Positions 1 to 41,053 of a stretch of 41,053 nucleotides of DNA are shown piece after piece. Under the pieces are notes generated by a model, which did not search any database, was not told the origin of the DNA, and saw nothing but the letters and a program-made list of their open reading frames with translations. Position 1 is the first letter of the stretch. Each line of letters begins with the position of its first letter. The stretch covers positions 1-41,053 of the forward strand of contig NZ_JAAXPV010000020.1 of the NCBI RefSeq assembly GCF_012396615.1, written 5' to 3'. This DNA is from Rothia terrae. GTDB taxonomy: Bacteria; Actinomycetota; Actinomycetes; Actinomycetales; Micrococcaceae. The position numbers and the translations under genes are program-made.

Positions 1-315
1 GGCTCCACCAAAGCCTGGGGTACCGAACCCCGGTCGAGGTGGAAACCGATTTTTGGAAGCAGAACCCGCCGCAAGTGATAATAGAAATCAAGGCAAATGC
101 CTAGGAACAAAACTCGGGGCACTTCAATATGAGCATTAAAAACCCATGTCAGGCATCAGCTCGACGAACCCAACCAGTTTTTTCTCCTGTACCCATATAT
201 GTTAGGTTTTGTACACCATTTGGTAGTTATTAATTAGATTACCGCGCAACAAAACATTAAATAAAAAATCGGGGCTACTCAGCGAGCATCCCCGATTTTA
301 AAAAACTAACCTAGT
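1..315. other. Left-edge intergenic region with possible gene tail
   Basis: The first 78 bases are open on the plus strand (25 codons, Arg/Lys-rich end, TGA at 76-78) and could be the 3' end of a gene lying to the left, but I do not recognise it. The minus strand is also open across the same bases. From 79 to about 264 I see no convincing gene or RNA. The only clear element is the terminator at 265-299. Confidence 0.3.
265..299 (-). terminator. Rho-independent terminator of lsr2
   Basis: Perfect 10-bp arms (AAAATCGGGG at 265-274, CCCCGATTTT at 290-299) around a 15-nt loop, just past the lsr2 stop codon. The outer A/T tracts provide U-runs in both directions, so it may act bidirectionally. 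Confidence 0.85.
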
Positions 316-675
316 TTAGTTTTCACCCTTCATAGCTGCGTAGTACGCATCCTGAATATCCTGGTGGATACGACCGCGATCAGAAACATCGTAGCCATTT
401 TCCTTAGCCCAAGTGCGGATAGCCGCAGTATCAGGGTTACGCTTAGCAGCGCTGGTGTTAGTGGTGCGTGAGCCTGCGGGACGGCCGGGTGCACGGTTAC
501 CCTGCACACGACGTGCCTTTGCAGCGAAAGGACGCACAGCATCGCGCAAGCGAGCAGCGTTCGCGCTCGACAAATCGATTTCGTACTGACCACCGTCAAG
601 ACCAAAACGTACAGTTTCGTCTGCGGGACCGCCGTCGAGATCATCTTCAAGAATGATCTTAACCTTTTGAGCCAT
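316..675 (-). CDS. lsr2: Lsr2 nucleoid-associated protein
   Basis: This is a 119-residue H-NS-like silencer that binds and bridges AT-rich DNA in actinobacteria. The N-terminal half (MAQKVKIILEDDLDGG onward) is the typical dimerisation/oligomerisation beta domain. The C-terminal DNA-binding domain carries the diagnostic minor-groove RGR core in the stretch VSDRGRIHQDI, near residues 97-107. The open frame extends 20 codons upstream, but I chose the ATG at 675 because an AGGAGGAA ribosome site sits just before it and the protein then begins as the family does. It is transcribed alone, with a terminator at 265-299. The family assignment is very secure. A likely target is the AT-rich block at 18841-19340 (inference). 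Confidence 0.96.
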   Translation of the reverse strand: MAQKVKIILEDDLDGGPADETVRFGLDGGQYEIDLSSANAARLRDAVRPFAAKARRVQGNRAPGRPAGSRTTNTSAAKRNPDTAAIRTWAKENGYDVSDRGRIHQDIQDAYYAAMKGEN

Positions 676-699
676 TACAGCTTCCTCCTGGTAATAAAA

Positions 700-728
700 T
701 CCATATCGTTTGGCACAGGGCAACACAA
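700..728 (-). promoter_or_regulatory. Candidate lsr2 promoter
   Basis: On the minus strand, TTGTGT (-35, 723-728) and TATGGA (-10, 700-705) are separated by 17 nt and lie upstream of the lsr2 ribosome site. Assigned by eye from sigma-70-like consensus only. Confidence 0.35.
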
Positions 729-874
729 GCTTCAAGGTGCTGATTCTTCAAGCAACGTCACAACAAATTAGCTCAAAGTCTACAGACCGCATTTAAAATG
801 TAATTCCATAGTAACAATAGAATTAGAAAATCCACAATTTACAATTCTATTACGCAGGAAAGAATTAAATTATT

Positions 875-1072
875 TTATTTAGATTTCCACTCTTCAAAAG
901 GACGGCGGGTGCCTTTTGAATTCTTCACCGACTCATACCAAGCCGCCGCATCGTCCTGTGCGTCCTTCTGAGCCTTACGCTCGGCACGATCAGCGCTACT
1001 AATCCAGCGCAGAATCAGATAAAGAATAACGCCCGCAAAAACCGAGGGAATCAGTGCAATCAGGTACTCCAC
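875..1072 (-). CDS. Small single-pass membrane protein, unknown function
   Basis: This is a 65-residue protein with one N-terminal transmembrane helix (roughly residues 4-24, rich in Ile, Leu, Val and Phe) followed by a highly charged Arg/Lys/Asp/Glu tail that is probably cytoplasmic. I recognise no domain. The clear helix-plus-charged-tail layout argues that it is real: it starts with ATG, has no overlap with another gene, and lies between lsr2 and lysS, a position where short proteins of this kind occur in relatives. Its transcript would read into the lsr2 region. Function unknown. Confidence 0.7.
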   Translation of the reverse strand: MEYLIALIPSVFAGVILYLILRWISSADRAERKAQKDAQDDAAAWYESVKNSKGTRRPFEEWKSK

Positions 1073-1136
1073 GAAAATTCTTCCTTCACATCAGATAGCT
1101 CTTATCTACGATAGCCCCGCGTCCAGTGCAAACAAA

Positions 1137-1169
1137 AACGCCGCCACCCACACAGTGGATAGCGGCGTT
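1137..1169 (-). terminator. Rho-independent terminator of lysS
   Basis: Perfect 8-bp arms AACGCCGC/GCGGCGTT flank a 17-nt loop that itself contains CCAC/GTGG pairing. On the minus strand the stem is followed by TTTTTG. It lies 12 nt beyond the lysS stop codon. Confidence 0.8.
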
Positions 1170-1180
1170 CCTCTAAAGCC

Positions 1181-2707
1181 TTACTCAGCCTCGGGCTTCA
1201 TCAGCGGGAACAAAATAGTCTCGCGAATACCCAGGTTGGTAAAGAGCATAATCAAACGGTCGATGCCCAAGCCCAGACCACCCATGGGAGGTGCACCGTG
1301 CTCAAGAGCGCGCAAGAAGTCATCATCAAGCTGCATCGCTTCGTCATCGCCACCTGCAGCCAGCTTAGACTGCTCGGTGAGACGCTCACGCTGAATCACG
1401 GGGTCAATCAGTTCGGAGAACGCAGTACCGCGCTCCATACCGCCAATGATGAGATCCCACGCCTCGATGATTGAATCATCATCACGATGCGGGCGGGCCA
1501 GCGGCTGCGCTGACGGCGGGTAATCGTACACGAAGGTGGGATTAATCAGGGTCGGTTCAACGATTTCGCCAAAGAGCTCAACAACCAGCTTCTCCGCATC
1601 CCACTTGGGATCAAAATCAACCTCGTGATTGTTCGCAATAGCCTGCAAATCAGACAGCGAAGTAGCAGGAGTGATCTCCTGACCAACAGCCTCAGACAGT
1701 CCGGGGTAGACGCCAACCCACTTCCATTCGCCTGACAGGTCGATAGTGCCCTTGTCAGTTTCAATCTGGTGTATGCCCAGCTCATCAGCGCAGGCAAGGA
1801 TAATTTCCTTGATGCGCTCTGCCATCACGAACTGATCAGCGTACGCCTCGTAAGCTTCCAAAGTGGTGAACTCGGGGCTGTGAGTTGAATCGACGCCCTC
1901 GTTGCGGAACACGCGTCCAATCTCGTACACGCGGTCAATACCGCCCACAACAGCACGCTTGAGGTAAAGCTCAGTTGCAATACGCAGCGTCATGTCCTGA
2001 TCAAAAGCGTTCAAGTGAGTCTCGAACGGACGCGCCGCCGCACCACCGTGAATCAGCTGCAAAATCGGGGTCTCAACCTCAATGTAACCGCGATTCTCAA
2101 GAACCTTACGCACGGTGCGGGTAATCTTCGCACGACGTAGCACAGTCTCACGAGCCTCATCGCGCACCATCAAATCAAGGTAACGCTGGCGTACACGGGT
2201 CTCTTCGTTCAAATCCTTATGCAAAGTAGGCAAAGGACGCAGAGACTTAGACGCCATCTGCCAGCTATCAGCCATAATCGACAGCTCACCGCGTCGTGAC
2301 GAAATAACCTCACCGTGAACAAACACGAAGTCACCCAAGTCAACGAGTGCCTTCCAGTCGGCCAAAGCGTCCTCACCAACAGCAGCCAAAGAAATCATGG
2401 CCTGAATGCGAGTACCATTACCAGCCTGCACGGTAGCAAAGCAGAGCTTACCGGTGTTACGAACGAACACAATACGACCGGATATACCAACGATCTCACC
2501 GGTTTCATCGCCAGCCTCAAGCTTATCTTCATACTTGGCACGAATCTCATCGATGCTGTGAGTTACAGGCACACCAACGGGGTACGCCTCGCGGCCAGAT
2601 TCAATGAGCTTCGCACGCTTTTCCATGCGAATCTGCATCTGCTCTGAAACTTCTGAGAAAGTCTTAGTATTCTGCGGTGCTGCAGTGATTTCTTCTTGTG
2701 TACTCAC
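1181..2707 (-). CDS. lysS: Lysyl-tRNA synthetase, class II
   Basis: Charges tRNA-Lys with lysine using ATP in the cytoplasm. The 508-residue length is normal for bacterial LysS. The N-terminal OB-fold anticodon-binding domain spans about residues 70-160 (ISGRIVFVRNTGKLCF region). The class II catalytic core follows, with motif 2 (FRNEG, residues 267-271) and motif 3 (GLGIDRLIMLF, near 479-489). The start is a GTG at 2707 preceded by a weak TTAGG; I found no better alternative. The panC stop codon lies 30 bp upstream, so lysS is probably cotranscribed with panC and the DUF2520 gene and ends at the terminator at 1137-1169. Confidence 0.97.
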   Translation of the reverse strand: MSTQEEITAAPQNTKTFSEVSEQMQIRMEKRAKLIESGREAYPVGVPVTHSIDEIRAKYEDKLEAGDETGEIVGISGRIVFVRNTGKLCFATVQAGNGTRIQAMISLAAVGEDALADWKALVDLGDFVFVHGEVISSRRGELSIMADSWQMASKSLRPLPTLHKDLNEETRVRQRYLDLMVRDEARETVLRRAKITRTVRKVLENRGYIEVETPILQLIHGGAAARPFETHLNAFDQDMTLRIATELYLKRAVVGGIDRVYEIGRVFRNEGVDSTHSPEFTTLEAYEAYADQFVMAERIKEIILACADELGIHQIETDKGTIDLSGEWKWVGVYPGLSEAVGQEITPATSLSDLQAIANNHEVDFDPKWDAEKLVVELFGEIVEPTLINPTFVYDYPPSAQPLARPHRDDDSIIEAWDLIIGGMERGTAFSELIDPVIQRERLTEQSKLAAGGDDEAMQLDDDFLRALEHGAPPMGGLGLGIDRLIMLFTNLGIRETILFPLMKPEAE

Positions 2708-2737
2708 CTATGAACCTAACGGTAGGGTAACGAATCT

Positions 2738-3658
2738 TTAGCTTAGTTCCATGTTGTCGATGAGGCGGGTTTCACCGACGTACGCTGCCACCAGTGCCAG
2801 AGCTCGCTTGGAGTCCTCGGTGGGGGCTGCAAAGTTTTCGGGATCTACGACCTCAAGGTAATCCAATCGCACGTTGTCTTGACCGTTGATGTAGTCACGC
2901 GCCGATTTGAGGTCGAGACGGTCAAAGCCGCGAGAGATGCTCTGCTCACGCAGCAATGCCAGCGTGCGTGAAAGCACCAGCGCCGCTTCGCGGTCTTCAT
3001 CTGAAAGGTACTGATTGCGAGATGACAGCGCAAGACCGTTATCCTCACGAACAATAGCCACAGGCTTGATAGTCACAGGATGGTTGAAATCAGTCACCAT
3101 ACGCTGCATCAAAGACAGCTGCTGAGCGTCCTTCTGACCAAAGTACGCAAGGATCTCGTGGGTGCCCACGCATCCTTCAAGAATATTGAAGAACTTATTC
3201 ACAACGGTCAGAGCGCCGTCAAAATGTCCGGGGCGGGTCTTACCTTCAAACAGGTTGCCCAACTCGCCACTCGACACAGTAATCAGAGGAGAACCACCGG
3301 GGTACATCTCATCAACAGAAGGCGCAAAAATGATATCAACGCCAGCCTCAGCCGCCACCTTTGCGTCGGCCTCAAGCGTACGAGGGTAGGTCTCAAAATC
3401 TTCGTTAGGACCAAACTGAAGCGGATTCACAAAAATCGATACCGCAACCACAGCGTTCTGCTCGCGAGCGCGACGCATCAAGGTCGCGTGCCCATCATGC
3501 AACGCACCCATAGTGGGGATAAAACCAAGACGGGCAGCCTGCGCGGGCTCCTCCTCGGTTGCAGACGCATCAAAAGCGTCCTGCGCCGCAGACAAAGCGC
3601 GGGTTACAGCGGTCTGAAATTCTTCCGTGGTCCGGGTAATCACGGGTTGGCTCGTCAC
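2738..3658 (-). CDS. panC: Pantoate--beta-alanine ligase
   Basis: Last step of pantothenate synthesis: condenses pantoate and beta-alanine with ATP through a pantoyl-adenylate. The protein has 306 residues. The HIGH-like nucleotide-binding motif is HDGH at residues 54-57, in the context FIPTMGALHDGHATL. The substrate-binding GQKDAQQ lies near 174-180 and the KMSKS-like LSSRNQYL at 211-218. The start is a GTG with AAAGGA about 11 nt upstream. It lies 33 bp downstream of the DUF2520 gene and 30 bp upstream of lysS, an arrangement pointing to one operon. The N-terminus is slightly longer than usual (about 40 residues before the Rossmann fold). Confidence 0.96.
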   Translation of the reverse strand: MTSQPVITRTTEEFQTAVTRALSAAQDAFDASATEEEPAQAARLGFIPTMGALHDGHATLMRRAREQNAVVAVSIFVNPLQFGPNEDFETYPRTLEADAKVAAEAGVDIIFAPSVDEMYPGGSPLITVSSGELGNLFEGKTRPGHFDGALTVVNKFFNILEGCVGTHEILAYFGQKDAQQLSLMQRMVTDFNHPVTIKPVAIVREDNGLALSSRNQYLSDEDREAALVLSRTLALLREQSISRGFDRLDLKSARDYINGQDNVRLDYLEVVDPENFAAPTEDSKRALALVAAYVGETRLIDNMELS

Positions 3659-3691
3659 GATGTGAACGGTCCTTTCAAAGATGAGTGTGCG

Positions 3692-4588
3692 TTAGCTATC
3701 TAAGGCCTCAACAATGCGCGAGTACTGCTCATCGTTAAGAGCTCCCTTCGCGTGTGCGCGTTGCGCAGTTGCGCGTGCTAAAGCACGGTAGGAGTCCAAG
3801 ATATCCTTCGCGTTTTCTTCCATAGCAAAGCCGGTCAAAACCTCGGTGTGAGACTCAACCGTGCGGGAATCACCGCGCACCACCGGCCCAGTGAGTGCTG
3901 ATTCACCGGACGCCAGTGCGTTATCTAACGATGCACGCACCAGCGGCTCAAGGTAGCGCGCTGGGTCTTCGATTCCCAGCGATGCCAGAATTTGCATCGA
4001 CTGTCCCGTAATGGTCACGAGATGGTTCGATGCGTGGGCTAAAGCCGCATGGTAAAGCGGTCTATCACCTTCAGCAATAATAACGGGTTCACCGCCCATT
4101 TCCACAGACAGTGCCTGCGCTATGGGCAAAAATGGGGCGGGTCCCGTCACGCCAAAACTCGTGTTTTGCAGTCGGGCGAGGTCAAGTGAGAGCCCGGTGA
4201 AGGTCATCGCCGGGTGAATAGCAAGCCCAATTGCGCCGCGATTTGTCGCGGGTTCAAGCACGCCCACACCGTAGCGTCCTGACGTGTGAATGAGAATCTG
4301 CCCCGACTGTAGCTGCGCGTGTTCAGCGATCCACGACACCAAAGGCGGCAAAGAATCGTCGGGAACTGCGAGCAAAATTACTTCTGATTTTTCGACGATT
4401 TCCGTAATCTCCATGAGCGGAACACCGTCGAGAAGGGACTGCGCGCGCTCCTGCGATGCCTCAGATTTTGCGTACACGCCGACGATGGCGTGACCGGCGC
4501 TTCGCAGAGCCGCACCGAGCACCGCGCCAACTTTGCCAGCGCTAATAATTCCGATGCCGAGGCGGGCAGGTTTGAGGTAATTGCTCAT
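3692..4588 (-). CDS. Rossmann-fold/DUF2520 dehydrogenase-like protein
   Basis: This is a 298-residue protein with an N-terminal NAD(P)-binding Rossmann fold (IGIISAGKVGAVLGAAL from residue 12, a G-x-x-G-x-x-G-like loop) and a C-terminal helical domain of the DUF2520 type, with the conserved IHPAMTFTG near residue 125. The architecture resembles 6-phosphogluconate/ketopantoate reductase-like enzymes. The immediate downstream position of panC makes a link to pantoate supply plausible, but that is inference and no reaction is established from the sequence. The ATG at 4588 is preceded only by a weak GGTG. Confidence 0.85.
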   Translation of the reverse strand: MSNYLKPARLGIGIISAGKVGAVLGAALRSAGHAIVGVYAKSEASQERAQSLLDGVPLMEITEIVEKSEVILLAVPDDSLPPLVSWIAEHAQLQSGQILIHTSGRYGVGVLEPATNRGAIGLAIHPAMTFTGLSLDLARLQNTSFGVTGPAPFLPIAQALSVEMGGEPVIIAEGDRPLYHAALAHASNHLVTITGQSMQILASLGIEDPARYLEPLVRASLDNALASGESALTGPVVRGDSRTVESHTEVLTGFAMEENAKDILDSYRALARATAQRAHAKGALNDEQYSRIVEALDS

Positions 4589-4639
4589 GGGGCACCAGTT
4601 TACACGGGTGGGCTGAACGTCTTACGGGGAACAGAGTTG

Positions 4640-4711
4640 CATAACTACGCCCGAAACTCTCAACCCAGGGGTCAAAAAGGTCTCATTTCGAAGGTTTCCG
4701 GCGTAGTTATG
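4640..4711. repeat. Long inverted repeat (18-bp arms, 36-nt loop)
   Basis: Arms at 4640-4657 and 4694-4711 (core CATAACTACGCC/GGCGTAGTTATG) match with one mismatch. The repeat lies between the PH-domain gene and the DUF2520 gene, both on the minus strand. There is no U-run, so it does not look like a plain terminator. Confidence 0.8.
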
Positions 4712-4725
4712 ACGCCGCTTGGGAT

Positions 4726-4771
4726 GAAATCGCCGTTTTGGGTGGGATATCGCACCCAAAACGGTGATTTC
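4726..4771. repeat. Long inverted repeat (19-bp arms, 8-nt loop)
   Basis: Arms at 4726-4744 and 4753-4771 (core CCGTTTTGGGTG/CACCCAAAACGG) form a 19-bp stem. The single non-Watson-Crick position is a G-U pair in plus-strand RNA and an A-C mismatch in minus-strand RNA. It is only 14 bp from the preceding palindrome. No T-run follows. Confidence 0.8.
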
Positions 4772-4786
4772 GCACGGGGTAAAGGG

Positions 4787-6364
4787 TTAGGGGGACGCCG
4801 GACGCACGCCCAGCTGCGCCTGCCGCACAAACAGTGCACGCGCCACGGTTGCGTCCGCGTTCTGCACCGTGGCAGGGTAGCTGGCAGAATGCCCGGCAAC
4901 ATCCACGCTCAAGTGCGCCACCGACCGGCGTCGAGCAAATGGTCCCTGACTCACACGAATACCCTGAACCTTGCTGTGCGGTACCAGAACTAGACGGCGC
5001 ACCGCCCAGCCACCGCGAACCATCAACAGTGCGGGCAGAATCGCAAACCCATTGCGTTTATAGGTCAGCCAATTGAAGACGCGGGCACGCCGCGGCGACA
5101 CCGTAAACCCACCGGCAGATCCACTGCCCACCAAGCCAGCTCGCAAAGCCTCAGCGTCCGCGCCACCAGAACCAGCGCCGGGAACCACCAGCGGCAGGAC
5201 GCGCGCTAAATCGTCAGCAGTGCCCACGGGCAGTAAGTACCCCGTAAAAGTGTTCTCGGTACCGCCTTTACCGGCAAGTGCCACCCTCACCTGATACCAG
5301 CCTTTGAAGCGCCACAGTAACGGCTGGCTGACAGTAATAGATTGGACGCGCCCCGCAGGCACGGTCTGTGTGGTGGTGTCGGTGAACCCGTAACGGGTTT
5401 TCAGCCCGTCGGGGCTGGTGGAAAGCCTGAAGTTATAACCGGTGTTGAACTTCTTCCACAGTGTCGAGCCCATACCTGCAATCAGCGCAAAATTCGCAAA
5501 GAGAATACTCACCAGCGACGCCCCGGTAAAGAGGGAAAGCCCCACAAAGAACGCCACTCCCAGCACTGTTACGCAGGTAGTAAAACTCAACAGAACGGAC
5601 GCGATAAGACGCGCAACCGGAATCTTGAGCACCGGTGTTTCATCGGCATCTTTGAGTCCCGGCCCGAGGTTGGTGGCAACGTGTTCGCGAAGACGCTCCC
5701 GCCTAGTGGGTTCCGTGTGCTCGGGCTTCCCATCACCCAGTGAGGAAACCGCGTCCGTTACCGGGGCCAAGTTCTCTCCCGCGTCCGCCTCTTTGAGCGC
5801 ACGCACCTGGCTCAGCAGTTGAGCGCGCAACGCACGAGCGTCCTTATATTTGAGAAACTTCACCGCCAGCGCCGAATGTGAGCCGTCAGCAACATCGAAC
5901 TTAAGCTCAGCCAGCCCTAGCAAACGAGCCATCAGCGACCGGTTAATATCGATAGATTGCACACGGTCTAACCGGGCTTTACGCTCGGTTTTCGACAGGA
6001 TGCCGCTGCGCACGTAAACGTTGTGGGCATCCACTGCGAAAAAGTAGGAGTACCAGCTGACAAAGTAGGGAATCAGCAGAACCGCAAAACCTACCAGTAG
6101 TAGCGCCGGTAGCCACAGCATCCCAAAGTTTTCAAAAATCGAAAGGACGCCAGGCAACTCCGGAGCCTGCGAAAAGTCGGGAATTTCGCGGTCATTTTGA
6201 GTGCCGATTTCAAAGAACTCGCGTCCGACAGTAAAAATAAAAACGAAGATAATCAGCCAGGCATTCACAAAGGGCGAGAGAATGTGCGCCCTGCGCCAGC
6301 GCAGTTCTTGCCGCGTTTTATCTCTTGACGCTGCGTTGAAAGTATCGATCTTTTCTTCACTCAT
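4787..6364 (-). CDS. Membrane protein with three bacterial PH (bPH2/YdbT-like) domains
   Basis: This 525-residue protein of the YdbT type has membrane helices near residues 30-55, 83-105 and 255-300. Between and after them are three repeated bacterial PH segments, seen from the recurring motif ARLDRVQSIDINRS (first), AGRVQSITVSQPLLWRFKG (second) and HSKVQGIRVSQGPFARR (third). The role of this family is poorly known; paired YdbS/YdbT genes are commonly membrane-associated. The ATG directly abuts the stop codon of the upstream PH gene (TAA then ATG), so the two are translationally coupled and probably act together. No catalytic motif is visible. Confidence 0.9.
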   Translation of the reverse strand: MSEEKIDTFNAASRDKTRQELRWRRAHILSPFVNAWLIIFVFIFTVGREFFEIGTQNDREIPDFSQAPELPGVLSIFENFGMLWLPALLLVGFAVLLIPYFVSWYSYFFAVDAHNVYVRSGILSKTERKARLDRVQSIDINRSLMARLLGLAELKFDVADGSHSALAVKFLKYKDARALRAQLLSQVRALKEADAGENLAPVTDAVSSLGDGKPEHTEPTRRERLREHVATNLGPGLKDADETPVLKIPVARLIASVLLSFTTCVTVLGVAFFVGLSLFTGASLVSILFANFALIAGMGSTLWKKFNTGYNFRLSTSPDGLKTRYGFTDTTTQTVPAGRVQSITVSQPLLWRFKGWYQVRVALAGKGGTENTFTGYLLPVGTADDLARVLPLVVPGAGSGGADAEALRAGLVGSGSAGGFTVSPRRARVFNWLTYKRNGFAILPALLMVRGGWAVRRLVLVPHSKVQGIRVSQGPFARRRSVAHLSVDVAGHSASYPATVQNADATVARALFVRQAQLGVRPASP

Positions 6365-7027
6365 TTACAGCCCCACCATTTTAGCATCGCTGAGTTCTGT
6401 CAGAGTTTCGCGCAGTCGCTGCGCATCAGCCTTTTCAAGACCGGGAATGGTCGTGCTTGCCGAAGATGCTGTTTTTACTTCTACGGATGCGAGGTTCAGC
6501 TTGGATTCGATAGGCCCGGATTTCACATCGACGTACTGGATGCGTCCGTAGGGAATGGCCCGCACTTCGTGAAACATAATGCCGCTACAGGTGAGCAGGT
6601 GGTCCTGACGCTCGCTGTAGCCAAGTGCTCTTACCTGCCGTTGGATGATCGCCAGATACCAGGTTTGAAGGGCAGCGACGATTCCAAGGATTCCCCAACA
6701 GACCCAGGGCGCCCAGTTCCACCAGTGCAGAAACTGCGTGAAGATCAGAGGGAGAGCCGCAAGTGCCACAATAATTAGTGCCCAGATTAGCCCCGTGATA
6801 AGGCGTGCTTTTGCGTAGCGCGGTTGTACGCGCTTCCAGTCAACGCCCGAAGGATCGATTCTGGCTGTTTTCAGGCCGTCGAGGTCAAGCGGTGGTAAAG
6901 TCGGTGCAAAAGTACGCGGCATGGGTTGAGGGGACGTCTCGCGGTGAGAATCCCACGGTGCGTTTCCAGCGATTCTGGGTTCAGAGTGCGCCGGTTCTGC
7001 GATGGGTGACAATTGCGGTTCAGTCAT
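6365..7027 (-). CDS. Bacterial PH-domain (YdbS-like) membrane protein
   Basis: This 220-residue YdbS-type protein has a cytoplasmic, Pro-rich N-terminus (residues 1-55), two transmembrane helices (about 73-128) and one bPH2 domain (about 130-215) with the characteristic IPYGRIQYVDVKSGPIESKL segment. It is the partner of the larger PH protein whose start codon immediately follows its stop. The start at 7027 is supported by AAGGAAG at a good distance. The function of the pair is unknown. Confidence 0.9.
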   Translation of the reverse strand: MTEPQLSPIAEPAHSEPRIAGNAPWDSHRETSPQPMPRTFAPTLPPLDLDGLKTARIDPSGVDWKRVQPRYAKARLITGLIWALIIVALAALPLIFTQFLHWWNWAPWVCWGILGIVAALQTWYLAIIQRQVRALGYSERQDHLLTCSGIMFHEVRAIPYGRIQYVDVKSGPIESKLNLASVEVKTASSASTTIPGLEKADAQRLRETLTELSDAKMVGL

Positions 7028-7095
7028 CGTATCTTCCTTGAAACGGGTATAGCTTTACCCCATATTCTCAAAGATAGATGCTGTTTTCATCGCCA

Positions 7096-7626
7096 TTACG
7101 GACGAGATGAGTCATTTCGTGCGTACCCCGTGTCGGTTCGCGGCGCAGGCGTGCCTGGGTCGGACGCGTCGTCCCCGTCCTGTGGCGGGATCTTGCACAT
7201 GTTCTCGGCGATCAACCCGCACACCAGCAAAATAATGCCGGTTACGATACCCAATACGGCAAAAAGGACGGGTTCCCATGATCCTCGGGCACTTAAAAGA
7301 GTGAGCTGAAAACCGGTGATAGCAACGTGCCATCCCGCGATCAGGGCACCGGAAAGAGCGCACGCCTGAGCGAAAATTGCCACGCGCGCAGCAAAAATCG
7401 GGGTCATATTAGGCACCTGAGAACGGCGGTCGCGGTCTTGAAATTTAGCCACCTGCGATCCGAAGTACAGAGCTAAAGCGCCCGCAATAACAGCGATCAG
7501 TAGCGTGGCAGGCGGCAGACCCAGCTCGGGGCCACCAGCAGAGACAGAAATACCGTTGAAAATTGCTCCCGCTAGCAAAGCCAGGGAGAGGCACAGAATC
7601 AGGGCACGCGCTCTGAGCTGGCTCAT
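7096..7626 (-). CDS. DUF3180 integral membrane protein
   Basis: This 176-residue protein of the actinobacterial DUF3180 family has four hydrophobic segments (about residues 8-27, 38-58, 84-106 and 119-141) and a polar, disordered C-terminal tail. The frame could begin at a GTG at 7632, but I chose the ATG at 7626 because it overlaps the folK stop codon as ATGA, a standard translational-coupling arrangement. Its constant position beside folK is a known feature of this family in actinobacteria, but its biochemical role is unknown. Confidence 0.9.
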   Translation of the reverse strand: MSQLRARALILCLSLALLAGAIFNGISVSAGGPELGLPPATLLIAVIAGALALYFGSQVAKFQDRDRRSQVPNMTPIFAARVAIFAQACALSGALIAGWHVAITGFQLTLLSARGSWEPVLFAVLGIVTGIILLVCGLIAENMCKIPPQDGDDASDPGTPAPRTDTGYARNDSSRP

Positions 7627-8129
7627 CCGCACACCACCGGGGCGGGAAAGAATTCGCGTATACCGTCTGCATCATCCGCTATCTCGGCGAGGTTGCGCAC
7701 GGAGCTACCAGCAAGTTCAGCTTCAGGTTCCATACGAGCCCAAGGTTCCAGCACGAAAGCACGCTCGGCTGCACGCGGATGCGGCAACGTCAGGTCGGGC
7801 TCATCCATTTCTAAGGAAGCGTACTGGATAATATCGATATCCAGCGTACGAGGACCCCAATGAACCTCGCGCGTACGATGGTGCTTATCTTCAATGGTCT
7901 GGGTGAAACGCAACAGGTCAAAAGGACTGAGCGTTGTTTCGATGCGCAACACTAGGTTGACGAAGTCAGGCTGACCAGCGGGACCGCCCACAGGGGCAGT
8001 TACCGCGACGGGTGAAACGTTCTTAACCTCAATTTTTGGATGCGTGCACAAATCACCGATGGCGCGCATTAGGGTTTCTTTCTTCTCACCCAAGTTAGAT
8101 CCCAGTGCTAAAAGAACCTCTACACTCAT
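7623..8129 (-). CDS. folK: 2-amino-4-hydroxy-6-hydroxymethyldihydropteridine diphosphokinase
   Basis: Transfers pyrophosphate from ATP to 6-hydroxymethyl-7,8-dihydropterin, the step before FolP. The 168 residues begin VEVLLALGSNLGEKKETL, the classic HPPK start. The motif TREVHWGPRTLDIDII (near residues 90-105) carries the Mg/ATP-binding Asp pair, followed by LPHPRAAERAFVL. It overlaps folB upstream and the DUF3180 gene downstream by ATGA, so the three are translationally coupled. Confidence 0.96.
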   Translation of the reverse strand: MSVEVLLALGSNLGEKKETLMRAIGDLCTHPKIEVKNVSPVAVTAPVGGPAGQPDFVNLVLRIETTLSPFDLLRFTQTIEDKHHRTREVHWGPRTLDIDIIQYASLEMDEPDLTLPHPRAAERAFVLEPWARMEPEAELAGSSVRNLAEIADDADGIREFFPAPVVCG

Positions 8130-8545
8130 GCCTGCTTCTCCCTAAAAATCGTCACCGAAACATCGGAGAACGTTACTTCGATTGGAGCGTTTGGTTTATG
8201 GACAGTCAGTTCTAGAGCGTCAATTGCAAACCGGCTCAAAATAGTGGATGCGAGTTTTTCAGCGAGGGTTTCAATAAGGTCAACTGACTGTCCGGTAATG
8301 ACCTCGCGGATCGTTTCAGCGACTTCGGCGTAGTTAGCGGTTTGTGCGATGTCATCGCTTGCTGAGGACGCGCAAAAGCTGGTGAACATGGTGACGTCCA
8401 CAAAGAAGGGCTGCCCGGTTTTCTTCTCGGAATCAAGAACGCCGTGGCAGCCCACGCATCCAACGCCGGTGAGGGTGATGCGGTCAGCGAAGGAATAGCG
8501 CGAAGCGGTGCTCGAAGATTCATTAGAAACTGAAATTTCGGGCAT
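8126..8545 (-). CDS. folB: Dihydroneopterin aldolase
   Basis: Converts dihydroneopterin to 6-hydroxymethyldihydropterin and glycolaldehyde in folate synthesis. The 139-residue length is slightly long because of about 15 extra N-terminal Ser-rich residues. The FolB signature is clear: ITLTGVGCVGCHGVLDSE followed by GQPFFVDV, and the catalytic-lysine region VHKPNAPI near the C-terminus. The start is an ATG with AAGGAA at good spacing. It heads the folB-folK-DUF3180 coupled set, which is separated from folP by 264 bp that contain a Fur-like palindrome (8608-8624). Confidence 0.96.
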   Translation of the reverse strand: MPEISVSNESSSTASRYSFADRITLTGVGCVGCHGVLDSEKKTGQPFFVDVTMFTSFCASSASDDIAQTANYAEVAETIREVITGQSVDLIETLAEKLASTILSRFAIDALELTVHKPNAPIEVTFSDVSVTIFREKQA

Positions 8546-8607
8546 TCAGCGTTCCTTCCCTTAGTGGATGTTCTCTAGTAACTGCTTACCTGTCATTATG
8601 GCTTTTT

Positions 8608-8624
8608 AAAATGATTGTCATTTT
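8608..8624. promoter_or_regulatory. Fur/Zur-like palindrome upstream of folB
   Basis: A perfect 7-3-7 palindrome, AAAATGATTGTCATTTT, resembles the core of Fur-family operators (ATGATAATCATT). It lies 63-79 bp upstream of the folB start, overlapping a weak minus-strand promoter (ATGACA ... CATAAT). Assignment to Zur or Fur is inference. Confidence 0.4.
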
Positions 8625-8782
8625 GTAGTGGCACGCACATTAATGGGGACTTCAGCGGAAGTTCGGCGTGTTTACAGGCTTGGCGAGTATAAGCGCAAAA
8701 ACCGACTGAGGAAGATAACACAGGCAAGAGGTTAAGGTCACATTATTTTTGCGTTATAAAGTGCAATATTTCCCAAGAACAG

Positions 8783-8797
8783 ATTAGGTTACCTAAT
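8783..8797. promoter_or_regulatory. Short palindrome ATTAGGTTACCTAAT
   Basis: A perfect 7-1-7 palindrome 12 bp past the folP stop codon. It recalls half of a DtxR/IdeR box (AGGTTA) but lacks the 19-bp geometry, so I do not assign a regulator. It could be an operator for transcription toward folB. Confidence 0.3.
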
Positions 8798-8809
8798 TAT
8801 CGGCCTGAG

Positions 8810-9700
8810 TTATCTTTGGCGATGGCGCAGAAAAGCTTTGGCAACCTGCACCGCGTCGGCGCTAGATGCAACATCGTGCACTCGCACAGCCCACGCCCCC
8901 TCAGCCGCTGCCAGTGCGGTGATAGCCGCCGTTGCGCCGTCGCGTCCTTCTGCCGCCGGGGCTCCGTATTCGCCGTTAGCCCCCGGACGCTGGCTCGCGG
9001 CTTCGGCCAACATTGTGCCGATAAAGCGCTTGCGAGACCCCGCCACCAAGACCTTATTCCCCAGCAGAGTCAGCTCGTGCGTTGCCGCGATAAGCTCCCA
9101 GTCTTGAACGCCGCCCTTTGCAAACCCCAGCCCCGGATCAAGAATAAGGTTCTCAGGCTTTACGCCAGCACTATACAAACGCTCACGTAGCATCAGAAGC
9201 TCAGCTTTCACCTCTTGAACAGTGTCGCTGTAGGTCGCATGCTCATCCATGGTCTGTGAGGTCCCCCGCGCATGAGTCAGAATATAAGGCACCTGCAATT
9301 CAGCAGCAGCCTGAACCATTCCGTCCGTCAAGCTCATACCCGAAACATCGTTAATGATGTGCGCGCCGGCCTCAATAGCCACGCGAGCAGTCTGCCAGTT
9401 GAGGGTATCAATGCTCATCACCGCGCCAATTTTTGCCAGCTCACGGATAACGGGCAGGACGCGGCGTTGTTCCTCCTCGATGCTCACACGGGTAGCACCG
9501 GGCCGGGTTGATTCACCGCCCACGTCAATAATGTCAGCACCGGCTAAGAGCATGGCGCGGGCGTGCTCCACCGCATCCTGCACCTCAAAATGTTGACCGC
9601 CATCGCTAAAGGAGTCAGGGGTGACATTCAAAATACCCATGACAAGGGTGCGATCGGTCGGCAGGTTCTCGACAGAACCCCAGCCGCGTACATCAGACAT
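8810..9700 (-). CDS. folP: Dihydropteroate synthase
   Basis: Joins p-aminobenzoate to the pterin pyrophosphate made by FolK; this is the sulfonamide target. The 296-residue TIM-barrel protein has the hallmark MGILNVTPDSFSDGG (about 22-36), GGESTRPGA (about 61-69), an ILDPGLGFAK segment, and the pterin-phosphate-binding AGSRKRFIG. The ATG at 9700 has GAGG at short spacing. It follows folE by 90 bp, most of which is a long perfect inverted repeat (9716-9777). Confidence 0.97.
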   Translation of the reverse strand: MSDVRGWGSVENLPTDRTLVMGILNVTPDSFSDGGQHFEVQDAVEHARAMLLAGADIIDVGGESTRPGATRVSIEEEQRRVLPVIRELAKIGAVMSIDTLNWQTARVAIEAGAHIINDVSGMSLTDGMVQAAAELQVPYILTHARGTSQTMDEHATYSDTVQEVKAELLMLRERLYSAGVKPENLILDPGLGFAKGGVQDWELIAATHELTLLGNKVLVAGSRKRFIGTMLAEAASQRPGANGEYGAPAAEGRDGATAAITALAAAEGAWAVRVHDVASSADAVQVAKAFLRHRQR

Positions 9701-9715
9701 AACAACCTCGCTTAG

Positions 9716-9777
9716 CGCGAGAGGGGAGTTATGTTGCGTTGATAGGCCAAAACCTGCAACATAACTCCCCTCTCGCG
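9716..9777. repeat. Perfect 22-bp inverted repeat between folE and folP
   Basis: Arms at 9716-9737 and 9756-9777 are perfect reverse complements (outer CGCGAGAGGGGAG, inner TTATGTTGC) around an 18-nt loop. Located between the folE stop and folP start on the same strand. There is no T-run after it, so it is either an mRNA-stabilising/attenuating hairpin or a dispersed palindromic element. Confidence 0.9.
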
Positions 9778-9790
9778 GACATCATAATAT

Positions 9791-10381
9791 TTAGTGCTTG
9801 CTCATGATCAGGCTCATTGCCTCGGCACGAGTTGCCCCGTCACGCAAGGCACCGCGCACCGCACTGGTGACAGTCTTTGCGCCGGGCTTCTTCACGCCGC
9901 GCATACTCATGCACATGTGCTCAGCTTCAACCACCACAATCACGCCCAAGGGGTTCAGGTGATCCACCAGAGCCTCAGCTACCTGAGTGGTTAGACGCTC
10001 CTGCACCTGCGGACGACGCGCAAACAAATCAACGGTACGAGCCAGCTTGCTCAACCCGGTGACCTTACCTTCATCACCGGGAATGTAGCCAACGTGCGCT
10101 ACACCGTGAAAAGGCACCAGATGATGCTCGCACGTTGAGTAGAAGGGAATATCCTTCACCAGCACGAGCTCGGAGTGGCCGATGTCGAAGGTAGTGCTCA
10201 GGATATCCGCAGCATCCTCGTGCAAACCCGAGAAAAACTCGGCATACGCGCGTGCAACACGCGCCGGAGTCTCTTGCAAACCGTCGCGGTCCGGATTCTC
10301 ACCAATAGCCAGCAGAATCTCACGAACAGCAGCTTCGATACGCGGCTGATCCACAGCGGTTACGTCGTCGCGCTCAGCCAC
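9791..10381 (-). CDS. folE: GTP cyclohydrolase I
   Basis: Opens the folate pathway by converting GTP to 7,8-dihydroneopterin triphosphate. The 196-residue FolE1-type protein keeps the zinc ligands: Cys84 and His87 in the stretch [13 protein letters not shown], and Cys157 in [11 protein letters not shown]. It is therefore the zinc-dependent form. The start is a GTG whose first base is shared with the ftsH TAG stop codon, so the gene is translationally coupled to ftsH. Confidence 0.97.
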
Positions 10382-12549
10382 TAGCGTCCACCGCCAAAGG
10401 GGTTGTTAATATCGGGGTTACCGTGGGGTCCCTCAGCACCAGGATGCGGGTGCGCGCCACCGTGCCCCGGAGTGGGATCGATGGTGGTGTCAGGGCCATT
10501 AGGTGTTGCGTCCGGATCTACCACGGGCTGCTGAACAATAACGTCGTCAGACTCTTCACCGTCGCCAGCCTTGCGTGAACCGGCTGCCAGCTCTGAGGGA
10601 GCCTTCACCGGGGGCAAGTCAGAGACGGTGCGGTTGTCTTTAGACAGCCACTGAACGCGCTCAGGACGCTTGCGCACATCGGCGAAGATGTCAGCCAGTT
10701 CCTTTTCGAGCAGGGTTTCTTTTTCAAGAAGCGCGAAAGCCAGGCGGTCGAGAACGTCGCGGTTTTCGGTCAGAATCTCGTGAGCCTCATCGTGAGCACC
10801 GGCGAGCAACTCGTAGACTTCTTGGTCAACGATGTACGCCAGCTCGTCGGAGTAGTTGTTGCTGTTGCCAGCACCGCCGCCCAAGAACGGATCAGATTCC
10901 TGCGCGGTCAAGCGAACCGAGCCAATACGGCTGCTCATGCCGTATTCGGTTACCATCTTGCGCGCGGTATCGGTCGCCTTCTGAATGTCGTTGGATGCGC
11001 CGGTTGAAGGATCGTGGAAGACGATTTCTTCAGCCGCGCGTCCGCCCATTGCATACGCCATCTGGTCGAGCAATTCGTGGCGGGTCGTTGAGTACTTGTC
11101 GTCCTCAGGCATCACCATGGTGTAGCCCAGGGCGCGACCTCGAGGCAGAATCGTAATCTTGGTGACGGGTGCTGAGTTGCGCAGCGCCGCAGCCACCAGC
11201 GCGTGACCGCCTTCGTGATAAGCGGTAATCTTGCGCTCGTGCTCACTCATGATGCGTGATGAACGCTGCGGGCCAGCCATCACACGGTCAATAGCCTCAT
11301 CAATAGCGCGCTCATCAATGACGTTACCGCCGTCGCGAGCGGTCAACAGAGCTGATTCGTTCATGACGTTTGCAAGGTCCGCACCGGTAAAGCCGGGAGT
11401 ACGCTTTGCAACGGATGCCAGATCAACGCGGCGGTCAATCGGCTTGCCGGTGGCGTGAACTTCAAGGATGCGCTGACGACCCTTAAGATCGGGCGCGTCA
11501 ACACCCACCTGACGGTCAAAACGGCCAGGACGCAATAGTGCCGGGTCAAGAACGTCGGGACGGTTAGTTGCAGCAATAACGATGATGTTGGAGGTCCCGT
11601 CGAAGCCATCCATTTCAACGAGCAACTGGTTGAGGGTCTGTTCGCGCTCGTCGTTGCCGCCACCCATGCCGACGCCGCGCTGGCGTCCGACGGCGTCAAT
11701 CTCGTCAACAAAGATAATTGCTGCGGGGTTCTGCTTAGCTTCTTTGAACAAGTCGCGGACGCGAGATGCACCCACGCCAACGAACATTTCAACAAAGTCA
11801 GAACCTGAAATTGAGTAGAAGGGGACGCCTGCCTCGCCTGCAACTGCCTTAGCGAGCAGGGTCTTACCGGTACCCGGAGGGCCGTAGAGCAAAACGCCCT
11901 TAGGAATCTTTGCGCCCAGGCGGGTGAACTTCTCGGGCTCAGCCAAGAACTCGCGAACTTCTTCAAGTTCGGCAAGAGCCTCATCGACGCCCGCAACATC
12001 AGCAAAGCGAACGGTGGGGTTGTCCTTATTGAACTTCTTAGCCTTCGACTTAGAAAAGTTCATAATCTGGGAGCTGCCACCACCCATGCGGGACATCAAG
12101 AACCAGAACACCAGCATCAGAATAAGAATCGGCGCAATAAATGAGAGCAACGAAGTAAACCAGTTGTTCTGCACCGGCTGATCGGTGTAGCTCTCAAGGT
12201 CAGCATTATTCATGGTGTCAACGACCTCGTTGGCGCGCGGCTCAACATAGTAGAAGGTCAGTGACTTACCGAGATTATCGCCCTCGGGGTTGGTGTAGTC
12301 ATCCTTCAATTCGAGGTCTACGCGCTGATCACCATCGTGAATTTTTGCGCTGACAACCTTGTGATCCTTCAACAGGTTCATACCCACGTTGGTGTCAACG
12401 CGGTTAGTTGAAGAGAACAGCGGGCCGGCAAACATGCCACCCAAAATCACCAGTGCAACAATGACGAAGAACCAGGGACCGCTAAAAAGCCTAGCGAAAA
12501 AGCCCTTTTTGGGCTTACCACCCGGGTTCTTCTCAGAATTCTGAGCCAA
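10381..12549 (-). CDS. ftsH: ATP-dependent zinc metalloprotease FtsH
   Basis: Membrane-anchored AAA+ hexameric protease that degrades misfolded and regulatory membrane proteins. The 722 residues show TM1 (about 26-45), an extracytoplasmic loop, TM2 (about 131-153), Walker A GPPGTGKT at 223-230, Walker B IIFVDEID at 278-285, the second region of homology [20 protein letters not shown], and the zinc site HEGGH at 445-449. The C-terminal 80 residues are a Pro/Gly/His-rich low-complexity tail longer than in most FtsH proteins. The start is a TTG at 12549, supported by a strong GGAGG seven nt upstream. Its stop overlaps the folE start. Confidence 0.97.
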
Positions 12550-12730
12550 TTCTTACCCTCCGTTTGTGGCGGCGTCCCGCCATCTCGTAAAAACGCGTAC
12601 CCTGCCATAGCAAGAGCTACACGTAGATATAAAGCTGCAACTATCCAATGTACCCAATAAAACTGGCAATTTGCTCATTGGTTTCAGGACTTCACCTCAA
12701 AGCAAAAAGAATATTGGGGGCTATATAAAA

Positions 12731-12768
12731 GCACCCGCGTCCTTTCATCAACGAAGGGACGCGGGCGC
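12731..12768 (-). terminator. Rho-independent terminator of hpt
   Basis: A GC-rich stem (CCCGCGTCC/GGACGCGGG core, about 15 pairs with a wobble and a mismatch) with a 6-nt loop, followed on the minus strand by TTTTATAT. It lies 36 bp past the hpt stop codon and upstream of ftsH. Confidence 0.8.
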
Positions 12769-12803
12769 ATCAAAAACTTCTATGCACTGTGAGTGCGGAA
12801 AGT

Positions 12804-13355
12804 TTATGAGTATACGTGCGGTGCCAGGGTTACGATGCAATCGAGGTTGCGGTAACGCTCTGCAAAGTCCAGGCCGTAACCCACGACGAACTCGGGTTCG
12901 ATGTCCCAGCCCACGTACTTAACCTGAACATCGGTCTTGACTGACTTGGGCTTGCGCAGCAAGGTACAGATCTCAACGGAGTTAGCGCCGCGTGACTTGA
13001 GGTTGCCCTGCAACCACTGCAAGGTCAGGCCTGAGTCAATGATGTCTTCAACAATCAGAACGTCGCGACCTGACAGGTCGGTGTCGAGGTCCTTGAGAAT
13101 ACGTACAACACCGGATGACTTGGTGCCAGAACCATAGGATGAAACCGCCATCCAATCCTGGGTGTAGTGACCCTTGAGCGCGCGTGAGAGGTCTGCCATG
13201 ACCATGATTGCGCCCTTGAGAACGCCTACCAGGAGGACGTCCTTGCCTTCGTAGTCAGCGTCGATCTGAGCTGCGAGTTCTTTGATTTTCGCGTCGATTT
13301 CTTCTTTGGAGAAGAGTACGTGCTTGATGTCGCCCTGTACGTCGTTTGCGTCCAC
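12804..13355 (-). CDS. hpt: Hypoxanthine phosphoribosyltransferase
   Basis: Purine salvage enzyme that makes IMP/GMP from hypoxanthine/guanine and PRPP. The 183-residue length is typical. The PRPP-binding motif VLIVEDIIDSGLTL lies near residues 98-111, and the flexible-loop segment YGSGTKSSGVV precedes it at about 74-84. The start is a GTG with AAGGAAGA upstream. It sits next to tilS, the classic actinobacterial tilS-hpt-ftsH arrangement, and ends at its own terminator before ftsH. Confidence 0.96.
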   Translation of the reverse strand: MDANDVQGDIKHVLFSKEEIDAKIKELAAQIDADYEGKDVLLVGVLKGAIMVMADLSRALKGHYTQDWMAVSSYGSGTKSSGVVRILKDLDTDLSGRDVLIVEDIIDSGLTLQWLQGNLKSRGANSVEICTLLRKPKSVKTDVQVKYVGWDIEPEFVVGYGLDFAERYRNLDCIVTLAPHVYS

Positions 13356-13484
13356 AGTTATCTTCCTTGGTGCGAGGTCGGGAACGGATTAGGTTTAAAG
13401 TCTAACGTTTATTGGCAATCTCGTGGGGGGTTTCGCGCGGGATTTTACGGGTGACTTTGACGCCAAAATGAGGGCATGCGGCGC

Positions 13485-14747
13485 CTATGACGCACCGTGA
13501 GTTGTTGGTTCGGTGCGCGACATGAGCACAAGGATGCCGGTGGCAGAAAAGCCCTTGCCTTTTTCGCGTCCGGTGGACCCCGCGGATTGTACGGGCGGGC
13601 GAGTCTTGTAAGCAACCACATGCCCTGCCATTTGCACCGGACCACCCTTTGCGCAAGTGAGGGCGAAATCGTCGAGGGCACTGAGGCGTTCGAAGCCGGG
13701 CGTTTCTCCCCCGGCTTCTGTGACGGCGAGCGCGAGGACGCGGCGTCGCATGGCGGGGTGAAGTTCAGCGAGCGCTTGACGGTCTAGTATGACGGCTATT
13801 TCGTGGGTTTCACGAGCGTTCTCGGGTATCTGAAGCAGTTCTTCAACAGACGTAATGTTGCGGCCGTTTGCGCTGGTCAGAGTTGTTTTTTCTAAACAAA
13901 CCTGCGCCAAGGCTTTACGCGCGCTGGCTTCTAGAAATTCACTGTCGGGCCCGATAATTGCGGCGGTGCGTGCCAGCGAGGTTGCCACGGCTCCCCCGAG
14001 GTTTTCTTCGAGGTAGGGCATGATGCGATGGCGCACGCGGGCGCGCATGAGCGACTCATCGGTGTTAGTGGGGTCGTTCCACGGTTCTAGGTCTTCAGCG
14101 GCGCAGATGTCTTGAATCTCTGCGCGAGTGTGATCCAGTAGGGGGCGCAGGTAGGTGACGCCGTCTTCGGTGCGGATGCGGGGAATTCCCGCCAGCGACC
14201 GCGTGCCAGATCCGCGGGCGAGACCCAGAAGTACCGTCTCGGCTTGGTCATCGAGTGTGTGAGCCAGCAAGACTGCTCGCGCGTCGGTGGCAGAAACTGC
14301 CCGCTCAAAAGCACCGTAGCGGGCTATTCTCGCCGCCATTTCGGGGCCTCCACTACTCGCATCCACGGTGACCGTTTCAACAAGCACAGGTGATAGGCCT
14401 AGCTCGCGTGCCTGATCGGCAGCTTTCTGCGCCACCTCAGCAGAACCTTCTTGAAGCTGGTGATCCACCACCACAGCACCCACCTGAATTTCACCGCGGC
14501 GGACAAAATGAGCTGCTACAGATGCCAGAGCGAGGGAATCCGACCCGCCGCTCAAACCCACCAGCACCAGCGGTTTCTGCTCAGTGTTCCCAGTGTCTTC
14601 GATTTTTTGAGGCGAAGACGCTGAACCTTTCCTTCCCGAAGCAAGCACCGTGCCCTGCCCCAGCACATCGTTGAGAGCACGAGCTACAGAAACTCGCGCC
14701 GCACCAACAGCCGGGTGCAAGCGTCCCTTACGAGCAAGCTGAACCAC
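13485..14747 (-). CDS. tilS: tRNA(Ile)-lysidine synthetase
   Basis: Modifies C34 of tRNA-Ile(CAU) to lysidine using ATP and lysine, switching codon reading from AUG to AUA. The N-type ATP pyrophosphatase PP-loop SGGSDS lies at residues 66-71, with the supporting HTLDDQAETVLLGLARG at about 162-178 and IPRIR. The protein has 420 residues, with about 60 residues before the PP-loop and a divergent C-terminal tail. The start is a GTG abutting the stop codon of the upstream protease gene, with GGGAG as ribosome site. Confidence 0.93.
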   Translation of the reverse strand: MVQLARKGRLHPAVGAARVSVARALNDVLGQGTVLASGRKGSASSPQKIEDTGNTEQKPLVLVGLSGGSDSLALASVAAHFVRRGEIQVGAVVVDHQLQEGSAEVAQKAADQARELGLSPVLVETVTVDASSGGPEMAARIARYGAFERAVSATDARAVLLAHTLDDQAETVLLGLARGSGTRSLAGIPRIRTEDGVTYLRPLLDHTRAEIQDICAAEDLEPWNDPTNTDESLMRARVRHRIMPYLEENLGGAVATSLARTAAIIGPDSEFLEASARKALAQVCLEKTTLTSANGRNITSVEELLQIPENARETHEIAVILDRQALAELHPAMRRRVLALAVTEAGGETPGFERLSALDDFALTCAKGGPVQMAGHVVAYKTRPPVQSAGSTGREKGKGFSATGILVLMSRTEPTTHGAS

Positions 14748-15914
14748 TTACTCCCCCGACTTCTCAGCAGCTTTGCCGGAACCCTGCTGCGGCTCGGCGC
14801 CAAGCACGCGGTCAATCCACAGTTGCGGATTGTGAATCTCGGTCTCGGTGGGCAACGTGTTAGGGCTGGTCCAAATACGGTTGAAGGCGTCCATGCCGCG
14901 AGCATCCACAATAAACTGCACGAACTTCTGGCCGTCACGGTACTGGCGCTTTTTCGCGTCCATACCCAGCGCCTTGTAAATAATTTTGGTCAGAATCTTC
15001 TGCACTGAACTACGGCGCTCAAAGCGCTGACGAATGGTTTTAACGGTGGGAACAATCGTGCGATCCACGTTATCCATCACAACGTTTGCGTGACCTTCAA
15101 GCAGGCTCATCACGGCGGTCACCTGGCTCAGGCGCTTGCGTCCGTCGGCAGAGAGCATACGGTCCATTGCGCGGTTAGGAGTGGCAGGATGCGGCGCCAA
15201 AGTCTTTTTCTTGGCACGAGTAACCGCGGCCTCCTCAGCACGGGTCTCCTTAGATGAGACCACCAGACGGTTGAGCAGGTTATCTGACACTTCACCCATC
15301 TCGTTGGTCAAGGCACGCACCTGATCAAGCATGTAATCCTTAAGCCAGGGAGCCGCCGCGAACTGGACGCGGTGCGTCTGCTCATGCAGGCAGACCCAGA
15401 GGCGGAAATCCTCGGGATCCAGGTTGAGTTCACGCTCCATCGCCACGAGGTTAGGCGCAACAATCATCAGGCGACCGCCCGCGGGGCCACCGTCATGCAG
15501 TGCCGCGTAAGGATCGTACTGGCCCAACACCTTAGACGACAGAAAAGCGAGAATCACGCCCATCTCGGCAGAACCCGTGTACTGCGCAATAGCGAAATCA
15601 CGAGTATTCATCGCCTCAAGCTTCTGCCCCATCACAGAACCGGCAACGGGCTTCAAAATAGTATCGAACGATTGGGCATTCGCCTTACCCCACCCGGCGC
15701 GGTCAACAATCAGCACCTCGGAGTCACGCAAATCCTTAGCGGCCTCTAAACGAGTGATGTTGTAAACGTGCTCCACCGATGCCTCAGCGGCGGAGCGCAT
15801 CGACGCCACAGCCTCAGCAGCTTCGTTGCCTTTCATCTTGGGGCCAGCACCTGCCAGCGCCCCAGCGATTTTAGCGGCGGTCTTCCATTTGATGGGTGAA
15901 CGATGAGAAGTCAT
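14748..15914 (-). CDS. Zinc-dependent metalloprotease-like protein (DUF2342 family)
   Basis: This 388-residue protein of the actinobacterial DUF2342 family is often labelled coenzyme F420 biosynthesis-associated, although no F420 chemistry is visible. A zincin-type HEXXH motif occurs as HEQTH at residues 177-181 in the context LWVCLHEQTHRVQF, with the preceding FRLWV typical of the family. A second region, VMSLLEGHANVVMDNV, is also conserved. It has no signal peptide, so it is probably cytoplasmic. It is transcribed with tilS, whose start abuts its stop. Substrate unknown. Confidence 0.88.
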   Translation of the reverse strand: MTSHRSPIKWKTAAKIAGALAGAGPKMKGNEAAEAVASMRSAAEASVEHVYNITRLEAAKDLRDSEVLIVDRAGWGKANAQSFDTILKPVAGSVMGQKLEAMNTRDFAIAQYTGSAEMGVILAFLSSKVLGQYDPYAALHDGGPAGGRLMIVAPNLVAMERELNLDPEDFRLWVCLHEQTHRVQFAAAPWLKDYMLDQVRALTNEMGEVSDNLLNRLVVSSKETRAEEAAVTRAKKKTLAPHPATPNRAMDRMLSADGRKRLSQVTAVMSLLEGHANVVMDNVDRTIVPTVKTIRQRFERRSSVQKILTKIIYKALGMDAKKRQYRDGQKFVQFIVDARGMDAFNRIWTSPNTLPTETEIHNPQLWIDRVLGAEPQQGSGKAAEKSGE

Positions 15915-16075
15915 AGTCTCTATGCAAGCACAAGATGAGGCACTATCGCACGCTCTACCGATGCGCCCAGAGCGTATTTACAGCACCGCATCGCACCAAG
16001 CACGCGCACTTGATAGGTTTATAAGCACATCCCACTTCAGTAAATGTTCTTTGTAACGGCAGGTGCGTTTAGGTC

Positions 16076-17449
16076 ATGGCTTCTAAAACTTCTCCCCTGA
16101 TTGCCGCAGGCATGGCGGTTCTGTGCGTTGGTGCAGGCATCTGGGCTATCCCCCGCGCAGTGGACGCCCGCCAACTGGCAGCCGGGGCGACTTCCACCTA
16201 CTCGGCTCCTGCCGCCCAAGCACCCGCGTCCTTGAGCCCGCAGGGAACAACAGATTCACAAGAGCTCACTACAGCTCTTGATCAGCTCATGAACGGCTTT
16301 ACCGGCGGCACAGTTTCTGCCAGCGTCATCAACCCCACCAACGGTGAAACCCTCTACGAACACAATGCTGACAGGGCGAGCACGCCTGCCTCTAACCTGA
16401 AGATTCTCACCGATTACACGGTATTGCGAACATTCGATAGCTCAGACCGCTTTAGCACAGACGCTGTCTACGACGGCACAAACCTCACGCTCGTAGCTGG
16501 CGGCGATACCCTGCTAAGCACCGGAAAATCAGACTCCACCGCGGTGGTCGGGCACGCAGGGCTTGAAACGCTCGCGCAACAAACCTTGGACTCCCTCAAA
16601 CAACAGGACGCGCACGGCACAATCACCGTTGACCGCGACACCTCAATCTTCACCGGCCCCTCAGCAAACCCTGCATGGGATCCAGCAGATAAAGCCTCAG
16701 GATTCGTGGGCGACGTCTACCCCATGGCGCTCTACTCGCACTCCGTTCCGCAAGACGGCCAGCCCACCGAACACCGATACGACAATGCCGCAGCCGCCAC
16801 CCAACAGGCCTTCGTTGACTCCCTCAACAAGCTCTCAGATGGCACCCTCACCTTTAAGATGGGCAACGAAAATCAGGCAGCCGACGACGCCCAAAAACTC
16901 GCATCTATCGAATCTGCCACCGCCGCTGAGCAAAGCGCGTCCATGATGCAGCGCTCCGACAACTTTCTAGCAGAAACCCTTGCCCGCAACGCCGCCATCA
17001 AAGCAGGCAAGCAGGGCACTATCGAAGACGCGATTGCCCACGTCAAGCAGAGCCTGCAAGACGGCGGGATTTCCACCGACAAGCTCACCATGGTTGATCT
17101 ATGCGGTCTATCGCCCGACAACAAAGTCACTAACCAGACGCTCACGTCTATCATCAAAACCATGGTCACCGGCGATCCCACGTTCAGCCAGGGACTGCCC
17201 GGCCTTCCGGTGGCTGGCGGCACCGGCACCCTCGCCCAACGATTTGATGACGCGAACGAGGCAGGCGGACAGGGGTACGTTCACGCCAAAACAGGCACGC
17301 TCAATAACGTCATTTCACTCACCGGCTACGCAATCACACCGCAGGATGAGGTACTGGTGTTCTCGATTATCGCCAACGACGTGAAAGACACCAATGCGGC
17401 TAAAAACCTGCTGGACTCATCAGCAACCACAATCGCCGGGCGCGCTTAG
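16076..17449 (+). CDS. dacB: D-alanyl-D-alanine carboxypeptidase/endopeptidase (PBP4 type)
   Basis: Trims or cleaves peptidoglycan cross-links outside the membrane. The 457 residues begin with a signal/anchor segment (about residues 7-27). The active-site serine lies in SNLK at 106-109, the second motif SDN at 294-296, and the KTG motif in VHAKTGTLNNV at 405-407. All three penicillin-binding motifs are intact, and the spacing between the first two matches the PBP4/DacB (S13) family with its inserted domains. It is divergent from the metalloprotease gene and is the first plus-strand gene in the window. The ATG at 16076 has only a weak TTTAGG upstream. Confidence 0.94.
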   Translation: MASKTSPLIAAGMAVLCVGAGIWAIPRAVDARQLAAGATSTYSAPAAQAPASLSPQGTTDSQELTTALDQLMNGFTGGTVSASVINPTNGETLYEHNADRASTPASNLKILTDYTVLRTFDSSDRFSTDAVYDGTNLTLVAGGDTLLSTGKSDSTAVVGHAGLETLAQQTLDSLKQQDAHGTITVDRDTSIFTGPSANPAWDPADKASGFVGDVYPMALYSHSVPQDGQPTEHRYDNAAAATQQAFVDSLNKLSDGTLTFKMGNENQAADDAQKLASIESATAAEQSASMMQRSDNFLAETLARNAAIKAGKQGTIEDAIAHVKQSLQDGGISTDKLTMVDLCGLSPDNKVTNQTLTSIIKTMVTGDPTFSQGLPGLPVAGGTGTLAQRFDDANEAGGQGYVHAKTGTLNNVISLTGYAITPQDEVLVFSIIANDVKDTNAAKNLLDSSATTIAGRA

Positions 17450-17525
17450 CTGAGGCTAGTGGACTCGTTGAAAGTTGAGATGTTCAAGAACAACACTCAG
17501 CATCTATACCTGAGATTGGTTGCAG

Positions 17526-17581
17526 CCAGAAATAGCTTCAGCGAACCGGCGAGAGAGACTGCTCGCTGATGCTATTTCTGG
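17526..17581. repeat. Inverted repeat (19-bp arms, 18-nt loop)
   Basis: Arms at 17526-17544 and 17563-17581 (CCAGAAATAGC ... GCTATTTCTGG) match with one mismatch. It lies between dacB and the CAP gene, 77 bp past the dacB stop codon, and has no T-run. Its 18-nt loop equals that of the folE/folP palindrome. Confidence 0.8.
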
Positions 17582-17650
17582 TAGCAAAGCCTCCCTACGT
17601 CTTATGAATAACTACTTTTAGCTGATAACACGGGCATGCCCTAGCACACC

Positions 17651-17697
17651 AAAAATCCCGCGTGCTCACCTACTCAGTGATGCAACGCGGGATTTTT
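17651..17697. terminator. Bidirectional rho-independent terminator
   Basis: Perfect 13-bp arms AAAAATCCCGCGT/ACGCGGGATTTTT, loop 21 nt, with U-tracts in both directions. It lies between convergent dacB and the CAP gene and probably serves both. Confidence 0.85.
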
Positions 17698-17715
17698 AGT
17701 GTGGAATAAAGTCTC

Positions 17716-18828
17716 TTAGCGAACGACGCTCAAATCACCGTCGGTGGAATCCCACACAACGGTAACGCCCTTAGAGAAGCGCTGAATAACATCCTGACCT
17801 GACCATTCTTCGCCAGATACGGGGTAGCCGTAGCCGTTTTCAAAGCCGTTGTGGCTCCACTGCCAGCCGATGCCACCGGTTTCGAGAACGTGGTGAGTGC
17901 CGGTTGCCGGTGACCACAGCACTTTGTTGGAGGCGCCGTCGTTCTTGCGGAACAGCTGGTATGCGCCACCGTCTAGGAGTCCGCCTGATTCGTTCATGGT
18001 GGGGTAGCCGAGTTCTTTTTCGGCGCCGTTAGCCAGCCAGTAGCTACCAATGCCGCTATTTTCGCGCAGGTAGTGCGCACCGGTTGACTGTGACCAAACA
18101 AAGCGGGTTACTGTACCGTCTTTGCTAAAGCGCTGGTGGACGCCGCCGATACCGTCTGAAATTTCATCGGTGATGGGCTCGCCAAAGCGAGCGGTGCCGC
18201 CCTCTGCGCGGAACAGTTCACCGATTGCACCCTTAATCTCGTGAGCGGATGCTGCTGAGACCTGTGAGGTGAGGTCGGCGGGTCCGCGTCCGTTCTCGTA
18301 ACGGTAGATACCTACGTTACCGAGAACGCGCCAGGGCAGGCCGTTGCCGTAGCCGTAAGCAAGACCGATGCCCGCCGCGTTGGCCTCGGGAGCCAAGACG
18401 GCTGCACGGTGTGCAGGTGAGCTCTTCCAGAAGGCAAGAAGCTGGCCGAGGTCATCGTTGTATGACAGCGCAATGACTTCGCGTGCGAAGGAGTATCCGG
18501 CTGCGCGGGAATCGTTAAGGAAGGCGGTGCCGTGTGAAACGTAGCCCTGCGCGAACTGGCGGCGAGCTTCGGGTTCCTGGATAGCAGCTAGGGTAGCTGA
18601 GTGACGAAGCGGGCCGAGTCCGTTTTCGGCGCGGAACTGGTTGATCAGGTTGAGCAGGGTCTGAGTGTCTGCTGCGCGCTGTTCGTTTGATACCGAACGC
18701 AAGTCTGAGGTTGATGCGTTCGCAACGCTTGTGCCGAGCGTTGCGGTTGCGGTTGCTGCAAGCGCGAAGATACCAACCTGGCGGCGGCTAAGATGTGCTG
18801 AAGTGCCGCCGGCGAGTGAAAGATTCAT
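17716..18828 (-). CDS. Secreted CAP-domain protein with LGFP repeats
   Basis: This is a 370-residue exported protein. I chose the ATG at 18828 because GGAG sits six nt upstream; an in-frame ATG at 18840 lacks a site. The signal peptide (residues 1 to about 38) contains SRRQVGIFALAA, a twin-arginine-like start, and ends near ANA. A CAP (SCP/PR-1) domain follows at about 45-185 (NQFRAENGLGPL, SPAHRAAVL, NVGIYRY). The rest (about 200-365) is a run of LGFP-type repeats (ANGAEKELGYPTMNE, NGFENGYGYPVSGEE), which bind cell-wall material in actinobacteria. The likely role is at the cell surface; the exact function is unknown. Confidence 0.9.
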   Translation of the reverse strand: MNLSLAGGTSAHLSRRQVGIFALAATATATLGTSVANASTSDLRSVSNEQRAADTQTLLNLINQFRAENGLGPLRHSATLAAIQEPEARRQFAQGYVSHGTAFLNDSRAAGYSFAREVIALSYNDDLGQLLAFWKSSPAHRAAVLAPEANAAGIGLAYGYGNGLPWRVLGNVGIYRYENGRGPADLTSQVSAASAHEIKGAIGELFRAEGGTARFGEPITDEISDGIGGVHQRFSKDGTVTRFVWSQSTGAHYLRENSGIGSYWLANGAEKELGYPTMNESGGLLDGGAYQLFRKNDGASNKVLWSPATGTHHVLETGGIGWQWSHNGFENGYGYPVSGEEWSGQDVIQRFSKGVTVVWDSTDGDLSVVR

Positions 18829-18840
18829 GTAATACTCCAT

Positions 18841-19339
18841 ATTGCTGCCATACCCACGTGTGGGGAGATTGTGAGCTGGTCATTAATATTTTCTGCATCT
18901 GAAGTTTATAGAATCGTTATCTTTAAAGCGAGCACCAATTTTTCGTTATCAAACCGATATAATAAGTTCGATTACTTTTTTCGCACACCCAGAACCACTT
19001 ACCTCCACCAGCCCTCGGGCGATGAAAAACCTTGAAATATCAAGCATTTTTTGATGATTTAGAGCCAAAATCGAGAGAAATTTTATTTTTCAAGTAAAGT
19101 TTTGGGCGAAACCAGAAGCGATTAATGAGTTATATATTTCACTGAATTTGTCCCCTTAATTAGTAGCCAACGTAAAATTTATCGGGTTTATTAGTAAGCT
19201 TAACTCACTAAAAATCAGCATTTAATCGAATATAAATTCGAAAACCTAATATCGCTTAGCACCGAAAAAAGTTAGCGCGAGCACATCAGCGAGCAATACG
19301 CATCCCACCCCACACGGCGGACGCAAGAAGACAACAACT
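18841..19339. other. AT-rich intergenic block
   Basis: About 500 bp, visibly much richer in A/T than the flanking genes, especially 18880-19265. Apart from the CAP-gene 5' region (a TATAAA near 18906-18911 on the minus strand) I found no ORF with a ribosome site and no structured RNA I recognise. Such AT-rich DNA is a plausible Lsr2 binding region (inference). Confidence 0.5.
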
Positions 19340-19371
19340 CCCCGGCGAAAACTACCTTGCTTTCACCGGGG
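19340..19371 (-). terminator. Terminator of the small amphipathic peptide gene
   Basis: An 11-bp stem (CCCCGG-GAAA arms) with a 10-nt loop. The one non-Watson-Crick position is a G-U wobble only in minus-strand RNA, and the downstream minus-strand sequence is T-rich (AGTTGTTGTCTTCTTG). Both facts indicate transcription from the minus strand. Confidence 0.7.
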
Positions 19372-19413
19372 CGTCACCGTATTCAAGACAGGGCAAATAC
19401 CCTAGATACCTAC

Positions 19414-19500
19414 TTAGGCTCCGATTCCAAAGATTCCAAGAATCTTAAGAATCAGCTCACCAATACCGCCAATGGCCTGGATGATGCCTGCAATATCCAC
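19414..19500 (-). CDS. Small amphipathic PSM-like peptide (28 residues)
   Basis: A 28-codon gene begins with GTG at 19500, with an excellent AAAGGAG six nt upstream, and ends with TAA. The product starts MDIAGIIQAIGG and ends LGIFGIGA. It contains nine Ile, three Leu, one Phe and seven Gly, and only three charged residues (Asp2, Glu15, Lys19; net about -1). On a helical wheel, Gln8, Glu15, Lys19 and Gly12/22 fall on one face, and Ile3/6/10/13/17/20 and Leu21/Phe24 on the opposite face, giving a clear amphipathic helix with no signal peptide. This resembles staphylococcal phenol-soluble modulins or leaderless bacteriocins. I recognise no specific family. A promoter and a terminator frame it. 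Function (surfactant, membrane-active or signalling peptide) is inference. Confidence 0.72.
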   Translation of the reverse strand: MDIAGIIQAIGGIGELILKILGIFGIGA

Positions 19501-19510
19501 TGTCTTCTCC

Positions 19511-19559
19511 TTTCCAAGGAAACCAACCCGCGCACCTTTACGTGCTTCGGAAACCGAAG
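19511..19559 (-). promoter_or_regulatory. 5' UTR hairpins of the peptide gene
   Basis: In the leader RNA, CTTCGG/CCGAAG (19545-19559, 3-nt loop) forms a short perfect hairpin. The palindrome TTTCCAAGGAAA (19511-19522) lies immediately before, and partly overlaps, the ribosome site, so it could control translation. Structure inferred by eye. Confidence 0.4.
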
Positions 19560-19567
19560 TTTCGCTA

Positions 19568-19596
19568 TTTATACTAATCAGTATTTCAAACTTTAA
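19568..19596 (-). promoter_or_regulatory. Candidate promoter of the peptide gene
   Basis: On the minus strand, TTAAAG (-35, 19591-19596) and TATAAA (-10, 19568-19573) are separated by 17 nt, giving a leader of about 60 nt before the GTG at 19500. Confidence 0.5.
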
Positions 19597-19824
19597 ACAA
19601 TAGATTTTTGGTTAAGTTTTGGCTACATTTAGCCCTCTGACATGGTCAAATATTAACCATTGATTAACGGTTGCCATTTCTATAACGCTTCAATAACCAT
19701 CGGGCCCGACTCTCTGCGCATTTTTCACCAGAAGATTGACCAGAATTCTGACCAGCCATATCTCTTATTTACGTGCCGCCCTCCCCCGCTCTTTTCGCTT
19801 AATACTTCTGAAACAGCCCTTATA

Positions 19825-19852
19825 TTGTCAGACCCCCTTGCTAGGCTAATTT
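19825..19852 (+). promoter_or_regulatory. Candidate promoter of the nuclease/helicase gene
   Basis: TTGTCA (19825-19830) and TAATTT (19847-19852) are separated by 16 nt. This places the transcript start just ahead of AAGGAG at 19861-19866. It supports the downstream GTG start rather than the longer open frame beginning at 19660. Confidence 0.4.
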
Positions 19853-19872
19853 CACCGGCAAAGGAGTACCCC

Positions 19873-22800
19873 GTGTTTTTTACAGACAGTTTCACCACCG
19901 CAACATTCGACGGCAAACCCGGCCAGTCACTGGTGTTCTCAGCGAGTGACCTCGTCAACGCATCCACCTGCGAGTTTGCCACGCTGATGATTCTTGATGA
20001 AAAGCTCGGCAGAACCCCCAAAACAGCCATCACGGATGATGCCATGCTCGAACGCACCGCCGGCCTCGGCGATGCCCACGAGCTTGCTGTGCTCGATGAC
20101 TTTCGCGCTCAATTCGGTGAATATAAAGCTGAGAACGGCACCGGTGTTTACGAAGTCTCCATGGATCACGGTTTTAGCTCAGCAGAGCTTCGCGAGAAAA
20201 ATGCCGAGACCGTTGCAGCGCTAAAGGGCGGGGCTGATGTCGTCTTTCAGGCGTCCTTCTTTGATGGCGAGTTTTATGGGCGCGCGGACTTTCTTCTCAA
20301 ACAGCTAGATGGTTCTTACGCGGTCTACGACACCAAGCTGGCGCGTCATGCTAAAGTCACCGCGCTTTTGCAGCTCGCCGCCTATGCAGACCAGTTAGAG
20401 GTAAACGCTATTCCCGTTGCGCCTCAAGCAGGCCTCATCTTGGGAACCGGTGAACACGTTCTCTTCGATATTGACGATATTGTCCACGTTTTCAGGGAGC
20501 GTCGCGAACGCTTTAAAACTCTTGTGGCGGCCCACGGTGCACCCGGTGTAGCTCCTGTTGACTGGTGGCACGGTTCTCAGGCGATAGCGAGCATTACTCA
20601 GTGCGGGCGCTGCGATTACTGCACGCAACAGGCTCGACGTTTTCAGGATGTACTGCTAGTTGCAGGGTTGAGCACTCGTCAGCGCGCTCGTCTTGCCGAA
20701 CGCTACGGCATCCGAACCATCAACGAGCTAGCCACCTACAACGGCTCGCGCGGCAACCTCACCGGAACTTTAGCTAAGTTGCAGGCGCAAGCGGCGGTAC
20801 AGATCGGTGTTGGCGAGGTTGATGGAACGCGCTCATACGTCCAGGATGGTTCTACACACCAGGTGTCGTATAAAGTCACCGATACTGCTCCTCTTGAGCG
20901 TCTGCCGTTGGCAAATGAGGGCGATATCTTCTTTGATTTTGAGGGCGATCCGCTGTGGCAAGGGACCGATGGCTCATGGGGTATCGAGTATCTTTTTGGC
21001 GTCGTAGAAACTCCGCTGGGGTTCGAAGAGCCGGTTTTTCGTCCGTTCTGGGCGCATAGCCGGGCACAAGAGCGCCAGGCGCTGATTGATTTTCTGGATT
21101 ATGTTCAGGCGCGTCGTGCACAGTACCCCAGCATGCGCATCTACCACTATGCCAACTACGAAAAGCGGGCGCTGCGCGATTTAGCGGCTAAGCATGGCGT
21201 AGGCGAGGACGCTGTCGATCAGCTGTTGCGCGAAAATGTGCTGGTTGATTTGTATGAGACGGTGCGTAACTCACTGCGTATTAGCGAAAATTCGTACAGC
21301 ATCAAGAAATTAGAGCCCCTGTATATGGGTGAAAATTTGCGCGGTGGCGAGGTCAAGGACGCCGGTGCGTCCGTAGTAGCTTACGCCAATTATTGCCAGG
21401 CGCACGATGCTGGTCGAGCTGAAGAGGCAGCTCAGATTCTTGAGTCTATTGCCGACTACAACCGCTACGACTGCGTATCGACTTTGGAACTTCGAAACTG
21501 GTTGCTGTCATTAGTTCACCGCGATGTTGCCAGTGAGCTTGCTACCGAACCCGAGGTTCTGGCGGTGCAAGAGTTGTTAGAGGCCAGTGGCAAAGATGAA
21601 GAAGAACCCACGCCCGCTGAACGCGCCCTTCAGGAATATCTTGAATCGCTGGATACCGATGAAGAACTCTCTGCAGATGATCAGGCCATTGCGATGGTCG
21701 CCTCGGCAACCGGTTACCACCGGCGCGAACGCAAGCAGTTTTGGTGGGATCATTTTGACCGTCTGTCGTCCTCTGTTGAAGACTGGGAAGACACCCGCAA
21801 TACGCTGATTTTTGAGCGTCTTGACGTGGTTGACGATTGGCACGTGCCACCGCGTAAGCGTTCCCAGGTGCGTAGGCTCTCGGGTACCGCGCGTATGGCA
21901 GATGGGTCGTCCTTCAAAGAGGGCGAAAGCGGTTTGTTCTTGATGTATGAGAACCCGCTGCCCGAGTACTTTGAAGAGATGCTGATGGCTGATGCTCAGC
22001 GTTTTGCAGCGTCCAACGGAACCGGGGCGATGCCTCGCGTTCAGGACCGTTCCGGGCATTTTAAAGCCACGCTGGTAGAGGTTGAAAAGCCGTCTGCAAC
22101 CAGTGCAGAAACTCGTGTGCGCGTAGTGATTGAAGAGTCCTTGCCGAAGACCGTCGAGCCGTTTTCGCATCTGCCTATTGCGCTGACTCCGGCGTCTCCC
22201 ATTCGCACGGCTGCCCAAGAGGAGTCTTTGGCTGAGCTGGCACTAACGGTGGGTAATTCCCTGCCGACTCTACCTCACCTGGCGGGGCTCGATATTTTGC
22301 GCAGGCGCGCACCGCGCCTCACGGGTGGTCTCTCGCTGCCCTGCCCCGAAGAGTTCGTTGAGGACCACGGTTCGCTAGCCACTGTTGAGGCGATGTACCG
22401 CGCCGTCAAAGAGCTGGACCATTCTTACATCGCAGTGCAGGGCCCTCCCGGGTCTGGCAAGACCTTTGTGGGGTCGCAGGTTATCGCCAAGCTTTTGGAC
22501 GATGGGTGGAACATCGGCGTGGTGGCGCAGTCTCACGCGGTGGTTGAGAATATGCTCGCCGGCTGCATCAAAAATGGCAAGCTCAACCCGGCGCGCATTG
22601 CCAAAGCCAAAAAGAAGGGCACTCAGCCTAACGACCACGGCTGGCAAGAACTTGACACCGCCGACATTCCGGGCTTTCTGGCGCAGCCGGGCACTCTCTT
22701 TGGCGGCACAGCGTGGGATTTTGCCAACAGCAAGAAAATCCCCGGCCAGGCCCTCGACCTACTGGTCATCGATGAGGCTGGACAGTACTCACTAGCCAAT

Positions 22801-23616
22801 ACCCTGGCGGTGGCACGCGCATCCAAAAACATGTTGCTCTTGGGCGACCCGCAGCAGCTACCGCAGGTAACCCAGGGCTCGCACCCCTACCCCGTTGATG
22901 AATCAGCACTGGGCTGGCTCAGCGCTGAGCACCCCACCCTGCCAGAGAATCTCGGTTACTTTTTGGGCGTTACCTGGCGCATGCACCCCGACTTATGCGC
23001 ACCTGTCTCAGTGCTCTCATACGAGGGTAAGCTGACCTCAGCGCCTCACGCCGCGCATCGAGAACTCTCGCATTGCGCCCCCGGTGTCTACGTTCAAGAA
23101 ATCAGCCACGCCGGAAACACCATTTACTCGCCCGAAGAAGCGCGCGAAACCGTGCGCATCGCCCGCGAATTCATAGGGCAAGAATGGACGCCTGACACCG
23201 GAAAACCTGACACCGCCCGGCCCATCGAACCAGAGGATATCTTGGTGGTCGCCGCCTACAACGCGCAGGTTGATCTCATCACCGAGTATCTGGTGCAGGC
23301 AGGCCTCAGCGACGGTATTGGCGGCGGAGTACGCGTGGGCACCGTTGACAAATTCCAAGGCCAAGAAGCGCCCGTCGTCATTGTGTCCATGGCGGCATCC
23401 AGCGCAGGTGATTCCTCACGCGGTGCGGAGTTCCTGCTCTCTCCCAACCGCCTGAACGTGGCGATTTCGCGCGGTCAGTGGTGCGCCATCATCCTGCGCT
23501 CCGCCACGCTCACCAACTATCTACCCACCAGTCCGCAGTCACTCAATCTGCTCGGACGATTTGTACGGCTGAGCAGAAACGCCCAAAAATTTCCCCACAT
23601 TCCTGACCACCAGTAG
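19873..23616 (+). CDS. TM0106-type RecB-like nuclease fused to SF1 helicase
   Basis: A large 1247-residue DNA/RNA-processing enzyme. I chose the GTG at 19873, which has AAGGAG six nt upstream, over a frame opening at 19660 that adds 71 unconserved residues. From the N-terminus: a RecB-like PD-(D/E)XK nuclease with GRAD (136-139), the DTK catalytic strand (153-155) and QLAAYADQ; a candidate iron-sulfur set (Cys33 plus CxxCxxC at 244/247/250) as in Cas4/AddB; an RNase H-like DEDD region (FFDFEGDP near 353, then HYANYEKRAL and YNRYDCVSTLELRNWLL); and an SF1 helicase with Walker A GPPGSGKT near 857, DEAG near 966, GDPQQLPQV and the C-terminal NRLNVAISR. Family role is uncertain; DNA repair or phage defence are both possible. 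Confidence 0.88.
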   Translation: MFFTDSFTTATFDGKPGQSLVFSASDLVNASTCEFATLMILDEKLGRTPKTAITDDAMLERTAGLGDAHELAVLDDFRAQFGEYKAENGTGVYEVSMDHGFSSAELREKNAETVAALKGGADVVFQASFFDGEFYGRADFLLKQLDGSYAVYDTKLARHAKVTALLQLAAYADQLEVNAIPVAPQAGLILGTGEHVLFDIDDIVHVFRERRERFKTLVAAHGAPGVAPVDWWHGSQAIASITQCGRCDYCTQQARRFQDVLLVAGLSTRQRARLAERYGIRTINELATYNGSRGNLTGTLAKLQAQAAVQIGVGEVDGTRSYVQDGSTHQVSYKVTDTAPLERLPLANEGDIFFDFEGDPLWQGTDGSWGIEYLFGVVETPLGFEEPVFRPFWAHSRAQERQALIDFLDYVQARRAQYPSMRIYHYANYEKRALRDLAAKHGVGEDAVDQLLRENVLVDLYETVRNSLRISENSYSIKKLEPLYMGENLRGGEVKDAGASVVAYANYCQAHDAGRAEEAAQILESIADYNRYDCVSTLELRNWLLSLVHRDVASELATEPEVLAVQELLEASGKDEEEPTPAERALQEYLESLDTDEELSADDQAIAMVASATGYHRRERKQFWWDHFDRLSSSVEDWEDTRNTLIFERLDVVDDWHVPPRKRSQVRRLSGTARMADGSSFKEGESGLFLMYENPLPEYFEEMLMADAQRFAASNGTGAMPRVQDRSGHFKATLVEVEKPSATSAETRVRVVIEESLPKTVEPFSHLPIALTPASPIRTAAQEESLAELALTVGNSLPTLPHLAGLDILRRRAPRLTGGLSLPCPEEFVEDHGSLATVEAMYRAVKELDHSYIAVQGPPGSGKTFVGSQVIAKLLDDGWNIGVVAQSHAVVENMLAGCIKNGKLNPARIAKAKKKGTQPNDHGWQELDTADIPGFLAQPGTLFGGTAWDFANSKKIPGQALDLLVIDEAGQYSLANTLAVARASKNMLLLGDPQQLPQVTQGSHPYPVDESALGWLSAEHPTLPENLGYFLGVTWRMHPDLCAPVSVLSYEGKLTSAPHAAHRELSHCAPGVYVQEISHAGNTIYSPEEARETVRIAREFIGQEWTPDTGKPDTARPIEPEDILVVAAYNAQVDLITEYLVQAGLSDGIGGGVRVGTVDKFQGQEAPVVIVSMAASSAGDSSRGAEFLLSPNRLNVAISRGQWCAIILRSATLTNYLPTSPQSLNLLGRFVRLSRNAQKFPHIPDHQ

Positions 23617-23684
23617 AAAGATAGAATAATGAACCACACCATTTTTCACGCTTTGCTAGGCGAAACTTTGAAAGGAGGCGTGCT

Positions 23685-24404
23685 GTGAAACTTTCACCCA
23701 CGCATCGGGCGCGCACACCCTACCTCTTCCACTTCGACCAGCAAAGCGTAGCTCTCGGCGAAGCGCACTTTCTGGCGTACATTGACACCCTGCTACGTTC
23801 TTTAGATGTGCCCACCCAAACCACCTACTGGGATCAGGTGTACCTGGCGCAAATGGAAAACCAATTCGGTGAATTCACCAGCCCCTCGCTCCTGGATGCC
23901 GGCGCCCAAGATAACAGCGACATGATCAACAGCGTAGGTGCACCTCTCACCGAACCCGAGCTGTGGGAGAAGTTCGAAGCCGCTATCTTTGCCCAAATGT
24001 CATGGCCCAAACAAGACGAAGAGCTCTACCTACCGAGCCTTCCTGAATGGTTGCAGAACGCCCGCGCCTGGGAGTTCGACCCCGTAGCACCCGCACAAGG
24101 ACCAGGAAATATCGGCGGATGGGTGCGCACCCGCGGTCGCACCGGCGCAGGATACCCCGTCGGACTTTTCCAGCTCACCGACCCCCGATCCTTCTGGGTT
24201 CTTGGCTCCCCCGAAGACCTCGCCAGCGTCCACGAACTCTGCCTAGAGATGGCGCGCATCCGCTCAGGTTTTCAGCAAACCACCGCCTACCTCGGCCATG
24301 ATCTGCTCTTTAGCTCCCTTGCCCTGCCCCTAGAATGCAGGCAACCGCTCGAAGAAGAACTGTATATCGCCGGAATTGATACCGAAACGCTCTTTTGGGA
24401 GTAA
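23685..24404 (+). CDS. Hypothetical protein downstream of the nuclease/helicase
   Basis: A 239-residue soluble, acidic, Trp/Tyr/Phe-rich protein beginning at a GTG with a strong AGGAGG site. I recognise no domain, signal peptide or membrane helix. It starts 68 bp after the nuclease/helicase stop codon on the same strand. A Gly-rich segment, GNIGGWVRTRGRTGAGYP, lies near residues 143-160. The strong ribosome site and the lack of any overlapping better frame support it as a real gene. A functional link with the nuclease/helicase is only suggested by position. Confidence 0.75.
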   Translation: MKLSPTHRARTPYLFHFDQQSVALGEAHFLAYIDTLLRSLDVPTQTTYWDQVYLAQMENQFGEFTSPSLLDAGAQDNSDMINSVGAPLTEPELWEKFEAAIFAQMSWPKQDEELYLPSLPEWLQNARAWEFDPVAPAQGPGNIGGWVRTRGRTGAGYPVGLFQLTDPRSFWVLGSPEDLASVHELCLEMARIRSGFQQTTAYLGHDLLFSSLALPLECRQPLEEELYIAGIDTETLFWE

Positions 24405-24507
24405 CCTTGAAGTGAACTTAATCCCCAAGTCAGCTATATTTTTATCGTTGCATTCCCCTGCACAGAACCACGAACCACACGCACGAAAAGGCTCACTCCC
24501 CACCACT

Positions 24508-25113
24508 ATGTTTGTTGTAACTCTTATTCAGCGCGCCGCCACCCTTCCCCAGCTCGATGAGCTACTGGCCAGCCTCAACGAAATGAACCCGTCCGTTCCA
24601 TTTGAGAAAACCTATAAAGACGAAATCCAGGGCGCTTTCACGCAACCCTCCACAGTGCTAGACGCTATCAGCAAAGCCGCCCGGTACAACGGTTTTTGGA
24701 TTGGCGTTGGAGTGGGCGAGCTTAAAATCCCGCGTCTTGCCGGGGCTTTAGGCGCGGTTAGCTTGGCAGAATGCGAGGGTGACGCCCTTGATTATTCGCG
24801 CATGGCAAGCGAGAAAGCACAGTCAGGTTCTCCCGCACGCGCAGTAGTAGTACGCGCGTCCAACGACTACGGCGCTGATTCATTGACCGGGCTTCTTCGC
24901 CTGCTCTACCGCGTGGTCGCTGCACGCACAGAAACAGAAAACCGCGTCCTTGATTTGATTATTCCGGGGGTTCGCGGTCAACAGCGAGCTATCGGCCGCG
25001 CGCTGGGAATTACATCGCAGGCAGTAAGTAAGACGCTGACCCGCTCCTACTGGCACGAAGAATACGCTGCTCGCACCGCTATGCTCGCTCTCTTTGAGGC
25101 GTTAGAGGCGTAG
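24508..25113 (+). CDS. SatD-like protein with C-terminal helix-turn-helix
   Basis: A 201-residue protein. The open frame begins at 24376, but the first 44 residues look non-coding, so I chose the ATG at 24508 (MFVVTLIQRA). Its ribosome site is poor. The N-terminal two-thirds recalls the SatD family (a NGFWIGVGVGEL segment near residues 70-81). The C-terminus carries a helix-turn-helix, GQQRAIGRALGITSQAVSKT (about 160-179), suggesting DNA binding. SatD-like genes often accompany small membrane proteins; none is intact here, but a decayed transporter lies just downstream. A regulatory role is inference. Confidence 0.65.
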   Translation: MFVVTLIQRAATLPQLDELLASLNEMNPSVPFEKTYKDEIQGAFTQPSTVLDAISKAARYNGFWIGVGVGELKIPRLAGALGAVSLAECEGDALDYSRMASEKAQSGSPARAVVVRASNDYGADSLTGLLRLLYRVVAARTETENRVLDLIIPGVRGQQRAIGRALGITSQAVSKTLTRSYWHEEYAARTAMLALFEALEA

Positions 25114-25116
25114 CCA

Positions 25117-25130
25117 CCGGCACGTGCCGG
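25117..25130. repeat. Perfect 14-bp palindrome
   Basis: CCGGCACGTGCCGG, immediately after the SatD-like gene's stop codon and directly before the 59-bp palindromic element. It could be the stem of a terminator, but no T-run of useful length follows. Confidence 0.6.
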
Positions 25131-25131
25131 C

Positions 25132-25190
25132 ACTTTTCGTGGATTTATGCTGTAATTTTCGAGTTTTTACAGCGCGAATCCACGGAAAGT
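25132..25190. repeat. 59-bp palindromic element, copy 1 (24-11-24)
   Basis: Arms at 25132-25155 and 25167-25190 with an 11-nt loop. The right arm ends AATCCACGGAAAGT and the left begins ACTTTTCGTGGATT; the arms match with a few mismatches. It is the same element, with identical arm and loop lengths, as at 31528-31586, differing at three positions in the left arm and one in the right. Confidence 0.88.
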
Positions 25191-25215
25191 TGTCTCTTGG
25201 CCTGACCTAGCCGGT

Positions 25216-25389
25216 TTACATGCGCAAAAGCCACGAAATTACAAGCATCGCGGGTAGCGATGTGCAGGTGGTCAACAGAATAATATCGCGCGTTAGAATC
25301 ATCGACTGCTGGTAACGCGAAGCGTAGTTATAGGCGTTCTGCGCGTGGGCAATGCCCCATTAGATCAGGGCATAAAGATACCCCGCAGT
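25216..25389 (-). pseudogene. 3' remnant of an AEC-family (auxin efflux carrier) transporter
   Basis: Fifty-eight codons read in one minus-strand frame from directly after the stop codon of the neighbouring gene. Codon 10 is an in-frame TAA, and the frame ends with a normal TAA at 25216. The region after the internal stop reads HAQNAYNYASRYQQ, then TRDIILLTT and a hydrophobic last helix LPAMLVISWLL. This matches the AEC transporter C-terminus (conserved AQN-x(3)-YA-x-RY, then a final membrane helix). No start codon or N-terminal part remains, because the thiol-oxidoreductase gene occupies the upstream side. Recognition is from memory of the family. Confidence 0.7.
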
Positions 25390-25764
25390 TTAGAGTGCGC
25401 AACTATCCGATGCGCCGGGCATCCTGTACCTGTTGCGGCTGATCCAGTCGTAGACGCGCTCAGCGATTGGACGCACGGGTGTAGAAATCAGCACCGCACC
25501 CAGTCCGCGAATCAGGCGGCGACGACTGGTTTTCAGAGCTAGACCGACAGCGAGCGCCCCGTAAGCGAGTTGCCTCTCCTCGGTCACGTACGGGATAGCG
25601 CGGGCAAAGCGTCCTCTATCAATGCGGTATGCCACGAGGTCGTCTGGGTAGGCGGGGGCGATCTCTGCGATTAGGTCGAAGTGACGCTGCGCGAACGATG
25701 CACATTTTTGACAGAACCCGCAGTCTGGGTCGTAGAGTAGAGCTCCTGTGAAAGCAGGTTTCAT
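25390..25764 (-). CDS. DCC1-like thiol-disulfide oxidoreductase (DUF393)
   Basis: A 124-residue protein of the DCC1/DUF393 family. The N-terminus holds the defining motif LLYDPDCGFCQKC, with the redox pair Cys15/Cys18, followed by a thioredoxin-like Leu/Arg-rich body and a basic C-terminus. Members are predicted thiol oxidoreductases; substrates are unknown. The ATG overlaps the FMN-reductase stop codon as ATGA, so the two genes are translationally coupled and probably used together in redox chemistry (inference). Confidence 0.88.
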   Translation of the reverse strand: MKPAFTGALLYDPDCGFCQKCASFAQRHFDLIAEIAPAYPDDLVAYRIDRGRFARAIPYVTEERQLAYGALAVGLALKTSRRRLIRGLGAVLISTPVRPIAERVYDWISRNRYRMPGASDSCAL

Positions 25765-26312
25765 TGCGCGTCCTTATAGTTGCGAACAAGGGCGGCAAAC
25801 TGCTGAGCACCGCGGGCGATGCGACGCTCTAGGGTTGCTTGGTCTGTTCCCGTCACTTCTTCGGGGGTAGCGTAAATAGCGGTCGGTGCCACCTGCGCGC
25901 CCATGAACCCAAAGAGCGGGCGCATAGTGTGGTCAAGCATCAGCGAATGGCGCTGTGTTCCGCCGGTCGCACCGATAAAGGTGGGAGTATCGGTGAGGTC
26001 GTCTTCGTCGGTCAAATCCCAGAACAGTTTGTAAAGCCCCGAGTAGCTTGCTTTGAAAACGGGTGAGACCGTGATGATGCCGTCCGCCGCAAAGATTTTC
26101 TCGTAGGTTTCCTGCAGTTCAGGGTCTTCATCATCCCCTGAGAGCTTCTCGGCAATTTCGTAGGCGAACTTGCCAATATGCAGGGTGTGAACTCGCACCT
26201 CCCCGTGCTGCTTGAGTTCATTAGTGACAGCCTGACGCATCTTCTCTGCCAGCATGGCGGAGACAGAATGACGCGTCGCCCCGCCGGTCACGACAACAAG
26301 TGAATACGTCAT
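25761..26312 (-). CDS. NADPH-dependent FMN reductase (CE1759-like)
   Basis: A 183-residue flavodoxin-fold reductase. The start YSLVVVTGGATRHSVS carries the phosphate/FMN-binding loop, ITVSPVFKASYSGLYKLFWD near residues 79-98 is the flavin-contact strand-loop, and FIGATGGTQRHS follows. These are hallmarks of the CE1759 subgroup of NADPH-dependent FMN reductases. It would use NAD(P)H to reduce FMN, possibly supplying reduced flavin for ferric reduction or a monooxygenase. The ATG has GGTAAGGAAG upstream. Coupled to the thiol-oxidoreductase gene by ATGA. Confidence 0.88.
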   Translation of the reverse strand: MTYSLVVVTGGATRHSVSAMLAEKMRQAVTNELKQHGEVRVHTLHIGKFAYEIAEKLSGDDEDPELQETYEKIFAADGIITVSPVFKASYSGLYKLFWDLTDEDDLTDTPTFIGATGGTQRHSLMLDHTMRPLFGFMGAQVAPTAIYATPEEVTGTDQATLERRIARGAQQFAALVRNYKDAQ

Positions 26313-26668
26313 AACTTCCTTACCTCTTACTCAGTGAACACAACGCAGCAGGTAGGGCGAGTATTCCTGAGTTACTTCTGTTTGAGTATGGTGCACAGGC
26401 TCACCAGGTTGATGAGGCAGTCTGGCTCCACTACAAGAGTTAACTTACGCAAGGTATCGCCCGTTCACCAGCGCAACGGTGGCGCACTTACCTTCTCGCC
26501 TGGTGCGCTTCGCTTACAAGGCAATTCATGCCAGCCCCAGCCAGTGCGCCACGCTGTTGCACTGGCTTCCCGGGCTTCTTCCGAACAAGACCCGGGTAAA
26601 GACACCACTGGTCAAGACAGCTTATCCAATTGAACCGGACGCTCCCCACCCAGTAGACATTCTGAGCT
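26313..26668. other. Intergenic region with degenerate GC-rich inverted repeats
   Basis: 356 bp between two minus-strand genes. I find no supported gene on either strand. It contains a CCCGGG-based stem (about 26571-26598), a CCAGTGC/GCACTGG hairpin (about 26536-26562) and a second, inverted and diverged copy of that hairpin sequence near 26472-26497. The stems lack a T-run. They may be a transcription stop for the decarboxylase fusion gene or remains of a small mobile element. Confidence 0.4.
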
Positions 26669-29362
26669 TTAGCCGTCTATCGCATCCAGCTCGAGCTTGC
26701 CACCCGCATAGACCAAGTTTTTTGCCAGCGGAATCTGGTGCGACGCGGATTCCAAGATGTGCATGAAGTAGCCCGCGGTATTGGGGAAGACAATAAAATC
26801 GCCCACCTGAACGCCCTGCGGAAAACGGATGGGGCGGCGCATGATCACCTCATCCTCGATGCAGTAGGCACCCACCAGATAGCCCTCGTAGGGTTGCGCA
26901 TCAGCAGCGGGTTCGGATGCGCGAACGTGCAGCGGATCCACCAGGTAGTCGTCGGAGGTAGTGCGCAACTGGGTACGGTTCATGGCAAGACCAACCAGCG
27001 GCACACCATCGCTACGCTTTTTAATAAAAGCAACCCGCGCGACAATCAGGCCGCATCCATCAAGGATGCTGCGCCCCGGCTCAAGGTGTAGACGCACGCC
27101 GAGTTCGCGAATGGCGTCCCCTGCTGGCGACGTGAGAATCTGGTCTAGCCAGTCGCCGCGCACGGGTGCCTGGTGGAAAGGATAGAAGTTTTTCAGCGGG
27201 TCTGCTTTCCACGTAAAGGGCGCAATAGCACCCTTGTTTTGTGCGGTCAGCGCCTGCTTGAAGTTAGTCCACTGGTCAGCATCATCAAGGTAGCTCATGG
27301 GCACGCCGCCACCAATGTCGATGAATTCTAGATGGTGCCCTACCGCTTTCAAACGCTGAATCAGATCGGTTGCCTCCAGCAGAGCATCAATGCGGTCTTG
27401 CGCGCTGTAGCCGTGCAAATGCAGGTGCACACCGGCAACCTTCACATGCTGATGCGGTTCTGCCAAATAGCCCGCCCACACATCGGTCAGCTCACCAAAG
27501 CGAGTGGGCATAAAACGCTCCGGGTCGGGAGCAATACGCGGTGCCACGCGCACCGTCTTATCCCCTGCCAAAGCAGTAATGCGGTCGAACTCCGCGCAGG
27601 TATCAACAGAAATTGTCACACCGTTATCAATAGCGAGCTGCAAGAGCTCATCGGTCTTAATGGCTGCTGAGAGAATGATGCGCTCCCCCGGCATTCCCGC
27701 TGCCAGCGTCTGGCTGAGCTCGCGGTGGCTAGCAACATCTACGCCGTGCCCGGCGTCGCGAGCACGTTCCACAAAAGTGAGTGCCTTGTTAGCCTTACGG
27801 GCAAAGAAGACGCGCACGTCAACACCGTGTTTTTCGCCCTGCGCGGTGAGTTCTGTGCAGTTGCGTTCCATAGCATCTGACTGCACCAGATTGACCGGGC
27901 TATTGTGCTCTTTCACCGCGCGCTGCAAGAGGTCCACGCTACCTGCAACCTCGCGCATCCACGGCTCCAGCCTGCCGGTCAGCGGCGGTAAAGCGTAGGC
28001 ATCTGAGGGCGCATGCAATGAGGCAATGGTCTGCGCCCACTGTGGAATAACGGTGTGCAAGTTACGGGAGAGTGAGTCATTCCCCAGCACATAGGGCTCC
28101 GTCATGCGACCGGCAAAGGCAAAGCGAGTCTGCCCCGGCAACATGCCGTTAGATTCGGTACAAACAGTCACCGGTGAATCAGTGGGTGCCTGCTCGGGTG
28201 CGACTGCCTCTAGCACTCGGGCACAGAAAGTCTCAGGATGCGCGCCGGGGGCTGCCAACACCGCGTCCACCGTGAAATCTGCGGTGAAATCCGAGCCATC
28301 GGCAAGGTATGAGAAATCTAAAATTCCAGCTTCTGCCACCGCGATCAGACGCTCCACCTGTTCGGCAGGCGCACCGTAAGCATAGGTCTCCAGCAAGCGA
28401 GCAAGCTCAGCGAAATCATCGGTTAAGGAAAGCTCATCAAAAGAGAACCGCTCGATAATCGGCGTGTAAAGCTCACGCCACACCAACCCCACGGTTTGCT
28501 GGAGACGACGCAGGTGAGCCAGTGATTCGCGGAACTCAGCGAGCGCATCCGGTGCAGGTTCCAATGCGTCCCAGATGAACTTCTCCCCTGTTATTGCTTC
28601 GGTCGCCTCAGCCAGCAGATTCTTAAGCTCGTCCACCGATGACAGGGCAGCGATGCACGGCACAAAAGGCTTAAGAAGCTTCTTCTCGGCATCCGTTGCA
28701 GGCAGGATTTTCAGCTGAATAAAACGACCGCTACGGGAAGTCGGGTAAATGCGTGCGGGTTCTTTGCCCGAAGGAATGTAGGTGCCGTTTTCGATGCGTC
28801 CACCGCGACCGAGTGTCAGCGACAGAATCGAGTCAATCGCGGTGAGTGCTGCCCCGCGCAGGCGCACGGTGCTACCAGCATCCACCTGATTGAGCTGCGT
28901 AAAAGGATCAAGCATGCCTGACGGATGCGACGCGACCTCATGGCCGGTCACCACCAGTACATGGTCAAAGCTATCTAGCTGGGAGAGCTCGGTGGCGTCC
29001 TCACGCACAAAGTTAATAGCGCAGGTGCTGGGAAGATGCGCCACTGCGTGCTCCCACGACGCTTTCAGAAAGCGTCCTACCGTAGCTCGCGGCGGAAATT
29101 CCTCTAGCGGCTGCGCCTCACCAAGCACATCTTTGCGGTAATCGTCCAGGGATCCCATCGCCGTGCGAATCACCGGTGACCACACGTTCACGCGCACGTG
29201 CTCAGGCTGGTCAACACCATACGCGCCGCCGACTCCGGGCTCGCGCGCATCAAAAACAGTGATATTCAGTGGCAGATGGTGCAGGTAGGCAACACGGGAC
29301 AGCTCTTCAACAGCCCACAGACCGCGCGGACCGGCACCGATAATAGCGATTGAGATTGGCAC
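26669..29362 (-). CDS. Fusion: FAD/NAD(P)-binding domain + type III PLP decarboxylase
   Basis: An 897-residue fusion. Residues 1 to about 450 are an FAD/NAD(P)-binding oxidoreductase-like domain: the dinucleotide fold IAIIGAGPRGLWAVEEL lies at 5-21 and GVGGAYGVDQPEHVRVN at 43-59. Residues about 465-897 are an alanine-racemase-fold PLP decarboxylase of the ornithine/diaminopimelate group, with the PLP lysine in FFARKAN (Lys523), HLHGYS (648-653), phosphate-binding IDIGGGVP (681-688), EPGR (761-764) and the dimer-site Cys-x-x-Asp in YCIEDE (Cys834, Asp837). The GTG start has GAGGAA seven nt upstream. It follows an SbnA-like gene by 57 bp, recalling SbnA/SbnB/SbnH of staphyloferrin B synthesis. 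The exact reaction is inference. Confidence 0.85.
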   Translation of the reverse strand: MPISIAIIGAGPRGLWAVEELSRVAYLHHLPLNITVFDAREPGVGGAYGVDQPEHVRVNVWSPVIRTAMGSLDDYRKDVLGEAQPLEEFPPRATVGRFLKASWEHAVAHLPSTCAINFVREDATELSQLDSFDHVLVVTGHEVASHPSGMLDPFTQLNQVDAGSTVRLRGAALTAIDSILSLTLGRGGRIENGTYIPSGKEPARIYPTSRSGRFIQLKILPATDAEKKLLKPFVPCIAALSSVDELKNLLAEATEAITGEKFIWDALEPAPDALAEFRESLAHLRRLQQTVGLVWRELYTPIIERFSFDELSLTDDFAELARLLETYAYGAPAEQVERLIAVAEAGILDFSYLADGSDFTADFTVDAVLAAPGAHPETFCARVLEAVAPEQAPTDSPVTVCTESNGMLPGQTRFAFAGRMTEPYVLGNDSLSRNLHTVIPQWAQTIASLHAPSDAYALPPLTGRLEPWMREVAGSVDLLQRAVKEHNSPVNLVQSDAMERNCTELTAQGEKHGVDVRVFFARKANKALTFVERARDAGHGVDVASHRELSQTLAAGMPGERIILSAAIKTDELLQLAIDNGVTISVDTCAEFDRITALAGDKTVRVAPRIAPDPERFMPTRFGELTDVWAGYLAEPHQHVKVAGVHLHLHGYSAQDRIDALLEATDLIQRLKAVGHHLEFIDIGGGVPMSYLDDADQWTNFKQALTAQNKGAIAPFTWKADPLKNFYPFHQAPVRGDWLDQILTSPAGDAIRELGVRLHLEPGRSILDGCGLIVARVAFIKKRSDGVPLVGLAMNRTQLRTTSDDYLVDPLHVRASEPAADAQPYEGYLVGAYCIEDEVIMRRPIRFPQGVQVGDFIVFPNTAGYFMHILESASHQIPLAKNLVYAGGKLELDAIDG

Positions 29363-29419
29363 GAATGATTCCTCTGTGTAGATGTATCGCAGTTGTACTG
29401 AGTTTAGTAGAGCGCCCGT

Positions 29420-30388
29420 TTAATGCAGGTTTTCTTCAACCCACTCATCGTTGTAGATGGTGCCGGCATACGGCATACCGCCGTCGTGCAAAACCACCAC
29501 GATTTCTTCGCCCTTCTCAAAGGAAGGCGCATCGGCAGCGAGGGCAGCCATGACGGCACCGCCGGAAGCACCGGGCACAATGGCTTCGGTCTGCCCCAGC
29601 TCGCGGGCACTTTTCACCGCGTCAAGAGCATCAACACGACGCGTACCGGTGGGGGTTTGGCGAGTGGAGAGTTCGGTGACGACGCCTGCGCCGTAACCGG
29701 GAAGCAGACGTTCACCGCGGGCACCGCCGTAGAGTACTGAGCCTTCAGCGTCCACGGCAATGACCTGGGTATCTGCCCCGCGTTTGGCGACTTCAGCGAT
29801 GCATCCGCCCACGGTACCGGTAGTAGAGACCGCCACGTAGACGCGCGACGGCGCATGCCCCAAAGCATCAAAAATTTCTGACATCGTACCTTCGCTGTGA
29901 GCTGTGAAAGCAGCCTGGTTCGAGTACTGGTCCAGGTTGATAGAACCGGGGTTCTCCTCCAGCAACTCGCGCACCTTATTCTTGCGCGCAGTCAGCCAGT
30001 CATTAGTTTCAGGGTCGGGTTCGGTGACAGGGTGGAGGACGCCACCGTACGCCTGGATCAGCCCGAGAGTTGACTGGTTAGTGCGCGGATCAACCACGCA
30101 GTGAAATTCAAAATCTTCGAGAATTGCCTGACGCGCTAGGGCTATGCCCAGGTTGCCGGAACTGGACTCAATCACCATGGTGCCGGGCTTGAGGCGTCCG
30201 GATGCTTTCGCGTCCTTGACCAGTGCAGCTGCGGTGCGATCTTTAGCGCTCCCGCCGGGGTTAAAGCTCTCAAGCTTGGCGAAGATTTTTACACCCTTCA
30301 CCTCGTGCGCAGCTTCCCAGCGGGGAAGGCGGACGAGCGGGGTGTTGCCGGCAACTTCTTCGATGCCGTTATATAAACGTGGGGTCAT
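29420..30388 (-). CDS. SbnA-like PLP-dependent synthase (cysteine-synthase family)
   Basis: A 322-residue fold-type II PLP enzyme. The PLP lysine is Lys49 in PGGSAKDRTA and the substrate loop is ESSSGNLGIALA (74-85). CVVDP, VDAEGSV and LPGYGA match, position by position, what I recall of Staphylococcus SbnA, which condenses O-phosphoserine and glutamate en route to L-2,3-diaminopropionate. It is less like housekeeping CysK. It forms an operon with the FAD/decarboxylase fusion gene. No ribosome site precedes the ATG; a TAGAAT -10 seven nt upstream suggests a leaderless mRNA. A cysteine-synthase role is the alternative. Confidence 0.82.
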   Translation of the reverse strand: MTPRLYNGIEEVAGNTPLVRLPRWEAAHEVKGVKIFAKLESFNPGGSAKDRTAAALVKDAKASGRLKPGTMVIESSSGNLGIALARQAILEDFEFHCVVDPRTNQSTLGLIQAYGGVLHPVTEPDPETNDWLTARKNKVRELLEENPGSINLDQYSNQAAFTAHSEGTMSEIFDALGHAPSRVYVAVSTTGTVGGCIAEVAKRGADTQVIAVDAEGSVLYGGARGERLLPGYGAGVVTELSTRQTPTGTRRVDALDAVKSARELGQTEAIVPGASGGAVMAALAADAPSFEKGEEIVVVLHDGGMPYAGTIYNDEWVEENLH

Positions 30389-30395
30389 GAAACTG

Positions 30396-30401
30396 ATTCT
30401 A
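30396..30401 (-). promoter_or_regulatory. Candidate -10 for a leaderless transcript
   Basis: TAGAAT on the minus strand, exactly seven nt before the A of the SbnA-like ATG, with no recognisable ribosome site between. No good -35 was found. Confidence 0.35.
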
Positions 30402-30490
30402 CGCCAAAAACAAGGTTTCTTATGATGTGACGTTTGCCCATGCTGAGAGCGTATTTTGCAACCGTAAGAACTCTAGGCAGGGCGAGAGCA

Positions 30491-30527
30491 CAGGATGCCT
30501 CTCCGCTCTCACAGACCAGGCGTCCTG
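30491..30527. repeat. Short inverted repeat
   Basis: CAGGATGCCT (30491-30500) and AGGCGTCCTG (30518-30527) pair over 10 bp with one wobble in plus-strand RNA. Between the HAD gene and the SbnA-like gene; no T-run. Confidence 0.5.
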
Positions 30528-30567
30528 ACGGGCGAATACCGCCCAGCAGCTCCAGCGCGTCGCAGGT

Positions 30568-31425
30568 TTACAGCAGAGATTGGAGGGTGTGCGCTACCCC
30601 GTCCTCATAAACACTGAGCGTCACTTCTTTAGCTACCTTGATAACTTCATCGGGCGCCTCGCCCATAGCAACACCGCGCGCCGCCCAGTGAATCATCTCT
30701 TTGTCATTGTGACCGTCGCCAATGGCGATAGTGTGCGCGGGGTCTACTCCGAGTTTGCGGCGCAGGTGTTCTAGCGCGGATGCCTTTGAAACACCGTGCG
30801 CGGCGATGTCCAGCCAAGCGCTCCAGCCTACGGAGTAGTTCACGCCGTGCAGACCGGCATGATAGATAGCCTGCTGAAACTCGTCCTGATCAACATTCTC
30901 TGCAAAGAGGACGACGCGGGTTGCCTCATTCATGGTGAACAGTTCTTCTTTGTTCACGCGGATGGCGGTGGACCCGAAGTTGCCGTCTTCAAAATCTGCA
31001 GTTGCGTAGATTTCGCCGCTGGGAACTTCTACTGCCATTTGGGCGTAGGGAACTTTTTCGGAGAGCAGTTTGAGGGCACGTGTGGGGTTGAAGTGCACGC
31101 AGTCAAAGACGCGCAAGCCGTCTTCATAAGCAGGGCTCAAAACATAGGTGACTGCGCCGTTTGAGGTGACCATGAAGCCTTTATCTAGCCCTAGCATCTG
31201 GGCGATAGGATGCGCCGCCTGGCGTGAGCGTCCGGTGGAGATAATAACGTGGTGGCCAGCGTTCATGACCTGTTGAACGGTTTCTTTGACGGCGTCGTTC
31301 ATGGTTCCGTCGTGCTTAACCAGTGTGCCGTCGATGTCGAGAGCGATCAGGTACGTTGCGTCTTCTTCTTTGTGCCAGTTGCCTTCAACGGGCGGGTGTA
31401 CGCGCAGATTTTCCATAAGTATCAC
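30568..31425 (-). CDS. HAD-superfamily (Cof-type) phosphatase
   Basis: A 285-residue haloacid-dehalogenase hydrolase of the Cof/YbiV type with a C2 cap. The catalytic nucleophile and acid lie in LDIDGTLVK (Asp30, Asp32), motif II in IISTGR, and motif IV in AIGDGHNDKEMI, followed by VAMGEAPDEV typical of this group. It probably dephosphorylates a sugar phosphate or cofactor; the substrate cannot be read from sequence. Start choice is uncertain between the GTG at 31425 and an in-frame ATG three codons downstream; neither has a strong ribosome site. Confidence 0.9.
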   Translation of the reverse strand: MILMENLRVHPPVEGNWHKEEDATYLIALDIDGTLVKHDGTMNDAVKETVQQVMNAGHHVIISTGRSRQAAHPIAQMLGLDKGFMVTSNGAVTYVLSPAYEDGLRVFDCVHFNPTRALKLLSEKVPYAQMAVEVPSGEIYATADFEDGNFGSTAIRVNKEELFTMNEATRVVLFAENVDQDEFQQAIYHAGLHGVNYSVGWSAWLDIAAHGVSKASALEHLRRKLGVDPAHTIAIGDGHNDKEMIHWAARGVAMGEAPDEVIKVAKEVTLSVYEDGVAHTLQSLL

Positions 31426-31527
31426 TGTTTCATTGTGAGTTTTTTCTTTAGTCTACAGATGGAATCTGGCTAAATTCGACGTGAATTTTCCTCAGGCGTA
31501 ATCGCAGAGCACCTCGCGCAAAAAGCA

Positions 31528-31586
31528 ACTTTCCGTGGATTTGCGCTGTAAAAACGTCCAAATTACAGCGCAAATCCACGGAAAGT
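31528..31586. repeat. 59-bp palindromic element, copy 2 (24-11-24, perfect)
   Basis: Arms at 31528-31551 and 31563-31586 are perfect 24-bp reverse complements (ending AATCCACGGAAAGT) around an 11-nt loop. Same geometry and sequence family as 25132-25190. Lies between the divergent HAD gene and the MntR-type regulator gene. Confidence 0.92.
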
Positions 31587-31623
31587 GCGTTCGGCTGTCT
31601 TTATAAAAGCTAAAGTTAGTCCC

Positions 31624-32298
31624 ATGCCTTTATCAGATCTTTCCGAGAGCACTCAGAACTACCTGAAGACCATCTGGGGTCTTACCGAGTGGTCGGATGA
31701 GCCCGTCACCACCTCGCGCATCGCCGAGAAAACCGGCCTACGCCTATCGAGTGTTTCGGACGCGCTCAAGCGACTGAGCAAGGCAGGGCTCGTTATCCAC
31801 CAGCCCTACAGCGCCATTGAGCTCACGGCTGAGGGCCGCACCTACGCGGTTGAAATGGTGCGCCGTCACCGCTTGATTGAGACCTTCCTTGTAAAGACTC
31901 TCGGGTACGGCTGGGACCAGGTGCACGACGAAGCGGAGGTACTAGAGCACTCCGTGTCTGATAAATTCATTGCTCACATTGATGAGCTATTGGGCAACCC
32001 CACCAAGGATCCTCACGGCGACCCTATCCCCACCGCATCCGGCGTATTTAGCGACACCGACGCACACACCCTCCTGCACTGCCCCGTGGGGTCAAAGGTG
32101 AAAGTGGAACGCATCGATGACGATGACGCTGGCCTGTTGCGCTTCTTTGCCGACCGCAAAGTAGCGCCCGGCGCGGTACTCACTGTCAAAGAACCAGAGC
32201 CCTTCTCAGATTCGCTCTCCGTTGAAGCAGACGGGCAGCTCATGACACTGGGCCGATACGCCGCAGCAGCGCTCTTTGTGTCAGGATGCGAAGACTAA
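31624..32298 (+). CDS. mntR: DtxR-family manganese-type regulator (MntR-like)
   Basis: A 224-residue metal-dependent repressor with a winged helix-turn-helix (residues about 7-72), a dimerisation and metal-binding domain (about 75-140) and a C-terminal SH3/FeoA-like domain (about 148-220). Ancillary-site ligands (His82, Glu86, His101) are kept. At the primary site the Cys of iron-type DtxR/IdeR is replaced by Glu105, with Glu108 and His109 following, as in Mn-type MntR; the usual Met near the N-terminus is Asn12. I chose the ATG at 31624 because the protein then begins with the family's standard helix. It is convergent with the Mn importer genes, which it probably controls. Confidence 0.85.
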   Translation: MPLSDLSESTQNYLKTIWGLTEWSDEPVTTSRIAEKTGLRLSSVSDALKRLSKAGLVIHQPYSAIELTAEGRTYAVEMVRRHRLIETFLVKTLGYGWDQVHDEAEVLEHSVSDKFIAHIDELLGNPTKDPHGDPIPTASGVFSDTDAHTLLHCPVGSKVKVERIDDDDAGLLRFFADRKVAPGAVLTVKEPEPFSDSLSVEADGQLMTLGRYAAAALFVSGCED

Positions 32299-32314
32299 AC
32301 TCTCCGACCGCAAC

Positions 32315-32339
32315 ACCGCCAATGCAGGGTGTTGGCGGT
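32315..32339. terminator. Weak hairpin between mntR and mntC
   Basis: 8-bp perfect stem ACCGCCAA/TTGGCGGT with a 9-nt loop, 17 bp past the mntR stop codon, between convergent genes. It has no U-run, so the terminator role is tentative. Confidence 0.4.
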
Positions 32340-32421
32340 CTGCTGGCTCGGGGCTGGCGTGAACCGCAGGCGAACGCCCCGCGCGAGACTGCGAGAGGGA
32401 CAGCTGGCAACTGCGCGTCTG

Positions 32422-33297
32422 CTAGGTTCCGGGCTTCTCTACAACTCGCATCCTAGCTTTCTTGCCGCGCATCCAGACACTCACCAGTCCGTAGCGGGGA
32501 CTTGCTATATAAACGGCGGTGAAGATGAGTCCCTGCACCAAAACCACCGCGCCACCAGGGGAAACATCAATATAGTAGCTCAGATACAGCCCTACAATCG
32601 ATCCGATGGCAGAGACTACCGGCGCGATCATCAGCATTCGTGAGAACTTGTTGGTGAGCATACGCGCGGTTGCGCCGGGAATAATGAGCATGGCGACCAC
32701 GAGGACGACGCCCACAATTTGCAGTGCGAGCACGTTAGTAAGTGCAAGCATCACCAGTAGGACGCCGCTGATTATGTGCGGGCGCAGTCCGATAGCCTGC
32801 GCGTAGTTGGGGTCGAAGGCAACGAGAACAAAGTCTTTGCGTTTGATCAGCAGAACCGCTGAAACCACCAGCCCGAGAACCGCAATCTGAAGAACGTCTG
32901 CCGTTGAAATGCCTAGGACGTTGCCAAAGAGAATGTGGTTGAGGTCGGTGTGCGACGGCGTAATGGAGATGAGCACCAGCCCCAGCGCAAAGAGGGTGGT
33001 GAAGACGATGCCGATGGCGGTGTCTTCGGCGATGCGCCGCGTCCCTCGCCTGATGCCCCACATGAGAATCACTGCCACGAGGGCTGCTACTAGCGCCCCC
33101 ACGGCAAAGGGTGCCCCCACGATGTAGGCAATTACCACTCCCGGTAGTACGGCGTGGGAAATCGCATCACCCATGAGCGACCACCCCATGAGAACTAGCC
33201 AGCAGGAGAGTAAAGAGCAGGTTACAGCCATGAGGACGGTGGCGATTAGCGCTCGTTGCATGAATTCGAAGGTGAGCGGTTCAAGCAGAAAATTCAC
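32422..33297 (-). CDS. mntC: Metal (Mn) ABC transporter permease
   Basis: A 291-residue integral membrane protein of the ABC-3 family (MntC/ZnuB/TroC). About eight hydrophobic helices are visible, with WSLMGDAISHAVLPGVV near residues 37-53, the conserved coupling segment of this family. The frame is open for 38 further codons upstream, but those run through the ATPase gene in another frame. I chose the GTG at 33297, which gives the normal N-terminus NFLLEPLTFEFMQRALIA. It overlaps the end of the ATPase gene by 17 bp, indicating translational coupling. Confidence 0.9.
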   Translation of the reverse strand: MNFLLEPLTFEFMQRALIATVLMAVTCSLLSCWLVLMGWSLMGDAISHAVLPGVVIAYIVGAPFAVGALVAALVAVILMWGIRRGTRRIAEDTAIGIVFTTLFALGLVLISITPSHTDLNHILFGNVLGISTADVLQIAVLGLVVSAVLLIKRKDFVLVAFDPNYAQAIGLRPHIISGVLLVMLALTNVLALQIVGVVLVVAMLIIPGATARMLTNKFSRMLMIAPVVSAIGSIVGLYLSYYIDVSPGGAVVLVQGLIFTAVYIASPRYGLVSVWMRGKKARMRVVEKPGT

Positions 33298-34033
33298 GGT
33301 TGACCTGCGCTTTCGTCTGTCCGCTAAATGCTCGCATGATGTTTTCGGGGGTGAGCACGTGCTCCGGTGTGCCGTGCATGAGGATGGTGCGGCGCATGAG
33401 CGCGGCTTCATCGATCATTTGGGTGAGTGAGGGAAGGTCGTGTGATGACACCAAAACGGTGGCGCCGTGTGATGCTAGTTCGCGCAGCACCTGGCCGAGC
33501 ATTTGTTCGCTGGCATAATCCACACCTGCAAAGGGTTCATCGAGCAGAAGGACGCGTGCCTGCTGGGCGATAGCGCGAGCGACGAACGCTCGTTTGCGCT
33601 GGCCACCGGAAAGCTCACCGATTTGCCGATGGGCGTAGTCGGTGAGCGCAACCTGTTCCAGTGCGTGATCGATATGGCGGCCGCATCGTCGGGTAAGTTT
33701 TCGAGTGAACCCAAGCCGCCCGTACAAGCCCATTGCGACAACTTCGCGAACGGAAATCGGAAAGCCCCAGTCAATCTCTTCGCTTTGCGGCACATAGCTG
33801 ACGAGACCGGCTGAGCGCGCTTTTTCAGGCGTCATCCCGGCGATGCGGACTTCACCCGTTTCGCAGGGCACAACACCCATGGTGGCTTTGAAAAGGCTGG
33901 ATTTCCCTGAGCCGTTCATGCCTACGAGGCCGCAGACCACGCCGGGGTTGAGTTGTAGGGATGCGTGGTTGAGAGCTCGCACGCTTCCATATCTCACGCT
34001 CACATCATGTATATCAAGGGCGGGATGGTTCAC
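33281..34033 (-). CDS. mntB: Metal (Mn) ABC transporter ATP-binding protein
   Basis: A 250-residue ABC ATPase that powers metal uptake. Walker A is GMNGSGKS at residues 38-45, the Q-loop VPQSEEIDWGFP is the signature variant seen in Mn/Zn importers, the ABC motif is LSGGQRKR near 139-146, and Walker B is VLLLDEPFAG near 158-167, with an H-loop SSHD after it. Its end overlaps the permease start. A 103-bp gap with a hairpin (34060-34112) separates it from the binding-protein gene upstream. Confidence 0.94.
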   Translation of the reverse strand: MNHPALDIHDVSVRYGSVRALNHASLQLNPGVVCGLVGMNGSGKSSLFKATMGVVPCETGEVRIAGMTPEKARSAGLVSYVPQSEEIDWGFPISVREVVAMGLYGRLGFTRKLTRRCGRHIDHALEQVALTDYAHRQIGELSGGQRKRAFVARAIAQQARVLLLDEPFAGVDYASEQMLGQVLRELASHGATVLVSSHDLPSLTQMIDEAALMRRTILMHGTPEHVLTPENIMRAFSGQTKAQVNREFSA

Positions 34034-34059
34034 CTGTTCTCCTTGGGATAAGACCCCGC

Positions 34060-34112
34060 GTGAGGTACCGGTAGAGTCTCCTCATGGCATCCGGCATCTG
34101 TCGGCACCTCAC
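34060..34112 (-). promoter_or_regulatory. Intercistronic hairpin between mntA and mntB
   Basis: 11-bp arms at 34060-34070 and 34102-34112 (GTGAGGT ... ACCTCAC). The one variant pair is a G-U wobble only in minus-strand RNA, so the structure fits an mRNA hairpin that could set different levels of binding protein and ATPase/permease. Confidence 0.55.
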
Positions 34113-34136
34113 ACGGGAAGTTCTGGGGCATCTGCT

Positions 34137-35081
34137 CTATTTTTCGGGTGTTTTAGCAGCCGCATCACCGCCGGTTAGTCCGCGCGCGATAGTTTCTGCA
34201 TCGTGTTTGAGCAGGTCAACGTAGGTGGGAACGGGGCCGCCCTGATCAGACAGCGAGTCCACGTAGAGCACTCCCCCGAATGATGCATCAGTCGCATCGA
34301 CTACCTGTTTCATGGCGTGATCAGAAACCGTTGATTCGCAGAAGACAGCGCGAACTTTATCTGCCTTCACCGCATCAATGACGTGGCTGACCTGGCTCGG
34401 TGTTGCCTGCGCATCTGAGTTCACCGCCCACAGGTACTCTTCGTTGAGTCCGGCGTCCTTGGCGAGATAGCTAAACGCACCCTCACAGGTAACCAGTGTG
34501 CGTTGGGACTTCTCCAGTGGCTTGAGGTCATTCAGCAGATCATGATGCACGTTTTCAAGCTCTTGCTTGTAGCTTCGGGCATTTTCGCGGAACTCGTCGG
34601 CGTGTGCCGGATCAAGATCAGCAAAAGCTTTCGCCATGTTATCTACGTAAATCTGCGCGTTCACGGGGCTCATCCACGCGTGCGGGTTGGGGGTAGATGC
34701 GGCGTCCCCCTCAGCGATAGCGATGGGCTCAACGCCGTCGCTCACCGTGATGTGCTGCGCATCGGAGTCTTGAATGAACTTCTCAAACCAGCTCTCGAGA
34801 TTCAGCCCGTTATCGAGCACCAAGTCAGCATCGTGCGCCTTGCGAATGTCACTGGGAGTCGGCTCATATTCGTGAATTTCGGCGCCGGGCTTAGTCAGCG
34901 ACTCTACCTCTAGGTAGTCACCGGCAACGTTCTGCGCCATATCTTCTAAAACGGTGAAGGTGGTGAGCACGCGCGGTTTTTCGGCTTCAGAGGGCGCCGC
35001 TTGCCCGCATCCGCTCATAACAAGGACGCCGACTGCAAGAAAACTGGTAAGGGCTAGAAGGCGAGGTGAACGGTGTTTCAT
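34137..35081 (-). CDS. mntA: Manganese-type ABC transporter substrate-binding lipoprotein
   Basis: A 314-residue cluster A-I binding protein. The lipoprotein signal ends in the lipobox VMSGC, with lipid-modified Cys25. Metal ligands can be placed as His70 (AEIHEYEPTPSD), His134 (NPHAWMSP), Glu200 (VTCEGAFSYLAK) and an Asp near 279 (YVDSLSDQGG). Glu rather than His at the third position is what PsaA/MntC manganese proteins have, unlike zinc-type ZnuA. No His-rich loop is present. It is the first gene of the mntA-mntB-mntC unit, with an MntR-like operator upstream (35146-35177). Confidence 0.9.
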   Translation of the reverse strand: MKHRSPRLLALTSFLAVGVLVMSGCGQAAPSEAEKPRVLTTFTVLEDMAQNVAGDYLEVESLTKPGAEIHEYEPTPSDIRKAHDADLVLDNGLNLESWFEKFIQDSDAQHITVSDGVEPIAIAEGDAASTPNPHAWMSPVNAQIYVDNMAKAFADLDPAHADEFRENARSYKQELENVHHDLLNDLKPLEKSQRTLVTCEGAFSYLAKDAGLNEEYLWAVNSDAQATPSQVSHVIDAVKADKVRAVFCESTVSDHAMKQVVDATDASFGGVLYVDSLSDQGGPVPTYVDLLKHDAETIARGLTGGDAAAKTPEK

Positions 35082-35145
35082 GAGCTTTCTTTACTGACGT
35101 TTGGTGAGGGTAAACACGGTCTTTCAACCGATGCGATTAACCATA

Positions 35146-35177
35146 GAACAAAATTGTTCGTTTAGTCGAACAATTTT
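35146..35177. promoter_or_regulatory. MntR-like palindromic operator
   Basis: A perfect 11-bp inverted repeat (35150-35160 and 35167-35177) around TTTAGT. The core TGTTCG-N6-CGAACA has the same 6-6-6 layout I recall for the corynebacterial MntR site (TGTTCA-N6-TGAACA). A second palindrome GAACAA-AA-TTGTTC (35146-35159) overlaps it, giving three half-sites. It lies 65-96 bp upstream of mntA and 112 bp upstream of the divergent glutamate synthase-like gene. Confidence 0.65.
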
Positions 35178-35288
35178 TGAAAGTGTCGCGCATCCACCGT
35201 CATTAAAAGAATTCCCAGCAAGAACGAGTAACCTACACATGTACCTCATCGCCGAGAACCAAAAACATACAGCAGAAAGTTTTTACTT

Positions 35289-36866
35289 ATGTCCAGCAAA
35301 CTCTCCGTAGCGTTAGGCAAGGTAGCCTTAGCTTCTGGTTCAGCTATCGGCGCTGTTGCAGCGCACGATATTCTGCAGAAAAAGCATGCGGTTCTCCGCA
35401 ACTATCCCGTGCTTGGTCACGCGCGCTATTTCATGGAGAAAATCCGCCCCGAGTTGCACCAGTACTTCATCGAGAACAACTACGACGGCCGCCCCTTCGA
35501 CCGCGACACCCGTTCAATGATCTATGAATACGCTAAAGATTTGGGCGGCGAAAAAGCGTTCGGCACCGAACGTAAGCCACAGACCGAAGGCTACGAGTCT
35601 ATTCGTCACGCAATGATGCCTGTCGAGCAGATGAAGGTTGCTCCCACTATTCACCTGGGTGGTCCCGACTGCACTCAGCCCTACGATATTTCGCTGTTTA
35701 ACATTTCGTCCATGAGCTTTGGCGCGCTTTCAGCCAACGCGGTTTTGGCAATGAACAAGGGCGCCGCTATGGGCGGGTTCGCGCAAGAAACCGGCGAGGG
35801 CGGCCTCACCAAGTACCACCTCGAGCACAATGCAGATTTGATCTGGGAATTTGGTTCTGGCTACTTCGGATGCCGCACTGAAAACGGCAAGTTCAACCCC
35901 GAGATTTTTGCCAAGAAGGCAAACTATCCGCAGGTCAAAGGCATTTTGATTAAGCTGTCGCAGGGTGCAAAGCCGGGTCTCGGCGGCGTGCTGCCGGGTT
36001 CCAAAGTAACCGCCGAAATTGCTGAGGCACGCGGCGTGCCCGAGGGAGAAGACTGCATCAGCCCCGCTACTCACTCAGCGTTCAGCACCCCCATTGAGCT
36101 CATGCACTTTATCAAGCAGTTGCGCGAGCTCTCCAACGGCAAGCCCATCGGCATCAAGTTCTGCGTGGGCTCAACCATTGAAGTTCTTTCTCTCTGCAAG
36201 GCAATGCTCGAAACCGGCATCACCCCCGACTGGATCACCGTTGATGGCGCTGAAGGCGGCACCGGTGCAGCACCCATCGAATTCGAAGACACCGTAGGTG
36301 CAACCCTCACCGACGGTCTCTACATTGTGCAAAACGCCCTCGTGGCAGCAGGTCTGCGCGACAAAATTTCCATCGGCGCAGCGGGCAAAATCGCTGGCGG
36401 CGCAGACATCATCAAGCGTCTTGCGCTCGGTGCTGACTTCACCAACTCCGCCCGCGGCATGATGATGGCAACCGGCTGCATCCAGGCACAAAAATGCAAC
36501 CTCAACACCTGCCCCACCGGTGTGACCAGCCAGAACCCCTGGCTGTCACGCGGTGTGGATGTTGACGACAAGGGCGTGCGCGTACGCAACTACCACGCGG
36601 GCGTCATCAACTCGGCAACTCGCCTGCTCGCATCCATGGGCCTGTACTCGTTCCAGGAGCTCAGCCCCGAGCACGTTATTCACCGCACCAGCGTCACCCA
36701 TAGCCAGTCGCTGGCAAAGATTTACAACTGGCTTGAACCGGGGTCGTTCTTGGACGGCACCGCCCACGACGATTGGATGAGCTGGTGGGAACGCGCGGAC
36801 GCCTCAAGCTTCGCGGTTTCGCACAAGCAGCATCAGCGTGCAAGCACCTTGCAGAACGCCGAATAA
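35289..36866 (+). CDS. FMN-binding glutamate synthase family protein
   Basis: A 525-residue single-domain protein matching the FMN-binding central domain of glutamate synthase, without the glutaminase domain (YerD-like). A hydrophobic N-terminal segment (about residues 6-26) may anchor it to the membrane. Core motifs include FNISSMSFGALSANAV, ETGEGGLTKYH, VDGAEGGTGAAP, and QKCNLNTCPTGVTSQNP near residues 400-416, whose cysteines match the iron-sulfur loop of the family. The physiological reaction of these stand-alone proteins is not settled. It is divergent from mntA, with the MntR-like site between. Confidence 0.9.
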   Translation: MSSKLSVALGKVALASGSAIGAVAAHDILQKKHAVLRNYPVLGHARYFMEKIRPELHQYFIENNYDGRPFDRDTRSMIYEYAKDLGGEKAFGTERKPQTEGYESIRHAMMPVEQMKVAPTIHLGGPDCTQPYDISLFNISSMSFGALSANAVLAMNKGAAMGGFAQETGEGGLTKYHLEHNADLIWEFGSGYFGCRTENGKFNPEIFAKKANYPQVKGILIKLSQGAKPGLGGVLPGSKVTAEIAEARGVPEGEDCISPATHSAFSTPIELMHFIKQLRELSNGKPIGIKFCVGSTIEVLSLCKAMLETGITPDWITVDGAEGGTGAAPIEFEDTVGATLTDGLYIVQNALVAAGLRDKISIGAAGKIAGGADIIKRLALGADFTNSARGMMMATGCIQAQKCNLNTCPTGVTSQNPWLSRGVDVDDKGVRVRNYHAGVINSATRLLASMGLYSFQELSPEHVIHRTSVTHSQSLAKIYNWLEPGSFLDGTAHDDWMSWWERADASSFAVSHKQHQRASTLQNAE

Positions 36867-36888
36867 AATAGCCAACCGATAGTTATCA

Positions 36889-36927
36889 CAAGGGGGTGTG
36901 GACTTTGCAAAAGTCCACACCCCCTTG
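36889..36927. repeat. Perfect 18-bp inverted repeat, 3-nt loop
   Basis: Arms at 36889-36906 and 36910-36927 (CAAGGGGGTGTGG ... CCACACCCCCTTG) pair perfectly. It is located between the convergent glutamate synthase-like gene and bglA. No U-run on either side; it may act as a stop-like hairpin or be a dispersed palindrome. Confidence 0.85.
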
Positions 36928-36951
36928 AGTTGAGGTACCTAACTCACTGCG

Positions 36952-38406
<1,455 letters not shown>

Positions 38407-38419
38407 TTATCAATTATCT

Positions 38420-40396
38420 TTAGCGTTCAACAATGACAGCGAGCTCGTCCGCGGTCAGGTGCTTACCTACCATTGGTTCGATAGTGGTGAAGCTACCGGA
38501 GTGGGTGATGATGGTGATGACGGTATCTTGGTAACCTGCTGCAGCAACCGCGTTGCGGTCAAAGGTGACCAGCGGCTGACCAGCCTGAACGGCGTCGCCC
38601 TTATGAACGTGCATGGTAAAGCCTTCACCGTTCATCGCAACAGTATCGATACCCACGTGAACCAGCACTTCAACACCGGTGTCTGACTTAATACCGTAGG
38701 CATGGCCGGAATCCAACGCGGTAACAACCTTGCCCGAGATGGGTGCGTAAACATTGCCATCAACAGGCTCGATTGCTACGCCCTGCCCCATCGCACCGGA
38801 AGAGAACACGGGATCATTGACCTGCGAAAGCGCCATTGATTCACCGCTGGCAGCCGCCACCAAGTCAGTGGTGTGAGCATCCTCAGCAGGCAGAATAACG
38901 GTCGCGTTCGCGGGGACAACCTGGGCGTCAGCGGGGACGAGCTTAGTATCAGCAGGGCGAGTTTCGATAATAGATGCCTCAGGCTCAAGATCAGGCGCCA
39001 CAGCAGCTGCCGCTGCAGTAGCCTCACCCTTCTTGGGCATCCCAAAGAGGAAGGTCACCACAAAAGCCGAAATGCCTGCCGCAGCAACACCAATGAGCTG
39101 CAAGGCAAAGTTACCCACGCCCAAGAAAGCGGGAAGGGTCAGCACAGATGCAAAGACATTTGCGGTAGCACCAGATCCGCCGGACGCTGCGATAGCACCA
39201 CCGATACCACCGGCAGTAATACCGATGAAGAAGGGCTTCTTCAGAGGCAGGTTCACACCGTAAACAATGGGGTCAGTAACACCTGAGAAGTAACCAGCGA
39301 TTGAAGTAGGCAAAGCCATCTGACGCAAGTTCTGATCCTTCGTACGAAGCGAAACAGCAAGAGCCGCTGAACACTGTGCGATAACAGCTGAAGGCAATGC
39401 AGCAAAGAGCAGTGAGTGGCCGGTGGTAGCGATTTCGTTAATCATGATCGGTGACAGACCCCAGTGCAGACCGAACATCACGAAGACCTGCCAGAACATA
39501 CCCATGATGAAGCCGCCCAGCCACGGCGCAGGACCCCAAATCCAGGTCAAAGCACCAGCAACGAGGTTAGTAGCCAAAGTAATGATGGGACCAATAGCCA
39601 ACAAGGTGAGCAAAGCAACCACGATAATCACGATGAAAGGCACAGTGAAGTTACGCATCCACGAAGGAATAACCTTCATCAGTTTTGGCTCAATCAAGCT
39701 TTGAACCCAAATCGCCACAATAATGGGGAACACCGAGTATGAATAAGGAGCCATAACCACGGGAATACCGAACAGATGGACGGGGTCTCCTGCCTCATAC
39801 ATTCCCGAGATGGTAGTTGTTTGCAAGAAAGCAGCAATAGCCATCGATGACGCGTAGTTCACCTTGAAGTGCTTAGCAGCTGATACTGAAAGCACAATCG
39901 GCAAGAAGAACATTAAGCCGTCGCCGAGAGCAGCCAGAATTAAATAGGTCTGCGACTCAGTGTCAAGTAGCGGAATGCCCACAGTGAACAGCGCCAAAAA
40001 GGCCTTGATAAGACCAACTGCAGCGAGCGTCCAAACTACCGGACTAAATACCCCAGAAATCATGGCGATAAAGCGGTTAAGCGGTGAACCCTTATTGCCT
40101 TCTTCATCAGCGGCAACACTACCCTCACCTGCACCCAACGATGTGCGAGCCATAATCGCGTCATACGCAGAGACAACGTTATTGCCAATAACTACCTGGT
40201 AGAGACCAGCAGACTTCATCACCGTAATGACGCCATCCAACTTCTCAATCTCAGCAGTCTGAGCAAGATCGCGGTCACGCAGGTTAAAACGTAGACGCGT
40301 TGCACAGTGCGCTAGGGAATTAATGTTCTTCTCCCCGCCGACAAGCTCCAGCACCTTGGTACCTAGAGCGGCGTAGTCAACCTTCGTTGAGGCCAC
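38420..40396 (-). CDS. bglF: PTS beta-glucoside-specific EIIBCA component
   Basis: A 658-residue transporter that imports and phosphorylates beta-glucosides. Domain order B-C-A: the IIB phosphorylation cysteine is Cys31 (LAHCATRLRF); a membrane IIC with about ten helices spans roughly residues 95-460; a low-complexity linker of about 60 residues (Ala/Pro/Val-rich) follows; then IIA with the active His580 in LVHVGIDTVAMNGEGF. The longer frame starts at 40417, but AAGGAG six nt before the GTG at 40396 and the normal IIB start favour the GTG. It is the first gene of an operon with bglA and is preceded by a 170-nt leader and a terminator/antiterminator. Confidence 0.94.
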   Translation of the reverse strand: MASTKVDYAALGTKVLELVGGEKNINSLAHCATRLRFNLRDRDLAQTAEIEKLDGVITVMKSAGLYQVVIGNNVVSAYDAIMARTSLGAGEGSVAADEEGNKGSPLNRFIAMISGVFSPVVWTLAAVGLIKAFLALFTVGIPLLDTESQTYLILAALGDGLMFFLPIVLSVSAAKHFKVNYASSMAIAAFLQTTTISGMYEAGDPVHLFGIPVVMAPYSYSVFPIIVAIWVQSLIEPKLMKVIPSWMRNFTVPFIVIIVVALLTLLAIGPIITLATNLVAGALTWIWGPAPWLGGFIMGMFWQVFVMFGLHWGLSPIMINEIATTGHSLLFAALPSAVIAQCSAALAVSLRTKDQNLRQMALPTSIAGYFSGVTDPIVYGVNLPLKKPFFIGITAGGIGGAIAASGGSGATANVFASVLTLPAFLGVGNFALQLIGVAAAGISAFVVTFLFGMPKKGEATAAAAAVAPDLEPEASIIETRPADTKLVPADAQVVPANATVILPAEDAHTTDLVAAASGESMALSQVNDPVFSSGAMGQGVAIEPVDGNVYAPISGKVVTALDSGHAYGIKSDTGVEVLVHVGIDTVAMNGEGFTMHVHKGDAVQAGQPLVTFDRNAVAAAGYQDTVITIITHSGSFTTIEPMVGKHLTADELAVIVER

Positions 40397-40563
40397 AGCA
40401 TTCTCCTTGGAATACACGGCAAGCCCGGGGCCGAAACTTAACCTGAACTACCGCCAGGATGCATTGACGTTGCGTCCGTGTGCGGGTTCAAATCAATCCG
40501 GTGCCGGGGTCTTTTTCGTTGCCGATAGCTCCTACCAGTGCTGGGTGAAAGCTCCAAAGAAAC

Positions 40564-40609
40564 AAAAAAGACCCAAGCGCAACATGCAATGCATGAAGTG
40601 CTTAGGTCT
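40564..40609 (-). terminator. Regulated terminator in the bglF leader
   Basis: 10-bp stem (AGACCTAAGC/GCTTGGGTCT on the minus strand, one G-U pair) with a loop that holds a CATGCATTGCATG sub-hairpin, followed by TTTTTT. It sits about 170 nt before the bglF start, and its left arm overlaps the antiterminator element. Confidence 0.85.
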
Positions 40610-40670
40610 TGCCTCCAGTACAGTTGCTCCCGCGTCAGCGCGAGATAACAACCGCCTAAGTAACAACCCT
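40604..40670 (-). promoter_or_regulatory. LicT/BglG-type ribonucleic antiterminator (RAT)
   Basis: On the minus strand, AGGGTTGTTACT (40659-40670) and GGCAAGACCTAA (40602-40613) match the two halves of the RAT consensus (GGATTGTTACTG ... GGCAAAACC). The right half overlaps the terminator stem, so the two structures exclude each other. The distance between halves is longer than usual, because an extra hairpin (TCTCGCG-CTGA-CGCGGGA) is inserted. The antiterminator protein is not encoded in this window. Confidence 0.72.
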
Positions 40671-40696
40671 AGGATTGCCAGTTAAAAACTGTTATG

Positions 40697-40724
40697 TAGA
40701 TAACCATAGCTCCGTCACAGTCAA
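40697..40724 (-). promoter_or_regulatory. Candidate bglF operon promoter
   Basis: On the minus strand, TTGACT (40719-40724) and TATCTA (40697-40702) are separated by 16 nt, placing the transcript start about 20 nt before the RAT. Confidence 0.4.
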
Positions 40725-40933
40725 TGAACAAGAAGCGGAATACTGTTTTGACGTTATCTTCTCAGCACCTGTTCATCCCCCTGAGGTCTACACCCCAAAT
40801 ATTAACTGCTGCAACAAGGCAAAACACGCGAATATTACCTTAGCCCACATCTTTCCTACTAGTGGGAAAAGCATTAACGATACCCGTGCTGCATGTTTAG
40901 GTCGCTATGATAATTTACACAAGATATTGAGGC
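40725..40933. other. Intergenic region between transposase end and bglF promoter
   Basis: 209 bp with no supported gene. It probably contains the end of the insertion sequence whose transposase enters at 40934, but I could not identify a terminal inverted repeat because the other end is outside the window. Confidence 0.4.
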
Positions 40934-41053
40934 TTATTCAAAAGTCCTCCCAGCCGCATAAAACACCAACCCCCGAACCACCGCAAACACCCGCCCATAC
41001 ACGCTCAGCGGCCGCCGGAAACCTGTATGCAAAACCCGCCACGTCTTGACCTG
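40934..41053 (-). mobile_element. 3' end of a transposase gene (partial, enters from the right edge)
   Basis: Forty codons in frame from the window edge to TAA at 40934. The encoded end reads VKTWRVLHTGFRRPLSVYG and then AVVRGLVFYA. This matches the C-terminus I recall in IS5-group DDE transposases (K-T-W-R-I-L-x(3)-Y/F-R-R-P ... G-L-x-F-Y/F). The rest of the element lies beyond the window. Identification is from memory; the exact IS family is not certain. Confidence 0.65.

Follow-up and report, generated by a model that had tools for sequence, protein, structure and literature searches.

A 28-codon gene of Rothia terrae with relatives in four other species: a candidate family of leaderless amphipathic peptides

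Introduction

Can a reading frame of only 28 codons in an intergenic gap of Rothia terrae be told apart from a chance ORF and, if it is a gene, what would its product do? The frame lies on the minus strand of contig NZ_JAAXPV010000020.1, of which the whole stretch of 41,053 nucleotides analysed here is called the window. It is flanked by genes for a CAP/LGFP secreted-type protein (17716–18840, minus strand) and a TM0106-type nuclease-helicase (19873–23613, plus strand). An earlier note on this DNA had proposed a self-contained gene for an Ile/Gly-rich, amphipathic peptide resembling phenol-soluble modulins (PSMs) or leaderless bacteriocins. Most known PSM-like peptides come from staphylococci; tandem genes occur in part of the PSM family and no exporter gene adjoins them. 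The literature we searched, which was mostly open-access, yielded among the papers listed no published report of this peptide family for Rothia or actinobacteria.

Results

The short gene and its signals

The GTG-started frame and its AAAGGAG Shine-Dalgarno (SD) site are present as proposed (Table 1), and the GTG is the earliest start in frame, with none upstream. The intergenic region around them is AT-rich (GC 0.417 versus 0.554 for the window). The remaining signals agree with the earlier note only in part. The TTAAAG-17-TATAAA motif exists, but TTAAAG matches TTGACA at 3/6 positions and the motif is absent from the output of a consensus promoter scan for this region; the one-base-shifted TTTAAA-18-TATAAA has a consensus score of 9/12. 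The promoter is plausible but weak by consensus. Where leader hairpins had been claimed, a single perfect one was found; it lies close to the expected transcript start and is a candidate 5′ hairpin or operator. The terminator hairpin (8/13 pairs G-C) is, by eye, strand-specific as claimed, but through two wobble G-T pairs functional in minus-strand RNA only and not through one. Terminator-like sites are not in excess in the surrounding 3 kb (three versus a shuffle mean of 3.8), and the remaining two have just 5 and 6 pairs. The 236-nt region 19565–19330 folds with z = −3.83 (0/200 shuffles equally low), partly because the terminator is included.

Table 1. Features of the peptide gene in the window and of the two-gene operons found in relatives.
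Feature	Position	Strand	Remarks
28-codon gene, MDIAGIIQAIGGIGELILKILGIFGIGA, GTG to TAA	19414..19500	(-)	relatives in 4 other species
Shine-Dalgarno site AAAGGAG	19507..19513	(-)	6 nt 5′ of GTG
Promoter-like TTAAAG-17-TATAAA	19568..19596	(-)	by eye; alternative TTTAAA-18-TATAAA from 19597
Leader inverted repeat CTTCGG-TTT-CCGAAG	19545..19559	(-)	single copy in window
Intrinsic-terminator hairpin, 13 pairs, weak T-rich tail	19340..19371	(-)	42 nt past stop
Two-gene operon, solely 31-34 residue amphipathic peptides	L127 9829-10069 (G033); L081 9973-10217 (G011)		

Relatives in the genus

Counterparts of the gene were found in 5/35 genomes of the genus (source included) by a stepwise route, DNA similarity first and then HMMs of growing membership. 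A protein search of the 35 genomes with the 28-mer gave nothing above noise but itself, and no candidate in the genomes G025, G011 and G026. With the 271-bp region as a DNA query, the same 35 genomes gave, outside the window, nothing but weak matches, and these are surely chance for the most part. One of them, in G025 (E 0.0156), begins exactly at the GTG of a 31-codon frame whose first seven residues are identical to those of the window peptide. A two-member HMM (window and G025) run against 295 family genomes matched G026 (E 9e-17) and G011 (E 0.016). Between the two ranks a match inside a long frame of G112, which belongs to another genus (E 0.009). Since this long-frame match outranks a true relative, weak scores alone are not proof, and the membership of G011 is based on start codon, SD, length and operon rather than on score. 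A four-member HMM then matched G033 in the 35 genus genomes (E 4e-7, next match E 0.17). The five-member HMM gave a best further match of E 0.14 in the same 35 genomes, the E-values of its own five members being so by construction.

Leave-one-out HMMs were scored against 20,000 shuffles each. Two shuffles reach the score of the window peptide, and none does so for G011 (0/20,000), for G033 (0/20,000) or for G025 with G026 also removed (0/20,000); a model built from G025 and G026 alone is matched by 15/20,000 shuffles for the window peptide.

Outside the genus, the order, family profile and pattern searches gave no convincing member. The two-member model found none in 396 order genomes, and the best outside match of the four-member model in 240 family genomes (E 0.007) lies in a long frame. 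A sequence pattern search of 295 genomes gave two matches, both inside the genus. A second reading of 118 weak-hit loci, on the strand of the match, showed no frame of ≤ 60 aa with an SD of at least 5 bases among the matches listed; the closest locus by eye, L066 of another genus, has 22 aa and an SD of 4. Viral contigs gave 0 matches, and tblastn of plasmids with the two peptides of the G011 operon described below matched nothing. Two further leads were set aside: a degenerate DNA pattern with four matches on genome contigs of unrelated phyla, taken as chance, and a recurring DNA match at query positions 113–157 (G016, G031, G019, G004, G020, G021), whose loci in G016, G031 and G019 overlap with a longer open frame that they share.

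The neighbouring gene on the plus strand, in which the TM0106-type nuclease is fused to an SF1 helicase, was matched by its N-terminal 300 residues in 27/35 genus genomes and is therefore absent or diverged in eight. In the flanks (∼ 1.5 kb) retrieved with these matches no similar SD-led short ORF was seen. In a tree of the nuclease-helicase (26 rows) the five carriers of the peptide gene fall patchily in one half of 12 species, with four changes needed; this clustering is not significant, since 121/500 label shuffles are equally low.

A two-gene form of the locus

In G011 and G033 the family gene is the second (B) of a two-gene operon (Table 1). Gene A, MAAFDWSVLTDLLKSALDIASQIIKILQAAGVFG in G011 (34 codons) and MSSIDWSAIGEFFNGAISIASEIIKILSAAGVL in G033 (33 codons), has its own SD-like site in both, and a hairpin closes the operon. 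The two gene A peptides are 52% identical, share the pattern DWS...IASxIIKILxAAGV and form a second putative family, again with no Pfam or NCBIfam match. The G033 operon has a promoter, TTGACA-16-TCTAAT (11/12 consensus), 82 nt 5′ of gene A. Between the two, at about 9783–9806 of L127, lies the inverted repeat GGTAGCCCTAACTCAGGGGTTACC, which by eye looks like an iron box; given this resemblance, the operon might be iron-controlled.

A gene A model run against 295 family genomes gave only G011 as convincing, with the window genome (G000) and G025 both included but unmatched, and a protein search with the G011 A peptide likewise gave only G011. This draw of 295 holds part of the 35 genus genomes, with G026 in a draw of the same size, so that the 'single' status of the gene in three species is provisional. 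Sequence support for paralogy of A and B is weak and mixed: hhalign aligns the two with a probability of 16% (E 0.0016), and in cross-scoring 168–833/10,000 shuffles reach the observed scores in four comparisons and 7465/10,000 when the A model is set against G025 B. A B/A hybrid origin of the window peptide was rejected (gene A model −1.5 bits, reached by 8122/10,000 shuffles).

Constraint on the frame, and the chance-ORF reading

The sister species G025 and G026 permit a direct comparison. Their coding sequences (96 nt) are identical at 91/96 positions, and of the five differences one affects the start codon (GTG/ATG), one the stop codon (TAA/TAG) and one an amino acid, while the other two are silent. 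Outside the coding sequence identity is 21/24 in the SD region, 99/126 in the leader and 191/270 further upstream, with 74/104 and 210/280 downstream; the four flanking stretches are thus 71–79% identical. Two 30-nt non-coding blocks (−210 to −180 and 450 to 480) reach 28/30 each, which is nearly CDS-like, and the neighbouring DUF4031 gene is identical at 817/894 DNA positions. A strong hairpin follows the stop in 5/5 loci; in G025 and G026 the hairpin sequences differ and the stem is kept.

Might the frame nevertheless be a chance ORF? Short frames are frequent (the window contains 980 start-to-stop frames of 20–45 aa when nested starts are counted), and most species of the genus do not show this one. 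The 28-codon ORF is, however, the only one of the 980 to combine SD ≥ 5 with a mean hydrophobicity of at least 0.35 and an 18-residue moment of at least 0.40. Moreover, 0/2000 Markov-simulated regions yield SD ≥ 6, H ≥ 0.6 and moment ≥ 0.48; the cut-offs in these comparisons were chosen after the ORF was seen. Start, frame, SD-like site, hairpin and constraint also recur across species. The frame is very probably a real gene, and we consider a chance origin highly improbable. Its conservation, on which the earlier note had staked its claim, is seen in four more species; in the other 30/35 genomes the frame was not found within the sensitivity of the five-member profile search. With its own SD, hairpin terminator and recurring frame, the locus bears out the proposal of a self-contained short gene.

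Properties of the peptides

The seven peptides of these loci are alike in composition. Net charge is −1 in 6/7 and −2 in 1/7, Cys is absent from 7/7, the first acid stands at position 2 or 5 and no K/R occurs among the first seven residues. By inspection none has a signal peptide (no early basic residue), and each extends 5–9 residues past its last K/R. Mean Eisenberg hydrophobicity is 0.38–0.67, the Kyte-Doolittle 19-residue maximum 1.25–2.19 and the best 18-residue moment 0.40–0.62. This moment exceeds that of shuffles in 5/7 peptides (p 0.0002–0.0034); in G025 and G026 it falls short of significance (p 0.09 and 0.10). For the window peptide p is 0.027 over the full length and 0.0018 over the best 18 residues; the peptide is amphipathic, rich in Ile and Gly and lacks a basic N-region, in line with the earlier note. 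Its calculated average mass is 2767.4 Da, or about 2795.4 Da when formylated. AlphaFold2 predicts one helix for G026 B (residues 3–29, five rows, mean pLDDT 78.7, pTM 0.32), a lone helix that would carry little information on function; charged residues are located within the predicted helix.

Pfam and NCBIfam gave no match at E ≤ 10 for 7/7 peptides, a search in which HMMER filters may drop proteins of 28–34 residues. PHROGs searched with six peptides gave only E 0.25 (a holin family) and 0.31, and profiles of B and A each found nothing below E 0.13 among PDB sequences.

Genomic neighbours

The genes around the family differ between lineages. Whereas the window gene lies between the CAP/LGFP and nuclease-helicase genes, in G011 the neighbours are an endonuclease III-type glycosylase and an acetyl-CoA synthetase; in G025 an MFS pump and the DUF4031 gene, with a PadR-like ORF (by eye) between them, a setting that G026 resembles by ORF layout only. 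In G033 a catalase gene lies downstream, and ∼ 2.5 kb upstream are an FtsX-type permease and an ABC ATPase. This pair apart, neither an ABC exporter nor a PH-domain gene is present among the identified neighbours, and the nearest neighbours identified include no transporter or immunity gene common to the loci. The family thus has no exporter or immunity gene of its own linked to it. This argues against a bacteriocin cluster of the classical type, and both PSM-like peptides and peptides directed at the cell's own membrane are compatible with it.

Elsewhere in the window, a bPH_2 protein is encoded at 6365–7027 (minus strand) beside DUF3180 and folate genes, 12 kb from the peptide gene. In the loci of leaderless bacteriocins, PH-domain proteins are connected with immunity and transport, according to the available text of PMC11580447. 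Given its place in the folate cluster 12 kb off, the bPH_2 gene was not counted as an immunity gene of the locus, and its proximity is probably coincidental. A further gene (26669–29362, minus strand) fuses an FAD/NAD-binding domain to an Orn/Arg-decarboxylase N domain and adjoins a PALP enzyme (29420–30388, minus strand), with a DtxR-type regulator (31585–32298) and an ABC-3 permease (32422–33411) nearby; judged by its domains, the region 26669–30388 looks like an amino-acid-derived metallophore cluster.

Discussion

What kind of peptide would such a gene make? One possibility, which we think rather unlikely and yet worth serious attention, is an intracellular type I toxin or stress peptide like TisB, which would be induced by stress, insert in the cell's own membrane and lower the proton motive force, with a structured leader or an antisense RNA keeping it off. 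The transcript region here is indeed structured. Two-peptide operons are unusual for type I systems, and those of G011 and G033 speak against this reading. TisB is a 29-residue membrane toxin (PMC11449926, available text), close to the present peptides in length and in its amphipathic helix, whereas the type I toxins SprA1 and AapA1 have positively charged terminal parts (PMC8309996, available text). The peptides described here are net negative, run on past their last K/R and lack such a basic end. As for an antisense RNA, the promoter scan gave a single weak site on the plus strand, at 19799, and a search of Rfam gave no match.

Roles of other kinds seem improbable to us. The alternation between one and two genes recalls cell-envelope channel peptides such as corynebacterial PorA/PorH, which reside in the cell wall of mycolate-bearing actinobacteria; we know of no mycolate membrane in Micrococcaceae, and this host group, together with the absence of a Pfam or NCBIfam match for the seven peptides, weighs against the comparison. 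The likeness lies in short, leaderless, amphipathic peptides encoded by one or two genes in an actinobacterial host: in C. glutamicum porA and porH are arranged as an operon, and single-peptide channels of 37–40 aa exist, for which amphipathic helices have been proposed (PMC5944148, available text). We would give equally little credence to the peptide being a small subunit, regulatory or accessory, in some membrane complex, or a leader peptide by which an adjacent gene is controlled. Length and hydrophobicity would suit such a role, but the neighbours change from lineage to lineage, each of the five genes is followed by its hairpin and charged residues lie inside the helix.

The earlier note had likened the peptide both to PSMs and to leaderless bacteriocins, and of these the first likeness is favoured. 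Aureocin A53-like leaderless bacteriocins, which have also been mined in Actinomycetota, share with the present family short leaderless peptides, sometimes several per locus. They have, however, a mean length of 50 residues and a mean charge of +4.63, and their loci often, though not always, include PH-domain and ABC genes (PMC11580447, available text), whereas the peptides here have 28–34 residues, a charge of −1 to −2 and no shared PH-domain or ABC neighbours. The available part of that survey does not mention Rothia. An aureocin A53-like bacteriocin is disfavoured by charge, length and neighbours. PSMs are amphipathic helical peptides secreted without a signal peptide (PMC7872022, available text), and the short amphipathic helix without a signal peptide is what the present family has in common with them; it differs in being actinobacterial and in its net charge of −1 to −2, and it has no match in the Pfam and NCBIfam scans, whose filters are weak at 28–34 residues. 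Tandem genes in part of the family and the absence of an adjoining exporter gene are further common traits.

We therefore propose, as a reading on which our confidence is about evenly balanced, that the peptides are released, PSM-like surfactants or membrane-perturbing peptides of a family without signal peptides. The best reading may be that they work like PSMs; true membership of the PSM family is not claimed. Its ground is what the sequences establish: the structure of the gene, the conservation of its frame, the tandem genes of relatives and the amphipathic character of the peptides. The patchy distribution (5/35) counts against it, as do the moments of G025 and G026, the p value of the full-length window peptide, the missing Pfam or NCBIfam match, the lack of an exporter or immunity neighbour common to the loci and the two 30-nt blocks conserved outside the G025/G026 coding sequence. 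The absence of a signal peptide, the weakly anionic helix, the SD-like site, the short mRNA, the strong hairpin and the one- or two-peptide format would together fit an abundant, membrane-lying peptide.

On this PSM-like reading the window locus would be a monocistronic gene for a formyl-Met-started, amphipathic helix of 28 residues without a signal peptide, in a family encoded apparently singly in three species and, in two, by the second gene in an operon for two peptides. The leaderless peptide would leave the cell by leakage or via a general exporter whose gene lies elsewhere, and would rest on or insert into membranes. It may self-associate, and pair with its partner peptide where one exists, to act on competitors or surfaces as a weakly anionic, PSM-like surfactant or membrane-perturbing agent. 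More tentatively, and with rather more doubt than conviction, we suggest that these leaderless and weakly anionic helices, single or in pairs, constitute an actinobacterial family not described before, which arose independently of staphylococcal PSMs and may do the same job, that is, surfactant action, spreading, killing of competitors and signalling to host formyl-peptide receptors. If true, this would provide a second independent case in which the purpose of leaderless amphipathic peptides could be tested. The family also suggests that conserved genes for 28–34 residues, including two-gene operons that encode nothing but such peptides, can escape curated family libraries.
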